A DNA stretch of 64,000 nucleotides, taken from NCBI GenBank assembly GCA_016125275.1, contig WGMB01000003.1, positions 1,054,001-1,118,000 of the forward strand, in the 5' to 3' direction. The notes beneath the pieces were generated by a model, which was given only the letters and a program-made list of their open reading frames with translations, did not search any database and had not been told where the DNA came from. Every line of letters starts with the position of its first letter. Positions within the stretch are counted from its first letter, which is position 1. Of the stretch, positions 1 to 64,000 are shown one piece after another. Origin of the DNA: Acidobacteriota bacterium. GTDB lineage: Bacteria > Acidobacteriota > Terriglobia > Bryobacterales > UBA6623. The translations under genes were made by a program, and so were the position numbers.

Positions 1-805
1 TGCCCGAGAAGTCCATGTGGCCCATCTTGACCTTCGGACCCTCTTCGATCATGAAGACCAGCTCGACTGACGACGGCGGGATCTGCCGCACCTGCGGCTC
101 GACCTTGGCGTACTGCCGGCCGCGCTCGCCCAGCAGCTCCTTGAGGGCCAACACGGCGCGCTGCACGGCGGTGGGATCGTAGCGGCTCTCGACCGACAGG
201 CCGACGTTGCGCTCCTTGAAGCGCTCCAGGATGTCCGACACCGTGGCCGACTTGTTGCCTTCGTAGCGGATCGTACGGACGATGCGGCGCTCGACGACGA
301 CGAAGCGGACGATCTTGCCGGACTCGCCGTCCTCGACCTCCAGGCGCAAGTCGTCGAAGTAGCCGCTGTTCCACAGCACCATGAAGTCGCGGCGCAGGCC
401 ACCCGGGTCGAAGGGGTCGCCCTTCTTGGTGAAGATGCGCGCCATCAGGCCCTCGCGGGGAGTGCGCCGGTTTCCGCGAAACTCCACTTCTTCCACGAAA
501 TCGCCGACGGCGCGCTGGGGTTTGTCCTGCACGTCCTCGAACGGCGAAGTCTGCCCGGGCTGGGCCTGGGGCACTTCCTCGAACGGGTTGGCGGGCGTGG
601 CCGGCTGCTGCTGCGCATCCGGCACTTCCTCGAACGGGTTGGCCGGTTTCTGCGGATTGGAGGCCTGCGCGAGGACGACGATCCGCGAGTGCTTACGACT
701 CTGGTCCCGGCCGGCCTCTTCCTGCTGTGCGTAGATAGCGGCGGCGCTGCACAGGAGCAGGCAGGCGAGGTTCGATAGCAGGCGCATCATGCGGAGAGCG
801 GGCAT
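1..805 (-). CDS. bamA: BamA outer-membrane assembly factor, N-terminal part (runs off the window)
   Basis: The reverse strand is open from 805 to the window edge, so only the first 268 or so residues are present. The protein starts with a signal peptide ending near a YAQQ site. A proline/glutamine-rich linker of about 70 residues follows, holding three PFE(E/D)V repeats. After it come POTRA-type segments (VEEVEFRGNRRT, IRYEGNKSATVSDIL, VFMIEEGPKV). POTRA repeats followed by a beta-barrel are the layout of BamA, which inserts barrel proteins into the outer membrane; the barrel would lie beyond position 1. I chose the ATG at 805 because a GAGGAAGGA stretch lies 13 nt upstream; in-frame ATGs at 790 and 787 are alternatives. 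TamA or another Omp85 protein is possible but less likely. Confidence 0.85.
   Translation of the reverse strand, partial: MPALRMMRLLSNLACLLLCSAAAIYAQQEEAGRDQSRKHSRIVVLAQASNPQKPANPFEEVPDAQQQPATPANPFEEVPQAQPGQTSPFEDVQDKPQRAVGDFVEEVEFRGNRRTPREGLMARIFTKKGDPFDPGGLRRDFMVLWNSGYFDDLRLEVEDGESGKIVRFVVVERRIVRTIRYEGNKSATVSDILERFKERNVGLSVESRYDPTAVQRAVLALKELLGERGRQYAKVEPQVRQIPPSSVELVFMIEEGPKVKMGHMDFSG
570..643. repeat. 23-bp direct repeat inside bamA
   Basis: The same 23 bases occur at 570-592 and 621-643, 51 bp apart, so the repeat keeps the reading frame. It encodes the repeated NPFEEVP segment of the BamA N-terminal linker. A third degenerate copy (SPFEDV) follows in the protein. Confidence 0.8.
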
Positions 806-1036
806 CTGTAACTTGAGTTCCTTCCTCGGAGGTTTCGATCGGGCTGGGCCGACCACGAGGAGTTGGTTGATGTCTGGGGCTAGTTACGCACCAAGATCGA
901 GGGCGGTTTCAAAGCGCTGTGCCCGCTGAATCGGTCGGCCACCTTAGGCAAACCCCCATTCTACCCAACCCGAAGGCTCGGTTTCTCTTTCGCATCCGAA
1001 TTCACGATCTTGCGGCTCGAACGGGCCCGTCCGGGC

Positions 1037-1678
1037 TCACTTGTCGAACTGCATCTGAGCTTCCCCGTATGGCCCATCGTAGTAGAACACCAGCCGTTTG
1101 AGCTTGTTCTTCGGGTTCACCTGGAAGTACAAGTAGCCGGAGATGTCCTGATTCGTCTCGTCGAGCGGCAACTCGAGCGCCTCGAGGCGTTCGACCAGAG
1201 TCTGCGTGCTGGCGTCGTGCTTGGCGTTCACCGTCGTCTCAGCCGTCCCGCCGCCGCCGTTGCCGACGCCGGTGGGCCGCTGGCCGATCCCCGGCAGGCC
1301 GCCGCCCAGCACGGGCCCGGCCTGGCCGAACACACCGCCGCCGGAGGTGCGCCCCTGGCCCAGCGCCAGGACCGAAGAACCGGCGATGCGGCTCGGCGAC
1401 TGGGCGTGCGAGGTCTCGTTGTCGGCGCGCGACTTGAGCAGAAAGTCTTCCCGGCTCAACTTCATGTGCGTGTCGTAGAACGGCCGCAGCTTCAGTTCGA
1501 TCAGGATGAACTCCTCGTCGAGATCGTCGCCCAGCATCTGCTCGATCTGGCGGACGTCATTGATCAGCCGCGCGCTGAGCTCGAGCTTCTCGAGACGCAC
1601 GGTGCGCCATTCCGTCTGCGCACACAATGGCGCGACGGCCGCCAGGGCTGTCATCGAGAACCAGAGCAAAGACCGCAT
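1037..1678 (-). CDS. Secreted protein of unknown function
   Basis: This 213-residue protein has a clear signal peptide (residues 1-20, cleavage after LCAQ or similar). A charged, mostly helical N-terminal half (LELSARLINDVRQIEQMLGDDLDEEF) is followed by a glycine-rich, low-complexity stretch at about residues 105-145 and a short C-terminal region with alternating hydrophobic residues (YLYFQVNPKNKLKRLVFYYDG). I do not recognise the family. It lies about 230 bp upstream of bamA on the same strand, but the gap suggests separate transcription. The ATG at 1678 has a weak GGGG element and a CATAAT hexamer upstream. A periplasmic or envelope-associated role is only inferred from the signal peptide. 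Confidence 0.7.
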   Translation of the reverse strand: MRSLLWFSMTALAAVAPLCAQTEWRTVRLEKLELSARLINDVRQIEQMLGDDLDEEFILIELKLRPFYDTHMKLSREDFLLKSRADNETSHAQSPSRIAGSSVLALGQGRTSGGGVFGQAGPVLGGGLPGIGQRPTGVGNGGGGTAETTVNAKHDASTQTLVERLEALELPLDETNQDISGYLYFQVNPKNKLKRLVFYYDGPYGEAQMQFDK

Positions 1679-1789
1679 GGCGATCCCCTAAACCCGAGGG
1701 CGATTATGACACATGCCCGGCGGCTTCGCGGTTCGGCTCCATACATGGCGTGGAGGACGGCGCCCTTACGCTACGATCAGGCAAACGGC

Positions 1790-2728
1790 ATGTCGAAACA
1801 GTGGATGCTCGGCGTCGGCGTCGGCCTGGATCTGGGCGGGATTGCGCTGATCGTGCTCGGACTGGAGGAAGCCGGCTGGCAGTTGGCCTTGGGGCTGGCG
1901 ATGATGCTGGTCGGCACGGTGCTGGTCACCAGGGCCTTTCAAGGCGCGGAGGCGCCGGCCGAACCGGACGCCGCCACGGTCAGCCGCAAGCTGGACCGAT
2001 GGAGGCCCGAGCCGGAGCTCCGCGCCGATCCGCCGCGCAAGGTCAAACCCACCTTCACGGCCTGGCTCACCATCGGCGCCTGGAGCGCCATGCTGGCGGT
2101 GGCGGGCGGATTCGCCTGGTACAACGTGTTGGAGCTGAACCCGCCGATCCCTTCGCAAGGGCTGCTCGAATCCGAGGGCGCGCACGTGGGGGCCGAGATT
2201 CATCGCAAGGAAGTCCGCGATCACGAGGGCGGCCGGCGACGCTACTACCTCTACTACAACTTCCAGGATCAGACCGGCTCCAGCGTACGCTCAAGCGTCG
2301 TCGTCTCCAAGACCCTCTTCGACCGCTACCGCGAAGGCGCCAGCCTCGACGTGGTCTACCTGCCGGGCGACCCCATGGTGCACTTCGTCCCGGCGCTGAC
2401 CCAGGCGTCGTTCGCCCTGCGCGCGCTGCTGATGGGCGCCGTCGTCGCGATGTTCTTTCTTTTTCTGCTGATCGCGCGGATGCTGCGGCATCGCCGGCTG
2501 GCCCGCTCCGGGCGGGCGGTAGCCGGTATGGTCGAGAAAGTTTCCCGCCGCGGCGGCTCCAAGAGCCTCCGCATCCGCTACTCGAACAGCCAGGGGAAGG
2601 AGCAGACGTTGACGGCGTTCGAGCGCAACCCCGCGCGCAAGACCGGAGACGTGGTGACCGTGATGACGGACCGGGCCGGCGAGGCCGAGATGTATTCGCT
2701 GCTGCTGTTCCGCGCCGTGGAGCAGTGA
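1790..2728 (+). CDS. DUF3592-like membrane protein
   Basis: The 312-residue protein has two N-terminal hydrophobic segments (residues 5-22 and 27-45), a third near 115-135 (WLTIGAWSAMLAVAGGFAWY) and a fourth near 225-250 (ALRALLMGAVVAMFFLFLL). The extracytoplasmic stretch between the last two contains RRRYYLYYNFQD and a VVYLPGDP motif. That motif is typical of DUF3592 proteins, small membrane proteins of unknown function whose outer part resembles a beta-sandwich. The open frame extends upstream to 1010, but that part overlaps the divergent gene and reads as a shadow. The ATG at 1790 follows a TACGAT hexamer by 12 nt. The gene converges on the sulfatase that ends at 2748. Confidence 0.75.
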   Translation: MSKQWMLGVGVGLDLGGIALIVLGLEEAGWQLALGLAMMLVGTVLVTRAFQGAEAPAEPDAATVSRKLDRWRPEPELRADPPRKVKPTFTAWLTIGAWSAMLAVAGGFAWYNVLELNPPIPSQGLLESEGAHVGAEIHRKEVRDHEGGRRRYYLYYNFQDQTGSSVRSSVVVSKTLFDRYREGASLDVVYLPGDPMVHFVPALTQASFALRALLMGAVVAMFFLFLLIARMLRHRRLARSGRAVAGMVEKVSRRGGSKSLRIRYSNSQGKEQTLTAFERNPARKTGDVVTVMTDRAGEAEMYSLLLFRAVEQ

Positions 2729-2747
2729 GGCTTCCCCCGGGCCGGGC

Positions 2748-4133
2748 TCACAGGGTCGGCAGCGACCGGCGCCAAGACAGCAGCGCCTCCGACAGCCGCT
2801 TCGCCACGTCCGGATGGTCCGCGGCCACGTTGTCGCGCTCGCCGGTCGAGGCGTCCAGATCGTAGAGCTCCAGCCGCGACCCGTCGGCATTGACCAGCAG
2901 CTTCCAACGCCCGTCGCGAATCGCCAGGTTCGGGCTGCGGTCCTCCTCCAGACCCGGGGCCAGATAGGTCTCGTCGCGGCCGTACTCCCAAAGCAGCGGC
3001 TTGCGGCGCGCCGAAGGCTCGCCCAGCAGGACGGAGCTGCGATCCTCGCCGTCGAAGGCGACCGGCGGCGCTGGGACGCCCGCTAGGGCGCAGAAGGTCG
3101 GGAACAGGTCGACGCCGCCAAGAACCGAGCCGGGGTCGACCAATCCCGGACGGATCTTGCCCTTCCAACGCGCGATCAGGGGCATCTTGATGCCGCCCTC
3201 ATAGAGGCTCCACTTGCGCCCGCGCAGGCCTGCCGTGGACCCTGGGGGGTCGAAGCCTTCCTTGTAATAGCGCGGCCAGGCGGTGGGCCCGTTGTCGCTG
3301 GTGACGACGATGAGGGTCTTCTCGGCCAAGCCCAGCTCGTCAATGCGGCTGACGAGGCGGCCGATCTGCTGGTCCATGGCGTCGAGCACGGCGTAGAAGC
3401 GCTGCACGTAGGGATTGGCGGAGAAGCGCTCGTACTTGGCCAACATCTTGGGGCTGGGGTTGTGCGGGTCGTGCACGTCGTTCAGCCATAGGTGGAGGTA
3501 GAAAGGAGCGTCCTGGTGGCGTTCGATGAAGTCGATCGAGCGGTTGACCCAGATCTCTGTGAAGCGGTCCTTCTCGGCGTGCCAGATGGGTCCGCCGCCG
3601 AGCGCCTCGCTCTGGGCCGAGAGGCCGTGGTCTTCCATCAGCACCCGCTCGCCGAGCCCCTCGAACGTGACGATCGACTCGTCGAAGCCATAGGCCTTGG
3701 GATGGGGCGCGTCGTCGACGTCGCGGCCTCCCCCCATGTGCCATTTGCCGACGTGGGCGGTGGCGTAGCCGGCCCTTTGAAAGGCCCGTGCGACGCTGGG
3801 CGCCGAGGAATCCAGCCAATCCCGCATCCCTCGTTCACGGTTCCGGCGGCGGTTGTTCAGATACGAGTTGATCAGGTGGCGCGCCGGGAACTGCCCGGTG
3901 GTGATGCCGACGCGCGAGGGCGAGCAGATCGGCGAAGCCACGTAGAACTGTTCCAGGAAGAGCCCTTCGGAGGCCAGCCGATCAAGATTCTCGGTGCGTA
4001 CGTCCTTGTTGCCGGTCAGCGACAGGTCGCCGTACCCCATGTCGTCGATGTAGACGAAGACGATGTTCGGGCGCTGGGCCTGCAACGGCGCCAGGCAAGC
4101 CAAAACGGCCAGCAGCAGAGCGAGGCGTCTCAT
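2748..4133 (-). CDS. Secreted sulfatase (second gene of pair)
   Basis: The mature protein begins with RPNIVFVYIDDMGYGD, whose Asp-Asp pair binds calcium, and carries C-S-P-S-R (in SPICSPSRVGI). This is the sulfatase signature in which the Cys is converted to formylglycine. Later motifs (TAHVGKWHMGG, VTSDNGP) fit the alkaline-phosphatase-like fold. It is 461 residues with a signal peptide (MRRLALLLAVLACLAPLQAQ). It would hydrolyse sulfate esters, probably on polysaccharides, outside the cytoplasm. Its ATG overlaps the stop of the upstream sulfatase by four bases (ATGA at 4130-4133), so the two are probably translationally coupled. The open frame continues further upstream, but only as a shadow of that gene. 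No formylglycine-generating enzyme lies in the window. The exact substrate cannot be read from the sequence. Confidence 0.93.
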   Translation of the reverse strand: MRRLALLLAVLACLAPLQAQRPNIVFVYIDDMGYGDLSLTGNKDVRTENLDRLASEGLFLEQFYVASPICSPSRVGITTGQFPARHLINSYLNNRRRNRERGMRDWLDSSAPSVARAFQRAGYATAHVGKWHMGGGRDVDDAPHPKAYGFDESIVTFEGLGERVLMEDHGLSAQSEALGGGPIWHAEKDRFTEIWVNRSIDFIERHQDAPFYLHLWLNDVHDPHNPSPKMLAKYERFSANPYVQRFYAVLDAMDQQIGRLVSRIDELGLAEKTLIVVTSDNGPTAWPRYYKEGFDPPGSTAGLRGRKWSLYEGGIKMPLIARWKGKIRPGLVDPGSVLGGVDLFPTFCALAGVPAPPVAFDGEDRSSVLLGEPSARRKPLLWEYGRDETYLAPGLEEDRSPNLAIRDGRWKLLVNADGSRLELYDLDASTGERDNVAADHPDVAKRLSEALLSWRRSLPTL

Positions 4134-5578
4134 TGTCCCGGCGCTCCCGGGATCTTCCATTCCTTCGGGGCCACGAAGCCTTCCTTGCCCTCTCCGTAGG
4201 GCGGCACGCCGCCGGGCGGCTGGAGCTCTCGAAAGGCCTTGGCCTTGGCGTACATGGCCTTTACGCGAGCCGGCTCCTTGTCGGCCAAGTTGGTCGTCTC
4301 GTTGGGATCGCGGTCCAGCCGAAAGAGATAGCGCGTGCGTAGGGAGTCGTCCGCGTTGGGGTCGGCCAAGTTCGGACCGGCCACCACCAGCTTCCAAGGA
4401 CCGTCGCGGTAGGCCACCTGCTCGGTGTCTTCTCCGGCCGCGCCGATGTAGGAGTACAGCTCGCGGTCGAGCGTCTTCTGCTCGCCGGTCAGCAGCGGCC
4501 AGACGTTGCGGCCGTCGAGAGGCTTGCCGTGGCTGTCCTTTACGCCGGTCAACGCCATGAGGGTTGGCAACATGTCGATGACGGCCAGCGGCGCGGTCAC
4601 CTTCCGTCCGCCCTGGAGCCGGCCCGGCCAACGGGCAATGGCCGGCACGCGAGTGCCGCCTTCGAACGCCGTCGCCTTGGCGCCGCGCAAAGGTTCGTTG
4701 GAGCTGATGCCGCCGACGCCGCCGTTGTCGGAGAAGAAGAACAGCAGCGTGCTCTCGCGAACGCCAGCTTCGTCGATGGCGTCAAGAATCTCGCCCACCC
4801 CGTGGTCGAGCCCGGCCACCATGCCGCCCAGGATGCGGCGATTCTTCAAACGAGCGGCGGCGTTGCCGCCCCAGTCTCCCGGCACGGCCTGCAGATCCTT
4901 GTACGGCGCCAGATCCTCGGGCTTGGCCTGAAAGGGGCTGTGCGCCGCGTTGAAGGGCACGTAGCACAGGAACGGCGAGCCGCTGCGGGCGGCGTCGCGG
5001 ATGAAACGGGAGGCCTCGCGGGCGATCAGGTCGGTCGAGTAGCCCTTGTCGTAGCTGGGCTCATAGCCGCGGTGCCAATCGAGCTCGCCTTCGCGCTCGT
5101 GGCTGAAGTAGTCGACCGCCCCGTTGTAGTGGCCGTAGAACTCGGTGAAGCCGCGCCGCAGCGGATGGTACTTCACGTCCGAGTGCCCCAGGTGCCATTT
5201 GCCGAAGACGCCCCGCTGGGCGTAGCCGGCTTCAGCCAGCACATTCGCCAGAGTGACCTCGCTCGTATCCAGGCCGCCGGCCCGCCATGGCGGAAAGACG
5301 GTGCGCATGGCGCCGTAGCGAATCGGGTAGCGGCCGGTCATCAGGCCGGCGCGGGTGGGCGAGCAGACCGGGAAGACGTAGAACTGATCCAGCTCCACGC
5401 CTTCCTTGGCCAAGGCGTCGATTCGCGGCGTCCGGATCGGCGAGCCGTGGTAGCTCACGTCCTGCCAGCCCAGGTCGTCGGCCAGCAGAATCACGATGTT
5501 GGGCTTCTCAGCGGCGCCGGCCGGCGCGACGAGGCCGGCGGCGATGGCAAGGATCGCGGACAACAGGACGGTTCGCAT
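4130..5578 (-). CDS. Secreted arylsulfatase A-like sulfatase (first gene of pair)
   Basis: This 482-residue protein has a signal peptide (to about residue 22), the metal-binding start KPNIVILLADDLGWQD and the catalytic signature C-S-P-T-R (FPVCSPTRAGLMTGRY). It also has GVFGKWHLGH and FFFSDNGG, all typical of formylglycine sulfatases. The Cys should be modified to formylglycine by a maturase encoded elsewhere. It is the promoter-proximal gene of the pair, with the downstream sulfatase overlapping its stop by ATGA. A TACAAT hexamer at 5587-5592 ends 8 nt before the ATG and there is no Shine-Dalgarno sequence, which fits a leaderless or very short-leader transcript. The divergent neighbour is a bestrophin-like channel. 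Confidence 0.93.
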   Translation of the reverse strand: MRTVLLSAILAIAAGLVAPAGAAEKPNIVILLADDLGWQDVSYHGSPIRTPRIDALAKEGVELDQFYVFPVCSPTRAGLMTGRYPIRYGAMRTVFPPWRAGGLDTSEVTLANVLAEAGYAQRGVFGKWHLGHSDVKYHPLRRGFTEFYGHYNGAVDYFSHEREGELDWHRGYEPSYDKGYSTDLIAREASRFIRDAARSGSPFLCYVPFNAAHSPFQAKPEDLAPYKDLQAVPGDWGGNAAARLKNRRILGGMVAGLDHGVGEILDAIDEAGVRESTLLFFFSDNGGVGGISSNEPLRGAKATAFEGGTRVPAIARWPGRLQGGRKVTAPLAVIDMLPTLMALTGVKDSHGKPLDGRNVWPLLTGEQKTLDRELYSYIGAAGEDTEQVAYRDGPWKLVVAGPNLADPNADDSLRTRYLFRLDRDPNETTNLADKEPARVKAMYAKAKAFRELQPPGGVPPYGEGKEGFVAPKEWKIPGAPGQ

Positions 5579-5586
5579 CGGGCGCC

Positions 5587-5624
5587 ATTGTAACCGTTTA
5601 CGCCGCCCGGCGCCGGGTTAAGCT
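5587..5624. promoter_or_regulatory. Back-to-back -10 elements of sulfatase and bestrophin genes
   Basis: On the minus strand TACAAT (5587-5592) lies 8 nt before the sulfatase ATG at 5578. On the plus strand TAAGCT (5619-5624) lies 7 nt before the bestrophin ATG at 5632. Neither start has a ribosome-binding site. The 53-bp gap would then hold two divergent promoters with nearly leaderless starts. Confidence 0.5.
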
Positions 5625-5631
5625 GGTCCGC

Positions 5632-6567
5632 ATGATCCTGAAGAGCCACATCGGCCTGGTCCAGATCTTCTTCTCGTTTCGCTCCTCCATCCTCAACAAG
5701 ATCTGGCCGAGGGTCCTGGGCATGATGGCCTTCTCGGGTGTGGTGACCTACTTCGAGCTTGGCCTCGACCAGCCCGTCTATACGCTGACCACGATCCCCT
5801 TTTCGCTGATCGGCGTGGCGCTGGGCATCTTTCTGGGCTTTCGCACCAACGCCTCCTACGCCCGCTTCTGGGAAGGCCGCCAACTGTGGGGACGCATGGT
5901 GAACGTGACGCGCACCTTCACCCGCCAGCTCGAGCTCTACTTGGTTCCCCCGGCCGGCGTGAACCCGGCGCTGGTCTCCGAATGCCGCCGCGAGATCGTG
6001 CTGCGGACCATCGCCTACGTGGAGAGTTTTCGCGCGCTGCTGCGCGACGAAGGGACCGGCGCCGCCGGCGACCGGCTCGACCCCGAAGAGCTGGCCCGCA
6101 TCGCCACACGGCGCAATCCGCCCAACGCCGTGCTGGAGATTCTGGCCGACCGCCTCCGCCTGGCCTGGCAGAAGGGCTGGATTCACGACTACCACCTGCC
6201 CGCCCTTGACGCCTCTCTGACCGAGATGACCTCCATTCAGGGCGGCTGCGAGCGCATCAAGGGAACGCCAGTGCCCTTCTCCTACAGCCTACTCATCCAT
6301 CGCATCACAGCCTTCTACTGCCTGCTGCTGCCGCTGGGAATCGTCGACAGCGTGCGATTGGCGACTCCGCTGGTCACCTTTCTAATCTGCTATGCCTTCT
6401 TCGGACTCGACGCCATCGGCGATGAGATCGAGAATCCGTTCGAGCGCGAGCCCAACGACCTGCCCCTGGACAGCCTGACCCGCAACATCGAGATCGACCT
6501 GCTGCAGATGATCGGCGAGTCGAACGTGCCGCCGACTCTGGTTCCGGTCGACGACGTGCTGACGTAA
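5632..6567 (+). CDS. Bestrophin-like (UPF0187) anion channel family protein
   Basis: The 311-residue protein matches the bacterial bestrophin layout. It has an N-terminal SFRSSILNKIWPRVL segment and paired hydrophobic helices (residues 28-50 and 50-70, ending in GFRTNASYARFWEGRQLWGRMVN). A long cytoplasmic region follows, then a second helix pair (HRITAFYCLLLPLGIVDS, LATPLVTFLICYAFFGLDAIGDEIENPF). The motif IGDEIENPF followed by NDLPLD is diagnostic for the family. Bacterial members form pentameric channels for chloride or, in some cases, cations. The frame is open back to 5287, but that part overlaps the divergent sulfatase. The ATG at 5632 follows TAAGCT by 7 nt. Confidence 0.9.
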   Translation: MILKSHIGLVQIFFSFRSSILNKIWPRVLGMMAFSGVVTYFELGLDQPVYTLTTIPFSLIGVALGIFLGFRTNASYARFWEGRQLWGRMVNVTRTFTRQLELYLVPPAGVNPALVSECRREIVLRTIAYVESFRALLRDEGTGAAGDRLDPEELARIATRRNPPNAVLEILADRLRLAWQKGWIHDYHLPALDASLTEMTSIQGGCERIKGTPVPFSYSLLIHRITAFYCLLLPLGIVDSVRLATPLVTFLICYAFFGLDAIGDEIENPFEREPNDLPLDSLTRNIEIDLLQMIGESNVPPTLVPVDDVLT

Positions 6568-6830
6568 GATTTCGCGCAGAGGGCGTAGAAACGGCGAAGG
6601 TCAAATCGAAACCGGCACGCTGCAAGGCCCGTCGAATGGAGCGTGAGGCCGATTGAGACGCTCCCGAAAAGGGAATCCGTCGAGATCGGTCGAGCATCTC
6701 CTCCTTCTTGTCCGAGGCGGGGAGATGGTAGTTCGGCGGCCGGAGCGATCATTCCAGCCTCCTCCTCGTTTCGCCGAGGCCGCCGGACTCCGACATCCCG
6801 CCTCGGGCTTTTTGCCCGCCTGAGGCCGAT

Positions 6831-8006
6831 TCAACGATCTCTGCGCGCCAGCGCCTGGGTCACAGCCGACTCCATGGCCACCTGGATCTCTCCCCACCCG
6901 ACGGCGCCGGCGCGCGCGGCGTGCTGCGCGATGACGACCCTGTGCTCGGGATGGATATAGATGCGCTGGCCGAAGATGCCGCTGGCCGCGTAGCCGCCGT
7001 GCGGGGGCAGCCACCACAGCAGGCCGTAGTCGGGGCGAGCCGGCGAGGGCGTCGTCAACTCGTGCATCCAGCCCTCGGGCAGCGCCCGGGTCCCGTCCGG
7101 CAGGCGTCCGCCGGACAGCGCGAACAGCCCCAGCCGGGCGTAGTCGCGCAAGGTCGCGCTGATGCAGCAGCCGCCGAACTCTCCGCCGCCGGGCTCGGTC
7201 AGGCTCCAGTACGCGTCGGACTCCATGCCGAAAGGCCGCCAGATCTTCTCGCTCAGATAAGTGGCGAGATTGTTGCCGATCGCCGAGCGCAGCAAGGTTC
7301 CCACCAGGTTGGTCTCGGCGGTGTTGTAGTTGAACCGGACGCCGGGCTCGGCGACGCGGCGCTTGCCGCGCAAACGGGCTTCGAGGGCAAGGGTGCTCCA
7401 GTCAGCCGTGCTGACGTCGGACTTCGGATCGTCGTAGGTCTCATCCCATGCGACGCCCGACGCCATCTGCATCAGCGCCCGCAGGCTGGTCTGGTCATAC
7501 GGCGAGCCCTTCATGCGCGGCAGATAGTCGCTGACCTTCACGTCGAGGTCCCGAATATAGCCGTCCTCGATCGCCGCGCCGATCAGCAGAGAGGTCGCCG
7601 ACTTGGCAACCGAGTAAGAGACCCACCGGGTGTCCGCCGTGTTGCCGAGGCCGTAGCGCTCGTAGACGATCTTGCCGTCCTGCACGACCAGCAATCCCGC
7701 CAAGTTGGTCTGGACGAAGTACTCCTCCAGGCTGATCGTCTTGCCGCCCGCCACGAGCTCGACGGGCCCCAACTCCCGCTCGGCCTTCGGCAGCGGGTAG
7801 GCGGAGTCTCCCGCCGGGACCCTGCGCGCCGGCAGGACCTTCTCGTAGTTGCGGAAGCCGGCGACCTTCTGCTCCAGCGTCCAAACCAAGGGGGTGGGCG
7901 GCCCGAGATACTTGGCGTCGTCGGCTGGGTCGATCCAAGGCGCCTGGGCCGAAGCCGTCCAGGCGCCGCCGATCAGCAGTAACGCAATCGTCAAGAAACG
8001 GGCCAT
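6831..8006 (-). CDS. Secreted serine hydrolase, beta-lactamase/6-aminohexanoate-dimer hydrolase type
   Basis: This 391-residue protein has a signal peptide (MARFLTIALLLIGGAWTASAQ). It contains the S-x-x-K catalytic pair in SYSVAKSATS and the second motif with a catalytic Tyr in FNYNTAETNLVG. The C-terminal region (GLLWWLPPHGGYAASGIFGQRIYIHPE) occupies the usual third-motif position. These fit class C beta-lactamase-fold esterases/amidases such as 6-aminohexanoate-dimer hydrolase. The substrate is unknown; a carboxylesterase or D-amino-acid amidase role is equally possible. The frame is open upstream to 8510, but that is the shadow of the divergent transaldolase gene. The 263 bp after its stop (6568-6830) hold no gene that I can support. 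Confidence 0.88.
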   Translation of the reverse strand: MARFLTIALLLIGGAWTASAQAPWIDPADDAKYLGPPTPLVWTLEQKVAGFRNYEKVLPARRVPAGDSAYPLPKAERELGPVELVAGGKTISLEEYFVQTNLAGLLVVQDGKIVYERYGLGNTADTRWVSYSVAKSATSLLIGAAIEDGYIRDLDVKVSDYLPRMKGSPYDQTSLRALMQMASGVAWDETYDDPKSDVSTADWSTLALEARLRGKRRVAEPGVRFNYNTAETNLVGTLLRSAIGNNLATYLSEKIWRPFGMESDAYWSLTEPGGGEFGGCCISATLRDYARLGLFALSGGRLPDGTRALPEGWMHELTTPSPARPDYGLLWWLPPHGGYAASGIFGQRIYIHPEHRVVIAQHAARAGAVGWGEIQVAMESAVTQALARRDR

Positions 8007-8151
8007 GGGCGGCGGCGGCGCGCTCGGCCGCGTCGACAAGCCCCCACCGTAGCGCAAGGGGCGGTCCCGAGACCGCGGGCGGGTTTGCCACTTGTCCTGC
8101 AACGCCATCGGGATAGAATAGAGACTCGCATTCGCCCGCGAGGTCCCACCC

Positions 8152-8802
8152 ATGAAAATCTTTCTTGATACCGCCAATCTCGACCAGATCCGCAAGGCCG
8201 CCGAGTACGGCGTGGTCGACGGCATCACGACTAATCCGTCGTTGATCGCGGCCGAAGGCGCGTCCAACGCCGACCAGATCCGCGCCATCTGCGACATCAT
8301 CGACGGCGACATCAGCGCCGAAGTGGTCGCGACCGAGGCGACCGACATGGTCCGCGAGGGCCGCGAGTTGGCCTCCATCCACGACAACGTCGTCGTCAAG
8401 ATCCCCTTGATTCGCGAAGGCATCAAGGCCGTCAAGCAGCTCTCCTCCGAGGGCATCCGAGTCAACGTGACACTCTGCTTCTCGGCCCCCCAGGCCCTGC
8501 TGGCCGCCAAGGCCGGCGCCTACATCATCAGCCCCTTCATCGGGCGCCTCGATGACCTGGCCAGCGAGGGCATGGATCTGATTCGCGACATCGTCACGAT
8601 CTACGACACCTACGGCTATCCGACGCAGGTGCTGGCGGCTTCCATCCGCGGCCCGCTGCACGTTCGCGACGCGGCCCTGGCCGGCGCCCACATCGCTACG
8701 CTGCCGGCGAAGGTGTTCGACCAGATGTTCAGCCATCCGCTCACCGATATCGGTCTCGAGAAGTTTCTCGCCGACTATCACAAGAGCCTGCAGAACGCCT
8801 AA
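8152..8802 (+). CDS. tal: Transaldolase (short TalC/FSA-type)
   Basis: The 216-residue protein is a short-form transaldolase: it starts MKIFLDTANLDQIRKAAEYGVVDGITTNPSL and carries the Schiff-base lysine in VVVKIPL. Fructose-6-phosphate aldolase and transaldolase of this size differ at two active-site positions. Here the residues are Glu in ISAEVVA and Phe in ISPFIGRLDD, the transaldolase pattern rather than the Gln/Tyr of E. coli FSA. It would transfer the dihydroxyacetone unit between sugar phosphates in the non-oxidative pentose phosphate pathway, in the cytoplasm. A TAGAAT hexamer about 35 nt upstream and a GAGG element near the ATG indicate a normal leadered start. Confidence 0.93.
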   Translation: MKIFLDTANLDQIRKAAEYGVVDGITTNPSLIAAEGASNADQIRAICDIIDGDISAEVVATEATDMVREGRELASIHDNVVVKIPLIREGIKAVKQLSSEGIRVNVTLCFSAPQALLAAKAGAYIISPFIGRLDDLASEGMDLIRDIVTIYDTYGYPTQVLAASIRGPLHVRDAALAGAHIATLPAKVFDQMFSHPLTDIGLEKFLADYHKSLQNA

Positions 8803-8811
8803 GGCCGAGGA

Positions 8812-9261
8812 ATGGCGCCTGCGCTAGGGCGATTTGCAGAAGGCGGGGCTGCATTCGCTGCGATTCTCATCGCCGCGATCGTCGTTCTGGCGCTGCTGAT
8901 CTGGATTCTGCGCAGGCGCAATTCTCCGGATGAGAAAGAACGCCGGCGCCGGCTGCGCGTCCACCGCCATGGGCGCCTCGTCAGCGGCGTCGTCATGGAC
9001 ATCGATGAGCCGGAGGCGGCCGAGGGCGAGCAGCCCCGCCGCCTCATCCACTACACCTACCGCATCGGCGCGGTGGACTACTCCGCCTGCCAAGACGTCA
9101 CGGCCCTGCCCGAGCTGATGGCCGTCGACCCGGCTCACATCGTGGGCGCGGTGCAGGTGAAGGTCCACCAGAAGAACCTCTATAACTCGATCGTGGTTTG
9201 CGAGGAGTGGAGCGGATTCCGCGGGCGTCCCGCTTTCGACGCCGCCAGCCGGATACAATGA
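8812..9261 (+). CDS. Small membrane-anchored protein of unknown function
   Basis: This 149-residue protein has one transmembrane segment at about residues 13-35 (AAFAAILIAAIVVLALLIWIL) followed by a very basic stretch (RRRNSPDEKERRRRLRVHRHGR). The C-terminal domain of about 90 residues contains LIHYTYRIGAVDYSACQDV. The Tyr-rich strand pattern is reminiscent of DUF3592 proteins such as the one at 1790, but I cannot assign the family. It lies 9 bp after the transaldolase stop and 7 bp before yggX, so co-transcription is possible. The GAGGA at the start almost touches the ATG. Confidence 0.7.
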   Translation: MAPALGRFAEGGAAFAAILIAAIVVLALLIWILRRRNSPDEKERRRRLRVHRHGRLVSGVVMDIDEPEAAEGEQPRRLIHYTYRIGAVDYSACQDVTALPELMAVDPAHIVGAVQVKVHQKNLYNSIVVCEEWSGFRGRPAFDAASRIQ

Positions 9262-9268
9262 AGGGCTT

Positions 9269-9538
9269 ATGGCGGAACACATGGTGCACTGCGTGAAGCT
9301 CGGCAGGGAGCTTCCGGGGCTCAGCGAAGTCCCTTTCGACCACCCGTTGGGTCAAAGGGTCTACGACAATGTTTCCAAGCAGGCCTGGGCCGCCTGGACC
9401 GAACACTTGAAGATGATCATCAACGAGTTTCGGCTCAACCCGGCGACCATGGAAGCGCAGGAGATGATCCTGCAGCAGATGGAAGCCTACTTCTTCGGCG
9501 AGGGCGCGGCGCCGCCTCCCGACTACAAGCCTCAGTAG
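9269..9538 (+). CDS. yggX: YggX-family Fe(II)-trafficking protein
   Basis: The 89-residue protein matches the size and motifs of YggX: a conserved Cys near the N-terminus (MVHCVKLGRELPGL), the helix GQRVYDNVSKQAWAAWTEH and MIINEFRLNP, then a C-terminal helical segment ending in MEAYFFGEG. YggX proteins protect Fe-S clusters from oxidative damage and are thought to handle ferrous iron in the cytoplasm. A TACAAT hexamer at 9254-9259 lies 9 nt before the ATG; a weak AAGGG lies between them. The gene could therefore have its own short-leader transcript even though it sits tightly behind the membrane-protein gene. Confidence 0.9.
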   Translation: MAEHMVHCVKLGRELPGLSEVPFDHPLGQRVYDNVSKQAWAAWTEHLKMIINEFRLNPATMEAQEMILQQMEAYFFGEGAAPPPDYKPQ

Positions 9539-9554
9539 CCGCGGACATCCTGGG

Positions 9555-10919
9555 ATGAGCCTCGTTCTAGGCGATCCGGAGTCCTTCCGGCGCCTCCGCG
9601 AAAATCTGCACGCGTGGGGTTTCGACGAGGAGGGCTTGGCGGAGACGCCGGGCCCTGACGATCCTCGCGGCCTCTTGGCGCGCCTGTTCTTGCAGGCCTT
9701 GCCCGAGTCCGTGAAGCGTTCGACCGGGTTGCTCGGAGCCGAAGGGCTCGCGTTGCTCGAATCGCTGGGGCTGGTCAAGCTCGAGGGCGACACGGTGCGC
9801 GCCTCGTGCCTGCTCTACCCTTTGCAGGGGCTGCACGTGGCTTCCGACTTCCCCGGCGTCGACGCCCCGGACGATTTCGTCTTCCCGGCCATCTCGCAGC
9901 AGACCTGGGAGTTCCTGGGCATTCTGTGGGAGACGCCCTGCGAGAGCCTGCTGGAGGTGGGGACCGGATCCGGCGCGGCGGCTCTGACGGCGACGCGGTA
10001 TGCCCGGCGCGTCTACGCCGGGGACGTCAGCCCGCGTTGCCTGCACTTCGCCGAGTTCAATCGGCGGCTCAATGCGGCGGATTCGATGGAAGTCCGCGAA
10101 AGCGACGTCTACGAAGGCTTCCCGCAGCTCACCTTCGACCGCATCATCGCCCATCCGCCCTACGTGCCCTGGACCGGCAAGCAGGACGTGTACCGCCACG
10201 GCGGCCCCGACGGCGAGGCCGTGTTGCGGCGCCTGCTGGGCGGTCTGGCCGAGCGCCTGCGGCCCGGTGGACGCCTGTACGCCGCCACCATGGGGCTCGA
10301 CACCGCCGAGGCGCCGTTGGAGATGCGCGTCCGCGCGATGCTGGGCGAACGCGAGGCCGAGTTCGACGTTCTGCTGGTGGAGCGAGAGGTGCTGACGCCA
10401 CTCGAGTTCCTGCTGCCCTGGCAGGAAGGAGAAGGCCTGACCTTCGAGGAGTCGTGGGCTCTCAGCGAGGCCTTGCGCGAGCGCAAGACGGTCGCCCTGG
10501 TGCGCTGCTCGCTGATCATCGCTCGGAAGGCGGACGACTCGGCGCCGCGCACCTTGCGCCGCAAGGCCGGAAAGCTCACCGACGCCCTGGCGATTCAGGA
10601 AGCCCTGGAAGAGGATTCGGCCCCGCTCTGGACGAGTTGGGAGGAGTTGCTCGACCTGCGCCCCGAGCTGCAGCCGGGCGTGACGCTCGAGACGGTTTCC
10701 GGTCCGGACGAAGACGAGTGGAGCCCACGCCGCCGGATTCTTGACGCGCAAGGGCCGTTCTCTTTTCGAACCGACTGCCCGAAATGGGCCGCCGAGCTGC
10801 TGCCTCGGCTCGACGGCGACCGCAGCGTGCGGGAAGCGCTGGCGGACGATCCGGTAGACGCCGATGAAGCCGAGGCGTTCCTCAACGCCCTGCTCGGCGC
10901 GGGCGTGCTCAGCCGCTGA
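9555..10919 (+). CDS. HemK-like SAM-dependent methyltransferase with C-terminal extension
   Basis: This 454-residue protein has an all-alpha N-terminal region of about 110 residues. A Rossmann methyltransferase core follows, with the SAM loop EVGTGSG at about 134-140 and HPPY at about 200-203, the place where N5-glutamine and N6-adenine methyltransferases have (N/D)PPY. A C-terminal region of about 150 residues ends in DGDRSVREALADDPVDADEAEAFLNALLGAGVLSR, which looks like a PqqD-type winged helix. The family resembles class I methyltransferases with a small MTS domain. The substrate (protein glutamine, nucleic acid or small molecule) is open. The His in place of Asn/Asp is unusual. It sits 16 bp after yggX. 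Confidence 0.75.
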   Translation: MSLVLGDPESFRRLRENLHAWGFDEEGLAETPGPDDPRGLLARLFLQALPESVKRSTGLLGAEGLALLESLGLVKLEGDTVRASCLLYPLQGLHVASDFPGVDAPDDFVFPAISQQTWEFLGILWETPCESLLEVGTGSGAAALTATRYARRVYAGDVSPRCLHFAEFNRRLNAADSMEVRESDVYEGFPQLTFDRIIAHPPYVPWTGKQDVYRHGGPDGEAVLRRLLGGLAERLRPGGRLYAATMGLDTAEAPLEMRVRAMLGEREAEFDVLLVEREVLTPLEFLLPWQEGEGLTFEESWALSEALRERKTVALVRCSLIIARKADDSAPRTLRRKAGKLTDALAIQEALEEDSAPLWTSWEELLDLRPELQPGVTLETVSGPDEDEWSPRRRILDAQGPFSFRTDCPKWAAELLPRLDGDRSVREALADDPVDADEAEAFLNALLGAGVLSR

Positions 10920-11023
10920 GAGAAACCTGAAACCTACGGCGGCTCCCCTCGCCGGTTTGCGCTGCCGAGGCGACGCAGCCCCCCTTTTCTGTCTCATCCC
11001 ACCATTTCGATTCGGGGTTTCGC

Positions 11024-11039
11024 GTCACTTATCAGTGAC
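11024..11039. promoter_or_regulatory. Perfect 6-bp palindrome with 4-bp spacer (possible operator)
   Basis: GTCACT-tatc-AGTGAC lies in the 289-bp gap between the methyltransferase and the outer-membrane barrel gene, about 170 bp before the latter's ATG. The surrounding 11030-11100 stretch is AT-rich compared with the genes and may hold the promoter. The operator role is a guess from symmetry and place. Confidence 0.3.
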
Positions 11040-11208
11040 AAATAGGACCTCGTAAAATTTCCTCTTTACAACTTTTAACTCCTGCTTTACAGACCGATTG
11101 ATCCTTTCTTCGCCGCCGCGCGTGGTCCTCTTTGAAGGCCGAATCGTCGGCTTACCGGTGAGCCTGCAAGGGCGTCCGGTTCCGCTTTTCGCTATTGGAG
11201 GATTGAGG

Positions 11209-12000
11209 ATGAAGTTTCGCTTTTGCGCCCGAATGGCAGGTCGATGGATCGTCGCCTGCTCACTGGCGTTGATCCCGCTCGCGGCCCAGACCCGGACCAG
11301 GACCACGACGACGGATGAACCCAAGGAACGCCCCCCGGTCTCAGACCGCTTCAACATCGGTTTTCGAGCGGGCGTCCCGTTTGTGGGCCTGGTTTCCGGT
11401 GTAAGCAGCGTGGAATCCACGTCGGCCACCGATCCGCCGACGACCACTTCGACGGCGATCGACAGCAAGGGCGTTCGACTCACGCTCGGCCCGACGTTCG
11501 AGTACGTGGCCACCAACGATCTCACCTTCGGCGTCGACGTTCTGTATCGTCGCGCCGGCTATGACTCCACGATCTCGGTGTCCTCGCAGACCACCAACGA
11601 TGACGACGGAGAGTTGCTCTACCAATCGTTCGAGAAGACTCGACTGAACTACTGGGACGTGCCGATCATGGCCCGCTACTTCCCGGGCCACGCGGACCCG
11701 AACGGCACGCGGCCGTACTTGCTGGGCGGCGTTGCGCTGCGGTTTGCCAGCGGCGTCTCCACGACCATGGACGTCGTGGACCAGGACGGAGTGACCAACA
11801 CCGACAAGACGCCGATCCCCCTCGCCAATGACCTCACCTTCGGCGGCATGGTCGGCGCCGGCGTTCGGGTGGTGGACGATGTCGGCATCAAGGTGGACTT
11901 CGAAGTGCGCTTCACCCGCTGGAACCAGCCGGTGATCCAGCAAGGAGCCGCCAACTCCAACCAGAACCAGGCCGAATTCGTGTTTGGCATGACCTTCTAG
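11209..12000 (+). CDS. Outer-membrane beta-barrel protein
   Basis: The 263-residue protein has a signal peptide (residues 1-27, ending LAAQ) and a Thr-rich linker. The rest consists of alternating amphipathic strands (FNIGFRAGVPFVG, VRLTLGPTFEYVATNDLTFGVDVLYRRAGY, YWDVPIMARYFPG, RPYLLGGVALRFASG, FGGMVGAGVRVVDDVGIKVDFEVRFTRW). It ends in Phe (FVFGMTF), the typical C-terminal signal for BAM-dependent insertion. This is the pattern of small porin-like or PorT/OmpA-barrel proteins. The function is unknown. The ATG at 11209 follows GGAGGATTGAGG, a good ribosome-binding site; the frame is open further upstream from 11098 but has no such site. Confidence 0.85.
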   Translation: MKFRFCARMAGRWIVACSLALIPLAAQTRTRTTTTDEPKERPPVSDRFNIGFRAGVPFVGLVSGVSSVESTSATDPPTTTSTAIDSKGVRLTLGPTFEYVATNDLTFGVDVLYRRAGYDSTISVSSQTTNDDDGELLYQSFEKTRLNYWDVPIMARYFPGHADPNGTRPYLLGGVALRFASGVSTTMDVVDQDGVTNTDKTPIPLANDLTFGGMVGAGVRVVDDVGIKVDFEVRFTRWNQPVIQQGAANSNQNQAEFVFGMTF

Positions 12001-12052
12001 GACCGGCCTAGGGCATTTGGTCGACGGACCACGGACTCGTCTCCCCGCTAGG

Positions 12053-12538
12053 ATGAGCCGTCAGAGGGGGCGGCGGCCCACTGCGCCGCCCCTCGATCTC
12101 CCCAGCGCCGTTCGACGGCGAGGAGGGTCCGGATTGGTCACACTCGCGCGATTCGGCGTCTCCGCCCTCGTCTTTCTTGCCGCCTATTTGCTCTCGTTCT
12201 GGGTGGTCTTCGCCCAGATCTTCCCTTTGGATCGGCCCTTGCCGGCGACGGTCTGCGCGCTGTTGTTTGCGGCCTTCGCCTCGCGGTGTGTCTGGAACAA
12301 CCTCGGCGCCGGCCCTGCGTCAGGAACCCTCGCAACAGCCGCCCGCTACGCTGCGATCGGCGGCGCCGTCGGTTTCTGCGGCGGCTTCTTCGGCCCCATG
12401 CTCTTCGCCCCTGACGCCAATCAAGGGCCGCTGCTCGGGATCTTCCTGACCGGCCCGGCGGGGACAATCGCCGGCGGTTTGGCTGGGCTGGCCCGCGGAT
12501 TTCGAAAGCATCCGAAATCTGCCGCCGTAAATCAGTAG
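12053..12538 (+). CDS. Small integral membrane protein, unknown
   Basis: The 161-residue protein has about four hydrophobic segments (VTLARFGVSALVFLAAYLLSFWVVFAQIF, VCALLFAAFASRCVW, AAIGGAVGFCGGFFGPMLFA, GIFLTGPAGTIAGGLAGLA) and a basic N-terminus. I do not recognise the family. The frame is open from a TTG at 12017; the ATG at 12053 is preferred because it is a canonical start, although neither has a good ribosome-binding site. It follows the barrel gene by 52 bp. The next 175 bp (12539-12713) are relatively AT-rich and probably hold the promoter of the acyltransferase gene. Confidence 0.55.
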   Translation: MSRQRGRRPTAPPLDLPSAVRRRGGSGLVTLARFGVSALVFLAAYLLSFWVVFAQIFPLDRPLPATVCALLFAAFASRCVWNNLGAGPASGTLATAARYAAIGGAVGFCGGFFGPMLFAPDANQGPLLGIFLTGPAGTIAGGLAGLARGFRKHPKSAAVNQ

Positions 12539-12713
12539 AAATCAACGCTTTGACGCCAAGCTTTCGAGACGCCGTTGCGCGACAACCGCTTCCGGGTTAG
12601 ACTCGGGATTAAAGCCCCGGAACGCGCCATGTTGCCGCAAGGTTTTTGAAACAATTCAAGAACAACATCCAAGTTTTCCGTTTAATCCAAGGCAAGCGCA
12701 GAACGGTTTCTCA

Positions 12714-14681
12714 ATGCCAGACGCCACAAACCCGGCGGACTTCCGCCTCGCGTACCGCCCCGAGATCGACGGCCTTCGCGCCGTGGCTGTCCTGCTGGTC
12801 GTGCTATTTCACGCCGGATTGGGCTTTCCGGGAGGATACGTCGGGGTGGACGTGTTCTTTGTCATCTCGGGATTCCTGATCACGTCGCTCGTGCTCAAAG
12901 AAATCGAGCTCGGCCGGTTCAGCATGCTGCGGTTTTGGGAGCGGCGAGTCCGCCGCTTGGCCCCGGCCATGCTGGCGATGATTTTCGGCGTCCTGGTCGT
13001 CGGGTGGTTTCTGCTGCTCGCGCAGGATTATGCCGAGCTCGCCTCGTCGGTCTTGTGGCAGATCGCTTGCGTGGCAAACGTCTTCTTCTGGCGGAACACG
13101 GGCTATTTTGCAGGGGGGGCCGACGAAAAGCCACTCCTTCACACCTGGTCCCTGGCGGTCGAGGAGCAGTTCTACCTAGCATTGCCTCTGCTGCTGGTCC
13201 TGGTCTGGCGGAGCGCGCCCGGCAACCCGGTGGCGCGGTGCCGGGCCTTCTTCGCGCTCATCATCGTGGGCAGTCTGGCCTTGTCTGCTTATGCCACCAG
13301 CGCTCACGCGGCAGCGGCGTTCTACCTGCTGCCTTCCCGAGCTTGGGAGCTCGCCTTCGGAGGACTGCTGGCGACGCTTCCCAAGCGGTGGTTTCCAGTC
13401 AAGGCCGCCGCGGCGGAGGTCGGCGCGCTGCTTGGGCTGGCCCTGATCTGCGGCGCGGCGGTCTTGTTCAACGAGGACACACCGTTTCCGGGTACGGCGG
13501 CGCTGGCGCCTTGCTTGGGCGCAGCGGCTTTCATCTGGGCCTCGTCGAGCAGGTCCACTGCGTCGAGCCGGATCCTTTCCACCCGGCCGGCCGTAGCGGT
13601 CGGCTTGCTGTCGTATTCGCTGTACCTGTGGCACTGGCCGGTCCTCGCCTTCATGAACTACTGGGCTCTGTCCCGCGCCCAAACTGCGTCCCGTCTCTTG
13701 GCGGTGGGGCTCGCGCTGGCGCTGGCGGGGCTCTCCTACGCCTTGATTGAGCAGCCTTTCCGCCGGAAGCGGGTCCTTGCCGATCGGAGGTCTTCGGTCC
13801 TGGCGTTCGCCGGCTCGGTCTCGTTCGCCTTGGTGGCGGCGGCGCTCATTACCCAGATGCAGGGACTGCCGAGCAGACACTCGCCGCGCGCCGAACAGTT
13901 TGCCGCGGACGCCCGGGAACCGCACTTCTCAGCCAGCGTCAAGCCGCAGGACCTCGAGCGGGGCCGCCTCAACCGGTTCGGCGCTTCCGGAGGCGACGCG
14001 GACTTGCTGCTTTGGGGCGACAGCCACGCGATGGCCGTCGCGCCGGCTCTCGACAGGTTCCTCGCCGAGAAGGGCCGCAGCGGGCTGGCCGTGACGCATC
14101 CGGCAACGGCGCCGATTCTCGACTTCGTGCGCAACGCCAAGTTTGGCTTGGGCGCCGACGCCATCCCCCAGGGGCGGGCGGTCTTGGAACTGCTCGAGCG
14201 TTCTCAGGTCAAGGATGTCTTCCTGGTGGCTCGCTGGTCCAACTACCAAGGCGAGCCCCTGCCGGGCGAGCGGGGCGATTTCGAGGCGGGACTGCTGCGG
14301 ACCGTGGAGGGCATCCGAAGCGAGGGGGCTCGTCCTTGGATTGTCCGGGAGGTGCCGGCTCACTTTGCCGATGTGCCCAAAGCGCTGGCCTTCGCGGCCA
14401 TTACGGGCTCGAACCCATTGGAGTTCGCCAGCCGTCCCACGCATCAACCCCACGAAGGTTGGAGCGAAGGGTTCGTCGCACAGCTCGAGGAGAGGGGCGC
14501 GGTCGTCCTCGATCCGAGACCGGCGTTCTATGACGCGCGGACCCAAACCTACTTGATGCAGTACGACGACCACGCACTGTACAGGGACAGCCATCACCTG
14601 ACGCCCTACGGGGCCGAGCAGATGATCCTGCCCCTGTTGCGGGCGGCGGCGCCGGAGACATCCAAGCAGGTCACGCCCTGA
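12714..14681 (+). CDS. Acyltransferase-3 (OafA/YrhL type) with C-terminal SGNH domain
   Basis: The 655-residue protein begins with the acyltransferase-3 core: YRPEIDGLRAVAVLLVVLFHAGLGFPGGYVGVDVFFVISGFLIT contains the conserved His of the first helix, and HTWSLAVEEQFYL is the second signature. About ten transmembrane helices extend to residue 390. The soluble C-terminal part has WGDSHAMAVAPALD (the GDS(H) block I of SGNH hydrolases) and a closing block ALYRDSHHLTPYGAE with the Ser/Asp-His pair. Proteins of this layout move acetyl groups across the membrane and attach them to O-antigen, peptidoglycan or exopolysaccharide. The acceptor here is unknown. No glycan cluster is adjacent. Confidence 0.93.
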   Translation: MPDATNPADFRLAYRPEIDGLRAVAVLLVVLFHAGLGFPGGYVGVDVFFVISGFLITSLVLKEIELGRFSMLRFWERRVRRLAPAMLAMIFGVLVVGWFLLLAQDYAELASSVLWQIACVANVFFWRNTGYFAGGADEKPLLHTWSLAVEEQFYLALPLLLVLVWRSAPGNPVARCRAFFALIIVGSLALSAYATSAHAAAAFYLLPSRAWELAFGGLLATLPKRWFPVKAAAAEVGALLGLALICGAAVLFNEDTPFPGTAALAPCLGAAAFIWASSSRSTASSRILSTRPAVAVGLLSYSLYLWHWPVLAFMNYWALSRAQTASRLLAVGLALALAGLSYALIEQPFRRKRVLADRRSSVLAFAGSVSFALVAAALITQMQGLPSRHSPRAEQFAADAREPHFSASVKPQDLERGRLNRFGASGGDADLLLWGDSHAMAVAPALDRFLAEKGRSGLAVTHPATAPILDFVRNAKFGLGADAIPQGRAVLELLERSQVKDVFLVARWSNYQGEPLPGERGDFEAGLLRTVEGIRSEGARPWIVREVPAHFADVPKALAFAAITGSNPLEFASRPTHQPHEGWSEGFVAQLEERGAVVLDPRPAFYDARTQTYLMQYDDHALYRDSHHLTPYGAEQMILPLLRAAAPETSKQVTP

Positions 14682-14730
14682 AGGTCGCGCCCCCGGGGTG
14701 GGGCCGGGAATGGGCGACAATGAAGGCGTC

Positions 14731-14970
14731 ATGTCCAAGCCCGGGCTCAAGCGCTTCATCCTCCTGTTCGAGAACCGTCAGATCGTCGCCATCTCGGCCG
14801 AGCGCTTCAAGCTCGACAAGGGCGTCGAGTTCTATGACCAGCACGGCGACTGCATCGCCGCCGCGCCCTCGGATAAGCTCCTGCTCGTCACCGAAGAGGA
14901 CCGGCTCGAAGACCTCGACGAATCCGACGCCATTGAAGAGATGGGCGACGAAGAGCTCGAGGACTCCTAG
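14731..14970 (+). CDS. Small acidic protein of unknown function
   Basis: The 79-residue protein begins basic and hydrophobic (MSKPGLKRFILLFENRQIVAISAERFKLDKGVEFYDQ) and ends in a strongly acidic tail (EEDRLEDLDESDAIEEMGDEELEDS). It has no signal peptide or transmembrane helix, so a cytoplasmic protein is likely. The first half resembles a short beta-strand domain. In-frame upstream starts at 14698 (GTG) and 14710 (ATG) exist; the ATG at 14731 has GAAGG 5 nt upstream. It lies between the acyltransferase and an esterase, with about 50 bp on each side. I do not recognise it. Confidence 0.6.
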   Translation: MSKPGLKRFILLFENRQIVAISAERFKLDKGVEFYDQHGDCIAAAPSDKLLLVTEEDRLEDLDESDAIEEMGDEELEDS

Positions 14971-15016
14971 TCCGGCGTCTGGCCGCGGTCAGGGCTCCTG
15001 CGATAGACTCGCTTGC

Positions 15017-17053
15017 GTGCGGTTGACGCCTCTCGCCCTCCTCGTTCTCTCGCTCGCCGGCCTGTCGGCGGGGCAGTTGCCGGACCGGGATCAGCGCAAC
15101 GTCGTCATCCACCACACGGACTTCTCGTACGAGATGCCGCGATTCGAGCTGCGGCGCAACTGGAAGGAGCGGTCCGAACGGCTCCGCAAGCAGATTTTGG
15201 CCGCCGCCGGCCTGCTGCCGCTGCCCGAGAAGACGCCGCTCAACCCGCAGGTCTTCGGGCGAGTCGAACGGACGGGCTATTCGGTCGAAAAGGTCCTGCT
15301 GGAGACCTACCCGGGCTTCTACCTGGGCGGCAACCTCTATCGACCGCTGGGCCGGTCGGGTCCCTTCCCCGGCATCCTCACGCCCCACGGGCACTGGCGC
15401 TACGGACGGCTGGAGAACACTGAGATCGGCTCCATCCCGGCTCGCGCCATCAATCTGGCGCGCCAGGGCTATGTCGTTTTCGCCTACGACATGGTGGGCT
15501 ACAACGACACCAAGCAACTGCCCCACGACCTGCTCGGCGGACGGCGAGAGGAGATGTGGAGCGTCGGGCTGCTGGGCGTACAGCTCTGGAACAGCATTCG
15601 CGCCGCGGACTTCCTGCAGTCCCTGCCGGACGTGGACCCGCAGAAGCTAGCCGCCACGGGCGCCTCGGGCGGCGGCACGCAAACGTTCCTGCTGACCGCC
15701 GTGGACGACCGCATCCGCTGGTCCGCGCCGGTCAACATGGTGTCGGGGATCATGCAGGGCGGGTCGTTCTGTGAGAACGCGCCGAACCTGCGCATCGAGA
15801 CCAACAACGTCGAGATTGCGGCGCTGGCCGCCCCGCGTCCCCTGCTGCTGGTCGCCGCCACGGGCGATTGGACGCGGAATGTGCCGAACAACGAGTTCCC
15901 GGCCATCGAGCGCATCTACGACCTCATCGGCCGCGGCCAGAACGTCGAATCCATCCAGTTCGACTCCCCGCACAACTACCACCAAGGCAGCCGCGAGGCC
16001 GTCTACGCATTCTTTGGCAAGCAGATCCTCGGCGACGCCGACGCCACCCACTTCGTCGAGCAGAGCTACAGTCCCGAGGACCCGGCAGCGTTGCTCGCCC
16101 TCTGGAATCGCACGCTGCCGGCAGGCGCGGTGGACCAGAAAACGTTCATCGAGCAGCGCATCGCCGAAGCCGACCGCCGCATCGAAGCGCTGCGCCCAAC
16201 CGACACGGCGTCTCTCACCAAGGCGCAGGAGAGCTTCCGTGAAGGGCTGAGCTTTGCCGCGATGGCCTTCGAGCAGGGACCCAACTTCCTCGCGTCCGAT
16301 TTGGTCGAGGCTCTGCCCAACGGGGAGAAACTCGTCTTTGGACGCCGAGGGGGCGGCGAGCGGATTCCCGCCGTTCTGCTGCGGCCCGACAGGCCGGTCG
16401 CGACGGCGCGGCCCACGTTGATCGTCCACCCGGAAGGCGGCGCCTGGACGCTCTCTTCCAGCGTCAGCCGCTCCGGACTGGTCGCCGAGCTGTTGGCGGC
16501 GGGCGGCTCGGTCCTGGCCATCGACGCGTTTCAAACCGGCCACGCCGTGGAGCCGCGCGACATCGCCGCGGCCGGGCGCAGCGCCGAGCGGTACTTCACC
16601 ACCTTTGAGCGCACTGACGCCGCCAATCGGGTGCTCGACATCGTTCTTGCCATCCCCTACGCCCGCACGCGCCTCGGAGCCCAGGACATCAACCTGGTCT
16701 GCCTGGGCGAGGCGGGCCCCTGGTGCGCGGTGGCGCGCGCGCTGGTCTCCGGCCCGATCCATCTGGTTGCGGACCTGCAGCAGCTCGACGCGACGAGCGA
16801 CGAAGCCCTGACCGAGAAGCTCTTCATGCCCCACCTGCAGAAGGCCGGCGGCCTGCGCGGAGCGGTGACGCTGTGGACCGACGGCGCGGCGTTCGGGTTC
16901 AACGCAGCGCCGGGTTTCCCGCGGGACTGGGCCGAAACGGCCTTCCAATCGGCCGGACGGCCCGAGGCTCTGACCGTCTCGGCCGAGCCGGCGACCGAGC
17001 GCGAGATCTTGGACTGGCTCGGAGTCGGAGCCGCCCGGCCCAGCCGCCGCTGA
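15017..17053 (+). CDS. Secreted alpha/beta hydrolase, acetyl-xylan-esterase-like
   Basis: The 678-residue protein starts at a GTG with a signal peptide (RLTPLALLVLSLAGLSAG). Its first 430 residues form an alpha/beta hydrolase: the oxyanion region GILTPHGHWRYGRL, the nucleophile elbow GASGGGTQ (about residues 214-221), the acid region LLLVAATGDWT and the catalytic His in SPHNYHQGSREAVYAFF. This is the AXE1/abhydrolase-7 arrangement of Planctomycetes and Acidobacteria carbohydrate esterases. The C-terminal 240 residues look like a second, non-catalytic hydrolase-like domain (ILDIVLAIPYARTR, LVCLGEAGPWCAVARAL). A TAGACT hexamer at 15004-15009 ends 7 nt before the GTG and no ribosome-binding site is present. 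Confidence 0.85.
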   Translation: MRLTPLALLVLSLAGLSAGQLPDRDQRNVVIHHTDFSYEMPRFELRRNWKERSERLRKQILAAAGLLPLPEKTPLNPQVFGRVERTGYSVEKVLLETYPGFYLGGNLYRPLGRSGPFPGILTPHGHWRYGRLENTEIGSIPARAINLARQGYVVFAYDMVGYNDTKQLPHDLLGGRREEMWSVGLLGVQLWNSIRAADFLQSLPDVDPQKLAATGASGGGTQTFLLTAVDDRIRWSAPVNMVSGIMQGGSFCENAPNLRIETNNVEIAALAAPRPLLLVAATGDWTRNVPNNEFPAIERIYDLIGRGQNVESIQFDSPHNYHQGSREAVYAFFGKQILGDADATHFVEQSYSPEDPAALLALWNRTLPAGAVDQKTFIEQRIAEADRRIEALRPTDTASLTKAQESFREGLSFAAMAFEQGPNFLASDLVEALPNGEKLVFGRRGGGERIPAVLLRPDRPVATARPTLIVHPEGGAWTLSSSVSRSGLVAELLAAGGSVLAIDAFQTGHAVEPRDIAAAGRSAERYFTTFERTDAANRVLDIVLAIPYARTRLGAQDINLVCLGEAGPWCAVARALVSGPIHLVADLQQLDATSDEALTEKLFMPHLQKAGGLRGAVTLWTDGAAFGFNAAPGFPRDWAETAFQSAGRPEALTVSAEPATEREILDWLGVGAARPSRR

Positions 17054-17159
17054 GCCGGCCGAAGGTCTTCGGCCGAGGCGGGACTAGGGGGGATTCCCTA
17101 TGGCCGCTTTCGGCGACCCGTCGCTACGCTGGCGTCAGCCTGTCCTCGGCCCGCCGCGC

Positions 17160-18302
17160 ATGAAAGACTCCTGGATTCTGGCTTTTCTCGCCGGACTCGG
17201 CCTCTGCGTGATGGCCGCCGTGGTGTCGCAGCAGTGGTATCGCTTCTCCACCGGAAGGAATGACTTCACGCCGCTCTACAGCGGGGCTTATCTACTGGAA
17301 AGGGGAAACCTTTACGACCAGGCCGACTTGTTGGCGGTCGAGGACGAGCGGGCCGCCTTCCACTCCGTCGAGCATGGCTACATCCGGCTGCCGTTCCACG
17401 CCGCGCTACTGTGGCCGCTGAGCCGGCTGCCCTACCCGTGGGCGTACGGGATTTGGCAACTGGCCTCACTGGCCGCTCTAGGCGGATTCCTGGCGTTGTG
17501 GCGGCCGCCAGCGTTCTGGGAGTTGGCGGTGTGGACCTCGATGTCCTTCGCGGTGCTGCACGTGTGGCTGAAGGGCCAGGACGTGTTGTTCCTACTGCTG
17601 GTGATCGCCGCCACGGCAAAGCTCCATGAGAGCAAACACCCCTTCCTGGCAGGCTTGGCGTTCAGCCTGTGCGCGGCCAAGTTTCACCTGTTTCTGTTGA
17701 CGCCGGTGCTGCTGTTGGCGCGCCGGGATTGGCCGCTGCTGCGGGGGCTTCTGACGGGCGGGGCCGGACTGGCGGCGCTCTCGTTCGCCGCGGCGGGTCC
17801 GCGCTGGCCGCTGCAGTTCCTGGAGTCGGCGCTCAACCCCAGCTTCTCACCCGGGGAGGCCAACATGCCGAACCTGCACGGCGCGGTCGCCCTGCTGCCC
17901 TTTCCCTGGGCCTGGGAGATGGGCGGAGCGGCGTTGGCCGTGGCTGCGGTGTGGACGGTGGCCCGCCACAGCGACTTCCGGCTTGGGCTGGCGGCGAGCC
18001 TGTTGGGCGGCCTGCTGCTGAGCCGTCACAGCTACCTGCTCGACTGCGCGATCCTGTTGCCGGCCTGCCTGACGGTGATGTACGAGGCGCGCAACCGCGC
18101 CTGCCGCGTGGCCGCCGGCCTGTTGCTCACGCCCTTGAGCGCGGCGGCCATCGGCGTGGGCGCGCCGTACTCCTCGGTGGTGGCGGCGACTACGCTGGCC
18201 GTGCTGGTCGGCTGGGCGTTGGAGCGTCGCAGCGAGGCCGCGCCAAGCTTGGAGAGGACCGAGGCGGCACCCGTCGCCCAGCGCTTCGCCGCAGGCGCCT
18301 AA
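17160..18302 (+). CDS. GT87-family (DUF2029-like) membrane glycosyltransferase, copy A
   Basis: The 380-residue protein is almost wholly transmembrane (about ten helices). After the first helix it carries the motif NDFTPLYSGAYLLERGNLYD, and then YIRLPFHAALLWPLSRLPY. This matches GT87-type polyprenyl-phosphate mannose transferases, which have an Asp after the first helix facing the periplasm and use lipid-linked sugars. It is a paralogue of the gene at 18308-19435: both share the motifs above plus LLARRDW..LRG, GGAGLA..SFA, PSFSP and LLGG..L.RHSYL.DC. The two genes are transcribed towards each other with five bases between their stops. The ATG at 17160 was chosen because the protein then begins like its paralogue (MKD). 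Confidence 0.8.
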   Translation: MKDSWILAFLAGLGLCVMAAVVSQQWYRFSTGRNDFTPLYSGAYLLERGNLYDQADLLAVEDERAAFHSVEHGYIRLPFHAALLWPLSRLPYPWAYGIWQLASLAALGGFLALWRPPAFWELAVWTSMSFAVLHVWLKGQDVLFLLLVIAATAKLHESKHPFLAGLAFSLCAAKFHLFLLTPVLLLARRDWPLLRGLLTGGAGLAALSFAAAGPRWPLQFLESALNPSFSPGEANMPNLHGAVALLPFPWAWEMGGAALAVAAVWTVARHSDFRLGLAASLLGGLLLSRHSYLLDCAILLPACLTVMYEARNRACRVAAGLLLTPLSAAAIGVGAPYSSVVAATTLAVLVGWALERRSEAAPSLERTEAAPVAQRFAAGA

Positions 18303-18307
18303 GGAGC

Positions 18308-19435
18308 TCAAGCGCTACAGGTCTTGGCGGCGAGAGGGAGACCTTCTGGCTCCGCCGCGGGCGCCGTGGAAGCCTCCCACGCCTGCCCCAGGATCAAGAG
18401 CCCGGCCAATGCAGCCGCCTCGGCGGTGGGCCGGCCTGCGCCGCCCAAGAAATACGTCGGCGGCACGAGCAGCGCCAGGGCGCCGAAGCGCATCACAGCC
18501 GTCCGGCTGCGGCACAACAGCGTCATCGCGGCCGGCAGCCAGAGCGTGCAGTCGGCCAAGTAGCTGTGGCGGCCGATCAGCACTCCGCCCAGCAACGCGC
18601 ACGCCGCGGCCTGCTCCCAGGACTGCCGACGCGCCACGTACCAGCAACCAACGGCCACCGCGACGGTGGCAGCGACCTGCCAGTACTCCGCTCCGGGCGC
18701 ACCCAGGAAAAGAGCGGTGAAGTTCGGCATGAGGTGCGGGTTGGGAGAGAACGCCGGGTCCAGGGCCGTCCGCACCATCCGCTGAGGCCAGTCCCAGCCT
18801 TCCAGCGCAAACGAGACAACCGCCAAACCGGCGCCCCCGGCCAGAAAGCCGCGCAGCGCGCGCCAATCCCGCCGTGCCAGCAAGACCACCGGAATCAGGG
18901 CGAACAGGTGCGGCTTCATCGCGCCCAAGCTCAACAGAGCTCCGGCGGCCCCGGGCTTCTCCCGCCGAAACAGCGCCAGCGCCCCGGCAGCCACGGGCAG
19001 TAGGAAGACCGTGTCTTGGCCGGTGACGAAACAGTCGAACACCGGGATCGCCATGAGACAGAACGGCAACCGAGCCTCCAGCTTGGGCGACGGCCACAGC
19101 GCAATGAACGCCACGAAAGCCGCAACAGAAGCCGCCAGGAAGGCGTAGAAGGCCGTCAAGTAGGGCAGGCGCGTCAGCGGCCACAGGAGGGCCGCATGGA
19201 ACGGCGCGCGCACATAACCGTGCGTAATGGCGTGGTCGCCGAGGAATCGATCCTCGTTGGCATGCAGCGCAGCAACGTCATAGAGATCCCCCGACCCGAG
19301 CAGGTGTGCGCCGCTGTAGAACGCCGCAAAGTCGTTGCCGCCCTCGATCCACCAGTCCCGCCGCAGCCACATGTAGCTCAGCATCAAGCTGAGCGCCAGC
19401 AGAGACAACACCCCGGCTGCGAGACGATCCTTCAT
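18308..19435 (-). CDS. GT87-family (DUF2029-like) membrane glycosyltransferase, copy B
   Basis: This 375-residue polytopic protein has the same order of motifs as its convergent neighbour: NDFAAFYSGAHLLGSGDLYD after helix 1, YVRAPFHAALLWPLTRLPY, FVTGQDTVFLLPV, MKPHLFALIPVVLLARRDWRALRGFLAGGAGLAVVSFA and LLGGVLIGRHSYLADC. The conserved NDF Asp would be the catalytic base in GT-C enzymes of the GT87 type. Sugar and acceptor are unknown. A TACCGT hexamer (19444-19449) lies 8 nt before the ATG; AGGAG between them is only 3 nt from the ATG. The gene might instead be an uncharacterised DUF2029-like protein without transferase activity. Confidence 0.8.
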   Translation of the reverse strand: MKDRLAAGVLSLLALSLMLSYMWLRRDWWIEGGNDFAAFYSGAHLLGSGDLYDVAALHANEDRFLGDHAITHGYVRAPFHAALLWPLTRLPYLTAFYAFLAASVAAFVAFIALWPSPKLEARLPFCLMAIPVFDCFVTGQDTVFLLPVAAGALALFRREKPGAAGALLSLGAMKPHLFALIPVVLLARRDWRALRGFLAGGAGLAVVSFALEGWDWPQRMVRTALDPAFSPNPHLMPNFTALFLGAPGAEYWQVAATVAVAVGCWYVARRQSWEQAAACALLGGVLIGRHSYLADCTLWLPAAMTLLCRSRTAVMRFGALALLVPPTYFLGGAGRPTAEAAALAGLLILGQAWEASTAPAAEPEGLPLAAKTCSA

Positions 19436-19590
19436 CGGCTCCTACGGTAGGCTGCGGGATCCCGAGCAAGCCATTCGGGGGAAACCCTAGATCAGCCTGT
19501 CGAGGAGCTCACCTTCGGAGCGGCGAGATCGTTTGACTGGCGCCGTGCGCTGCGAGCTGTGCGAAAATCCAGGGCGACCCAGTCGTCATC

Positions 19591-21513
19591 GTGCGCACTT
19601 CCACCATCGCCTATCGCGTCGCCGATTTCCTTCACAGTCACGCGCCCTTCCAGTACACGCCAGAGTCCGAGCTGGTGGAGTTGGCGCGCAGCGGCCGCGT
19701 CAAGTTCTACGAGGCCGACGAGTACATTTTTCGCCAGGATGAGCTGCGCAAGCCTTGGATCTACGTGATCCAGCAGGGCCGCGTGGAGCTATGGGAGGAA
19801 GGAGAGGACGAGTCCGAGCTCCGCGATATCCTCGGCGCCGGCGATCTGCTCGGCATCGGCGCCTTCTGGGGAGACCCGCCCAGCCCGGCCTATATCTACT
19901 CCGCCAAGACGACCGGCGACGTGGTTCTTTACGCGCTCGCTCTCGAGGCCTTCTCGAAGCTGGTCGAGGCGCAGCCGCGGGTTGCGCGGTACCTGAACGC
20001 CTACTTTTCGGTCAATCCGATCTACAACGAGGCCGAGGGAGAGCTCCCGGACCTCGACCATTCCGCCGCCACGTCGGTGGTGATTCCGCTAGAATCCCTG
20101 GCCCACGGCGGGCGATTGCTCGTCCGGGCCGACGAGAGCGTCGCGGACATCGTGCGGCGGACGGCCAGCGGCGCCCGCGACACGGTGGTGCTCATCGACG
20201 AGCAGGACAACGAGCTCGGCGTGGTCTGGCTGCCGGAGCTGGCCATGGCTCTGGCCGACGGCCGACGCTCGTGGGACGGACCCGCGGCCTCGGCCGCCAC
20301 CGCCCGGGTGGTGGAGGTGGACCGCCGGCTGTCGCTCGAAGACACGCACCTAGCCATGCTGCGCGCGCGCCGGTTCGTGGCGCTGGTCCGAGACCCCGAC
20401 GGCCGGGCCTGCGGCACGGTGAGCCCGACGGAGATCGGCATCATGCCGCGGTTCAATCCGGCGCTGACGGGGCGCCGCTTGCGCCGAGCGGCCGACATCG
20501 CCGAAGCGCGCGTACTGATTCACCAAGCCAAGCTCTCCATCGCAGCCGAGCTCACGGACCGGACGCGCGTAGGTTGGCTGGCGGACGTTTCCACCGAGCT
20601 GCACGCCCTGCTGATCGAGCGGCTGGCCTACCTGGCCGTCGAGCAGATGGCGGCGGAGGGCTGGGCGGCGCCGGCCGGGCGGCACTGCTGGATCCTGTTT
20701 GGCAGCGCCGGTCGCGGCGAGCTGCTGACCTGGCACGACCTGGACTTTGGGCTGATTTTCGACCTCGACCACGGTGACGCCGCCCAGGCGCAGAAGTACT
20801 ATCTGGAGCTGGGCTGGCGGGTGGTGGCGGGGGCCGAAGCCTGCGGCTTCGTGTTCTCGGACGACGCCCAACGCCCGGACCGCCCGGAGTGCTGCCGCTC
20901 GCTGCGGGCCTGGCGGAACCAGTTTTCCGGGTGGATTCGCGATCCCGTCAAGAGCCGCCTGTATGAGGCGCGCTCGATGTTCGACCTGCAATACGCCGCC
21001 GACGACCGGCGCTTGCTGGACCAGCTCCGCGACCACATTCGCCGCGAGGTCGCGGTTTGGGACGGGTTCATCCGCATCCTGGCGCATGACACGCTGGCCC
21101 ACCTGCCGCCGCTGACCTTCTTCGACGGCCTGGTGGTGGAAGGCGCCGGGCGGCTGCGCGAGACCCTGGACCTGAAGCGCTCGGCCATCTTTCCGCTCAG
21201 CGACGCGGCGCGGGTGTGGGGACTGTCGATCGCCGCGCCAGAGCCGGCCAGCGTCACGCGGCTGCTGCACGCCGGAGAACAGTTTCCGGAACACGCTCAG
21301 CTCTTCCATGACGCATCCGAGGCCTTGCGCATCGCGCTGTATCAGCGCGGCCGGGTGGGCCTGCGCGACGGCTCCGACGGGGCCCTGGTGAGCCCCAGGG
21401 AGCTCAGCAAGCTCGACCAGCAACTGCTCAAGAGCGCCTTCCGCACGGCGGCCGATCTGCTGCGCGCCACCGCCGAGCGCTTCCACCCCTCGTCGCCGGA
21501 GCTCGAGGCGTGA
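19591..21513 (+). CDS. cNMP-binding / CBS / DUF294 nucleotidyltransferase-like signalling protein
   Basis: The 640-residue protein has an N-terminal cyclic-nucleotide-binding fold (about 15-140: EADEYIFRQDELRKPWIYVIQQGRVEL, GAGDLLGIGAFWGD) and a CBS pair (about 170-295). A nucleotidyltransferase domain of the DUF294 type carries FGSAGRGELLTWHDLDFGLIF near residue 370, with G-S-x-x-R-x-E and D-x-D. A helical C-terminal DUF294_C region completes it. This architecture is known in Proteobacteria as a predicted signal-transduction protein and resembles the GlnD uridylyltransferase core. The GTG start is read from the frame and the protein start. Its stop overlaps the GTG of the exonuclease gene (GTGA at 21510-21513), so the two are translationally coupled and likely act together. 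Confidence 0.88.
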   Translation: MRTSTIAYRVADFLHSHAPFQYTPESELVELARSGRVKFYEADEYIFRQDELRKPWIYVIQQGRVELWEEGEDESELRDILGAGDLLGIGAFWGDPPSPAYIYSAKTTGDVVLYALALEAFSKLVEAQPRVARYLNAYFSVNPIYNEAEGELPDLDHSAATSVVIPLESLAHGGRLLVRADESVADIVRRTASGARDTVVLIDEQDNELGVVWLPELAMALADGRRSWDGPAASAATARVVEVDRRLSLEDTHLAMLRARRFVALVRDPDGRACGTVSPTEIGIMPRFNPALTGRRLRRAADIAEARVLIHQAKLSIAAELTDRTRVGWLADVSTELHALLIERLAYLAVEQMAAEGWAAPAGRHCWILFGSAGRGELLTWHDLDFGLIFDLDHGDAAQAQKYYLELGWRVVAGAEACGFVFSDDAQRPDRPECCRSLRAWRNQFSGWIRDPVKSRLYEARSMFDLQYAADDRRLLDQLRDHIRREVAVWDGFIRILAHDTLAHLPPLTFFDGLVVEGAGRLRETLDLKRSAIFPLSDAARVWGLSIAAPEPASVTRLLHAGEQFPEHAQLFHDASEALRIALYQRGRVGLRDGSDGALVSPRELSKLDQQLLKSAFRTAADLLRATAERFHPSSPELEA

Positions 21514-22169
21514 CTCGCTTCGAGGGCGTCGCCCGACGCTACCGGCAAGGGCTGCGTTCGCTGCCCAGCGCCGACACGCCGCTGGATCAGGTGCGGTTCG
21601 TTTCGATCGACTGCGAGCTCACCGGCCTGGACGCCAAGACCGCCAAGATCGTGTCGGTCGGCGCGGTGGCGCTGCGAGGGGGAGAGATCCTGCTGGCCGA
21701 TTCGTTCGAGGAGCTGGTCCGCATCCAGTTCAACACGGCCGCCGTCACGGTCCACGGCGTGACGGCGGATCAGTCACAAGCCGGCCGACGGATCGAAGAC
21801 GTTCTCGAAGATCTGTTGGGCTACCTAGGAGACGCCGTGCTGGTAGGCCACCACATCGCGGTCGACATCGCCTCGCTCAACTCGGCCGCCGAGACCTTTT
21901 TCGGCCTAGAGCTGGGCAATCCGGCGATCGACACGATGAGCCTGGCGCTGGGCTTGGAACGAACGGGCGCGCTCGAGGCGCAGCCCCGGGCGGACTTTTC
22001 GCTCGATGCGCTGTGCCGCCGCTTCGACATCGAGCCGCACGATCGCCACACGGCCGCCGGCGACGCTTTTCTCACGGCCCAGGTCTTTCAGCGCCTGCTG
22101 GCGCGGGCGTTGCGAGCGGGCGTGGAGTCGCTCGGCGCCCTCCGCGAGGCGCAGGAGGCGGCGGCCTGA
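21510..22169 (+). CDS. DnaQ-like 3'-5' exonuclease
   Basis: The 219-residue protein carries the DEDDh exonuclease motifs: Exo I as FVSIDCELTGLD, Exo II as GHHIAVDIASLN and Exo III as HTAAGDAFLTAQVF, whose His gives the DEDDh type. It resembles the epsilon subunit of DNA polymerase III and stand-alone RNase T-like proteins, but has an N-terminal extension of 28 residues. The gene overlaps the cNMP/CBS/DUF294 gene by four bases; this pairing also occurs in Proteobacteria. A role in degrading a small RNA, DNA or nucleotide product linked to the partner is an inference. It acts in the cytoplasm. Confidence 0.88.
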   Translation: MTRFEGVARRYRQGLRSLPSADTPLDQVRFVSIDCELTGLDAKTAKIVSVGAVALRGGEILLADSFEELVRIQFNTAAVTVHGVTADQSQAGRRIEDVLEDLLGYLGDAVLVGHHIAVDIASLNSAAETFFGLELGNPAIDTMSLALGLERTGALEAQPRADFSLDALCRRFDIEPHDRHTAAGDAFLTAQVFQRLLARALRAGVESLGALREAQEAAA

Positions 22170-22198
22170 GCCGAGTCCCCGGTAAAATGAGCGCTGCC

Positions 22199-24628
22199 AT
22201 GGCGCTCGAGCGCACCCTCGGTTTAGCGACGCTGCTGACGGCCGCTGTGTTTACGGCGGCGGCCCAAGCTCCGCCCGAGCCGCCGCAGACGGCCCGCCAG
22301 ACCCTGGCGCGCCTGCTCGAGACGCGTCTCGATCCGAACCAGTGCTACCGCGTCCGCGACCTGTTCCTGGAACGGCAAGACGTCAAGTTCTATTTCAACG
22401 ACGGGGTACTGATCTTCGCGCAGCCGTTCGAGGGCCGCGAGGTCGCCGCCTTTTTTCTGGCGGTCGAGAACACTGACCAAGGCGAGATCCTGGTGATCCC
22501 GCCGACGGCCCGTGAGCGGCAGTCCGTGGCCCTCTACACCGGCGAGGGCGTGCTCAACGAGCGCTTCCGCAGCGCTCTTCTGCTGTTTACCGACGACACC
22601 GCCGCGGAGTTGCATCGCACCCTCGATGGGAGCCCCAGCCACAAGCGCGATCCGGAGCTGGGCGCGTCGGTGGCGCCGCGCTGGTCGCCGGTCCTGAAGA
22701 ACGTGCTCGAAGGCGTCTCCCTGCGCCTGCTGGGGGACTTGCTCAGCGGACGTCCCATCGAAGAAGGCGTGTTTGCCGCAGCCGTCAACGGGGGCCGCCT
22801 CGGACGATTTGACGTCGTCATTGACCCTCACCTGCACGAGCAGGTCTCGGTGGGCCAGGCCGTACGGCGCGACGGCCGAGCCTTCTTCGACGTGTGGGCT
22901 TCGTTCGAGAGCCGCCGCGGCAACCCGGACCGCGGCAAGGTCAACGGCGCCCTGCAGAACTACCGCATTGACGCCACCCTGGGGCCGGACCTCGGGCTGC
23001 AGGCCGTAGTGGAAGCGGACCTCGCGCCCGCCGCCGACGCCGGCCGCACGTTCGCCTTCGAGCTGTCGCAGAACCTTCGGCTACAGAGCCTGTTGGTCCG
23101 CGGCCAGCCAGCGGACTACGTCCAGCTCGAGCAGTCGCCGGCGGGCCAAGCCTCGCGCCGCCAGAACAACGTGGTGCTGCTGTTGCTGCCCGCGATTCCT
23201 GTCCCCGGCGAGCCGATCCCGCTGCGCTTCGAGTATTCCGGCGACGTGGTGGCCGAGGCCGGCGGAAGCGTCTTTCTGGTCACCAATCGCGGCGACTGGT
23301 ACCCGCGCGGCGAGCCAGCCTTCACCGACTACGAGCTGACCTTCCGCCATCCGGCGCAGTACGACTTGGTCGCCACCGGCGAAGTCGTCTCCGAGTCCGT
23401 GGACGCCGGCGTGCGGACGGTGACCTTCCGCAGCGCCCACCCCATCCGGATGGCCGGGTTCAACTTGGGCGACTACGTTTCGGCCTCGCGCGAGATCGAC
23501 GGGTACACCGTGGAGGTGCGGGCCAACCGGCGCGCCGAGGAGCGGCTGCAACCGGCTGCGCCGTTGCCGGTGGTGGTCCCGAACCCGATGGCCGGCGTAC
23601 GCAGAAGGGCTTCCGGCCCGGACCCCTCGATCGTCGCGCCCTCGGCGGCGCCGGCGCCCAATCCGGCGGCTCGCATCGAGGAGATCGCCGACGCGGACGC
23701 CGAGACGTTCGGCTTCTTCCTGGAACGCTTCGGGCCGCCGGTCATGTCGCGCGTGGTCATCACACCCATTCCGGCCGGCTTCGGCCAAGGCTTCCCCGGG
23801 CTGGTCTACTCGCCCACGCTGAGCTACTTCGCGCCGGCCGACGCGCCCCTCAAGTCCCTGCCGCCCGATGACCAGCAGTTCTTCGCCGAGCTGGTGCGTG
23901 CGCACGAGATCTCACACCAGTGGTGGGGCAACACCGTCACGGTGCTCTCGGGCGCGGACAACTGGTTGATGGAGGGGCTAGCAACCTACTCGTCGCTGCT
24001 GACCCTGGAGCGGCGCCAGGGGCCGGAGGCCTTCCGGCAGTTGCTGGCCAACTACAAGCTGCACCTGCTGACCAAGAACGAGCGAGACCAGGCGGTCGAC
24101 AGCGCGGGGCCCGTCACCTTGGGAGACCGCTTGCGGACCGCTCGGTTCCCCAGCGCCTACCGGGTGGTTCTCTACGAGAAGAGCGCCTGGGCGCTGCACA
24201 TGCTGCGGGCCCGGCTGGGCGACGAGGGCTTTTTCGCGCTACTCAGCCGCTTGGTGGAGAACTACCGGCTCCAAGAGATCGACACCGAAGCCTTCCGCCG
24301 CGAGGCCGCCGCGTTCGTCGCCAAGGGCGAGCCGGACGCCGAGCTGCGCGACTTCTTCGACCAGTGGATCTACGACACCGGCATCCCGCGGTTCCGCGTA
24401 AGGCACGAGCAGAAGGGCTCCACGCTGACCGGCAAACTGTTGATGGAGAACGTCGGCCCGGCGTTCTTGACGCCCGTCGAGCTGGAGATCGCTCTGGGCA
24501 ATGGCGAAAAGCGCCGCCTGACGGTCTGGACCGACGGGCCGGAGACGCCGTTCGAGGCCCAACTGCCGGCCAAGGCCCAGCGTATTGCGATCGACCCCGA
24601 CGGCAAGCTGCTGGCCGTCCACGACTGA
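22199..24628 (+). CDS. Secreted M1-family metallopeptidase
   Basis: The protein of about 809 residues has a signal peptide (ALERTLGLATLLTAAVFTAAAQ). A long N-terminal region of unknown fold is followed by a beta-rich aminopeptidase-N-like domain. The zinc site is HEISHQWWG near residue 570, with the third ligand in NWLMEGLATYSS about 19 residues later, and the Tyr-containing helix AYRVVLYEKSAWALHMLR. These are the M1 (gluzincin) motifs; the exopeptidase GAMEN motif is not evident. TAAAAT (22183-22188) ends 10 nt before the ATG at 22199; an ATG at 22187 overlaps that hexamer and adds four residues. The gene converges on the Gfo/Idh/MocA gene 16 bp away. Confidence 0.88.
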   Translation: MALERTLGLATLLTAAVFTAAAQAPPEPPQTARQTLARLLETRLDPNQCYRVRDLFLERQDVKFYFNDGVLIFAQPFEGREVAAFFLAVENTDQGEILVIPPTARERQSVALYTGEGVLNERFRSALLLFTDDTAAELHRTLDGSPSHKRDPELGASVAPRWSPVLKNVLEGVSLRLLGDLLSGRPIEEGVFAAAVNGGRLGRFDVVIDPHLHEQVSVGQAVRRDGRAFFDVWASFESRRGNPDRGKVNGALQNYRIDATLGPDLGLQAVVEADLAPAADAGRTFAFELSQNLRLQSLLVRGQPADYVQLEQSPAGQASRRQNNVVLLLLPAIPVPGEPIPLRFEYSGDVVAEAGGSVFLVTNRGDWYPRGEPAFTDYELTFRHPAQYDLVATGEVVSESVDAGVRTVTFRSAHPIRMAGFNLGDYVSASREIDGYTVEVRANRRAEERLQPAAPLPVVVPNPMAGVRRRASGPDPSIVAPSAAPAPNPAARIEEIADADAETFGFFLERFGPPVMSRVVITPIPAGFGQGFPGLVYSPTLSYFAPADAPLKSLPPDDQQFFAELVRAHEISHQWWGNTVTVLSGADNWLMEGLATYSSLLTLERRQGPEAFRQLLANYKLHLLTKNERDQAVDSAGPVTLGDRLRTARFPSAYRVVLYEKSAWALHMLRARLGDEGFFALLSRLVENYRLQEIDTEAFRREAAAFVAKGEPDAELRDFFDQWIYDTGIPRFRVRHEQKGSTLTGKLLMENVGPAFLTPVELEIALGNGEKRRLTVWTDGPETPFEAQLPAKAQRIAIDPDGKLLAVHD

Positions 24629-24644
24629 GCGGCCGGGCCGCAGC

Positions 24645-25787
24645 TTACATCGCCAGCAGGTCGTCCCAGGTGATCTCCCGTTCCTGCTCGTAGGCCGTGC
24701 GGCCCAGAATCGCCGTCAGCGTGGACTCACAGGCCTCGGCCACGTCATTGCGGGTGGGAATCTCGCCGCGCACGCTGCGAATGAACTCGTCAACGACGTT
24801 CTGGGTGATGTCGCCCGGAGTCTTCTTCTCGACCGGGTCCATGCCGTCGAGCCACAGCTTGTAGCCCTGACGGGAGGTGGCGATGGTCCCCTTCTCGCCC
24901 ATGAAGTACTCGCCCACATCGCGGTAGCCGCCACGCGGCATGATCTGATTGCCGGCGTGCGTATAGACGCGTCCGTCGGGCAGCTTGTAGGTCACCGCGA
25001 AGGAGTCCACGATGTTGCCGATGTCGGTGCGGAAGACGCGTGTGGCGTATCCCATGGCCGAGATCGGGTGGACCCGCGTGAACCAGCGCACGACGTCGAT
25101 GTTGTGGCAGTTCTGCTCGACGATGATGTCGCCGGAGCGGTCGCTGTAGAACAGCCAGTTGCGGATCTTTTCCTCGGACTCCGGGTGACCGCTGCGGCGC
25201 GGCAGGTCAGAGCCGATCCAGGCGGACCGGATCATCCCGATCTCCCCTAGCTCGCCGCTGATCACGCGCTCGAACGCCTCGCGGTACTCGGCGCCGTAGC
25301 GCTGCTGAAAGTCGATGACGACGGTTTGGCCGGGCTTCAGGTTCTCCGTCGCGGCCAGCACACGCTTTACGCCGGCCGGGTCCACACCGACGGGCTTCTC
25401 CATCAGGATGTGCTTGCCCGAGGCCACGGCCATCTCGAAGTGCTCAGGGTGCATGTAGGGCGGCGTGGCGATGTAGACGGCGTCGATGTCGGCGTCGAGG
25501 ATCGCTTCGGCGCTCTTGTAGGTCTGGGCATTCTGGGCGGGGATGGTCTTCTTGGCGGCGTCGAGCTGATCGTCGTAGAGATCGGCGAGAGCGGCCATCT
25601 CCGCATCGGAGTTCTTGACGAAATATTGGCTGACGCGCGAGCCGCGGCGGCCCGTTCCCAGTAACCCGACTTTCACTTTGGAATTGGCGGGGTAACCGAA
25701 AGCGGACTCCGGCTTGAGGATGGTCCAACCGGCGGCGGCCGCTCCGGCTGCCTTGACGAGGTCTCTCCTGGTGCTGTCCTGGCTCAT
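24645..25787 (-). CDS. Gfo/Idh/MocA-family oxidoreductase with Tat signal (copy 1)
   Basis: The 380-residue protein starts with a twin-arginine signal (STRRDLVKAAGAAAAG). The NAD(P)-binding core KVKVGLLGTGRRGSRVSQYF follows, then the family motif ILMEKPVGVDP (EKP), and a C-terminal alpha/beta domain with EQNCHNIDVVRWF. Family members oxidise, reduce, epimerise or hydrolyse sugars and inositols, and some exported members act as NAD-dependent glycosidases. The Tat signal suggests export with its cofactor bound. TACAAT (25798-25803) lies 10 nt before the ATG. The substrate is unknown. The open frame upstream to 25883 overlaps the divergent gene and is not used. Confidence 0.9.
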   Translation of the reverse strand: MSQDSTRRDLVKAAGAAAAGWTILKPESAFGYPANSKVKVGLLGTGRRGSRVSQYFVKNSDAEMAALADLYDDQLDAAKKTIPAQNAQTYKSAEAILDADIDAVYIATPPYMHPEHFEMAVASGKHILMEKPVGVDPAGVKRVLAATENLKPGQTVVIDFQQRYGAEYREAFERVISGELGEIGMIRSAWIGSDLPRRSGHPESEEKIRNWLFYSDRSGDIIVEQNCHNIDVVRWFTRVHPISAMGYATRVFRTDIGNIVDSFAVTYKLPDGRVYTHAGNQIMPRGGYRDVGEYFMGEKGTIATSRQGYKLWLDGMDPVEKKTPGDITQNVVDEFIRSVRGEIPTRNDVAEACESTLTAILGRTAYEQEREITWDDLLAM

Positions 25788-25796
25788 CGCGTCGAT

Positions 25797-25809
25797 GATT
25801 GTATCAATC
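25797..25809. promoter_or_regulatory. Short palindrome over the promoter of the oxidoreductase gene
   Basis: GATTG-TAT-CAATC is a perfect 5-bp inverted repeat overlapping the predicted -10 (25798-25803) of the minus-strand oxidoreductase gene. It lies in the 54-bp divergent gap to the TAXI gene. It could be an operator shared by both, but a short palindrome can also arise by chance. Confidence 0.3.
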
Positions 25810-25841
25810 GGGATTGGCGCCCGCCGCCATGGGCTGGAACA

Positions 25842-27182
25842 ATGAGTGGGTCCCGGCGCCCCATGAGTGAGACCCCCGTGCATGCTCCGCGGCCCGCCCG
25901 CGAGGCCGTGAAGATCTATCTGCCGCTGGCCTTAATCGCCGCCGCGGGGTTCTTGGTGGCGTGGCGCTATGTGGAGCCAGCGCCCCCGCGCACGATCACC
26001 ATTTCGGCCGGCGCTGTCGGCGGCGCTTACTATTCTTACGCCCAGCAGTACAAACAGATTCTGGCCGAGAGCGGGATCGAGCTGGAAGTGCTCGAGTCGG
26101 CCGGCGCCGTGGAGAACCTGGTGCGCTTGACCGACGGCGAGGTCGACCTCGGGCTGGTGCAGGGGGGCTTGGCCTCGCTGGCTCCGTCCGACGATCTGGC
26201 GTCGCTGGGCAGCCTCTACTTCGAGCCCCTATGGATCTTCGCGCGAGCCGGCGCGACGCCGAGCTACCTCTCCGAGCTCGAGGGCCGGCGCGTCGCGATC
26301 GGCCCGGATGGCTCAGGCACCCAAGCGCTGGCGCGGCAGATCCTGCAAGCCAGCGGCGTAGACGAATCGAACGCCGAACTGCTGGCGCTCGATACCGAGG
26401 AGGCCGCTGATCGCCTCCTGGCCGGCGCGGTCGACGCCGCGTTGTTCGTGGCCGCGCCGCAGTCCACGCTGATTCTCGAGCTTCTCGAGAGCCCGCAGGC
26501 GGACCTGATGACGATGCGGCGCTATCTCTCCTACCGCGCGCGCTACCGTTTTCTGTCGAGCGTGGTGCTGGGCGAAGGGATGCTAGACTTGGAACGCAAC
26601 ATCCCCGCCGAGGACAAACGGCTGCTGGCGGCCGCGGCGACGCTGGTGGCGCGCGGCGACCTGCACCCGGCGCTGACGCCCGTGCTGCTCGACGCCGTCG
26701 CCCGCGTCCACGAGGACGGCGACTTCTTCTCCGAGCCGGGAGAGTTCCCGTCCACGCGCTTCGTAGAGTTCCCGATGACGGCTCAAGCCGAGCGCTATCT
26801 GGAGGACGGGCCGTCGTTCCTGCACCGCCATCTGCCCTTCCAGTGGGCTTCGCGGCTGGATCGACTGAAGATCCTGCTGGTCCCCCTGCTGACGCTGCTG
26901 ATTCCGCTGGGCCGCATCGCGCCGCCGATCTACCAGTGGCGCATCCGCTCGAAGGTCTATCGCTGGTACGCCGTCTTGCGGGAGATCGATCTGATCCTCG
27001 AGGTCGACCCGCGAGCGGACGTTCCGGCACAGATCGAGCGGCTGGAGCGGCTGGAGAGCGAAGTCAACGACATCAACGTGCCGCTCTCCTACATGGACGA
27101 GTTCTACGCCCTGCGATTGCACATCCACTTGGTGCGGCAAAAGCTGGAGCGGGCGGAGAAGCGCGGACAGAACCTATCGTGA
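25842..27182 (+). CDS. TAXI-family TRAP-type solute receptor with C-terminal membrane segment
   Basis: The 446-residue protein has an N-terminal hydrophobic segment (YLPLALIAAAGFLVAW) and the TAXI/NMT1 binding fold: TITISAGAVGGAYYSYAQQYKQIL, VDLGLVQGGLASL, GRRVAIGPDGSGTQALARQIL. Near residue 345 a second hydrophobic segment (ILLVPLLTLLIPLGRIAPPI) is followed by a charged, helical tail of about 85 residues (IERLERLESEVNDIN). TAXI receptors normally feed TRAP permeases, but no TRAP membrane subunit is nearby. The membrane anchor and cytoplasmic helix suggest a sensor-like role, which is an inference. The ATG at 25863 is an alternative start. Confidence 0.8.
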   Translation: MSGSRRPMSETPVHAPRPAREAVKIYLPLALIAAAGFLVAWRYVEPAPPRTITISAGAVGGAYYSYAQQYKQILAESGIELEVLESAGAVENLVRLTDGEVDLGLVQGGLASLAPSDDLASLGSLYFEPLWIFARAGATPSYLSELEGRRVAIGPDGSGTQALARQILQASGVDESNAELLALDTEEAADRLLAGAVDAALFVAAPQSTLILELLESPQADLMTMRRYLSYRARYRFLSSVVLGEGMLDLERNIPAEDKRLLAAAATLVARGDLHPALTPVLLDAVARVHEDGDFFSEPGEFPSTRFVEFPMTAQAERYLEDGPSFLHRHLPFQWASRLDRLKILLVPLLTLLIPLGRIAPPIYQWRIRSKVYRWYAVLREIDLILEVDPRADVPAQIERLERLESEVNDINVPLSYMDEFYALRLHIHLVRQKLERAEKRGQNLS

Positions 27183-27317
27183 GGACATTGGAGTCGCGCC
27201 CAAAAGGGTGCGGCCGGATGACGTGGCTCTCTGTACGGTGAACATCAAAGGCGCAGCGGCGGATCGAGGGAACTTTGCGGGAGACATGGTGTTTGCGCCG
27301 AATGACTTCGTAGTTAC

Positions 27318-28277
27318 TTACCCTTGGAATGGAGGCCACTGAGGCATGGCATGTGGCTCGGACATCCAAACCACCCTACCGCTTCTCGACATATAGCCAT
27401 ACGTGTCACCGTTTCGGACCATGGCGAGATCGCCCACGAAGCGACACAATTCGTGGAACCGCGGCTCAAGGATCCACTCGCCTTCTGGTGAAACGAGCCC
27501 GGCTCGGCCATCCACTGAGGCTGCGGCCAGGCCCTCGTCGAACCCCCTGAGCTCATCAAATACCGGGGCAACTCGAACACGACCAGAGGCGTCAAGCACC
27601 CCCCATTTCCCTGCATGGCGGACTGGTGCGAAGCCTTCGGAGAACGAACCAACATCCTCGTATTGAGGCATCACAAGCCAACTGCCGATGGCGTCAATGA
27701 AGCCCCATCGACCGCCCACGCTCACACCCGCCCGCCCATTCGTGAATACCTGAGCGCGTGGCCCTTCGAACTGAAACGGGATAGCCACTGAACCGTCCCG
27801 GCCAAGATATCCCCATTTCCCATCCTGGTTCGCCGCACCCAGCCCGCTGCAAAAAAAGCCCACTTGCTCGAATCGTGGCTTGATTGCGAAAATTCCAGTG
27901 CGATCTACGTAGCCAAACAAGGACCCGTCGAGAGACGCTGGTGCAAGCCCCTCGCTGAATTGGCCTGCCACTGCGAACCTTGGTTCGATTTGCCAATCGC
28001 CACTCCGGTTCAAGTAGCCCACTCTGTAGTCCTGTCCGATGGGACACAGACCCTCCTGAAAAGTGCCGAGACCTTGATATCCGAATGGAATCCTGACCGC
28101 ACCTTCGGCGTCAATGAAGCCGGACAAGCCGTCGTCTCGACAAACCGCAGCCAAGCCCTCCGAGAAGTACGTACCTGCTTGATAGGCCGGTTCAATGACT
28201 ACTCGCCCTGAGTAATCTATGTAGCCGATCCAGTCTTCAGCACTGTTCGGCTTGGGCACAGAGATCGGGTAGAGCAT
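27318..28277 (-). CDS. WG-repeat protein
   Basis: The 319-residue protein consists of about nine units of roughly 33 residues with the pattern (W/Y)GYID..G...I.P.(F/Y)......FSEGLA. Examples are IGYIDYSGRVVIEPAYQ, VGYLNRSGDWQIEPRFA and WGFIDAIGSWLVMPQYED. WG repeats (KWG family) form beta-rich repeat domains in bacteria and probably bind proteins or ligands. There is no signal peptide. The gene has clearly lower G+C than its surroundings: 60-base samples at 27361-27420 and 27841-27900 count 53% and 50%, against 65% and 77% in samples from nusA and recA. Horizontal acquisition is likely. Confidence 0.85.
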   Translation of the reverse strand: MLYPISVPKPNSAEDWIGYIDYSGRVVIEPAYQAGTYFSEGLAAVCRDDGLSGFIDAEGAVRIPFGYQGLGTFQEGLCPIGQDYRVGYLNRSGDWQIEPRFAVAGQFSEGLAPASLDGSLFGYVDRTGIFAIKPRFEQVGFFCSGLGAANQDGKWGYLGRDGSVAIPFQFEGPRAQVFTNGRAGVSVGGRWGFIDAIGSWLVMPQYEDVGSFSEGFAPVRHAGKWGVLDASGRVRVAPVFDELRGFDEGLAAASVDGRAGLVSPEGEWILEPRFHELCRFVGDLAMVRNGDTYGYMSRSGRVVWMSEPHAMPQWPPFQG

Positions 28278-28285
28278 GCTTGTAG

Positions 28286-28311
28286 AAACCGTCCGTCAAC
28301 ACGCACGGTTT
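28286..28311. promoter_or_regulatory. 7-bp inverted repeat in front of the WG-repeat gene
   Basis: AAACCGT (28286-28292) and ACGGTTT (28305-28311) are perfect complements separated by 12 nt. They lie 9 nt upstream of the ATG at 28277. This could be an operator or a leader hairpin of the WG-repeat gene. The rest of the 125-bp gap (28278-28402) shows nothing else. Confidence 0.35.
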
Positions 28312-28402
28312 CCCGGCCTCTCGGTCATTCGGCCAGCTCGAATGTCGCCAATCCGTTCCGGCTCGTCATGAGAGAGCTCCGCACGCCTGTCGCAAGCGAA
28401 CC

Positions 28403-30004
28403 CTACTTCTTGGTGATCTTCGGCGGGTCCAGCGGCTCCGCCTTCTCGAACAGGCCGAATGAGAAGATCGCCGTCGCCGAAGCCACCGCCACGTACTGCT
28501 TGCCGTCCACCTGGTAGGTGATCGGCGAAGCCGTGGACAACTCGCCCATGTTGAAGTTCCACAAGTGCTGTCCGGTCTTGGCGTCGAGCGCGACCATCTG
28601 GCCGTCGTCGTCGCCAGAGAACAGCACGCCCGTCTTGGTCGACACCGTCCCGGTCCACATGCGGCCGAAGCCGGTCATCGGATACTCCCAGGCGCGCTCG
28701 CCGGTCTTGGGGTCGATGGCCCGCAGGATCACTTGGCCGCCTTCCTCGGTGGCGCCGCCGCCCGGGAAGTTCTTCTTCGGCTCGGGCTCCTGGGACGACA
28801 GGCTGAACCAGCCGCACTGCTCCAGCGTGAGGATGTAGAGCAGGCCCGTGTCCGGGTGGAATGTCTGGCCCATCCAGTTGGTGGCGCCCTTCACGCTGGG
28901 GCAGACCCAGTTGCCTTCCGGCGTGGGGTCCTTGCCTTCCACCAGGATCGGGCGGCCGTTCTTGTCGATGCCCGTGGCCCAATCCACGCTGTCGGTGAGC
29001 TGGGTGGCGTTCAGAAACTCGCCGGTCACACGGTCGAGCACGTAGAAGAAGCCGTTGCGGTTGGCGTGCAGCACCAGCTTACGCGGCTTGCCCTCGTACT
29101 CCATGTCCACCAGCATGGGCCAGCTCTGGGCGTCCCAGTCATGCGTGTCGTGCGGGGTGAACTGGAAGTGCCACTTGACCTTGCCGGTCTCCGGGTCCAT
29201 CGCCAGCAGGGAGCTGGTGTAGAGATTGTCACCGGGCCGCACGTTGCCGTTGAAGTCCGGCCATGCGTTGCCGGTGGTCCAGTAGAGCAGGTTGAGGTCC
29301 GGGTCGAAGGTGCCCGACAGCCAAGCCGCGCCGCCGCCGTACTCCATGATCTTGGCGTCGCCCCAGGTCTCCGAGCCGGGCTCGCCCGGCTTCGGGATGG
29401 TGTAGGTGCGCCACAGCTCGTGGCCGTCGTCGGCCGAGAGCGCCGCGATGAAGCCGCGGATGCCGCCGTCGCCGCCGGCGCTGCCGACGATCACCATGTT
29501 CTTGAGCGCCAGAGGAGCCGAAGTGGAGGTGATGCCGTCGTTCACATCAGCGAACTGCTTGGAGAAAAGCACCACGCCGGACTGCCGGTCGAGCGCGGTG
29601 AGGTAGTTGTCACTGGTGAAGAAGAAGACCTTGTCGCCGAGGATCGCGGCGCCGCGGTTCACGCCGCTCTTTTCGGCGCGGGCATCGACGTAGCTCCAGA
29701 TCAGCCGCCCGGAACGGGCGTCGAGCGCGTAGACGGCGTTCGTGTTGGTCACGTACATCACGCCGTCGTGCACGATGGGGTTGGTGCGCAGCCCGCGTGC
29801 GTTGGGCACGTGATAGACCCACTTGGGTACCAAGGAGCCGGCGTTCTGTGGCGTGATCTGGTCCAGGGGGCTGTGCCGCCAGCCGTTGTAGCTGCCGGCG
29901 TAGGTGAGCCAATCGCGGCCCGGGCCCTTCACGATGTCTTCGTACCGGACTTGAGCGGCCAGCGATCCGGCCAGAGCGAGGGTCAACAACAGGGTCCGCA
30001 TCAT
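28403..30004 (-). CDS. PQQ-dependent dehydrogenase (secreted)
   Basis: The 533-residue protein has a signal peptide (MMRTLLLTLALAGSLAAQ) and the eight-bladed propeller repeats of PQQ enzymes, for example VYALDARSGRLIWSY, LTALDRQSGVVLF, LLAMDPETGKVKWHFQ and MVALDAKTGQHLWNF. The region HDTHDWDAQSW corresponds to the active-site DWD area. The length is near that of soluble quinoprotein alcohol dehydrogenases without a fused haem domain. The adjacent Cys-Cys pair of methanol dehydrogenase is not seen. It oxidises an alcohol or sugar in the periplasm. The start overlaps the stop of the upstream cytochrome gene by ATGA, and GGAGGG lies 4 nt before the ATG; the cytochrome is the likely electron acceptor. 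Confidence 0.9.
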   Translation of the reverse strand: MMRTLLLTLALAGSLAAQVRYEDIVKGPGRDWLTYAGSYNGWRHSPLDQITPQNAGSLVPKWVYHVPNARGLRTNPIVHDGVMYVTNTNAVYALDARSGRLIWSYVDARAEKSGVNRGAAILGDKVFFFTSDNYLTALDRQSGVVLFSKQFADVNDGITSTSAPLALKNMVIVGSAGGDGGIRGFIAALSADDGHELWRTYTIPKPGEPGSETWGDAKIMEYGGGAAWLSGTFDPDLNLLYWTTGNAWPDFNGNVRPGDNLYTSSLLAMDPETGKVKWHFQFTPHDTHDWDAQSWPMLVDMEYEGKPRKLVLHANRNGFFYVLDRVTGEFLNATQLTDSVDWATGIDKNGRPILVEGKDPTPEGNWVCPSVKGATNWMGQTFHPDTGLLYILTLEQCGWFSLSSQEPEPKKNFPGGGATEEGGQVILRAIDPKTGERAWEYPMTGFGRMWTGTVSTKTGVLFSGDDDGQMVALDAKTGQHLWNFNMGELSTASPITYQVDGKQYVAVASATAIFSFGLFEKAEPLDPPKITKK

Positions 30005-30807
30005 TCGCCCTCCGGGGCGTGGTCGCGCAGGCTTTGGCGCGCGAGGAAGGCAAACAGATTCTCGAGCTCTTGGGAGGAGAGCCGCTTGGCGTAGTCGTCC
30101 GGCATCGCCGACCGCTCCTGAATTTCGAGCTCCGCCACATCGCGCATCGAGATCAGGTGCAACTTCCCGTCCCGGTCGATGAGCTGCAGCGAGTAGTTGT
30201 CGCGGTTGCGCGCCGATCCCCGCAGCGTGGAGCCGTTCTTCATCTTGACGGTCACCAGCTCACGGCCCAGCAGGAAGAGCTCCTTGCCCGGCTCCAGCAC
30301 CGATTCACGGATGACGGCCATCGGCCGCAGCCCCCCGATGTTGGTCAGATCCGGCCCGATCCGGCCGCCCTTGCCGTGAATGGCGTGGCAGCCGGAGCAG
30401 CCGGCCTTCTTGCCCCAAAAAACCTCGGCTCCGGCGACGGCGTCGCCCGGCGGCGGGTTTTCGGCGGCCGGCCCGATCAAGGCGTGCAGGAACGCCACGA
30501 GCTGCCAGGTCTCGTCGTCGGTCAGGTTGGTGGCCGGCATGTCCGCGCCGGGCAATCCGTTGCGGATGGTCGTGAAGATCTTCTCGTCCGAGAGTGGGTG
30601 CCACATCGGGCGCCGCACCAGGTTCGGGCCGCGTCCGCCGCTACCGTCTGGACCGTGGCAGCCGGCGCAGGACCGCCCGTAGAGCTTCGCTCCCGCCGCG
30701 ATCGCCTCGGGCTGACCGATGAACGGATGCTTCGACTCGCTCTCGTACCGTCCGTGCTGGGCGGAGAGCGGCAAGACGAGCAGGAGTCCCCAAAGACACG
30801 CTCTCAT
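30001..30807 (-). CDS. Dihaem c-type cytochrome with TIGR02603-like domain
   Basis: The 268-residue protein has a signal peptide (MRACLWGLLLVLPLSAQ) and two CXXCH haem sites, CAGCH and CSGCH. After the second haem comes GGRIGPDLTNIGGL...ESVLEPGKELFL...TVKMKNGSTLRGSARNRDNYSLQLIDRDGKL. This is the layout of the TIGR02603 haem-binding domain common in Acidobacteria and Planctomycetes, where a cytochrome is followed by a small beta domain. It sits directly in front of the PQQ dehydrogenase and overlaps it by four bases, so it very likely takes electrons from it in the periplasm. TATCAT (30817-30822) lies 9 nt before the ATG. Confidence 0.9.
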   Translation of the reverse strand: MRACLWGLLLVLPLSAQHGRYESESKHPFIGQPEAIAAGAKLYGRSCAGCHGPDGSGGRGPNLVRRPMWHPLSDEKIFTTIRNGLPGADMPATNLTDDETWQLVAFLHALIGPAAENPPPGDAVAGAEVFWGKKAGCSGCHAIHGKGGRIGPDLTNIGGLRPMAVIRESVLEPGKELFLLGRELVTVKMKNGSTLRGSARNRDNYSLQLIDRDGKLHLISMRDVAELEIQERSAMPDDYAKRLSSQELENLFAFLARQSLRDHAPEGE

Positions 30808-30864
30808 GACCTCAGAATGATACAGCACGGCGGGGCTCGCTAAGAAGCGGGAATCGACGACACT

Positions 30865-31656
30865 TCAAAGCCCGCCGGTAACGTCCAAAATGGCCCCGGT
30901 GACGTAGGACGCCTGCTCGGAGAGCAGCCAAACGATGGCCGCCGCCACCTCGCCCGGGTCGCCGCCGCGCTGCATGGGCGCCAAGCCCTTGACGCGCTCC
31001 ACGCGGTTGGGCTCCCCGCCCTTGGCGTGCAGCTCGGTGTAGATGAACCCGGGCCGCACGGCGTTGACTCGGACGCCCTCGCGCGCGACCTCCTTGGCCA
31101 GGCCGATCGTGAAGGTCTCCAGCGCGCCCTTGCTCGCCGCGTAGTCGACGTACTCGCCCGGCGAGCCGGTCTTGGCCGCTACCGAGGAGACATTGACAAT
31201 CGATCCGCCGGTTCCGCCGAACCGAGTGGACATCCTGCGCACGGCCTCTCGCGCGCACACCATGGGGCCGAAGACGTTGGTTTCGAAGATACGGCGCAGG
31301 CGGGCCACGTCGACAGCGTCGAGACGCATCTGCGGCTCGAGCGTGGCGGCGTTGTTGACCAGGTCGGTCGGCGTTCCCAGCTCGCGCTCGACGGCTTCGA
31401 ACAGCCCCGCGACCTCATCTTCCCGGCTGACGTCGGCCTGCAGGGCCACCGCCGCGCCGCCGTCCTGTCGAATGGCTTCGGCGACGCTCTCGGCCGCCTG
31501 CCGATCGCGGAGGTAGTTGACCGCGACGCGGTAGCCTTGGCTTACGGCGAGTCCGGCCACGGCTGCGCCGATGCCGCGGCCGCCGCCGGTGACCAGCAGA
31601 ACACGCGACTCGCGGGAGGAACGAAGGTCGGGAGAGGAAGCGGGAGACTGCGTCAT
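30865..31656 (-). CDS. Short-chain dehydrogenase/reductase
   Basis: The 263-residue protein has the cofactor motif VTGGGRGIGAAVAG (TGxxxGxG), the NNAATLEP stretch after strand 4, a catalytic Ser in NVSSVA and the YAASK active-site pair (Y-x-x-x-K). The ending GAILDVTGGL is that of classical SDRs such as FabG-like 3-oxoacyl-ACP reductases or glucose dehydrogenases. The Arg following the Gly-rich motif and the sugar-utilisation setting do not fix the substrate. The start ATG at 31656 lies 12 nt after a TACGCT hexamer. The gene diverges from the serine hydrolase at 31725, with 68 bp between them. Confidence 0.92.
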   Translation of the reverse strand: MTQSPASSPDLRSSRESRVLLVTGGGRGIGAAVAGLAVSQGYRVAVNYLRDRQAAESVAEAIRQDGGAAVALQADVSREDEVAGLFEAVERELGTPTDLVNNAATLEPQMRLDAVDVARLRRIFETNVFGPMVCAREAVRRMSTRFGGTGGSIVNVSSVAAKTGSPGEYVDYAASKGALETFTIGLAKEVAREGVRVNAVRPGFIYTELHAKGGEPNRVERVKGLAPMQRGGDPGEVAAAIVWLLSEQASYVTGAILDVTGGL

Positions 31657-31724
31657 GGCGAATTTCTTAGCGTAAGGCGCCGCGGGTCGGCTAACGGCTC
31701 CGGGCGGGAAGCGTCTGACCCCGC

Positions 31725-32864
31725 ATGTCGAGCGCCGTGACCCGCCGAAGCTTCCTCCGCGCCACCGCCGCTGTCCCCCTGCTGGCCCGGGACTGGCGGT
31801 CCGGCCCTCCGGCCTCCTATGTGAAGGAGCTGGAACGCCTGATGCGGGCCGCCCCGGTTCCCGGCGCCGTGATTGGCGGCGTCCGAGAGCATGAGCCCGG
31901 CTGGATCCTTCCGCTGGGCGTACAGCTCGAAGGGTCGGACTCCGCCGTCACGGCCTCTACCCTGTTTCAAGCCGCCAGCCTGACCAAGCAGGCCACCGCC
32001 TACGCCGCCTTCGCCTTGCGCGACGCCGGCAAGCTCGACTTCGAGCGCCCGCTGACGGAGTACTTGGACGATCTACCCGATCCCGCGGCCCGCCGGGTAC
32101 GGATTCGCCATGTGCTGAGCCACTCTTCCGGTTTCCCAAACTGGCGTTCGCCGACCGACGAGAACCCCGCGCCGGCCCTGACGCCTTCGTTCGAGCCGGG
32201 CGAACGCTACCGCTACTCCGGCGAAGGGTATTTCTACCTGCAGAGAATCCTGGAAGCCGTGACCGGCCAAGGCTTCGTGGGGCTGATGCGGGAGCTGGTC
32301 TTCGAGCCGTTGTCGATGACCTCGTCGACCGTGCTGTGGGATCCGGCGACGCTTGACCGCACGGCCCGGCCCCATGGCAGCCATGGAGAGGTCGGCAAGG
32401 GCTGGGATGCGGCGGCGAGGGCCGTGCGAGCCTATGCCGACCGCATCGGCAGAGCCCCGGACGAGCTGCGCTACGACGACTACGCCGCAGCGATCCGAGA
32501 GGCGGGCAAGCCCGGCCTGCCGAACTGGATCGTGCCCAACGCCGCGGCCAGCCTGGTCACCACAGCCGAAGACTACGCGCGCTTTGTGGCCGCCGCAACC
32601 CGCCGCACCGAGATCGTCCGGCAGCAGGTGGAGATCAACGAGTTCCTGGGCTGGGGGCTGGGCTGGGCGATCGAGCGAGCTGACGGACGCGTCTATGCCT
32701 GGCAGTGGGGCGACAATCCCGGCTTCAAGAACTTCGTGCTGGCCGAGCCGGCCGACGGCGCCGCAGTCTTCGTATTCACCAACGGGGACTCGGGCGCGCG
32801 CGTCTACGACCGGGCCCTGACGCACGCCACAGGTCACGACCATCCGGCCCTGTTCTGGCTGTAG
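31725..32864 (+). CDS. Tat-exported serine hydrolase (beta-lactamase family)
   Basis: The 379-residue protein begins with a twin-arginine signal (VTRRSFLRATAAVPLLA). It contains SLTK (S-x-x-K) in FQAASLTKQATAYAAF, and YRYSGEGYFYLQ in the second-motif position with the catalytic Tyr. Near the C-terminus it has WQWGDNPGFKNFVL in the third-motif region. These fit penicillin-binding-protein-like esterases of class C beta-lactamase fold. It would act in the periplasm or outside the cell on esters or peptides; the substrate is not known. It is distantly similar to the hydrolase at 6831 in fold only. Confidence 0.88.
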   Translation: MSSAVTRRSFLRATAAVPLLARDWRSGPPASYVKELERLMRAAPVPGAVIGGVREHEPGWILPLGVQLEGSDSAVTASTLFQAASLTKQATAYAAFALRDAGKLDFERPLTEYLDDLPDPAARRVRIRHVLSHSSGFPNWRSPTDENPAPALTPSFEPGERYRYSGEGYFYLQRILEAVTGQGFVGLMRELVFEPLSMTSSTVLWDPATLDRTARPHGSHGEVGKGWDAAARAVRAYADRIGRAPDELRYDDYAAAIREAGKPGLPNWIVPNAAASLVTTAEDYARFVAAATRRTEIVRQQVEINEFLGWGLGWAIERADGRVYAWQWGDNPGFKNFVLAEPADGAAVFVFTNGDSGARVYDRALTHATGHDHPALFWL

Positions 32865-32940
32865 CCGAGCCCCGCGACGAACAGCGGCCGCCCCGGGTCG
32901 CCGCGCTCCCGTGTTACGACCGCTATACTTGGAAGCGAAC

Positions 32941-33960
32941 GTGCAAGTCGACGCAGCCACCCGCCGCCGCCGGCGCAAGCTGGCTCTGGAGCGTTCGCTC
33001 CGGGAGCTTCGTATGCTTTGGCGGGGCCTGACCGACGTCGATCGGCCGGTGCTGGCGCAGATCATCCCGACGCGCCGCTGCAATATCGCCTGCGCTTACT
33101 GCAACGAGTACGATCACGTCTCCAAGCCGGTTCCCACCGAGGAGATGCTGCGGCGGATCGACCACTTGGCCAAGCTGGGCGTCTCGATCGTCACGTTCTC
33201 GGGCGGCGAGCCGCTGCTGCATCCGGAGCTCGACGAGCTGATCCGCCGCATCCGCGAGCGGGGCATGATCGCCAGCCTGATCACCAACGGCTACTTCATG
33301 GTCCCCGAGCGCATCCAGCGGCTCAACGACGCGGGGCTCGAGTACGTACAGATCTCGATCGACAACATCAAGCCGGACGACGTTTCGAAGAAGAGCCTGA
33401 AGGTGCTCGACAAAAAACTCGTTTGGATGGCGGAGCACGCCGACTTCCACGTGAACATCAACTCAGTGGTGGGCGGCGGCGTGGACAACCCCGAGGACGC
33501 CTGGGTGATCGCGCAGCGGGCGGTGGAACTGGGCTTCACCTCCACGGTCGGCATCATCCACGACGGCTCCGGCCAGCTCAAGCCGCTCAGCGGCCCCGAG
33601 CGCTCGGTCTTCGACCGCATCAAGTCCCTGAGCAAGAAGTCCTACGCCCGCTTGGACTTCTTCCAGGAGAACATCGCCAACGCCAAGCCCAATGACTGGC
33701 GCTGCCGCGCCGGGGCTCGCTACCTCTACATCTGCGAGGACGGCTTGGTGCACTACTGCTCCCAGCAGCGCGGCGCGCCCGGCACTCCTCTGGTGGAGTA
33801 CACTCTCGAGGACGTTCGGCGGGCCTACCGCACCGAGAAGTCCTGCGCCCCGATGTGCACCGTCTCCTGTGTGCACAAGGTGTCAGCGTTCGACTTTTTT
33901 CGGGGACGCCAGACGCCGCCCACGCCGGGCGAATTGGTCTCCCTGGCGTCGGGAGACTGA
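32941..33960 (+). CDS. Radical SAM protein with SPASM-like C-terminal cysteines
   Basis: The 339-residue protein has the [4Fe-4S] motif CNIACAYC (C-x3-C-x2-C at about residues 47-54), the SGGEP SAM-binding motif (FSGGEPLLHPEL) and a TIM-barrel body. The C-terminal region has Cys residues in WRCRAGARYLYICEDGLVHYCS and CAPMCTVSC, so one or two further clusters are likely. The substrate is unknown; some such proteins modify peptides or lipids. TATACT (32924-32929) lies 11 nt before the GTG at 32941. A GTG at 32911 would add ten residues, but the -10-like hexamer lies inside that extension. The pilin pair follows 220 bp downstream, with no proof of a link. Confidence 0.85.
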   Translation: MQVDAATRRRRRKLALERSLRELRMLWRGLTDVDRPVLAQIIPTRRCNIACAYCNEYDHVSKPVPTEEMLRRIDHLAKLGVSIVTFSGGEPLLHPELDELIRRIRERGMIASLITNGYFMVPERIQRLNDAGLEYVQISIDNIKPDDVSKKSLKVLDKKLVWMAEHADFHVNINSVVGGGVDNPEDAWVIAQRAVELGFTSTVGIIHDGSGQLKPLSGPERSVFDRIKSLSKKSYARLDFFQENIANAKPNDWRCRAGARYLYICEDGLVHYCSQQRGAPGTPLVEYTLEDVRRAYRTEKSCAPMCTVSCVHKVSAFDFFRGRQTPPTPGELVSLASGD

Positions 33961-34018
33961 TTGGCACTTGTTTTCAGTGAGTTGAGCGATCTCCGCCAAC
34001 TCCGGTCCCAGGGGCGAT

Positions 34019-34181
34019 AGTACTGTCGTCCCACCCGGTCATACAGCAATATACCCCGGGAAAAGCGGCGCTCCTTCTCATATTCCGGGCTCTCCCCCTC
34101 ATCGGATGATCAGGGTGTCAGAAGCGGTTGGAGAGACCGATTCGGCGCTCCGAAAGTACAGAGAGATCAGGGAGAGAAATC
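34019..34181 (+). promoter_or_regulatory. Duplicated upstream region of Flp pilin 1
   Basis: A 25-bp element beginning AGTACT and containing TCCCACC and TCATA starts here. A matching element (about 20 of 25 bases) starts at 34478. Both lie exactly 163 bp before their pilin ATG. The stretch just before the ATG (from about 34105) is also nearly the same in both copies and contains the small palindrome CCGA-T-TCGG. The leader ends in GGGAGAG, a ribosome-binding site. Confidence 0.6.
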
Positions 34182-34367
34182 ATGGAAAAGATCAACAAGT
34201 TGATTGTTCGTTTGCTGAACGACGAGAAGGGCCAGGACATGGTCGAGTACGCGTTGCTGGCCGGCTTCATCGCCGTCGCCGCCGGCGCCATTCTGCCGAC
34301 CGTGTCGAGCAACATCTCGGTCATCTTCTCGAAGATGAGCTCGGTCGTCGCCGACGCCGCCAGCTAG
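34182..34367 (+). CDS. Flp/Fap-type pilin, copy 1
   Basis: The 61-residue prepilin has the short leader of Flp pilins ending in Gly (NDEKG), followed by QDMVEYALLAGFIAVAAGAIL. The Glu-5 and Tyr-6 after the predicted cleavage site and the hydrophobic helix are the Flp signature. The prepilin peptidase would cut after that Gly and the Tad machinery would assemble the subunits into thin pili. No Tad/Cpa gene is in this window, so the machinery must be elsewhere. The copy at 34641 differs at only a few residues (for example Val to Ile and Ser-Ser to Ser-Asp). The ATG is preceded by GGGAGAG. Confidence 0.93.
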   Translation: MEKINKLIVRLLNDEKGQDMVEYALLAGFIAVAAGAILPTVSSNISVIFSKMSSVVADAAS

Positions 34368-34396
34368 TCCGACGCCACAAGCGCGAAAGCAGCAAG

Positions 34397-34420
34397 GGGC
34401 GGCCTTCGGGTCGCCCTTTC
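34397..34420 (+). terminator. Intrinsic terminator after pilin 1
   Basis: An 8-bp GC-rich stem with one G-T pair closes a TTCG tetraloop (34405-34408) and is followed by CTTTCTCG-type pyrimidines. It lies about 30 nt after the first pilin stop and would separate or weaken read-through into the second pilin. Confidence 0.65.
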
Positions 34421-34477
34421 TCGTTTGCGGGCCGCCAGTCCAACGCGCTGCGAGAGTTCGGGCGGTCGGGGCAAAAC

Positions 34478-34640
34478 AGTACTTTGGTCCCACCTGATCA
34501 TAGATGTTTGCACTGCAGCGATTCCAGGCCTCTCCCGCATATTCGGGGGATCTTTTGACACCGGATGATAGAGGTGTCAGAAGCGGTTGGAGAGAACCGA
34601 TTTCGGCGCTTCGCTAGTGAGAAACGAGGGAGGAAAAGTC
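34478..34640 (+). promoter_or_regulatory. Duplicated upstream region of Flp pilin 2
   Basis: This is the second copy of the region at 34019-34181, with the AGTACT/TCCCACC/TCATA element at 34478-34502 again 163 bp before the ATG. The leader has the matching CCGA-TT-TCGG palindrome and ends in GGGAGGA, a strong ribosome-binding site. The central part between element and leader has diverged. Confidence 0.6.
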
Positions 34641-34826
34641 ATGGAAAAGATCAACAAGCTGATCATCCGTTTGCTGAACGACGAGAAGGGCCAGGATATG
34701 GTCGAGTACGCGCTGCTGGCCGGTTTCGTGGCGGTCGCCGCGGGCGCGATCCTGCCGACCGTGTCGGACAACATCTCGGTCATCTTCTCGAAGATGAGCT
34801 CGGTCGTCGCTGACGCCGCCAGCTAG
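34641..34826 (+). CDS. Flp/Fap-type pilin, copy 2
   Basis: The 61-residue protein is a near-identical tandem copy of the pilin at 34182, with the same cleavage context (EKG before QDMVEYALLAGF) and the same C-terminus (FSKMSSVVADAAS). Duplication included the upstream region. The ribosome-binding site GGGAGG is stronger than in copy 1 and the gene is followed by a very stable terminator. The two copies may be expressed at different levels or times, or may be mixed in one filament; neither can be decided from sequence. Confidence 0.93.
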   Translation: MEKINKLIIRLLNDEKGQDMVEYALLAGFVAVAAGAILPTVSDNISVIFSKMSSVVADAAS

Positions 34827-34858
34827 TCCGCAAGTTCCCCAATGGTGTGAGCCAAAAC

Positions 34859-34894
34859 GGAGGGCGGCCGCTGACGGCCGCCCTCCTTCTTTTG
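34859..34894 (+). terminator. Strong intrinsic terminator after pilin 2
   Basis: A perfect 12-bp stem (34859-34870 with 34875-34886), a CTGA loop and the T-rich tail TTCTTTTG end the pilin unit. Because the stem is symmetric it could also act on transcription arriving from the minus strand, but no T tract follows on that side. Confidence 0.85.
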
Positions 34895-34926
34895 TCTGGG
34901 AGTATCCCCGCCGCGGGAATCTCGGC

Positions 34927-36270
34927 TCAGCGTCGGATCCAGTCGCAGCCGCCTTCGGTTCCGCAGTAGTAGATCCGCAGCTCCGCCGGAGCCTTGCGGC
35001 GAGCCCAGTCGCCGCCGTTGACGAACAGCGCCGTCGCCCAGGCTTCGCTGTCGAGAGCCGACTCCGACAGCACCGACACGGCAAGAGTTCCCTGCGCCGG
35101 CTGTCCCGTGCGCGGGTCGAAGATGTGGCTGTAGACCTTGCCGTCCACCTCGAAGAACTTTTCGTAGGAGCCGGAGGTCGACATCGAAGCGTCCCGTAGG
35201 CGCACGGTCGTGGCCACCTCGTCGGCATCCTTCGGATTGCGGATCTCGACCGGCCAGCCCTCGGGTTCATCCGGCGGCGCACCGATGGCGTAGAGGCTGC
35301 TGGTGCCGGCGCTGATGAAGCCTGATCCGATGCCGTAGCCCTTGAGCAGCGCCGCGATGCGCTCTACGGCATACCCCTTACCAATTCCGCCAGGGTCGAG
35401 CTTCAGTCCATCGACGTCGAAGCGCACTTGGCGCGCCGCCGGGTCGACGTGCAGGTGTCGGTAGCCCGTCGATTCGAGCGCTCGCCGCAGCCTCAGGCCG
35501 CCGGGCAACGCCCCGGCCCCGCGGAAGAAGCCCCAGGCTTCGACCAAGCTGCCCACGGTTACGTCGAACGCCCCTTCGCTCTGCCGGCTGTAGCGCAGGC
35601 AATCCTCGAGCAGCGCCACGCTCTCCTCGGAGACCGTCACGGGGCCCGCTGCGGCTTCGGCATTGAGGCGGCTCCATTCGCTTTCCGGCCGGTAGTTGCT
35701 GATCAGACGATCGATGCGGCGCGCCTCCTCGAAGGCGGCCAGGGTCGCCGAAGCCAAGGCCCCGCGGCGCGGGCCGTAGAGCGCAATGCGGAGCTCGCTG
35801 CCCATGACTGAGGCGCTGGCCTCGTAGCGCTCCAAGGGCTCCTCGGCGGCCTTCGCCCGGGCGGCCGGGAAGGCGAGCGCGCAGGCTAGCAGGATTGCCG
35901 CCAACGGCTCCTTGCGGCGCTTCTCGATGCGCTTGAGCAGCGTCTCGATACGCTCGGCGTTCTGCGCGCCGCGGTCCACGCGAAACTCGAGCTGCGGCAC
36001 GCGCCGGATGTCCAAGCGGTCGGCCAGCAGGCTCCTCAAGTAGCCCGAGGCGCGCCGGAGCGGGGCGAGAAAGGCTTCCTCGTTCTCGATGGCTTCGTCC
36101 GGGCCTTCCGACGGGACCACGAGCGCCCGAGCATAGCTGTAGTCCGGCGCAAGCTCCACCTTCGTGATGTGGACCGAAGGCAGGTTCGGGTCATCGACCT
36201 CAGACTCGAGAATCTCGATCAGATCCTGGCGAATCTGCTCGGCGGCGCGCGCGCGGCGTAGTCCTTTCAT
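34927..36270 (-). CDS. rbfA-apbE: RbfA joined in frame to ApbE (FAD:protein FMN transferase)
   Basis: The open frame encodes 447 residues with two unrelated parts. Residues 1-120 are RbfA, the 30S maturation factor (RAAEQIRQDLIEILESEV, VHITKVELAPDYSYARALV, RVPQLEFRVD), in its normal operon place after ylxP. Residues 121-142 are hydrophobic like a signal peptide (EPLAAILLACALAFPAARAKA). Residues 143-447 are ApbE: FMN-transfer motif LDPGGIGKGYAVER, HIFDPRTGQP and a metal-binding segment SEAWATALFV that has Glu where Asp is usual. ApbE attaches FMN to periplasmic flavoproteins. RbfA is cytoplasmic and ApbE exported, so a TTG at 35904 with AAGGAG three bases upstream may start ApbE separately. 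No stop codon separates the two. Confidence 0.85.
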   Translation of the reverse strand: MKGLRRARAAEQIRQDLIEILESEVDDPNLPSVHITKVELAPDYSYARALVVPSEGPDEAIENEEAFLAPLRRASGYLRSLLADRLDIRRVPQLEFRVDRGAQNAERIETLLKRIEKRRKEPLAAILLACALAFPAARAKAAEEPLERYEASASVMGSELRIALYGPRRGALASATLAAFEEARRIDRLISNYRPESEWSRLNAEAAAGPVTVSEESVALLEDCLRYSRQSEGAFDVTVGSLVEAWGFFRGAGALPGGLRLRRALESTGYRHLHVDPAARQVRFDVDGLKLDPGGIGKGYAVERIAALLKGYGIGSGFISAGTSSLYAIGAPPDEPEGWPVEIRNPKDADEVATTVRLRDASMSTSGSYEKFFEVDGKVYSHIFDPRTGQPAQGTLAVSVLSESALDSEAWATALFVNGGDWARRKAPAELRIYYCGTEGGCDWIRR

Positions 36271-36276
36271 CGGTCT

Positions 36277-36561
36277 TCAGAATAGCTCGATGGACGACTC
36301 GGCGAGGTCCCCGCCCAGCATCTCGGCGGCGTCGGCTTCCACCCGCCGCAGGATCTCCTCCACGGTTCCCTGCGAGCCAGCCACGGCGGCGACGCCGATC
36401 GTGGCCAGCGTCCAGGAGGTCGGGGCCTCGACCTCCGCGACGGCGACGTTGAAGCGGTTGCGGAGGCGCTGTTTGAGGGCGCGCACCACCTGACGGCGGT
36501 CCTTGAGGGACCGCGCGTCAGCGATGCGCAATTCGAGAGTAAGAAGGCCTACGACAGCCAA
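36277..36561 (-). CDS. ylxP: DUF503 protein YlxP
   Basis: The 94-residue protein has the DUF503 pattern: VVGLLTLELRIADARSLKDRRQVVRALKQRLRNRFNVAVAEVE. Members are encoded between infB and rbfA in many bacteria and are thought to act in ribosome assembly or RNA handling; the function is not settled. It starts with TTG at 36561. It is 11 bp after infB and 6 bp before rbfA, so it belongs to the rimP operon. No better start is visible. Confidence 0.9.
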   Translation of the reverse strand: MAVVGLLTLELRIADARSLKDRRQVVRALKQRLRNRFNVAVAEVEAPTSWTLATIGVAAVAGSQGTVEEILRRVEADAAEMLGGDLAESSIELF

Positions 36562-36572
36562 GAGCTCTCAGC

Positions 36573-39500
36573 TCAGGACTTGAGCTTGAGCTCCTGAGCG
36601 ACTTCGGTGCGGCGGAACGCCTCGATCACGTCGCCCTGCTTGATGTCGTTGTAGTTGTGCAGGGTCATGCCGCACTCCTGACCGGCGCGGACTTCACTGG
36701 CGTCGTCCTTGAAGCGCTTGAGGGTGTTCAAGCGGCCCGTGTAGACGACCGTGTTGTCGCGCAGCAGGCGAGCGTGGCTGTCGCGGCTGACCTTGCCTTC
36801 CTCGACCAAGCAGCCGGCCACCGTGCCGACCTTGGAGACGTTGAAGACTTCCTGGACCTTGGCACGGCCCTCGAACTCTTCCTTGATCACCGGCGCGAGC
36901 AATCCGGCCAGGGCGGCCTTGAGCTCGTCCTCGAGCTCGTAGATCACCGTATGGAGCCGGATGTCGATCTTCTCGCGCTCGGCCAGCGCCGCGGCGGTCC
37001 GTTCGGGACGGACGTTGAAGCCGTAGATGATCGCCTCGGAGGCGATCGCCAACAGCACGTCCGACTCCGAGATCGCGCCGACGCCTGTGTGGATGAGCTG
37101 TACCTCGACTTCGTCGTTGCGCAGCTTGCCCAAGGTCTCCTTGAGCACGTCCAGGGAACCCTGCACGTCGCACTTGAGCACGATCGGCAGTTCCTTGACC
37201 TCGCCGCGCCGCAGCAGATCCTGGAACTGCTCGAGCGACTGCCGCGAAGACTTCGCCAGCGTCTGCTCGCGCTCCTTGTCCTCGCGGAACTCGACGATCT
37301 TGCGGGCGCGATCGGTGTCGGTCACCACCAGGAGTTGGTCGCCCGGTTGCGGCAGACCCTCCAAACCAAGCACCAGCGCGGCCGAGGAGGGCTCGGCTTC
37401 CTTGATCTTGGCGCCCTTGTCGTCAATCAGGGCGCGCACGCGGCCGAACACCGAGCCGACCACGAAGTAGTCGCCTACGCGCAGGGTGCCGTTCTGCACG
37501 ATGACGGTCGCCACCGGGCCCTGGCCGCGATCGAGCTTGGCTTCGAGCACGGTGCCCACGGCGGTTCGATTCGGATTCGCCGTCAGCTCGCGCATGTCTG
37601 CGACCAGCAGAACCATCTCGAGCAGGTCTTCGATGCCCTGGCCGGTCAGCGCCGACACCGGAACCATCGGGGTCTCGCCACCCCACTCTTCCGGCATCAG
37701 GCCGCGGTCGGAGAGCTGCTGCTTCACCCGATCCGGCTGGGCGTTGTTCTTGTCGATCTTGTTGACGGCCACGATCAGCGGCACGTTCGCCGCCTTGGCG
37801 TGGTCGATGGCTTCGAGCGTCTGGGGCATCACGCCGTCGTCGGCGGCGACCACCAGGATGACCACGTCGGTCACCTTGGCGCCCTGGGCGCGCATCCGCG
37901 TGAACGCCTCGTGGCCAGGCGTGTCGATGAAGACGATCTTGCGATCGTTGTGCCACACCTCGGAGGCGCCGATGGCCTGGGTGATCCCGCCCGCCTCGCG
38001 GTCGGCGATGTGCGTCTCGCGAATAGCGTCGAGCAGAGAGGTCTTGCCGTGGTCGACGTGACCCATCACGGTCACCACCGGCGGCCGCGGCAGCAACTGG
38101 CCCGGATCCTCGGCCAAGTCGATATTGAGGGAGCTCTCCTCCTCGAAGGTGATCTCCTCGACCTGCGCGCTGAAGACCCTGGAGAGATCGCGAATCATCT
38201 CCATGTCGAGCGTCTGGTTGATCGTCGCAAAGACGCCGCGCTCGAACAGGACCTTGATGATCAGGTTCGCCTTGATGCCGAGCTTCTCGGCCAATTCCTT
38301 GACCGTGGCGCCTTCGCCGATGGCGATCTGCGCATTCTGAGCCTTCGGCGGACCGGCCTTGGCGCGCGCCGCGGCCTGCTTCTGCATGAACCGCGTCTCG
38401 CGCTCGGCCTCAGGATCTCGCTTGACGCGCGGGCGAGCCATCGGCCGCGGCCGACGGCTGTCGGGACGACCGGGAGCGCCGGGCGTGATGCCCGGGCGGC
38501 CGGGTGTCGCCGGAGCGCCCGGACGCATGCCGGGGCGCGGCGTAGGCATGCCCGGGACCGGGCCTTCCGGCCGCGGACCTTGGTAGATGGGCTTGCCTGG
38601 CGTAATCGTGGGCCGCGGACGCGGACCGGGGGCCGAGACTCCCGGCTGCTGAGCCGCTCGCGGACCTCCGGCGCGGTGCGGCGCGGGACGTTGAGGCACC
38701 GGCGGACGCACCGGCGCGCCGGGCTGCGGCGCAGCGGCGGGCGGCCTGGAGATTCTGGCTTCCGGACGGCCGGTCGGGACCGAAGGCACCGAGCGGCGGA
38801 CCGGTTCCGCCGGCGTCACGCGCTCATGCAGCGGCTTGGGCAAGCGCGGCTTGGGAGCCGGTTGCGGAGCGCCGGGAGCGGCGGGCCGAGCCGCCGGCGG
38901 CGGCGTGGAAGTGGCAGCGGTCCGCGCCACGGGAGCCGAGGGCGGCGCCAGCGGACGCGCCGGCTGCGCCGGAGCAGCGGCCGGAGGCGGCGGAACGGGA
39001 CGTGCGGGCGCGGCCGGAGGCGGCGTGGGCGTGGTCTGTCGGGCCTCGGGCCGGGCGGAGACAGGCGGAGCCGAGGGCGGCGGCGGCGCCGGAGGCGCGG
39101 TCCGCACGGGAGCGGTCGGAGACAGCGGCGGCGCCGGACGAGCCGGCGCGGGCGGCGGAGCCGCGCGATGCTGAGGAGCGGGAGGTTCCGCCCGTTCCGT
39201 CGTCGCAGGCGGCGCCTGCCGAGCAACAGGCGGACGCAACGGTCCGCCGCCGCCCTTCAAGGGCGGACGGAAGGGCGCCGGACGCAGAGCGACTCCGGCG
39301 GGTGTCTTGGGGCGGCGCTGAATCGTGGGAACCGCCTCCGACGTAGGCGTCGGGAGCTCGGTCTTCACGGTTCGCGGCCGCTCGCGTTGCGGCAGTTCCA
39401 GTTCGGGCAAAGGTTTGGAGTCCTGTTTCGATTCGCCGCCAAGGCGCTGCTTGATCTTCTCGACCGTACGCGGATCGACCGCACTCGAATGCGTCTTCTT

Positions 39501-39584
39501 CCCCGACACGCCCAGCTCGGGCAGGAGATCGAGGATTTCGTGCGCCTTGACTTCCAGGTCTCTCGCTAACTCGTTGATTCGAAT
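36573..39584 (-). CDS. infB: Translation initiation factor IF-2, probable ATT start
   Basis: The protein of about 1003 residues has an IF2 N-terminal domain ([20 protein letters not shown]), a Pro/Ala-rich linker to about residue 370, and a second IF2_N segment ([24 protein letters not shown]). The GTPase has G1 GHVDHGKTS near residue 507, DTPGHE and NKIDK, followed by the C-terminal fMet-tRNA-binding domains. IF-2 brings initiator tRNA to the 30S subunit. The frame has no ATG, GTG or TTG between an in-frame stop near 39650 and the GTG at 39509, which would delete the conserved N-terminus. ATT at 39584, 8 nt after AGGAG (39593-39597), restores it; ACG at 39587 is an alternative. Confidence 0.9.
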
Positions 39585-39627
39585 CGTTGTCGCTCCTGTG
39601 CAATCGCCCTCTTTGAGCCGTGGCGAA

Positions 39628-39661
39628 GGTTCCGTTACGCCGCGTTAGCCGTAACGGAACC
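39628..39661 (-). other. Perfect 12-bp hairpin between nusA and infB
   Basis: GGTTCCGTTACG (39628-39639) and its exact complement (39650-39661) enclose a 10-nt loop. The hairpin starts 7 bp after the nusA stop and ends 44 nt before the proposed infB start. No T tract follows on the minus strand, so it is unlikely to be an intrinsic terminator. An RNA-processing site or a translational control element of infB is possible. Confidence 0.7.
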
Positions 39662-39667
39662 CCAATT

Positions 39668-41191
39668 CTAATCCCGGTCTTCCAAATCGTCCGCGTCCGG
39701 GTCGTCGTCCGCGTCCTTGTCCTCGTCCGGCCGCTGCAAAGAAGATGAGCGCAGTTTCATGTTATCAAAATCCTCAAGCGGGATCTCTTCATCGTCATCT
39801 TCCTCTTCCACGGCGCCCTCTTCGGGCAGGCCCGGCAGAACCATCGGACCGCGCCTTTCCGGCGCGCCTTCGCCGTCGGCCGCAGCCTGCTGGGCGCCTT
39901 CCGCCTCGCCCAACTCGCCGGCCTGATCGAACTGCGAGTAGTAGCTATTGACGGCGAGTTGGATCTGCTCGAGCACGCCGGCGTTCATACCGGGGATGGC
40001 GTCGAGCTGCTCCGGCGTCATGTCCGCCAGCGCTTCCACCGTCGTCGAACCGGCTTCCAGCAGCCGATCCACCACGAACTCGGCCAAGCCGTGATCGATC
40101 AAGACGCTGACCGGCGTACCCGAACCCGAGATGGCCTCCATGGCCGCCTCGACCTCCTGCCGCTTCTCGTCTTCGCTCTTGATGTCGATCCGCCAGCCCA
40201 TCAACTTGGCGGCCAACCGCACGTTCTGTCCCTTCTTGCCGATCGCCAGGGAAAGCTGCATCTCGTCGACAACGACTTCGAGATGGCGGCCCACCGGGTC
40301 GATGATCGTGACGCGGCTGATCCGGGCCGGGCTCAGGGCACGCGTTGCGAGCTCGACCGGGTCCTCGGAGAACTCGATGATGTCGATCTTCTCGCCGCGC
40401 AGCTCACGGATGATGGACTGCACGCGCATGCCCTTCATGCCGACGCAGGCGCCGACCGGATCGACGTCCCGATCGGTCGAGACCACCGCGATCTTGGTCC
40501 GCTCGCCGGCTTCGCGCGCACAAGCGGCGATCCGCACGGTGCCGTCATAAATTTCCGGCACCTCCTGCTCGAACAGGCGCTTAACCAGCTCCTCGCTGGC
40601 GCGCGACACGATCACGGCCGGGCCACGGCCCGCCTTTTCGATCGTCTTGATGATTACGCGAACGCGGTCGCCGGGCGAAAAGCTCTCCAGCCGGGACTGC
40701 TCGCGGCGGGGCAGCCGCGCCTCGGTCCGGCCGAGGTCGACGATCAGGTCCGGGCCCTCGCTACGCTTGACGCCACAGGTCTCGAGCTGCCCCAGGCGGT
40801 CCTGGAACTCGGCGCAGATCGTCTCGCGCTCGGCTTCGCGAATCTTCTGGAAGATGACCTGCTTGGCCATCTGCGCCGAGATGCGGCCGAGCCCCTCGGT
40901 CGGCTTCAAAATGCGGATGCGGTCGCCGATCTGGGCGTTCTTGTCGAGCTTGCGGGCGGCGTTGATGCTGATCTCGCGCGCCGGGTTGGCCACCAGATCG
41001 GTCACGGTCATGATGGCGTAGACCTCGACGTTGCCGGTCTCTTGATTGAGCTCGGCGACCAGGTCTTCGTTGGACTTGTAGTACTTGCGCGCCGCGACCA
41101 GGATGGCGTCCTTGACCGCTTCCATGACGATGCCCGCGTCGATGTTCTTCAGCCGACTCAGGTCTTCGATTTGCGAATAAATGCCAGCCAT
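39668..41191 (-). CDS. nusA: Transcription termination/antitermination factor NusA
   Basis: The 507-residue protein has the N-terminal RNA-polymerase-binding domain (residues 1-130), an S1 domain (about 135-200: GPDLIVDLGRTEARLPRREQ) and two KH domains (DPVGACVGMKGMRVQSIIREL, EMQLSLAIGKKGQNVRLAAKLMGW). A helical region with a helix-hairpin-helix-like part (LADMTPEQLDAIPGMNAGVLEQI) and a very acidic tail (EEEDDDEEI, DEDKDADDDPDADDLEDRD) complete it. NusA controls pausing, termination and antitermination. It lies 19 bp after rimP in the usual order. The acidic tail is longer than in E. coli. Confidence 0.96.
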   Translation of the reverse strand: MAGIYSQIEDLSRLKNIDAGIVMEAVKDAILVAARKYYKSNEDLVAELNQETGNVEVYAIMTVTDLVANPAREISINAARKLDKNAQIGDRIRILKPTEGLGRISAQMAKQVIFQKIREAERETICAEFQDRLGQLETCGVKRSEGPDLIVDLGRTEARLPRREQSRLESFSPGDRVRVIIKTIEKAGRGPAVIVSRASEELVKRLFEQEVPEIYDGTVRIAACAREAGERTKIAVVSTDRDVDPVGACVGMKGMRVQSIIRELRGEKIDIIEFSEDPVELATRALSPARISRVTIIDPVGRHLEVVVDEMQLSLAIGKKGQNVRLAAKLMGWRIDIKSEDEKRQEVEAAMEAISGSGTPVSVLIDHGLAEFVVDRLLEAGSTTVEALADMTPEQLDAIPGMNAGVLEQIQLAVNSYYSQFDQAGELGEAEGAQQAAADGEGAPERRGPMVLPGLPEEGAVEEEDDDEEIPLEDFDNMKLRSSSLQRPDEDKDADDDPDADDLEDRD

Positions 41192-41210
41192 AACTTCCCC
41201 TTACAACCGA

Positions 41211-41684
41211 TCAGATCTCGACGACCAAGCGCGCCGTTTGCACGTCGCCGTGACGCACCTTCACCGGCTCGCCGCTCTTGCCTTCGAGGAGGATCCAGTC
41301 GCCGTCCACACCCGCCAAGCGTCCGCTCAAGCGCTGCTTGCCGTCCAGCGGCGCACGCAGCTTCAAGTTGGCCTTCTTACCCGCAAAACGCCGAAAGTCA
41401 TCCAATTTGAGCAGCTTGCGGTCGAGCCCCGGCGACGAGACCTCCAAGTGGTAGTTGGAGGCAGGCACCACATCCTCCATGTCGAGGATGACCGAGGCCT
41501 GCTTGGCCACCGTCTCGCAGTCAGCGTGGGTCACGCCGCCCGGCTTGTCTATGAAAATTCGCAGGACGCCCCGCGAGGCGTTGCCCTTCCACTCGACTTC
41601 GACGACTTCCAGACCTTCTGACGACGCGATGCGCTCCGCGATGACGCGCGCCTTGTCCGCGATCGACTTCCCCGTCCCGCTCAT
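41211..41684 (-). CDS. rimP: Ribosome maturation factor RimP
   Basis: The 157-residue protein has the RimP N-terminal domain (LEVVEVEWKGNASRGVLRIFIDKPGGVTHADCETVAKQASVILD) and NYHLEVSSPGLDRKLLKLDDFRRF, the motif that defines the family. RimP assists 30S assembly. As the first gene of the rimP-nusA-infB-ylxP-rbfA operon its 5' region carries a promoter and an intrinsic terminator. The ATG at 41684 has only a weak GGAACG upstream. Confidence 0.95.
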   Translation of the reverse strand: MSGTGKSIADKARVIAERIASSEGLEVVEVEWKGNASRGVLRIFIDKPGGVTHADCETVAKQASVILDMEDVVPASNYHLEVSSPGLDRKLLKLDDFRRFAGKKANLKLRAPLDGKQRLSGRLAGVDGDWILLEGKSGEPVKVRHGDVQTARLVVEI

Positions 41685-41708
41685 CGTTCCAGTTGTGTTC
41701 CGAGCAAC

Positions 41709-41732
41709 AAAAAGGTGGACCCGAGGTCCACC
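41709..41732 (-). terminator. Intrinsic terminator in the rimP operon leader (attenuator candidate)
   Basis: On the minus strand an 8-bp perfect stem (41725-41732 with 41714-41721) closes a 3-nt loop and is followed by TTTTTGTT. Its T tract ends 24 nt before the rimP ATG. It lies downstream of the predicted rimP promoter, so it sits inside the operon leader. It would also end transcripts from the DUF1080 gene at 41802. Confidence 0.8.
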
Positions 41733-41765
41733 GGGAGGTCGCCCGATTGAGCGTCTCCACTCGGA

Positions 41766-41794
41766 ATTCTACCGGTAAAACGAGCCGAAAGCAA
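41766..41794 (-). promoter_or_regulatory. Predicted promoter of the rimP-nusA-infB operon
   Basis: On the minus strand TTGCTT (41789-41794) and TAGAAT (41766-41771) are separated by exactly 17 bp. The start of transcription would be near 41759, giving a leader of about 75 nt before the rimP ATG. Confidence 0.65.
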
Positions 41795-41801
41795 ACGAAT
41801 C

Positions 41802-42467
41802 TTAACGGAGACGTTTCACCGCGATATTGCGAAACCTTTGGAAGCCGCCTTGTTTCCAGCGCTGTTCTCCGCCATGCACCTGGACCGCCAGATGCCCCTG
41901 CGTGGCGCCGCCCGCCGCGTGATTGGCCGTATCTTGGAAGTCGGTGATCCGGGTCCCGTTGAGCCAGACCTGGATGTGAGGAGTCGCACCTTCGATGCGA
42001 ACCCGAAAGACGTTCCATTCGCCCTTCTTCCAGACCTTCTCCCAGTCGGTCGACCAAGTGGTCTCCACGCCTTCGAGGCGCTCGCCGTAGACGCCGCCCA
42101 TGTTGCCGCCTTCCAGGTAATCGAGCATCACCTGATAGCCTTGGCCGGCCGCATTGGAGCGCAGGAAGAGCCCTCCGTCGCAGCCGAAGTCCGGATTGAC
42201 TTCCAGGTAGACCTCGACGTCGCCGTAGAGCTCATCGGTGAGCAGGATGCCGCCATTGCCGGCCGGCCGCTGGGTCCCGGTCAGCACGCCCTCGCGGATG
42301 CGCCACTCGGAGGTGTCGCCGTGGTGGCTGGTCAAGGAGATGTGCCAGCCGGCCAAATTCTGGTGGTTGAAGATCGGCTCGAATCCTTCGGGGACCTGAG
42401 CCGAGCCCGCTGCGGCCGCAACCAACAAGCAGAAACCGACGCGCAAGACTCCGGAGTTGGCCGACAT
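41802..42467 (-). CDS. DUF1080 (3-keto-disaccharide hydrolase-like) secreted protein
   Basis: The 221-residue protein has a signal peptide (residues 1-23, ending GSAQ) and the DUF1080 concanavalin-like fold: FEPIFNHQNLAGWHI, SEWRIREGVLTG, GDVEVYLEVNPDFGCDGGLFLRSN and HIQVWLNGTRITDF. Family members act on 3-keto-glycosides or bind sugars in the periplasm and are abundant in Planctomycetes and Acidobacteria. TATCAT (42475-42480) lies 7 nt before the ATG. The open frame upstream to 42527 has no signal-peptide logic and is not used. Its terminator is the one at 41709. Confidence 0.9.
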   Translation of the reverse strand: MSANSGVLRVGFCLLVAAAAGSAQVPEGFEPIFNHQNLAGWHISLTSHHGDTSEWRIREGVLTGTQRPAGNGGILLTDELYGDVEVYLEVNPDFGCDGGLFLRSNAAGQGYQVMLDYLEGGNMGGVYGERLEGVETTWSTDWEKVWKKGEWNVFRVRIEGATPHIQVWLNGTRITDFQDTANHAAGGATQGHLAVQVHGGEQRWKQGGFQRFRNIAVKRLR

Positions 42468-42553
42468 CCCGCATATGATAGCGACTCGTCGCCCACACAG
42501 ATCGCCCGCACAGATCGAAAGATCCAACCGGCGCGGCGTCTCCCGAGCGGTCC

Positions 42554-44230
42554 CTATTTCTCTTTCCAGCCCGCTCCGTGCACGAAGCGTCCGGGCGTGG
42601 CGCCGGTATGCTCGCCGTCGGCCAGCACGTGACCGCCGTTGACGAACACGTGCATCATGCCGGTGGCGTACTGCAAGGGCTTCTCGAAGGTGGCATGGTC
42701 CTGGATCTTGTCGGGATCGAAAGCCACCACGTCGGCGAAGTAGCCCTCTTTGAGCAGGCCCCGCTCCTTCAGGCCGAGCGTCTGCGCCGGCAGTCCGGCG
42801 AGCTTGTGGACCGCCTGGGGCAGCGTCAGCAGCTTTTCGTCGCGAGTGAACTTGCCCAGCACCCGGGCGAAGCTGCCGTAGGCTCTCGGGTGCACGCTGC
42901 TCTGGAGGAAGACGCCCTCCGGCGCCAGCGACGGCGAATCCGAGCAGAAGCTCAGCCAGGGAAGTTGGATCTTCTTGCGCAGATTGTCTTCGGACTGCGT
43001 GAAGTAGACCGTGGCGACGCGGCTGCCGTCTTCGATGATCAGGTCCATGGCGGTGTCTTCCGGCGACGTTCCGCGCATCTTGGCGACCTCGGCCAAGGTC
43101 TTGCCGGTCAGCGGCTTGAGCGCCTCGGTCTTGAAGCCGACCAGCAGCACGCCTTCGGGGCCGCCGGCCTGCTGCAGCATGTTCTCCCAGTCCTTGGCGG
43201 CGACGTTCATCTCCTTCGTGATGCGCTTGCGCGTGGCGGGGTCCTTCATGCGCTCGATGGACTTGTCGAAGCCGCCGTCCTGCACCCAGGGCGGCATGGT
43301 CGAGTTCAAGCCGGCCGAGCCGGCCGGATAGGTGTAGGCGTCGGCGGTGATCTTCAGCCCTTCGGCGCGGCCCTTCTCGAACAGCTCGATCACCTGGTCC
43401 ATCTTGGGCCAGTTGGACTTGCCGGCCGCCTTGAGGTGATACATCTCGCCGCGCGCGCCAGACTCGCGCACGATGCGCAGGAACTCCTCGACGGCTTCAA
43501 TCAGCGACTCGCCCTCGCTGCGGATGTGGGACGCGTAGACGCCGTCGTACTGGCCGGCCACCTTGGCCAGCTCGATCAGCTCTTCAGTCGAGGCAAAGAA
43601 CCCGGGGGGGTAGACCAGCGACGAGGCCACGCCCATGGCGCCTTCCTCCATCGCCTGCTTGACGATGCCGCGCATCTGCTCCATCTCTTCCGGAGTCGCC
43701 GCACGGTCTTCGTAGCCGATCACGGCTACTCGCGGGGTGGCGGCGCCGATGTAGGAGCAGACGTTGGGCGAGACGCCCTTGTCCTCGAGGAACTGCAGGT
43801 AGCCGCCCAGGGTGTCCCAGGAGACTTCGTACTTGATGTCGCCCTGCCCTTCCTGCATGCGCTGCTTCATCGCCGGCGTGAGCGGGCCCATCGAGTTGCC
43901 CTCGCCCATCACCTCGAGCGTCACGCCCTGCCGAATGTCGGACTGCGAATGGCCGTCCTCGATGAGCGACTCGTTGGACCAGCACATCATGTTGATGAAG
44001 CCGGGCGCCAACGCCAGGCCCTTGGCGTCGATCTCCTTCTTGCCCTTGGCCGAGGCGAGATCGCCGATCTTGGCAATGCGGTCGCCCTGGATCGCCAGGT
44101 CGGCGGTCACGCCGTCGGCGCCGCTTCCGTCGTAGATCGTGCCGCCGCGGAGGATTACGTCATACTCCGGGCCGGGCTGGGCGCAGGCGGCGAAAAGAAG
44201 GAGAGGAAGCAGCGGAAGCAGACGACGCAT
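42554..44230 (-). CDS. N-acyl-D-amino-acid deacylase-like amidohydrolase (lipoprotein)
   Basis: The 558-residue protein has a lipoprotein signal with LFAAC (Cys-16). It carries amidohydrolase features of D-aminoacylases: YDVILRGGTIYDGSG, LAPGFIN, ASHIRSEGE and the C-terminal metal-independent region GLKERGLLKEGYFADVVAFDPDKI. The usual metal-binding H-x-H after PGFID is missing: residues 76-84 read PGFINMMCW. TAGCAT (44237-44242) lies 6 nt before the ATG, with no ribosome-binding site. D-amino-acid turnover, for example from peptidoglycan, is a possible role. The altered site makes the activity uncertain. Confidence 0.85.
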   Translation of the reverse strand: MRRLLPLLPLLLFAACAQPGPEYDVILRGGTIYDGSGADGVTADLAIQGDRIAKIGDLASAKGKKEIDAKGLALAPGFINMMCWSNESLIEDGHSQSDIRQGVTLEVMGEGNSMGPLTPAMKQRMQEGQGDIKYEVSWDTLGGYLQFLEDKGVSPNVCSYIGAATPRVAVIGYEDRAATPEEMEQMRGIVKQAMEEGAMGVASSLVYPPGFFASTEELIELAKVAGQYDGVYASHIRSEGESLIEAVEEFLRIVRESGARGEMYHLKAAGKSNWPKMDQVIELFEKGRAEGLKITADAYTYPAGSAGLNSTMPPWVQDGGFDKSIERMKDPATRKRITKEMNVAAKDWENMLQQAGGPEGVLLVGFKTEALKPLTGKTLAEVAKMRGTSPEDTAMDLIIEDGSRVATVYFTQSEDNLRKKIQLPWLSFCSDSPSLAPEGVFLQSSVHPRAYGSFARVLGKFTRDEKLLTLPQAVHKLAGLPAQTLGLKERGLLKEGYFADVVAFDPDKIQDHATFEKPLQYATGMMHVFVNGGHVLADGEHTGATPGRFVHGAGWKEK

Positions 44231-44316
44231 GGGGCCATGCTAGCGGAAAAACGCCCCAATTTGAGCCCGCTGCGCGCGCCCGCTGCCAGGGCTTGCAAAA
44301 ATTCCCCGAAATCACC

Positions 44317-44354
44317 GGCGGCGGCGCTTCGCAAGGTCGCGAAGCGCCGCCGCC
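44317..44354. repeat. Perfect 16-bp inverted repeat
   Basis: A 16-bp GC-rich arm (44317-44332) is exactly complementary to 44339-44354, with a 6-nt loop. It lies in the 146-bp gap between two minus-strand genes, 22 bp after the DUF1080 stop. On the minus strand a T tract comes only about 15 nt later. A transcription terminator of a non-classical kind or an RNA end-protecting hairpin is possible. Confidence 0.75.
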
Positions 44355-44376
44355 AGGGCAATGGTCTTGGCCCGCC

Positions 44377-45321
44377 CTACTTGCGCTCGAGCGGTGTGAC
44401 GACGATCTTGTAGAACTCCACGCTGCCGTGGTCGCCCTGTAAGGTGATCGGCCCGGGCTGGTCCTCGTGCCAATCGGTCGCCATCGCCGTCAACCCATGC
44501 ACGTCCACATGGTCGTGGATCGTCTGGCCGTTGAGAACGGCCGTCAGCTCGCGGCCGATCAAGGTCACGTCGAGCGTCTGGCGCTGGTTGGCGGCCATGC
44601 TGGCGTTCACGTCCGCCGCCTTGCGGCTGTACAGGGCTCCGTTGCCGGACTTCGAGGGCTCCTCGCCGTAGTCGTCGTAGATCTGGATCTCGTAACGGCC
44701 CCGCAGCCCGATGCCGCTGTTGCTGTGCGGCATGACGGCGTATTCCACATGCAGCCGGAAGTTCCAGAACTTCTGCTTGCTCACCAGCTCGTCGGCGCCC
44801 TTGTTGTTGATCAGCTTGCCGTCGACGACGATCCACTCGCCGTTGCGCTCCGGGTGCAGAGTCGACCAGGAGTCGAGACTCCGGCCGTCGAACAGGATCA
44901 CGGGTTTGCCGGCGCGCCAACTGCCGTCGTCGGCGTCGTCAATCTCGGGAGCGCGATGCCCGACCCAGTGCATCTCCTTGCCCTTCTGAGTCGTCGTCCC
45001 GTGGAGCTCTCCGCCGGAGAGCTTCGCGACCGTCGTCGAGCTCAGGGTCAGCGTGGGGTCTTTTTTTGAACGCGGCCGGTCGACCCGGAACCGCAATTCG
45101 CCGCCGGAAACCTCCGCGCCGGCGATGGGGTCGACCTGACCGCCTTGTTGCAGGCCGACGGCCGACCCGGTGACGGCGCCCCGGCCGGCGCCTTCGATCT
45201 CCAGCCAGCCGACCCGCCCCGGCCCGTCACTTGTGGGCTCGAGCAGCCAGCGGCCGTTGAAATCAGCGTCGGCGGCGACGGCCAAGCTGGCAATCAACGC
45301 CAAGAAACAGATGCGAAGCAT
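44377..45321 (-). CDS. Secreted DUF1080 protein with extra N-terminal domain
   Basis: The 314-residue protein has a signal peptide (MLRICFLALIASLAVAADA). A first beta-domain of about 110 residues (FNGRWLLEPTSDGPGRVGWLEIEG) is followed by a DUF1080 domain with ILFDGRSLDSWSTLH, GEWIVVDGKLIN, NFRLHVEYAVMPHSNSGIGLRGRYEIQIYDDYG and DVHGLTAMATDWHEDQPGPITLQGDHG. DUF1080 proteins act on keto-sugars or glycans in the periplasm. It is divergent from the ROK kinase gene at 45403. The ATG at 45321 was chosen for the signal peptide; in-frame codons further up lack it. It has a GGAG far upstream. Confidence 0.88.
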   Translation of the reverse strand: MLRICFLALIASLAVAADADFNGRWLLEPTSDGPGRVGWLEIEGAGRGAVTGSAVGLQQGGQVDPIAGAEVSGGELRFRVDRPRSKKDPTLTLSSTTVAKLSGGELHGTTTQKGKEMHWVGHRAPEIDDADDGSWRAGKPVILFDGRSLDSWSTLHPERNGEWIVVDGKLINNKGADELVSKQKFWNFRLHVEYAVMPHSNSGIGLRGRYEIQIYDDYGEEPSKSGNGALYSRKAADVNASMAANQRQTLDVTLIGRELTAVLNGQTIHDHVDVHGLTAMATDWHEDQPGPITLQGDHGSVEFYKIVVTPLERK

Positions 45322-45402
45322 TGTGTTGGCAAACTCTCCGTTTCGGGTCGTGTTGCGGCCCTGAAACGCCGCCGACCCCATGATATGCTACCCCTCTTTA
45401 GA

Positions 45403-46383
45403 GTGACCGACGTCAACCAATTCGCCATCGGCGTAGACCTGGGAGGAACGAACCTTCGCGCCTCGGCGGTCGCCGTCGATGGCCGGGTGCTCGAAGACTT
45501 CCAGATCTCTACCGAGGCTCAGGGCGGCCCCGACCATATCGTGCAGCGTATCGTCGAGGGCGTACGCGAGGTCAATGAAGGTCACACCGGCAGCGAGCTG
45601 ATCGGCGTGGGCGTCGGCGTACCGGGCCTCATCCGCTTGGAAACAGGCGTGATCGCCAAGGCGCCGAACCTGCGCGGCTGGGAAGAGTATCCCCTCAAGC
45701 AGAAGCTCGAGCAGGCTCTGGAGCTGCCGGTGATGGTGGAGAACGACGCCAACGCCGCAGCGCTGGGCGAAGTCTGGCTCGGCGCAGGGCGCGACGTGAA
45801 CGACCTGGTGCTGCTGACGCTCGGCACGGGCATCGGCGGCGGCATCGTGTGCGATGGCAAGATCCTGCACGGCTGGCTCGGTATGGCCGGCGAGATCGGG
45901 CACGTCACCGTCGATCCGCACTCGCCGCACATCTGCGGCTGCGGCAACAACGGCTGCCTGGAGACCGAGTCGGCCGGCACGGCGATCCGCAAGATGGCGC
46001 TCCAAGCCGTGGAGGAAGGCCGCTCGCCGGCGCTGGCGGCGCTGCTGGAGAACGAGGGCCAGCTCACGCCGCTGCTGTGCGCTCAGGCCGCGGACGGCGG
46101 CGACCCGGCCGCGCGCGAAATCTTCGAACACGTCGGCTGGGGCCTGGGCATCGGCTTGGCCGGGCTGATCAACACGTTCAACTTCCCGCTCTATCTGCTC
46201 GCCGGAGGCGTGCTCGCCGCCTGGGACCTGTTCGCTCCGGCGATGATGCGCGAGGTCGAGCGGCGTTCGCTCACCTACCGCAACACGAACACCCGCATCG
46301 AGAAGGCCTCTTTGGGCAACAAGGCCGGCATCTACGGCGCCGCCTACCTGCCCATTCAGGCCGCCCGGGAACCAAGACCATGA
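45403..46383 (+). CDS. ROK-family sugar kinase (glucokinase-like)
   Basis: The 326-residue protein has the ATP motif IGVDLGGTNLRASAV, ENDANAAALGE with the catalytic Asp, GTGIGGGIV and the zinc motif CGCGNNGCLET (C-x-C-G-x-x-G-C) followed by the ROK His. The N-terminus lacks a DNA-binding domain, so it is a kinase, probably for glucose or a related hexose. The GTG at 45403 comes 13 nt after a TATGCT hexamer (45384-45389); an ATG at 45385 overlaps that hexamer. Its stop overlaps the xylB ATG (ATGA at 46380-46383), so the two kinases form an operon. Confidence 0.92.
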   Translation: MTDVNQFAIGVDLGGTNLRASAVAVDGRVLEDFQISTEAQGGPDHIVQRIVEGVREVNEGHTGSELIGVGVGVPGLIRLETGVIAKAPNLRGWEEYPLKQKLEQALELPVMVENDANAAALGEVWLGAGRDVNDLVLLTLGTGIGGGIVCDGKILHGWLGMAGEIGHVTVDPHSPHICGCGNNGCLETESAGTAIRKMALQAVEEGRSPALAALLENEGQLTPLLCAQAADGGDPAAREIFEHVGWGLGIGLAGLINTFNFPLYLLAGGVLAAWDLFAPAMMREVERRSLTYRNTNTRIEKASLGNKAGIYGAAYLPIQAAREPRP

Positions 46384-47897
46384 AGTATTGGCTGGGAATC
46401 GACATCGGCACCGGCGGCTCGAGAGCCCTGCTGGTGGACGCCGAGGGCGTCGTCGCCGCCGGCGTGACCGCGCCGCACGAAGAGATGCGCATGGAGCGGC
46501 CCCTGTGGGCCGAGCAGCGCCCCGAGAACTGGTGGGACGCCGCACAGCTCGCCATCCGCGAAGCGCTGGCCAAGGCTGGGGCGAAGGGCGAGCAGATCGC
46601 CGGGGTCGGCTTCTCCGGGCAGATGCACGGGCTCACGCTGCTCGACGCCGCCGGCGAGGTCATCCGGCCGGCGCTGATCTGGTGCGACCAGCGCAGCCAG
46701 CAGCAGGTCGACTGGATCAACCGCACCGCCGGCAAGGCGTTCGTGCTGGAGCAAACGGCCAATCCGGCGCTGACGGGCTTTACCGCGCCGAAGCTGCTGT
46801 GGGTTCGCGACAACGACCCGCGCAGCTACGAGCGCGTCCGCAAGCTCCTGCTGCCCAAGGACTACGTCCGCTACATGCTCACCGGCGACTACGCCGGGGA
46901 CGTCTCCGACGCCTCGGGAACGGCCCTGTTCGACGTGATGGGCCGCCGCTGGGCGTTGCCCCTGGTCGAGCGGCTGGGCCTCGACGCCGACATTCTGCCG
47001 CCGGTATACGAGTCCTCGGCCGTGGTCGGAGCGGTTTCAAACCGAGCGGCCGAGAGCACCGGGCTCGCCGCCGGAACGCCGGTAGTCGCCGGAGCGGGCG
47101 ACCAGGCGGCCAGCGCAGTGGGCAACGGCATCGTCGAGACCGGCTTGGTGTCGTGCACCATCGGCACCTCCGGCGTGGTGTTCGCTCACATGGACCAGGC
47201 CGCGTACGATCCCGGCGGCCGGGTGCACACGTTCTGCCACGCCGCGCCCGGCAAGTGGCACGTGATGGGCGTGACGCAGGGGGCCGGACTGAGCCTGCAA
47301 TGGTTCCGCAATCAGCTCGGCCAGGACGCCGTCGCCCGTGCGGCGCAGGAAGGCGGGGATGCCTACGAAATCCTGATGGCCGAAGCCGCCCACGCCCCGG
47401 CCGGAAGCCAGGGCCTGTACTGGCTGCCTTACCTGATGGGCGAGCGCACGCCGCACCTCGACGCCGCTGCGCGCGGCGGCTGGATCGGTTTGACCGCCAG
47501 CCACACCCGCGCGGACCTGATCCGTTCGCTGATCGAGGGCGTCAGCTACAGCCTCAAGGATTGTCTCGAGATCGTCGAAAGCCTCGGCGTCGGCGTCGAG
47601 GCGGTGCGGGCTTCCGGCGGCGGCGCCAAGAGCCCCTTCTGGCGCTCGATCCTGGCGGGCGTCTTCAGCAAGCCGATCGCGACGCTGCAAACTCAAGAAG
47701 GCTCGGCTTACGGGGCGGCGCTGCTGGCAATGGTGGGATCGGGGCGCTTCGACTCGGTCGAGGAGGCCTGCCAAGCCACGATTCGCGAGCGCGAGCGGAT
47801 CAGCCCGGACCCGGACCTCACGGCCGTCTACGAGCCCGGTCACAAGCTCTACCAGTCGCTGTATCCGGCCTTGCAGGCGTCGTTCCCGCGGATGTGA
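46380..47897 (+). CDS. xylB: Xylulokinase
   Basis: The 505-residue protein is a FGGY kinase: WLGIDIGTGGSRALLVD at the start, GFSGQMHGLTLLD (the MHG motif that marks xylulokinases), LLLPKDYVRYMLTGDY and the C-terminal GGGAKSPFWRSILAGVFSKPI. It would phosphorylate D-xylulose for the pentose phosphate pathway. It overlaps the ROK kinase stop by four bases. With the transaldolase at 8152 it fits growth on plant pentoses. The length is normal for the family. Confidence 0.93.
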   Translation: MKYWLGIDIGTGGSRALLVDAEGVVAAGVTAPHEEMRMERPLWAEQRPENWWDAAQLAIREALAKAGAKGEQIAGVGFSGQMHGLTLLDAAGEVIRPALIWCDQRSQQQVDWINRTAGKAFVLEQTANPALTGFTAPKLLWVRDNDPRSYERVRKLLLPKDYVRYMLTGDYAGDVSDASGTALFDVMGRRWALPLVERLGLDADILPPVYESSAVVGAVSNRAAESTGLAAGTPVVAGAGDQAASAVGNGIVETGLVSCTIGTSGVVFAHMDQAAYDPGGRVHTFCHAAPGKWHVMGVTQGAGLSLQWFRNQLGQDAVARAAQEGGDAYEILMAEAAHAPAGSQGLYWLPYLMGERTPHLDAAARGGWIGLTASHTRADLIRSLIEGVSYSLKDCLEIVESLGVGVEAVRASGGGAKSPFWRSILAGVFSKPIATLQTQEGSAYGAALLAMVGSGRFDSVEEACQATIRERERISPDPDLTAVYEPGHKLYQSLYPALQASFPRM

Positions 47898-47950
47898 CTG
47901 CTAGAATTCCGGCTGGGCTCGGCGTCCCCGTCCGGGACCGGCCTGGATGC

Positions 47951-48751
47951 ATGACCGACGCCACCCGCCGGGCCTTCGACGCCGTCGCTGAAACCTACGA
48001 CGCGGACTTCACCGACTCGCACATCGGCCGTCTGCAGCGCGGACAGCTCCGGCGCATCTACGACCGGCTCTTTGCGCCCGGCATGCGGCTGCTCGACCTC
48101 GGCTGCGGCACCGGCGAGGACGCCTTGGCCTTCGCCGCCGACGGCTGCGAGGTGGAGGGCGTGGACGTCTCGCCGGCGATGGTCGAGCTGGCGCGCCGCC
48201 GAGCGGCCGACGCCGGGCTGGAGGAACGAGCGGCCTTTCTGGCGCTGCCGCTGGAACGGCTCGACGAGCTGCCCGAGCGAGGCTTTCAAGGCGCCTACTC
48301 GAGCTTCAGCCCGCTGAGCTGCGTGCGCGAGCTGGCTCCGGTGGCTCGGGCGCTGGCCGACCGCATGGAGCCCGACGCGCCCTTGGCGTTGTGCCTGATG
48401 AGCCGCTGGTGCTTGTGGGAGACAGTGCTCTACCCCTTCACCGCCCGCCTGCACGAAGCCGCCGGACGAGAACTCGGGGGCTGGGTGAGGGCCTCGGCCG
48501 CCAGCCATGAAGTCGCCCTCTATTACCACGGCGTCCGTGAGGTGAAGAGAGCCTTCGCACCGTGGTTCCGGCTGGAAGGCGCGCAGGGGCTGGGAGTCTT
48601 CACGCCGCCCACCTATTTGGAGCCCTGGGCTCGCCGGAGGCAGCGCCTGCTGGGCGGGCTGGCTTGGCTCGACGAGCGCTTGGCCGCCCTGCCGCTGGTG
48701 CGTTCGCTGGCCGAGCATCGCGTCATGGTGCTGCGCCGGACTCCGGACTAG
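47951..48751 (+). CDS. Class I SAM-dependent methyltransferase
   Basis: The 266-residue protein has the SAM-binding motif LLDLGCGTGEDALAFAADGCEVEGVDVSPAMVELARRR (motif I and acidic motif II) after an N-terminal helix (FDAVAETYDADFTDSHIGRLQR). It resembles ubiquinone/menaquinone-type and small-molecule methyltransferases; the last 100 residues (SRWCLWETVLYPF, VALYYHGVREVKRAFAPWFRLEG) are typical of a lipid- or quinone-related subgroup. The substrate is not clear. A TAGAAT hexamer at 47902-47907 lies 43 nt before the ATG, so this gene has its own leadered transcript after xylB. Confidence 0.85.
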   Translation: MTDATRRAFDAVAETYDADFTDSHIGRLQRGQLRRIYDRLFAPGMRLLDLGCGTGEDALAFAADGCEVEGVDVSPAMVELARRRAADAGLEERAAFLALPLERLDELPERGFQGAYSSFSPLSCVRELAPVARALADRMEPDAPLALCLMSRWCLWETVLYPFTARLHEAAGRELGGWVRASAASHEVALYYHGVREVKRAFAPWFRLEGAQGLGVFTPPTYLEPWARRRQRLLGGLAWLDERLAALPLVRSLAEHRVMVLRRTPD

Positions 48752-48808
48752 ACGAGTCCGGCTCGCGCGTTTGCACTGGAGAGCCGCCGGACCTGCTACG
48801 GTCGAGAC

Positions 48809-49792
48809 GTGGCCGAGCCCATCCATTTCGAGGCGCCGGAAGACGCCGCGGGAGTCCGCCTGGACCGCTTTCTCACCGAGCAGCTCGAAGGCTACTCCCG
48901 CACCCGGATTCAGGCCTGGATCCGGGACGGTCGCGTGCTGGTGGACGACAACACGGCGCGGCCTTCGGCCAAGCTCGAAGGCGGCGAGTCGATCGAGGTC
49001 GAGCCGCAGGAGCTTGCGCCGCTGCGAGCCGTCCCGGAAGCCATCCCGCTCGACGTTCTGTACGAGGACGAGGACTGCGTGGTCGTCTGCAAGCCCGCCG
49101 GCATGGCCGTCCACGCCGGGGCCGGAGCCGCCGGGGCCTCCGGAACGCTGGTCAACGCGCTGCTGCATCGCTTTCAAGGCAAGCTGTCGAGCATCGGCGG
49201 CGAGTTGCGACCGGGCATCGTTCACCGCCTGGACCGCTTTACCAGCGGCGCGATCGTCGCCGCCAAAACCGATCGGGGCCACCAGGCGCTGGCCGAGCAG
49301 TTCGAGCGGCGCTCAGTCGGTAAGACGTATCAGGCGATCGTCCACGGCCAGGTTCTCGATCCGCTGATCGAGACGCGGCCGGCCAAGGGACGCGTGATCA
49401 AGCCCGAAGCAACGGCGTGGGTGCGGCTGGAGAGCCCGATCGGGCGAGACACCCGTCGCAGGGCCCGCATGGCCGTGGGCGGCGGCGGCCGTCCGGCCAT
49501 CACTGACTACCGGCCGCTGCGCTCCAACCTGCGCTATTCCTTGCTGGAGGTCCGCATCCACACGGGCCGCACGCACCAGATCCGCGTGCATTTGAGCTGG
49601 ATTGGCCGGCCGGTGGTCGGCGATCGCCTGTACGGCGCAGCGTCCCCCGACGACGGCGTCGAGCAGCCGGACCGCTACTATCTGCACGCAGCCCTACTGC
49701 GGTTTCGGAGCCCCTCGACCGGCGAGGAGGTGTCCGTCGTGGCGCCGACGGACGCGGATTGGAATCAAAGGTTGACCGCGCTGGAGTTATAA
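48809..49792 (+). CDS. RluA/RluD-family pseudouridine synthase
   Basis: The 327-residue protein has an N-terminal S4 RNA-binding domain (VRLDRFLTEQLEGYSRTRIQAWIRDGRVLVDD). The synthase domain follows with the catalytic motif GIVHRLDRFTSGAIVAAK (the Asp of HRLD), GKTYQAIVHG and TGRTHQIRVHLSWIGRPVVGDRLYG. It makes pseudouridine in 23S rRNA; the position cannot be fixed. The GTG at 48809 follows TACGGT (48797-48802) by 6 nt without a ribosome-binding site. Its TAA stop lies inside the TATAAT box of the next gene. Confidence 0.93.
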   Translation: MAEPIHFEAPEDAAGVRLDRFLTEQLEGYSRTRIQAWIRDGRVLVDDNTARPSAKLEGGESIEVEPQELAPLRAVPEAIPLDVLYEDEDCVVVCKPAGMAVHAGAGAAGASGTLVNALLHRFQGKLSSIGGELRPGIVHRLDRFTSGAIVAAKTDRGHQALAEQFERRSVGKTYQAIVHGQVLDPLIETRPAKGRVIKPEATAWVRLESPIGRDTRRRARMAVGGGGRPAITDYRPLRSNLRYSLLEVRIHTGRTHQIRVHLSWIGRPVVGDRLYGAASPDDGVEQPDRYYLHAALLRFRSPSTGEEVSVVAPTDADWNQRLTALEL

Positions 49793-49812
49793 TCACGGGC
49801 AGCTTGCAGTTC

Positions 49813-50772
49813 ATGACGAGACGGTCTTTTTGTTTGTCGGGAGCCGCCGGGTTGGCGGCCGGGTCCTTGCGCGCGCAGGAGGCCGGCAAGGTCGCCGGCC
49901 AGGAACAGGCGTCGGAATTGGGCGATGAGTCCAAGATCGTCGTCCAGGTCTCGCGCGTTCCGCTGCTGTTCACCGTCACCGACAAGAAGAACCGCTTCAT
50001 CACGAACCTCGAAAAAGAGGACTTCGAGATCTACGACAACGGCGAGCCGCAGGAGATTCGCCAGTTCGTCCGCGAGAGCGATCTGCCGCTGCGCATCGGC
50101 ATCCTCATGGACACGTCGAACTCGATCCGCGGCCGCTTTCGCTTCGAGCAGGAAGCCGCCATCGAGTTCATCCGCGGCGTGCTGGCGCAGGAGAAGGACC
50201 GGGCCTTTCTGGTCGCCTACGACACCCGCGCCGAGCTGATGGTCGACTTCACGCACGACTCCGAAAAGCTCGCCGAGGGCGTCCGCTCGATGCGGCCGGG
50301 CGGCGGCACGGCGCTGTACGACTCGATCTACTACGCCTGCCGCGACAAGCTGCCCGAGGATCGGCCGCTCGAGGAGTTCCGCCGGGCGCTGGTCCTCATC
50401 GGCGACGGCGAGGACAACCAGTCCAGCGTCACCCGCGACATGGCGCTCGAGATGGCTCACAAGGCCGAGGCCGTGCTCTACACCATCTCCACCAATCGCT
50501 CGGGCATGCGCCAGGACGGCGACAAGGTGCTCAAGTACTTCGCCGAGGAGACCGGCGGCGTCAGCTTCCACCCGTTCCAGGCCACTGAGCTGGAGCAATC
50601 GTTCGCGGATATCGCCAACGAGCTGCGCCACCAGTACTTCATCATCTATTCGCCGACGAACTTTGCGATGGACGGCAGCTTCCACAAGATCAAGATCAAG
50701 TCGAACGTCAAGAACGCCGTCGTCCGCGCCCGTTCCGGATACTACGCGCCCACGCCCGACGAGTTGCGCTGA
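49813..50772 (+). CDS. VWFA-related secreted protein (Acidobacterial type)
   Basis: The 319-residue protein starts with a twin-arginine-like signal (MTRRSFCLSGAAGLAAGSLRAQ). A beta-sandwich of about 80 residues (VSRVPLLFTVTDKKNRFITNLEKEDFEIYDNGEPQEI) is followed by a von Willebrand A domain whose metal site is DTSNS (D-x-S-x-S), with GGGTALYDSIYYAC and LIGDGEDNQS. This matches the VWFA-related domain common in Acidobacteria. It probably mediates protein binding at the cell surface. A consensus TATAAT at 49788-49793 lies 19 nt before the ATG and overlaps the stop of the previous gene. Confidence 0.9.
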   Translation: MTRRSFCLSGAAGLAAGSLRAQEAGKVAGQEQASELGDESKIVVQVSRVPLLFTVTDKKNRFITNLEKEDFEIYDNGEPQEIRQFVRESDLPLRIGILMDTSNSIRGRFRFEQEAAIEFIRGVLAQEKDRAFLVAYDTRAELMVDFTHDSEKLAEGVRSMRPGGGTALYDSIYYACRDKLPEDRPLEEFRRALVLIGDGEDNQSSVTRDMALEMAHKAEAVLYTISTNRSGMRQDGDKVLKYFAEETGGVSFHPFQATELEQSFADIANELRHQYFIIYSPTNFAMDGSFHKIKIKSNVKNAVVRARSGYYAPTPDELR

Positions 50773-50911
50773 CCGGCGCGCCCCCGCGTCCCGCCGTGTG
50801 ACGCTCAGCCCGAGAATACAGCGGATCGCTCGACCCGCTTTCGTTTTTTGTTCGCCTGATGTACGATGAGGGTCCGACCCGCATCGTGCGGAAATCAAGG
50901 AGCCCGAAGAC

Positions 50912-51988
<1,077 letters not shown>

Positions 51989-52011
51989 TCGGCCTGCGTT
52001 ATGCTGTTGGC

Positions 52012-53469
52012 GTGTCTGCCTGGACCAAGCTCTGTCTTGCCCTCGCGCTGCTGTTGAGCGCAGGGGGCTGCAACCGGGGCGAGGAGGGTTCAGTCAAGCT
52101 TCCGCCGCCCCCGGAGTTCGACCTCAGCTCTCTGGGGGAGAATCCTCGGCTGCTGGTGGAAGAAGCCCTGGCGCGGCTCGAACAGAACCCCAACGACGCC
52201 GGGCTCAACGGGCAGCTCGGCATGCTGTTTCACGCCTACGGGCGGTACGCAGACGCCGCCGCGATGTATGGCCGAGCACGCCAGCTCGCCCCCAAAGCCG
52301 GACGCTGGTCCTACTACCAGGGCGTCACGCTGGCCGAGCTCAAGCAGGTCGACGGCGCGGCGGAGGCGTTCAAGGAGAACCGCGAGCGCTGGCCCGACCA
52401 CGCCCCGACGTTGCTGCGGCTGGCTCGGCTGTATTTCGAGGCGGGCGAGCTGGCCAAGAGCGACGCGCTGCGCAAGCAGGGGCGCGCAACGCTGGACCAG
52501 CTCATCGAGCAGCACCCTGATTTCGCGCCCGGGCTGATCGAGCTGGCCCGTCGCCAGTCCGGGGCCGGCGACGATCAGGCCGCCATCGAATCGCTCCACA
52601 AGGCGATTGACCTCAACTACCCCGGCAAGGAAGCCCACCAAGCGCTTGCCGAGATCCTCGATCGGCGGGGAGAGAAGGAGGAAGCGGAGCGCTACCGCGT
52701 GCTGGCCGCCAAACGTCCGGCCGTGCAGGACCTGGGCGATCGGTGGATGGCCGAGATCCGGGGCCTGGCCGTGACCGATCTCGGTTTCGCCGAGCGCGGC
52801 GAGCAGCTTGTGAAGGCGAATCGGCTGGGGCCGGCCGCCACGGAGTTCGAGCGCGCCATCGAAGCCGGCGGCGACGAGGACGCCCGCGTCAACCTGATCG
52901 CCGTATATGGCATGCAGGGTCTCGTCGACAAGGCCGAGCAACAGTACCGGTCTGCTCTGCGGGAGGGCGTGGAGACGGGCCGTCTGCACCTGAATATGGC
53001 GACCGTCCTGCTTGGCCAGGGTCGTCACAAGGAGGCCGAAGAGCTCTACCTCAAGGCCATGACGATCGACCCGTTTCTGCTCAAGGCCTATCTCGGCATG
53101 AGCCGCAGTTGCTTCCTGCAGAAGAGGCTGGCGGACGCCCAGCGCTGGTCCGAGCTGGCGGTGAAGCGCGAACCCGAGAGCACGCCGGCGCGCTTCGAGC
53201 TGGCGCGGGTCCTCCGGGCCCAAGGCAAGCCATCCGCCGCTCTGCCGCATATTCAGGTCGCGATCCGTTATTCCGAAGGCAAGGACCAGTTGCAGGCCTA
53301 TCGCCTGCTGGCCAAGCTCCAGCTCGACACTCACGACCCCGAAGCCGCCGCCGCCACTCTGCGGACGGCGCTCGAAACGGCCCGGAGCACGGGCGACAAC
53401 GTGGAGGCCATCCTCATCCAGACCCAGATCGACGACATCGGCAAACCCGCAGCCGCGGAGGCCCCCTAG
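52012..53469 (+). CDS. TPR-repeat lipoprotein
   Basis: The 485-residue protein begins with a lipoprotein signal ending in LSAGGC. Roughly ten TPR-like helical pairs follow, for example [83 protein letters not shown] and [28 protein letters not shown]. It is likely a scaffold or assembly factor in the periplasm or outer membrane. The GTG follows TATGCT (52000-52005) by 6 nt. It lies 23 bp after recA; a functional link is not evident. Confidence 0.88.
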
Positions 53470-53519
53470 GCGCAAGCGGCTTGACAGCGGCGGCGCCGGT
53501 GGGCCAACGTAGCCACGGT

Positions 53520-54479
53520 ATGTCGAGCGAAATCACCCGCCGTACGTTCATCGGTTCCGCAGCCGCCGCCTCGGCCGCATCCGCCGCCACGGCCTTGCCC
53601 ACGCGGGCTCTGGGCCGCACGGGGGCCCGACCGTCGATTCTGGCGCTGGGCTGTGGCAGCCGCCTGCTGGCCTACGGAGCCCCCGACAAGGCCGCCGAAG
53701 CCGTCAATCTGGCGATCGACTCCGGAATCACTTACATCGACACCGCGCAGGCCTACGGCGACGGCAAGAGTGAGACCTGGGTCGGCGAAGTCCTGAAGAC
53801 GCGCCGCAAGGAGGTCTTTCTAGCGACGAAGATCCGCGCCCGCGACTACGACGAGGCGGCCCGCTGGACCGAAGGCAGCTTCAAGCGCCTGCAGACCGAC
53901 CAGGTCGATCTCATCCACATCCACAATCTCTGGGGCGACGACGATCTCGAGGCCGCCGAGAAGGGCGTTTTGAAGCTCTTGCTCAAACTGCGGGACGAGA
54001 AGGCCTGCCGCTTCATCGGGGTCACCAGCCACACCTTCCCCGAGACGCTCGCCAAGGCGCTCGAGCGGCACGATTTCGACTGTACCCAGATGGCGCTCAA
54101 CGCCGCGCTGCAAGGCCGCAGCACCGAGGGCAAGAACCTGCCGCCGGTCCCCGAAAACAGCTTCGAACGGATCGCCCTGCCGGTGGCCAAGAGGAAGAAC
54201 CTGGGCGTGATCGCCATGAAGGTGACCGCGCAGGAGGGTTTGCTCGGGCAGGGCGCGGGCAAGGCCGACATCGAGCCGCTGCTGCGCTACTCGCTGTCAC
54301 TGCCGGTCTCGGTCGCCGTCGTGGGCATGCCGCAGCTCGACCATATTCGGCAGAACACACAGCTCGCGCGGAGCTTCACGCCAATGCCGCAGGACGAGAT
54401 GCAGCGGTTTTCCGTGGAGATGTCTGAGGCGAACAAGCTCGCCGTGGACCGCCACTTCTGCTGCCACGAAGACGCTTGA
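53520..54479 (+). CDS. Tat-exported aldo/keto reductase
   Basis: The 319-residue protein begins with a twin-arginine signal (ITRRTFIGSAAAASAASAATALPTRALG). The AKR barrel follows: RPSILALGCGSRLL, GITYIDTAQAYGDGKSETWVGE (catalytic Asp and Tyr), VFLATKIRARDYDEA (Lys), VDLIHIHNLW (His), and the NADPH region VVGMPQLDHIRQN. Its end HFCCHEDA is shorter than that of the cluster-bearing AKR forms. The natural substrate is unknown. It lies 50 bp after the TPR gene and is convergent with the protease gene. Confidence 0.9.
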   Translation: MSSEITRRTFIGSAAAASAASAATALPTRALGRTGARPSILALGCGSRLLAYGAPDKAAEAVNLAIDSGITYIDTAQAYGDGKSETWVGEVLKTRRKEVFLATKIRARDYDEAARWTEGSFKRLQTDQVDLIHIHNLWGDDDLEAAEKGVLKLLLKLRDEKACRFIGVTSHTFPETLAKALERHDFDCTQMALNAALQGRSTEGKNLPPVPENSFERIALPVAKRKNLGVIAMKVTAQEGLLGQGAGKADIEPLLRYSLSLPVSVAVVGMPQLDHIRQNTQLARSFTPMPQDEMQRFSVEMSEANKLAVDRHFCCHEDA

Positions 54480-54501
54480 GCCCGCGGCAGGGCTGAGGCG
54501 G

Positions 54502-56820
54502 CTACGGGTCCAGCGGCCAGGGGGCAGCAGGGCCGTTGGCCGCCGGCGGCGCCGTCCAGGCGCCCCGCAATTGCCAGCCGGAGTCCGCGCCGGCGGCGTC
54601 GAGCGCGTCGGTCCAGATCTCGAGCTCCCCTTCCAGCGAGCCCAGGGCTTCGACCTCGGCCTGTACCGAGAGTACGCCGGCGGTCCAGCCGGCCGCCCAG
54701 TCCGTCACGCGGCAGCTTGCGTTCTCGAGCGTCAGCGCAAACCCGGTGGCCTCGTCGTTCACCAGGTCGAGGCGCTCGGCGACGGGGTCGTAGCGCAGCC
54801 AGCAAGCCTGCGGCGAGGTCAGCGACGCTCCGATCCGCAGATGCACGTCGCGCAGGTCCTCGGGGCCGTCAGGATCAGCGAAGAACGCCGCCAGGCGCAC
54901 GGTTCCGCCGACGACGGCCGACGGCGCGAGGCCTCCCGCCTGCGGAGGCTGATTCGCGGGCGAAGAAGGCGGCGGAGTGGGCGTGGGGGGCGGCGTGGGA
55001 GACGCCGAGGCGGTCACCTCCCAGCTCCCCGCTTCCGCCCAAGGGGCGTACAGGTTGCCGGAATCGGTCACCTTCAAGTAGACCTTCTTCTTGCCGGCGA
55101 ACTGTTCGCTGAAGCGCAGGTGGACCGTGGCGGTCAGGCGATTGTTGACCGCCGAGGCGCTCGACCCCGCCCCGGACACCGTGCACTGGCTATTGGAGAC
55201 CGTCCCGGTCCCGGGAGCCGTCTGCCCCTTGAGCCCGTTTCCCAGGTCGTTGACGAGCTGGAAGACGTCCGCCCGCTGGTCGTAGCGCACCCAGCAGGTT
55301 CCGCCCGTCCCCAGGGTGTCGGAGACTTGCAGCTCGGCGAAGCGGATGTCCGGACCGCCGTCGGGGTCTTCGAACGTCATGCTCAACGAAGCTTCGCCGC
55401 CACGGCCTCCACCGCCGCCAAGCGACACGATCTTCGGCGGAGCGCCGGGCAGGTTCGGCGGCGTCGGAGTCGGAGTCGGCGTTGGAGTCGGCGTTGGAGT
55501 CGGCGTTGGCGTTGGCGGCGGAGTCGGTGTGGGCGTCGGAGTCGGAGTCGGTGTCGGCGTTGGAGTGGGGGTTGGAGCCGGCGGGGCCGGCGAGGAACCG
55601 CCCGTCCGCCACGCGGCGGCCGTGTAGCGGGTGGCGTTGAGCGTGGCCACGTTATCGGCGGCGTTGGGCTGCCCCTGGGCGACGCCGGCGGGGCGCCCGT
55701 TGACCGTGACATTCGGGCTCGACCAAACGTTCATGCCCGTGCAGGCGCCGCAGCCGTTGGCGTAGGCCATCACGGTGTAGAAGCCTCCCTGCGGGTCTTG
55801 ATAGCCATGCGAGTAGGCGAACGCGCCGGAGCCGCCGGAGTTGTTGCGGTCGTGGGCGCAGCCCAGGTTATGGCCGACCTCATGGGCGAAACCATAGGCC
55901 GGCCCGGCCGCGAAGTTCTGTTCGACCACGCTGTAGGCTTTGGAAGCAAAGCCGGCGCCCTGCCCTTGCAGGATCCACGCCAAGCCGATCACGCCGCCGT
56001 TCGCCCCGGGCCCGTGGAGCCAGACCGAGACGACGTCGGCGCCGTACTGGTCCCGCAGCGACTGCAACTGCGCGTTGCCGGTGGCGGTGGAGAGGAAGCC
56101 GCCCGAAGCGCTCTCGCCCGGCCCCAGGTCCACTTCCACCACCCCCGCCAGGTTGAGCTGCAGCCCTGCTCCGCTCTGGGCCCAACCGGCGTTGGCCTCC
56201 GCCACAGCCAAGTAGGCCCGGTCGCTCACGCCGCTTAGCCCGCCGCGGGCCGCGACGGCGGCCGGCGTGGCAGCCACCAGCACGTCAATGGTCACGGACC
56301 CGGCTTGGCTGGGCGGCTCCGGCGACAGAGAGGCGGTCGAGACGGGCTCGGCCTCCACGGCGTCGTCGCCCAGAAAGACTCTCTGGTAGAGGACTTCGCG
56401 CGCCTCCGACACGCCGGCTTCTTCCGGGACAATTTCAAAGAAGCGGCCGTCGGCGGTCCGCAGCGAGCCGCTCAAACGACCGTCGACCAAGCTCAGCACG
56501 ACATCGTCGCCGGACGCGCCGCCGCGCCAAGCCCGGCCCGAGCCGCCCGCCGCCGGCAGCGGGAGCAACCGCATCTCCGGCCGCATGTCGGCGAACAGAT
56601 TCAGGCGCACGGGCCCTGCTAAGAGAGCGTCCGCAAAGGTCCTGCCGAACACGATGCGCTCGCTGCGAACCGTCGGCAGCGCCGCGCGCCGAGATCGCGA
56701 GGGCGCGGCCGAGACGCTTCCGGCGCGCTCGAAGACCTCAGGCGCCTCGTCGGAGGCGCCGCGCACCGGGGGAACCAGCGCCAGCAAAGCAATCAGCAGG
56801 AAGATCCGAGATCCGCTCAC
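54502..56820 (-). CDS. Secreted metzincin protease with Pro-Thr linker and duplicated C-terminal module
   Basis: The 772-residue protein has a signal peptide ([21 protein letters not shown]), a pro-region and a reprolysin-like domain with [12 protein letters not shown] (H-E-x-x-H-x-x-G-x-x-H-D, near residue 312) and the Met-turn [10 protein letters not shown]. After residue 415 a PT-repeat linker leads to two related modules. Each has DPDG..D.R near its start, a Cys-Trp-(V/L)-Arg-Tyr-Asp core and L-V-N-D. The modules probably bind a substrate or the cell surface. The GTG start at 56820 has AGAGGA just before it; an in-frame ATG upstream is blocked by a stop. Confidence 0.9.
55459..55577 (-). 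repeat. Degenerate hexanucleotide repeat coding for a Pro-Thr linker
   Basis: About twenty units of six bases (read on the plus strand as GGAGTC, GGCGTT, GGTGTC and variants) encode (Pro-Thr)n in the protease gene. The units vary at third codon positions, so selection keeps the protein repeat while the DNA has drifted. Length change by slippage is still possible. Confidence 0.85.
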
Positions 56821-56867
56821 CTTCCTCTCATCGTCCCGGGGCCGAGCCTGCTAGAATCCCCCGCGAG

Positions 56868-58034
56868 ATGACCCGCCGAACCGCTCTCGCGGCCGCTGTC
56901 GCGGCCCCCATGCTTCTGCCCGCCTCGCCGCAGGGCGCCAATGACCGCGTGACGATGGCGCTGATCGGCGCCGGAGGCCGCGGCCGCCGCGTCGCCGGCG
57001 AGTTCGTCGAGCTTGGCGCCAAATGCGCCGCCGTCGCCGACGTGTACGAACCCAATCTCGCCCTAGGCCTCAAGGTCGCCGGCTCCGGCGCCCAGGGCTA
57101 CCAGGACTACCGCAAGATCCTCGACCGCCAGGACATCGACGCCGTTCTGATCGCCACGCCCGACCATTGGCACGTGCCGATGATGCTCGCCGCCGTCGAC
57201 GCCGGCAAGGACGTCTACTGCGAAAAGCCCATGTCGCACTCGATCTCCGAGGGCAATCGAGCCATTCGAGGCGTTCGAGCCACCGACCGCATCGTTCAGA
57301 TCGGCATGCAGCGCCGCTCCACGCCGTGGATCATCGAGGCCAAGAAGATGGTGGATGACGGCGCGATCGGCGAGATCACCTTCGCCAAGGCGCAGTGGAA
57401 CTGGATGGTTTCGGCGCCGCTGGACAACTCGCCGCTGCCCGGCAAGCTGGACTGGCAGCGGTTCGTGGGGCCGGCCCCGCAGCGCGCCATGCAGCCGCAG
57501 ATCTTCCGCAAGTGGCGTTACTTCTGGGAGTTCTCCGGCGGCAATATGACCGACCAAGGCACCCACCTGATGGACGTGATCCAGTGGTTCTCCAACGCCG
57601 GCACGCCCCGCTCGGCGGCGTGCGTCGGCCGCGTCGTCGGCATGCAGGGCTCGGAAGTCCCGGATACGTTCGCTGCCACGTTCGAGTACCCGAACCTGAT
57701 CGCCACCTGGACGCTGAACTACAACAACGACTACGAGAACGGCTGGACGATTCGCTTTGAGGGCTCGAACGGCACGCTCGTGCTCGACGGCGGCGGCTAT
57801 CGCCTCTACGACGCCCCCTGGCGGCGCAACCCGGACCCGGTGAAGGTGGTCGAGGACAAACTGCCCACCACGCCGCACGTACGCAACTTCCTGGAGTGCA
57901 TCAAGACTCGTGAGGAGCCCAACGCGCCGGTCGAGATCGGCCACACCGCCGTCTGCGGACCGCACCTTGCGAACATCGCCATGCACACCAAGAAAATGGC
58001 ATTTCTGAATCCGGAGGCGACCGAGATCTACTGA
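56868..58034 (+). CDS. Gfo/Idh/MocA-family oxidoreductase with Tat signal (copy 2)
   Basis: The 388-residue protein starts with a twin-arginine-like signal (MTRRTALAAAVAAPMLLP). The NAD(P)-binding core TMALIGAGGRGRRVAGEFVELG follows, then VYCEKPMSHSISEG (EKP) and a C-terminal domain with GGNMTDQGTHLMDVIQWF. It differs in detail from the copy at 24645. Such exported members may act on sugars or glycosides with tightly bound cofactor. TAGAAT (56852-56857) lies 10 nt before the ATG. It is divergent from the protease gene (47 bp) and convergent on the next gene (10 bp). Confidence 0.9.
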   Translation: MTRRTALAAAVAAPMLLPASPQGANDRVTMALIGAGGRGRRVAGEFVELGAKCAAVADVYEPNLALGLKVAGSGAQGYQDYRKILDRQDIDAVLIATPDHWHVPMMLAAVDAGKDVYCEKPMSHSISEGNRAIRGVRATDRIVQIGMQRRSTPWIIEAKKMVDDGAIGEITFAKAQWNWMVSAPLDNSPLPGKLDWQRFVGPAPQRAMQPQIFRKWRYFWEFSGGNMTDQGTHLMDVIQWFSNAGTPRSAACVGRVVGMQGSEVPDTFAATFEYPNLIATWTLNYNNDYENGWTIRFEGSNGTLVLDGGGYRLYDAPWRRNPDPVKVVEDKLPTTPHVRNFLECIKTREEPNAPVEIGHTAVCGPHLANIAMHTKKMAFLNPEATEIY

Positions 58035-58044
58035 AGGCCGGGGC

Positions 58045-59244
58045 TCACGGCGCCGGCGTCACCTTGTAGCCGTTCCAGGTCCATTCGGAGACTTCGCCGG
58101 AGGAGACCTTCGCCAAACCCTCGGCCAGTGCCTGGAAGGTCGTATCGGCATAGGGGTGATGCCGCGTCGTCGCCGCGGAGGGCCGGGCCTGCAGCCCCGC
58201 GGCGTCTTTGCCCAGCAGCGGGCAGAAGATCCACCCGGGCCGCTCGGCCGAGGTCCACTCCGCGGTTTGGACGCCGCCGGAGGTCGACGGGTCTCCCGTC
58301 AGATCGTAGGCCACCGCGTATTGCATCGGCTGCTTGCCTTGGAAGGCGGCGTCCACGCCGTCGTCGGCCAGCGTCAACGTCATCGCCACCCGCCAGCGGT
58401 TCGCGCCGGTGGGGGTCGCGGTCATCTGGAAGGAATCGGCTGGGTAGTTCCAGACGACATCTTTCTTGGTGTTGACCACGATCGGAAGCCGGTTCTCGTG
58501 GATGTAGAACAGTACGAAGCGGTGGAAGTCATACGCCGAGACGCCCGCGGGCCCGCCGGCCGCCCGCTGGGAGCCTTGCCAGTCAAAGCCGGCCCAGTTC
58601 GCCGCCAACAGCCCTTTGATGTCTCCCGGCGAGAAACTTACCGACGCTCCGCCGGTCCGCGTGGCCGCCACGGCCCGCCTCGGCTCGCCGTAGACGGACG
58701 AAGAGACCGAGAAGCCGTCGCAATGCCCCGTCCACGCGGCGTTGGCGGCCGGGGGAGTCGAATGGTTTAGACGCTCCCACTGCAACGGGTTTCCGTCGCC
58801 GGTCCAGCGGCCGTAAGCCTCCAGTGGACCGGAAGCGCCGTAGAGCTGGGTGGAGCTGGGTTTTTCCGGCCACCAGGGCCCGGACCACACGCGGTGGTCG
58901 GCCTGTCCGCTGAGGGTGATTGGTTGGGGCGGAGGCGGGGGCTGCGGCGCCTTGGGGGCCGACGGCGGCGTCGAGGAGGAGCTTCCGCCGCCGTTCGCCG
59001 GCGTGAGGACGACCTTGCCGCCGGTACGGGTCTCGCGCACCATGTCGCCCACCTTGAACAGGAGCTCCACGACGACCAGCGTCACGCTATGGACGTACTT
59101 CGTCTTCGGATTCTGCAGCTTGACGTCGTAGCGGCCGTCCGAGATCTTCGTGATGCTCTGGACCGAAAAGACATCGCCGGCTTGCGCCAGACAGAGCATC
59201 GCCGCCAGGGCGAAGACGAGGAGAGAAGAGGACAGCCGGGCCAT
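58045..59244 (-). CDS. Secreted protein, possible transglutaminase-elicitor-like domain
   Basis: The 399-residue protein has a signal peptide (MARLSSSLLVFALAAMLCLAQA), a short beta-domain (residues 24-82), a Ser/Pro-rich linker and a C-terminal domain of about 290 residues. In that domain WTGHCDGFSV (Cys-175), SFSPGDIKGLLAANW, DFHRFVLFYIHENRLPIVVNTKKDVVWNYP resemble the transglutaminase-elicitor family, whose members have a Gly-x-Cys-x-Gly-(W/F) nucleophile region and a V-W-N-x-P motif. A cysteine-dependent peptidase or transamidase is possible. This assignment rests on motif memory only. The ATG at 59244 gives the best signal peptide; GTG at 59265 is an alternative. Confidence 0.6.
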   Translation of the reverse strand: MARLSSSLLVFALAAMLCLAQAGDVFSVQSITKISDGRYDVKLQNPKTKYVHSVTLVVVELLFKVGDMVRETRTGGKVVLTPANGGGSSSSTPPSAPKAPQPPPPPQPITLSGQADHRVWSGPWWPEKPSSTQLYGASGPLEAYGRWTGDGNPLQWERLNHSTPPAANAAWTGHCDGFSVSSSVYGEPRRAVAATRTGGASVSFSPGDIKGLLAANWAGFDWQGSQRAAGGPAGVSAYDFHRFVLFYIHENRLPIVVNTKKDVVWNYPADSFQMTATPTGANRWRVAMTLTLADDGVDAAFQGKQPMQYAVAYDLTGDPSTSGGVQTAEWTSAERPGWIFCPLLGKDAAGLQARPSAATTRHHPYADTTFQALAEGLAKVSSGEVSEWTWNGYKVTPAP

Positions 59245-59315
59245 GCTGAATCTCGAAGCCTCCACGGCGATCTTAAGCGAGCCGATATGGCCTTGGGAAG
59301 CGCTACCCTAGGTCG

Positions 59316-59741
59316 ATGCCCATCGAGATCGCGCCGGCCGTCACGGACGCGGACATCCTGGACTGCTTCGACGTGATGGCCCTGCTGCGGCCACATCTGA
59401 CGCGCGAGGGCTTCGTGGACCGGGTCCGGACCCAGATGGCCGGCGGATACCAGATGGCCGCCCTGCGCGATGAGGGCTCGGTGCGGGCCGTCGCCGGCTA
59501 TCGTCTACTGCACCAGCTCGCCTACGGCAAGACCCTCTATGTGGACGATCTGGTCACGGCCGAATCGGACCGATCCAAAGGATATGGCAACGACCTGTTC
59601 GACTGGCTCGTCGAACAAGGCGGCGCTCTGGGCATGGACGAGCTGCAGCTCGACTCGGGCGTGCAGCGCTTCGCCGCTCACCGGTTCTACTTCCGTAAGC
59701 GCATGTACATCCACGCCTACCACTTTCGTCTGGCGCTATAG
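59316..59741 (+). CDS. GNAT-family N-acetyltransferase
   Basis: The 141-residue protein matches the GNAT fold in size and layout: IEIAPAVTDADILDCFDVMALLRPHL, then YVDDLVTAESDRSKGYGNDLFDWLVEQGGALGM with the acetyl-CoA loop (R-S-K-G-Y-G, the R/Q-x-x-G-x-G/A motif), and AAHRFYFRKRMYIHAYHF at the end. The substrate is unknown (small amine, protein or antibiotic). TACCCT (59304-59309) lies 6 nt before the ATG and there is no ribosome-binding site. It precedes the ccm genes by 77 bp. Confidence 0.9.
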   Translation: MPIEIAPAVTDADILDCFDVMALLRPHLTREGFVDRVRTQMAGGYQMAALRDEGSVRAVAGYRLLHQLAYGKTLYVDDLVTAESDRSKGYGNDLFDWLVEQGGALGMDELQLDSGVQRFAAHRFYFRKRMYIHAYHFRLAL

Positions 59742-59818
59742 CGTGGAAAGTGAAGCCGTTACGCCCAAGTGAAGGGACTATACTAAGGGACTAGCGAAAC
59801 GCAGGAGGCGCATCCACC

Positions 59819-60277
59819 ATGAAGCCCGCAGTCAAATTCGGAGCTCTCACTGTCGTCATCGTGGCGGCCCTGGGTTGGTTGGCCATGGACGGCATCAACC
59901 AAGCCGCTACTTATTACGTGACCATTGCCGAGCTCGACGCGATGGACCATGCGGCGCCCAAACGCATCCGCGTGGGCGGCGACGTCGTTCCGGACTCGAT
60001 CGTCCGCAACGGAGACAGGGTCGAGTTCACCATCGAGCAGGCCGAGGAGGGCGTGCCGGCGCGGACGCTCAACGTGGTCTACACCGGCCAGGATCCGCTG
60101 CCCGACACCTTCCGGGACCGGGCGCAGGCGCTCTGCGACGGCAAGATGCGCACCGACGGCGTGTTCGAGGCGCAGAAGATCCAGGCCAAGTGCGCGTCGA
60201 AGTATGAAGTGAAACCCGGCGAGGGCGCCTCTCCGACCTACGAGTCGGCGCCGGCCACCAACTCGGCCACGGACTAG
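59819..60277 (+). CDS. ccmE: CcmE, haem chaperone, CXXXY variant
   Basis: The 152-residue protein has an N-terminal membrane anchor (residues 6-24) and the OB-fold of CcmE: KRIRVGGDVVPDSI, VEFTIEQ, LNVVYTGQDPLPDTFRDRAQALCDG, GVFEAQKIQAKCASKYE. The canonical haem ligand is the His of HXXXY in LAKHDENY. Here the site reads KCASKY, so Cys-125 and Tyr-129 form CXXXY, as in the variant found in archaea and some Desulfovibrio. Another Cys (106) lies close. It accepts haem in the periplasm for cytochrome c maturation. CAGGAGG is the ribosome-binding site, and TATACT at 59779-59784 is a likely -10. Confidence 0.92.
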   Translation: MKPAVKFGALTVVIVAALGWLAMDGINQAATYYVTIAELDAMDHAAPKRIRVGGDVVPDSIVRNGDRVEFTIEQAEEGVPARTLNVVYTGQDPLPDTFRDRAQALCDGKMRTDGVFEAQKIQAKCASKYEVKPGEGASPTYESAPATNSATD

Positions 60278-60327
60278 ACCCGCGCGGCGGCTCCGGGCCG
60301 GCCGCGACGGCTTTGTGTGAGGGATTT

Positions 60328-62364
60328 ATGGAGAATCTAGGCTACCTCGCGGTTCTGCTCGCCTTCCTGGTTTCGAGCTACGCCATCGTGGCGGCGTTGG
60401 TCGGCAAGCTGGCCCGAAAGCCCTTTCTCGAGGCCAGCGCGCAGCGGGCCGTGCTCACGGCTTGGGCGCTCACGTCCGCCGCGGCCTTCGTTCTCCTCTA
60501 TGCCATCCTCACCAACGACTTCACGTCGAGCTACGTCGCGTCCTACTCGAGCATCAATCAGCCGCTGATCTACAAGCTGGCCGCCTGGTGGGGCGGACAG
60601 GAAGGCTCGCTGCTGTTCTGGAGCTGGATTGCCGCCACCTACGCCTTCGTCTCCGTCTACACGTCGCGGAAGCGTCACGCCAGCATGATCAGCTACGTGA
60701 TCGCCATCGAGATGACGGTGGTGGGCTTCTTCCTGGGCATCGTGCACTTCCAGGCGAACCCCTTCAAGGTGCTCATGGCCGGTCCGCAGATCACGGCCAT
60801 CTCCGACGGCAACGGTCTGAATCCGCTGCTGCAGCACCCGATCATGGCGATCCACCCGCCGATGCTCTATTTGGGCTATGTCGGCTTCATGGTGCCGTTC
60901 GCCTTCGCCATCGCCAGCCTGATCACGCGGCAGCCGGGCGACCGCTGGATCCACACGACGCGGCTGTGGACGATGGTCACCTGGATGTTCCAGTCGATCG
61001 GCATCCTGCTGGGCATGCGCTGGGCGTACGCGGTACTGGGCTGGGGCGGCTACTGGGGCTGGGACCCGGTCGAGAACGCCTCGCTGCTGCCCTGGATCAC
61101 CGGCACGGCCTTCCTGCACTCGGTGATGATGCAGGAAAAGAAGGGCATGATGAAGGTTTGGAACGTCGTGCTGGTCTCGGCCACGTTCTTCCTGTGCATT
61201 TTCGGCACGATGCTGACGCGGTCGGGCTTGGTCAGCTCCGTCCATGCCTTCGCGCAGTCGAACATTGGCGACTACTTCGTCTGGTTCTTGACGATCTCCA
61301 TCGCCGCCACCACGTACTTGATCCTGAGCCGGCTCGAGTTCCTCAAGAGCGAGGCCAGGCTGGACGCCGTTCTGTCGCGCGAGTCGAGCTTCCTATTCAA
61401 CAACGTGATCCTGCTGGCGAGCTGCTTCGCCATCCTGTGGGGCACCCTGTTCCCGGTAATCAGCGAGGCGGTTTCGGGCGAGAAGATTTCAGTAGGAGCG
61501 CCGTTCTTCAACCGCGTCAACATCCCGATCGGCCTGCTGCTGCTGCTGTTGACGGGCGTCGGTCCGCTATTTGCCTGGCGCAAGACCTCCGCGGAGAGCC
61601 TGCGCCGCAACTTCCTTTGGCCGGCGGTTTCCGGCCTTGTCCTGGGCGGGCTGCTGTTCGCGCTGGGCGTGCATGACCTCTACGCACTGGTCACCTTCAT
61701 GCTCTGCCTGTTCGTGGGCGTGACGATCGTGGTGGAGTTCTTCCGCGGCGCGAAGATCCTGCAGCGCAAGCAGCAGATGGCGTTCGCGCCGGCCATGGTG
61801 GAGCTGACGCATCGCAACACCCGGCGCTACGGCGGCTACCTGGTCCACCTGGGCATCGTGCTGATGTTCGTGGGCTTCGCCGGCGCGGCCTTCAACCAGA
61901 TGGGCCAGGCGGAGATGACCGTGGGCGACGCGCTCGAGGTCGGCAAGTACCAGTTCTTGATGAAGGATCTGAAGGAAGATCGCGGAGCGACCTGGGTCGC
62001 TTCGCGGGCCTACTTCGACGTGATCAAGGACGGCGAGACGATCGGCCAGATGGACCCCGAGCAGCGCGTCTACACCACCGGCCGCGAGCCGCAACCGACG
62101 GGCATTCCCGACATTCGGCCGCGGCTGAACGAGGACGTCTACCTGGTCTTCGCCGGCTTTACCCGCGACGGCAAGAACCCGATCATTCAGGCCTACATCA
62201 ACCCGCTGGTGAACTGGGTGTTCATCGGCGGCTGGCTGCTGGTGCTCGGCACGCTCGTGGCGCTGGTCCCGAGCAAGGTCCGTCGCAGCTATCCCAAGAC
62301 TCGCATCGTGGGGTCGGTGGCAGCCCAGCGCAAGGAGGCGAAGCCTGTTGTTGCGCAGAGCTAA
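60328..62364 (+). CDS. ccmF: CcmF, cytochrome c haem lyase subunit
   Basis: The 678-residue polytopic protein has the haem-handling WWD motif as WGGYWGWDPVENASLLPW, and conserved His-containing segments (HPIMAIHPPMLYLGYVGF, HTTRLWTMV, RNTRRYGGYLVHLGIVLMF). About fifteen helices and a large periplasmic loop near residues 540-630 fit CcmF. It joins haem from CcmE to apocytochromes with CcmH. It lies 50 bp after ccmE, with GAGGG before the ATG, and overlaps the start of ccmH by 17 bp. The length is normal. Confidence 0.95.
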   Translation: MENLGYLAVLLAFLVSSYAIVAALVGKLARKPFLEASAQRAVLTAWALTSAAAFVLLYAILTNDFTSSYVASYSSINQPLIYKLAAWWGGQEGSLLFWSWIAATYAFVSVYTSRKRHASMISYVIAIEMTVVGFFLGIVHFQANPFKVLMAGPQITAISDGNGLNPLLQHPIMAIHPPMLYLGYVGFMVPFAFAIASLITRQPGDRWIHTTRLWTMVTWMFQSIGILLGMRWAYAVLGWGGYWGWDPVENASLLPWITGTAFLHSVMMQEKKGMMKVWNVVLVSATFFLCIFGTMLTRSGLVSSVHAFAQSNIGDYFVWFLTISIAATTYLILSRLEFLKSEARLDAVLSRESSFLFNNVILLASCFAILWGTLFPVISEAVSGEKISVGAPFFNRVNIPIGLLLLLLTGVGPLFAWRKTSAESLRRNFLWPAVSGLVLGGLLFALGVHDLYALVTFMLCLFVGVTIVVEFFRGAKILQRKQQMAFAPAMVELTHRNTRRYGGYLVHLGIVLMFVGFAGAAFNQMGQAEMTVGDALEVGKYQFLMKDLKEDRGATWVASRAYFDVIKDGETIGQMDPEQRVYTTGREPQPTGIPDIRPRLNEDVYLVFAGFTRDGKNPIIQAYINPLVNWVFIGGWLLVLGTLVALVPSKVRRSYPKTRIVGSVAAQRKEAKPVVAQS

Positions 62365-62839
62365 GCTGAGCGCCCTGCTTGCCCTGATCGTCTTCGGCGC
62401 CGGCTGGCTGGCCGCCGAGATCAAGACCACTGACGCGATCACTCTGCAGGTCCGCGAGATCGGCAAGGGACTCAAGTGCCAATGCGGCTGCTCCTACACC
62501 GTCGCGGACTGCAACATGCTGTATTGCCACTTCCGCGATCCGGTCAATCAAGAAATCGAGACCGGCATCAAGGCCGGCTTGACGCCGCCGCAGATTGTCT
62601 CCAAGCTCATGGCCGAGTACGGCGATGTGCTGCGCACGGCCCCCAAAGTCGAAGGCTTCGGCGCTGTCGGTTGGGCCATGCCCTTCGCTATGCTGGCATT
62701 GGGCCTGCTGATCGCGCCCTTCGTCGTGCGGCGTTGGCGGAAGAATCAGATCGAGCAGGGACCCGCCGTTGCGATCGACGAGGCCACGATCGAGGCCTAC
62801 GAGAAAGAGATCGAGCGGGATCTGGCCAAGGACTCGTAG
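62348..62839 (+). CDS. ccmH: CcmH-like protein with unusual cysteine cluster
   Basis: The 163-residue protein has a signal/anchor (residues 5-22), a CcmH-like helical domain (VNQEIETGIKAGLTPPQIVSKLMAEYGDVLRTAPK) and a C-terminal transmembrane helix (GWAMPFAMLALGLLIAPFVV). Canonical CcmH has LRCxxC with two Cys. Here the sequence is LKCQCGCSYTVADCNMLYC, with five Cys at 44, 46, 48, 55 and 60. TTG start codons at 62348 and 62351 follow AAGGAGG. It would reduce or hold apocytochrome cysteines in the periplasm, but the altered cluster may bind a metal instead. Confidence 0.85.
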   Translation: MLRRAKLSALLALIVFGAGWLAAEIKTTDAITLQVREIGKGLKCQCGCSYTVADCNMLYCHFRDPVNQEIETGIKAGLTPPQIVSKLMAEYGDVLRTAPKVEGFGAVGWAMPFAMLALGLLIAPFVVRRWRKNQIEQGPAVAIDEATIEAYEKEIERDLAKDS

Positions 62840-62861
62840 TTTCCGTTCTCACCCTGCGTCC

Positions 62862-63152
62862 ATGTTGATTGCCGCCGCAGTTCTCCTCGTTCTGCTCGCC
62901 TTCGGCCTGCCCCTGCTGGTCCGGGGCGAGGATTTGCCCGAGTCCGAGCCCGTCTCGCCGACACAGCATCTCGACGATCGGGCCGCCGCTTTGTACGAGA
63001 ACCTCCGCGACCTGCAAGGCGAATATCTGATGGGCAAGCTCTCCGACGAGGACTACCAGTCCACCAAACAGGACGTGCAGCGCGAATTGGCGCGGGTGAA
63101 GGCGGAGATCGACGCCATCGAGCGCGGCGGAGCGTCGGAGGCTCGGGCATGA
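62862..63152 (+). CDS. CcmI-like membrane protein
   Basis: The 96-residue protein has one N-terminal transmembrane helix (MLIAAAVLLVLLAFGLPLLV). A predicted coiled coil follows (YENLRDLQGEYLMGKLSDEDYQSTKQDVQRELARVKAEIDAIER), with the GKLS-x-x-DY pattern seen in the first part of CcmI/CycH. The TPR part of CcmI is absent. It lies 22 bp after ccmH and its stop overlaps the next start (ATGA at 63149-63152). It may present apocytochrome to CcmF/H or only stabilise the complex. Confidence 0.75.
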   Translation: MLIAAAVLLVLLAFGLPLLVRGEDLPESEPVSPTQHLDDRAAALYENLRDLQGEYLMGKLSDEDYQSTKQDVQRELARVKAEIDAIERGGASEARA

Positions 63153-64000
63153 TGCGCCGCGCCGTCCCACGCCTTGCCCTACTGGGCCTGCTGTCCGCGG
63201 CCTGGGCATTCGGCGCCATCAGCGGCGTCGCCATCAACCGCACCACCGGCCAACCGGCCGGCCGCATCGCCATCACGCTGATTTCGTTCGCGCAGGGCAT
63301 GGACCCGATCGAGGAAGTCTACACCGACGCCGAGGGTCGCTTCGCCTTCGTCAAGGAAGTGAGCGGCGGGCCGGCCATGCTGCGCTCGGAGTTCGAGGGC
63401 GTCAGCTACAGCAAGATGGTGCCGCCGGGAACGCCGCAACAAGGCGTCGAGGTCGACGTCTACGAGGCTGCCAAGGAGCCCATCCGCCCCACCGGCCGCG
63501 TGCTCGTGCTCGAGCTCAGCGGCGCCGAGCTGATCGTCAACGAGAGCTACCTATTCGAGAACAAGACCTCGCCGCCGAGGACGTACCGGGACGCCGAGAA
63601 CGGTACGCTGCGGTTCTACCTTCCGGCCGAAGCCAAGGGCATCGTCCAGGTGGAAGCCAGCGGTCCGGCGCGCATGCCGTTGCAGCAGACGGCCGACCCG
63701 ACCTCCAAGGAGGGCGTCTACAAGGTCGACTTCCCGATCAAGCCCGGCGAGAACCGCGTTTCCCTGACCTATCTCGTGCCCCATTCCGACGAGACGGCCT
63801 TCCACGCGCGCAGCGTCTATCCCAAGATTCAGACGCGCGTCGCCGTGCCGTCCGGCGTGGAGGTCTCCGGCGAGGGGCTGACCTCGCTGGGCAAGGAGCC
63901 GAACACGCAGGCCGAGATCTTCGAGGTCGCCTCCGGAGGGGACTTCGAGGTGACTCTGAAGGGTTCCGGACGCCTCGGGCGCGGCTCGTCGTCCGGCTCG
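63149..64000 (+). CDS. Secreted protein with carboxypeptidase-regulatory-like domain (partial)
   Basis: The frame is open to the window end, giving 284 residues. It has a signal peptide (VPRLALLGLLSAAWAFG). A beta-sandwich of the CarboxypepD_reg kind follows (AISGVAINRTTGQPAGRIAITLISFAQG, YTDAEGRFAFVKEV), and then further beta-rich sequence (VLVLELSGAELIVNESYLFENKT, IKPGENRVSLTYLVPH). It overlaps the ccmI-like gene by four bases, so it is co-transcribed with the ccm genes. Function unknown; a role in the envelope or in extracellular binding is possible. The last part (GSGRLGRGSSSGS) may be a linker. Confidence 0.75.
   Translation, partial: MMRRAVPRLALLGLLSAAWAFGAISGVAINRTTGQPAGRIAITLISFAQGMDPIEEVYTDAEGRFAFVKEVSGGPAMLRSEFEGVSYSKMVPPGTPQQGVEVDVYEAAKEPIRPTGRVLVLELSGAELIVNESYLFENKTSPPRTYRDAENGTLRFYLPAEAKGIVQVEASGPARMPLQQTADPTSKEGVYKVDFPIKPGENRVSLTYLVPHSDETAFHARSVYPKIQTRVAVPSGVEVSGEGLTSLGKEPNTQAEIFEVASGGDFEVTLKGSGRLGRGSSSGS

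Follow-up and report, generated by a model that had tools for sequence, protein, structure and literature searches.

The window, by which we mean the whole 64,000-nt stretch of DNA that was analysed, carries on its minus strand an open reading frame (34927..36270) that runs for 447 codons from an ATG start to a TGA stop without a break and in which rbfA and apbE are fused. Its N-terminal part is an RbfA domain (residues 5–112, 35935..36258 on the minus strand; PF02033, 81.7 bits against a cut-off of 34.7) which also scores above the TIGR00082 model (62.9 bits, cut-off 51.15) and matches solved RbfA chains, for example 8bxa, 1jos and 7afl. The C-terminal part is an ApbE domain (residues 156–424, 34999..35805 on the minus strand; PF02424, 244.6 bits, cut-off 25.6) with matches to solved FAD:protein FMN transferases; with the narrower NCBIfam model PRK10461.1 it reaches 146 bits, below the cut-off of 498 set for that model. 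One chain that pairs a ribosome-assembly factor of the cytoplasm with an enzyme of the periplasm is unusual and would be miscalled by annotation pipelines as one of its two parts only, and no earlier report of an RbfA–ApbE fusion was found in the literature searched. An earlier note on this DNA had described RbfA and ApbE as joined in frame over a signal-peptide-like segment, and the unbroken frame, the Pfam domains and the make-up of the junction all bear this description out.

The upstream neighbours on the same strand are ylxP (DUF503, 36277..36561; PF04456, 91.6 bits) and then infB, encoding IF-2 (36573..39509, taken from the ORF list), the C-terminal part of which served as the query for the InfB tree discussed below, and the ORF at 39668–41191, further upstream, is presumably nusA. 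The gene order in the window is thus infB–ylxP–rbfA, with rbfA being the first part of the fused ORF, and this RbfA is the sole one found in the source genome (7.55 Mb, 20 contigs). Searches for Rfam families and tRNAs returned none in the 64,000-nt window. Just downstream of the fused gene, at 34106–34813 on the plus strand, there are two short ORFs of similar sequence (GKDQQ.DH/CSFAERREGPG) suggestive of a small gene that has been duplicated and that, read in another frame, is perhaps Flp-pilin-like.

Distribution and origin of the fusion

The fusion was searched for across the phylum Acidobacteriota, where many of the compared genomes look like draft assemblies. The earlier note had proposed looking in relatives for a stop between the two parts, and had considered the case of separate rbfA and apbE genes in all close relatives; most close relatives were found to carry the fusion. 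The fused frame is open in 15 of the 18 genomes of the window's family, the window included, covering five of its six genera, and one further copy in the family is interrupted by a contig end. A second family of the same order has the fusion in both of its genomes (two genera; proteins of 440 and 436 aa), giving a total of 17 fused genomes in seven genera, in nearly all of which, as far as examined, RbfA is single-copy. An assembly artefact, or a stop lost recently in one strain, is thereby rendered vanishingly improbable, as the same frame recurs in 17 genomes of seven genera, with matches within the family that are 47–54% identical to the window's protein, and is under purifying selection throughout; this conservation of the in-frame fusion rules out sequencing error and chance as well.

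That selection can be seen among close relatives within genus g6, where dN/dS is 0.15–0.26 for RbfA and 0.07–0.14 for ApbE, with 0.12–0.52 for the junction, a value calculated from few sites. The divergence of RbfA relative to InfB has a median of 2.06 in fused and 2.26 in separate genes, so that RbfA evolves no faster when fused. Both domains are under purifying selection, and decay of RbfA in the fused genes is ruled out by the dN/dS values together with the relative rates.

Separate genes are found in a third family, recognised as the Bryobacteraceae by its named member L089, where about 130 sampled genomes contained no fused rbfA and no rbfA frame above ~250 aa. Here apbE usually lies directly after rbfA, often starting at the rbfA stop, which is typically located 50–250 nt before the ApbE domain, and apbE opens with a signal-like segment of ordinary type. 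The closest ApbE orthologs from other orders of the class were examined at 12 loci, none of which has rbfA next to apbE, indicating that the two genes became neighbours in this order and were fused within it. A third arrangement is seen in genus g4, the sixth genus of the window's family (L016–L018), where apbE comes immediately after ylxP, its start overlapping the ylxP stop; rbfA is missing exactly between the two, and no RbfA was detected in the three genomes (93–99% complete) by either the Pfam model or the window's RbfA as query. This genus has lost the RbfA part and kept apbE, the product of which continues with its own signal peptide, and the RbfA domain is therefore dispensable there. 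As the clade has all three states (separate, fused and RbfA lost), it permits a direct comparison of the steps by which two genes become fused.

The surroundings of the fused gene also vary, since infB and ylxP were not found within ~1.5 kb upstream of it in genera g3 and g6. A convergent radical SAM gene (32911–33960 on the plus strand of the window, and in L004 and L008) is retained on the downstream side in three genera, even though the search upstream of the fused gene gave neither infB nor ylxP in two of them.

In the InfB tree, which leaves out g3 and g6 because infB was not found in the fetched 1.5 kb upstream, the window's family and the second fused family come together (96/91), apart from the separate forms. 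The RbfA tree, which is unrooted, has one branch splitting fused from separate forms with a support of 94, and the ApbE tree places the second fused family beside the separate forms, with a single fused clade not being rejected (AU p 0.40); these are trees of short proteins and have weak support in places. Taken alone, the ApbE tree could be read as two separate fusions or as a fission in the family with separate genes; both readings were set aside, given the uncertain root of that tree and the preference of the InfB tree for one fusion. As the InfB tree unites the two fused families, one old fusion is the simplest reading, and most likely a single event in a common ancestor of the two families joined an rbfA–apbE pair in an infB–ylxP–rbfA operon.

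Other long RbfA frames in the phylum were examined and discarded. Those of G438 and G415 apparently run on through infB in GC-rich DNA, and that of G331 has its extra length upstream of the RbfA domain. A different, real RbfA fusion occurs in G432 (L123:1447-2913 on the minus strand, 489 aa), in which RbfA is followed by a linker of near-identical repeats and a DHH/DHHA1 protein.

The segment joining the two domains

The residues between the RbfA and ApbE domains fall into a basic part LLKRIEKRRKEP, a hydrophobic core LAAILLACALAFPAA and a part made of small residues RAKAAEEPLERYE, so that the junction of the window's protein reads KRIEKRRKEP-LAAILLACALAFPAA-RAKAAEE, with basic, hydrophobic and small-residue parts as in a signal peptide. 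The basic tail KRIEKRRK (residues 113–120, 35911..35934 on the minus strand) is both the end of the RbfA helix and the positive flank of the signal segment. The core (residues 123–137, 35860..35904 on the minus strand) is the most hydrophobic 15-mer of the protein, with a Kyte–Doolittle (KD) mean of 2.40 against 1.33 elsewhere, and the AxA motifs behind it define a putative signal peptidase I region with the sequence ARAKA followed by A (35845..35865 on the minus strand), with a predicted cut after residue 139 or 141.

The same properties recur across the fused proteins, where junction hydrophobicity and AxA sites were called with crude scans. In all 17 the most hydrophobic 15-mer of the entire chain is at the junction (KD 1.55–2.40, elsewhere at most 1.57), and the net charge of the 15 residues on the N-terminal side of the core is positive in 15, the others being L011 with 0 and L012 with –1. 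Identity between genera is only 33% at the junction, compared with 39% in RbfA and 53% in ApbE, and the property has thus been preserved though the sequence changes, although some of the hydrophobicity could be a holdover from an ancestral signal peptide. The motif scan found AxA-type sites at the junction in 14 of the 17, and the remaining three (L003, L059 and L061) have no canonical site under a strict rule, so that cleavage may not be universal. A lipoprotein signal was also considered as a general feature and rejected, as Cys is present in the hydrophobic segment of some fused proteins only; it is absent in L005, L007, L009–L014, L015 and L019, and a lipobox is therefore not general.

The AlphaFold model of the fused protein (mean pLDDT 86.9), for which the alignment rows covered ApbE only and the RbfA part had none, has two separate confident domains. 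The RbfA-like domain is followed by a short hydrophobic helix (residues 124–132), a disordered stretch at 135–141 with pLDDT under 50, and a confident ApbE domain from about residue 147.

Predicted topology and fate of the chain

We propose, with a probability of roughly two in three, that the gene encodes one polypeptide in which a cytoplasmic RbfA is followed by an internal Sec signal sequence and a periplasmic ApbE, the two ends probably being separated by signal peptidase; the topology, the cleavage and both activities are predictions from the sequence. The single polypeptide would cross the membrane, with the N-terminal RbfA domain emerging first and folding in the cytoplasm. Its basic C-terminal tail would act as the positive flank of a signal sequence that dates from the time when ApbE was a protein of its own, and this internal signal would engage the Sec machinery for export of ApbE to the periplasm. 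Signal peptidase I would then, in most lineages, probably cut after the AxA-like site to give a periplasmic ApbE, and RbfA, retaining a hydrophobic C-terminal tail, would stay membrane-bound or be trimmed free later. The earlier note had called the fusion topologically strange, an objection that is weakened in two ways: an N-terminal domain inside, a basic flank, a hydrophobic segment and a C-terminal domain outside are a legal single-pass orientation, and a cut by signal peptidase would separate the two parts.

The earlier note had itself suggested that the TTG at 35904 could start ApbE, in which case one frame with two starts, at this or a similar codon, would yield a free RbfA-like product alongside a distinct pre-ApbE that carries its own signal peptide, an arrangement we regard as improbable. 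The TTG (35904–35902 on the minus strand) has AAGGAG at 35913–35908, its AGGAG standing 3 nt upstream, and in unfused relatives apbE begins right at the end of rbfA, so that an old start could persist. A spacing of just 3 nt between a Shine–Dalgarno sequence and a start codon is too short, however, and a signal peptide starting at 35904 would lack a basic N-region. Initiation of ApbE within the frame should also have kept a start codon in place, and none is conserved at the junction across the 17 fused genes: the window's TTG is private to the window's gene, in L015 the stretch between 35 codons ahead of the hydrophobic core and 5 codons beyond it contains no in-frame ATG, GTG or TTG, in L014 and L059 the nearest such codon is at least 31 codons upstream of the core, and a GTG inside the core in close relatives of L014 is GTA in L014. 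This rules out the TTG as a general mechanism, the absence of Shine–Dalgarno sites alone not having been counted as evidence against an internal start. The note had left a choice between one frame making two proteins and a lost stop, of which the lost stop agrees with the ancestral layout of two adjacent genes, whereas the making of two proteins through an internal TTG start is not supported.

Internal initiation is less likely than a lasting membrane anchor, as is a cytoplasmic two-domain enzyme, which we consider the least plausible of the three. A stable, uncleaved anchor would tether RbfA on the inner face of the membrane and ApbE on the outer face, equivalent to the lipid anchor of classical ApbE. 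Such an arrangement, unlikely in our estimation, is favoured by the membrane anchoring of classical ApbE (PMC12052999) and by the three proteins that have no AxA site, but the uncharged runs of 12–24 residues and their moderate hydrophobicity are closer to cleavable signals than to long anchors, the other 14 proteins have AxA-type sites, and a tethered sole RbfA would need to serve all 30S subunits. For the junction to be a mere linker, with ApbE working in the cytoplasm, there are precedents in the cytosolic ApbE of Klebsiella and in the trypanosomatid ApbE fused to its target enzyme (PMC12052999), yet none of the fused proteins has a segment more hydrophobic than its junction, and ordinary signal-like segments are present at the N-terminus of ApbE both in the separate orthologs and in the ApbE-only genus.

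If the chain is cut, as in the preferred reading of a composite precursor, it would be a clean natural case of signal peptidase separating two unrelated proteins, and if it is not, ribosome assembly would rely on a membrane-tethered factor. We suggest tentatively, as a possibility that we take seriously without favouring it, that the one RbfA of the cell is made as part of a precursor spanning the membrane, of which it forms the cytoplasmic end, and that 30S assembly is thereby tied physically to the membrane or has its timing set by protein export and signal peptidase. A sole RbfA on such a precursor would constitute a link between ribosome maturation and the cell envelope of a kind that is not known to have been described before.

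Known systems and the ApbE subfamily

Like a stand-alone RbfA, the fused form has a full domain above curated cut-offs, occurs in one copy in nearly all fused genomes and, in the window, has the infB–ylxP–rbfA order, but it is not free, since it continues into a signal-like segment and then a complete enzyme, with the basic tail doubling as a signal flank. The closest working model is the fbcH precursor of Bradyrhizobium for cytochrome b/c1, in which one ORF gives two proteins around an internal signal sequence that are separated by signal peptidase. The RbfA–ApbE fusion, with two domains in one ORF around a predicted internal signal, would be a composite precursor whose mechanism recalls that of fbcH; the two parts of fbcH are members of a single membrane complex, whereas here one is a cytoplasmic ribosome factor and the cleavage is putative.

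A review of ApbE names cytosolic ApbEs and, in trypanosomatids, a fusion with fumarate reductase, but no RbfA fusion (PMC12052999), and in the part of the text searched a survey of flavinylation does not mention fusions (PMC8238504). In the trypanosomatids, too, ApbE forms one domain of a longer chain, but there it is N-terminal, intracellular and joined to its own substrate, whereas here it is C-terminal, placed behind a signal segment and joined to an unrelated ribosome factor.

Compared with exported ApbEs, the fused form also has a whole domain with a signal-like segment in front and the SHxxDPxTG motif, present as SHIFDPRTG (YSHIFDPRTG in the alignment with solved ApbEs), the conserved His of which is His382, invariant in A2. 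It differs from them in having a signal without a free N-terminus, a Glu for Asp and no adjacent FMN_bind target. The Asp/Thr pair of ApbE is what we take to be the Mg2+ ligands; at this putative site the window's protein retains Thr and has the conservative replacement of Asp by Glu (SEAWAT; EAWAT compared with DALAT), and an altered loop reads SAGTSSLY instead of GGNI, both features being common to the unfused orthologs. The search for an FMN_bind target adjacent to the fused gene gave none, and a second, canonical ApbE of the source genome lies ~2.8 kb from an FMN_bind gene. In other orders of the class (L126, L128, L129, L133 and L134) the nearest ApbE orthologs adjoin a GFO/IDH/MocA oxidoreductase, which has a Tat signal by Pfam in L126 and L129, and this oxidoreductase could be a partner or target of the ApbE subfamily.

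Follow-up and report, generated by a model that had tools for sequence, protein, structure and literature searches.

NusA is a general bacterial transcription factor whose level control has been worked out mainly in Bacillus subtilis and Escherichia coli. In B. subtilis, autoregulation of nusA reportedly requires no antiterminator. The B. subtilis protein is described as limiting its own synthesis by stimulating termination within its leader (PMC12288461, citing Mondal et al. 2016), and interrupted U-tracts are reported to be frequent in terminators that depend on NusA or NusG (Mandell et al., PMC8060035). A related system, the rimP-leader, is given as the most frequent attenuator in the survey of Naville and Gautheret (2010, PMC2965389). 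In that paper's account, its GGGc/gCCC stem is absent from all other terminators, its general form has no visible antiterminator, and the terminator lies 4–130 nt from the gene start; NusA is named as the best candidate regulator, and RimP is also raised as a hypothesis. According to the same account, several Gammaproteobacteria carry an additional terminator/antiterminator farther upstream; the Acidobacteria are mentioned there as a phylum in which hardly any predicted attenuator has an assigned function. Elsewhere, two terminators are reported upstream of rimP in E. coli (PMC6511841), and PMC5391140 counts the rimP leader as one of the attenuator-derived RNAs. The corresponding Rfam family, RF01770 (rimP; 102 positions), matches only E. 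coli among 14 control genomes.

The element described here lies on the minus strand of the window, the whole 64,000-nucleotide stretch of DNA that was analysed, ahead of the genes for RimP, NusA and IF-2, in that order. A weak −35-like TTGCTT (41794–41789; 3/6 consensus) is followed by a 17-nt spacer and a −10 box, TAGAAT (41771–41766; 5/6 match), with a predicted start near 41759. The first part of the leader is predicted to fold into a lineage-specific 5’ hairpin, GGAGACGCTCAATCGGGCGACCTCC (41758–41734), which occupies the leader from the start to the terminator; the 5’ hairpins vary in relatives of the same family, some of which have small, varied folds, such as the TTTCGG/CCGAAA type of several g5 genomes. 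The predicted terminator hairpin, GGTGGACC-TCG-GGTCCACC (41732–41714), has an 8 bp stem and a UCG loop, and the distally interrupted U-tract that follows, TTTTTGTT (41713–41706), would form the 3’ terminus of a ~51–54-nt attenuated transcript. The stem ends 29 nt from the rimP ATG at 41684, and the fifth T of the U-tract (41709) lies 24 nt from it. A sequence-only reading of this DNA had proposed the TTGCTT-17-TAGAAT promoter, the 8 bp stem with a 3-nt loop and the 24-nt gap to the ATG, and all of these are found in the letters, each in its proposed place.

The three genes that follow are transcribed in the same direction. The product of rimP (41684–41211), the ribosome maturation factor, matches the NCBIfam RimP models with a best E of 7e-32, under their curated cut-offs, and its RimP_N match exceeds the Pfam cut-off. 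The nusA gene (41191–39668; TIGR01953 above cut-off, with NusA_N and KH_5), which encodes the proposed sensor and is itself the main proposed target, is present as a single copy in the window's genome, and infB (39509–36573; TIGR00487 above cut-off) encodes IF-2. The operon also encodes RbfA. On the upstream side, a gene of the 3-keto-disaccharide hydrolase family (42527–41802, minus strand; Pfam) has the same orientation as rimP.

Two other features are observed downstream of infB. RbfA (residues 5–112) and an ApbE-type FMN transferase (residues 156–424) share one 447-residue frame (34927–36270, minus strand); a query with this protein finds an almost full-length match within one open frame in 12 of the 21 genomes searched, its own included, and RbfA and ApbE are separate adjacent frames in other genomes, for example G022 and G023. 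Two tandem, near-identical 79-residue pilin-like proteins are encoded on the plus strand (34128–34367 and 34587–34826), the second with a Flp/Fap pilin match at E 1.7e-6, under the Pfam cut-off, and they are followed by a strong 12 bp hairpin (34859–34886) that has a T-rich tail on either strand.

Comparison of this locus with the rimP-leader reveals several points of agreement. First, the hairpin and its U-rich stretch sit in the 5’ leader of rimP-nusA-infB. Second, the motif is operon-specific: the strict form defined from the relatives, GTGGGC-N3-6-GCCCAC-N-TTTT, occurs 54 times across 53 of 61 genomes, and 53 of the 54 occurrences coincide with rimP places, the lone exception being in G053. 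A covariance model, R1 (30 positions, built from 61 rows including the window's), has a single match in the window and in the whole genome from which it comes, the hairpin itself (31.8 bits); recovery of this copy is expected from a model trained on it, and it is the absence of other matches that shows specificity. Third, no antiterminator is found in 61 leaders, and the distance from stem to ATG in the window falls inside the 4–130 nt range. The difference is that the window carries GGAC/GUCC, one compensated pair away from GGGc/gCCC. Like the B. subtilis nusA leader, the locus places a terminator before the first gene of the operon and has an interrupted U-tract; of the two marks of a suboptimal terminator of the B. 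subtilis type, a distal U-tract interruption and a weak terminal pair, the interruption is present and the terminal pair of the stem is G-C. The leader reaches the end of the U-tract at ~54 nt, far shorter than the 180-nt leader given for B. subtilis rimP transcripts in PMC2965389. RF01770 belongs to the same gene, and the best R1 match in a 4-kb E. coli stretch is the hairpin just 5’ of rimP (15.6 bits, E 0.0094). RF01770 itself has no gathering-level match in the window or in any of 21 genomes; no Rfam family reaches its gathering level in the window, and none appears up to E 10 in a 301-base stretch or up to E 1 in the loci of 12 relatives. Judged by these comparisons, the window element belongs to the rimP-leader family; the idea of attenuation with NusA as the likely regulator was already published in 2010.

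The sequence pattern by itself is only mildly unusual, barely above chance. A loose terminator scan finds 9 sites in 12 kb, compared with 7.7 (sd 3.4) in shuffles, and a promoter scan at a 9/12 threshold finds none at the locus, where the two hexamers match 3/6 and 5/6. In a stricter scan, the window hairpin is the sole minus-strand site in 64 kb, with two more on the plus strand, and five Markov shuffles yield 2, 0, 1, 0 and 0 sites on both strands. For the leader as far as the U-tract, the predicted folding energy is −26.4 kcal/mol (z −3.28), better than that of 199 of 200 shuffles.

Conservation among relatives is far more informative. An initial contig scan with the RimP protein found no relative; the comparison set comprises 61 genomes, the window's own included, with rimP found in all of them, and in all 61 rimP is preceded by a GTGG-type hairpin that has a T run after it. 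The tail in most relatives is T6, then A or G, then T. The window's genome is one of the eight without the strict form, and the reversed strict pattern occurs once in the 61 genomes. The promoter is conserved as well: a −10 hexamer (at least 5/6) starts 21–42 nt before the hairpin core at 53 of 61 loci, compared with 0–2 of 61 in ten control ranges farther upstream, and the eight loci without one are L004, L005, L016, L028, L041, L042, L050 and L052. No −10 hexamer is present in the 22 nt 3’ of the stem at any of the 61 loci. The hairpin is thus not a product of chance, since it is conserved in all 61 genomes, with a −10 box in 53, and the earlier proposal that transcripts must pass the terminator is supported by a conserved promoter above the hairpin and none below the stem. 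If the usual spacing between −10 box and start is assumed, the 61 predicted leaders have 9–30 nt (median 19) ahead of the hairpin core and reach the end of the U-tract at +33 to +54 (median +44); the window falls in the longest class, with 28 nt before the core and a U-tract end at +53. Leaders this short leave no room for an aptamer.

The sequence-only reading had also suggested aligning the leader in relatives in search of covarying stems, and such an alignment (A1; 61 rows, 50 distinct) provides evidence for the terminator stem. Among the seven stem pairs assessed, two are invariant, two vary on one side, and three have both partners altered in one or more sequences; none of 500 shuffles matches either the three double-changed pairs or the observed covariation score, with the reservation that the relatives share descent and the double changes are therefore not counts of independent events. 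Predicted pair probabilities for the stem are high in the 61 leaders (median 0.9996; mean at least 0.83 per leader, two below 0.9). GGGC/GCCC is kept in 55 of the 61 rows, with departures in L001, L010, L022, L023, L039 and L046. In the window, GGAC/GUCC replaces it by one compensated pair change, so that the window has the only A-U at column pair 8–16 and one of two G-C pairs at the closing pair 3–21; this terminal stem pair is a weak A-U in most relatives. With its terminal G-C pair, the window copy may terminate strongly and have little need of NusA, and the departure from the near-invariant GGGC/GCCC raises the possibility that a protein reading the motif might not read this copy.

The same element extends well beyond these relatives. 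R1 matches at E ≤ 0.01 in 116 of 297 genomes of the phylum, with G000, G019 and G021 among its own rows, so either the form is not universal in the phylum or the model misses divergent copies; RimP_N itself is found in 246 of the 297. Positions relative to rimP were judged on 150 of these 246 genomes, a set that leaves 36 of the R1-matching genomes outside it, and among the matches listed R1 lies 23–301 nt upstream of RimP_N on the same strand in 71 of 80 genomes and elsewhere in nine. A scan of public genomes with the motif GTGGG-N5-9-CCCACTTTTTT returns at least 114 loci; among those listed, a RimP gene is present in the stretch at 52, with the motif 35–250 nt before it in 51. By record titles, the taxa with the motif before rimP include, among the matches listed, Acidobacteria, Alpha- and Deltaproteobacteria, Cyanobacteria, Nitrospirales, Bdellovibrionaceae, Marinimicrobia, Ignavibacteria and Acidimicrobiia. 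As far as sequence comparison can tell, the putative terminator hairpin before rimP-nusA-infB is a real and ancient feature, conserved across a wide range of bacteria. As a separate observation, 8 of the 62 rimP-less loci (L091, L106, L108, L122, L137, L139, L166 and L177) have T runs next to the motif on either strand; these are ordinary two-way terminators, a background class that any survey with such a motif has to remove.

The most probable function is attenuation: NusA-stimulated premature termination at a promoter-proximal intrinsic terminator probably limits expression of NusA's own operon. RNA polymerase would start near 41759 and reach the end of the U-tract at about +51 to +54. Plentiful NusA would favour pausing and hairpin formation, with release of a short RNA; with scarce NusA, read-through would allow rimP, nusA, infB and the downstream genes to be made. 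The terminator itself would be the sensor, with no ligand domain and no antiterminator required, and transcripts running in from the co-oriented gene upstream (41802–42527) would be stopped by the same hairpin. NusA attenuation had been suggested from the sequence, and by analogy this suggestion appears right in kind: it fits the rimP-leader, the B. subtilis mechanism and the occurrence of the hairpin before nusA in genomes where rimP is not detectable.

These last loci bear on which protein is sensed. It is unlikely, though plausible in that the operon encodes RimP, IF-2 and RbfA, that what the hairpin senses is RimP, IF-2 or the ribosome assembly state instead of NusA; the RimP hypothesis is also mentioned by Naville and Gautheret (PMC2965389). 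Among the at least 114 public loci, however, NusA is the next gene at 17 of the 62 listed without rimP, with the motif 49–131 nt before its start, so that nusA is seen directly as the first gene after the hairpin. The titles, where given, name Chloroflexi, Planctomycetes, Spartobacteria and a Pelagibacteraceae genome among the matches listed. RimP_N is found at E ≤ 0.001 in none of the 16 such genomes searched (L115 was left out), and the RimP C-terminal domain exceeds its cut-off in none of the 16, one of which gives two matches under the threshold in long frames. Because several of these assemblies are small, and perhaps incomplete, the absence of rimP is not proven for each. Occurrence of the motif before nusA in genomes without RimP_N suggests that the hairpin follows nusA, and it seems, on this distribution, to go with nusA rather than rimP; nusA is thereby named as the gene likely to be sensed. 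This argues against RimP sensing and leaves IF-2 sensing untouched; the report on B. subtilis points to NusA (PMC12288461). Common origin of the two groups of hairpins is only a candidate explanation, since the inner C-G pair is present in 0 of 18 hairpins directly before nusA compared with 34 of 51 before rimP among the matches listed, and convergence is possible. The interrupted tail is weak evidence in this respect because the nusA sites (10/18) fall between the rimP sites (37/51) and the other sites (21/55) among the matches listed. No description of leaders directly before nusA was found in the literature; the supplement of the 2010 paper may list some.

It is quite improbable that the hairpin and U-rich stretch act post-transcriptionally, by protecting the 5’ end or by aiding ribosome binding close to the start codon, with little termination. 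Such a role would suit the many relatives in which the U-tract ends only ~10–30 nt before the start codon and in which, by eye, no obvious strong Shine-Dalgarno sequence is present. The T run directly 3’ of the stem is nonetheless conserved as a terminator requires, with four invariant columns in A1, and the distance from stem to start is inconstant, ranging from 7 to 160 nt over the 61 genomes with the start positions as used.

The identity of the upstream gene addresses a further, very improbable reading, that the hairpin is merely the 3’ terminator of the gene at 41802–42527 and rimP uses another promoter. That gene is co-oriented and ends 69 nt before the hairpin, with no other terminator found between them. 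Upstream ORFs of the window and 19 relatives, 20 of the 61 loci, were compared by Pfam scan; they were picked by a rough codon score, a poor method that places the window's real upstream gene outside the three best ORFs and for that reason was used only for choosing ORFs. Ten ORFs with a Pfam family (L002, L004, L005, L009, L012, L027, L031, L032, L045 and L049) lie on the opposite strand, starting near the rimP promoter and running in the direction opposite to rimP, which means that the hairpin cannot be their terminator; six with a Pfam family are co-oriented (the window, L006, L020, L028, L034 and L044), and four have no Pfam match (L013, L023, L029 and L061). The upstream families differ widely, and the identity and orientation of the gene change while the hairpin stays. 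Termination of the upstream gene as the sole role was rejected on the divergent genes among these 20 ORFs; in addition, a −10 box lies above the hairpin at 53 of 61 loci and at none of the 61 within 22 nt below the stem.

A switching antiterminator acting with the terminator, in which an early-leader CCGAG was said to pair with CTCGG in the hairpin, has next to no chance of being correct and was rejected on position and on the survey of leaders: the two 5-mers are complementary, but CCGAG occupies 41764–41760, or −5 to −1 relative to the sequence-only reading's own start at 41759, and would thus be untranscribed if that start is right, while the window leader without it spends 90% in one structure and none of the 61 predicted leaders has 5’ complementarity to the hairpin beyond that in shuffles.

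With NusA-stimulated termination as the preferred reading, what is new here is how far the element is conserved, the geometry of its promoter and the loci directly before nusA. It is quite possible, and we propose it tentatively, that the rimP-leader is a phylum-crossing NusA sensor that belongs to nusA: it would stay at nusA when rimP is lost, lie close to the promoter and consist of the terminator alone as the whole sensor, and the window's compensatory change would separate stem structure from motif. If this is true, the U-tract end at +33 to +54 in the window's order means that NusA must act almost upon promoter escape. The compensated change in the window could help to tell whether NusA recognises the sequence of the stem or only its stability. 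A leader of ~54 nt, nearly fixed in form in the window's order and beyond, would offer a minimal object for such tests: one hairpin, one U-tract and one protein.
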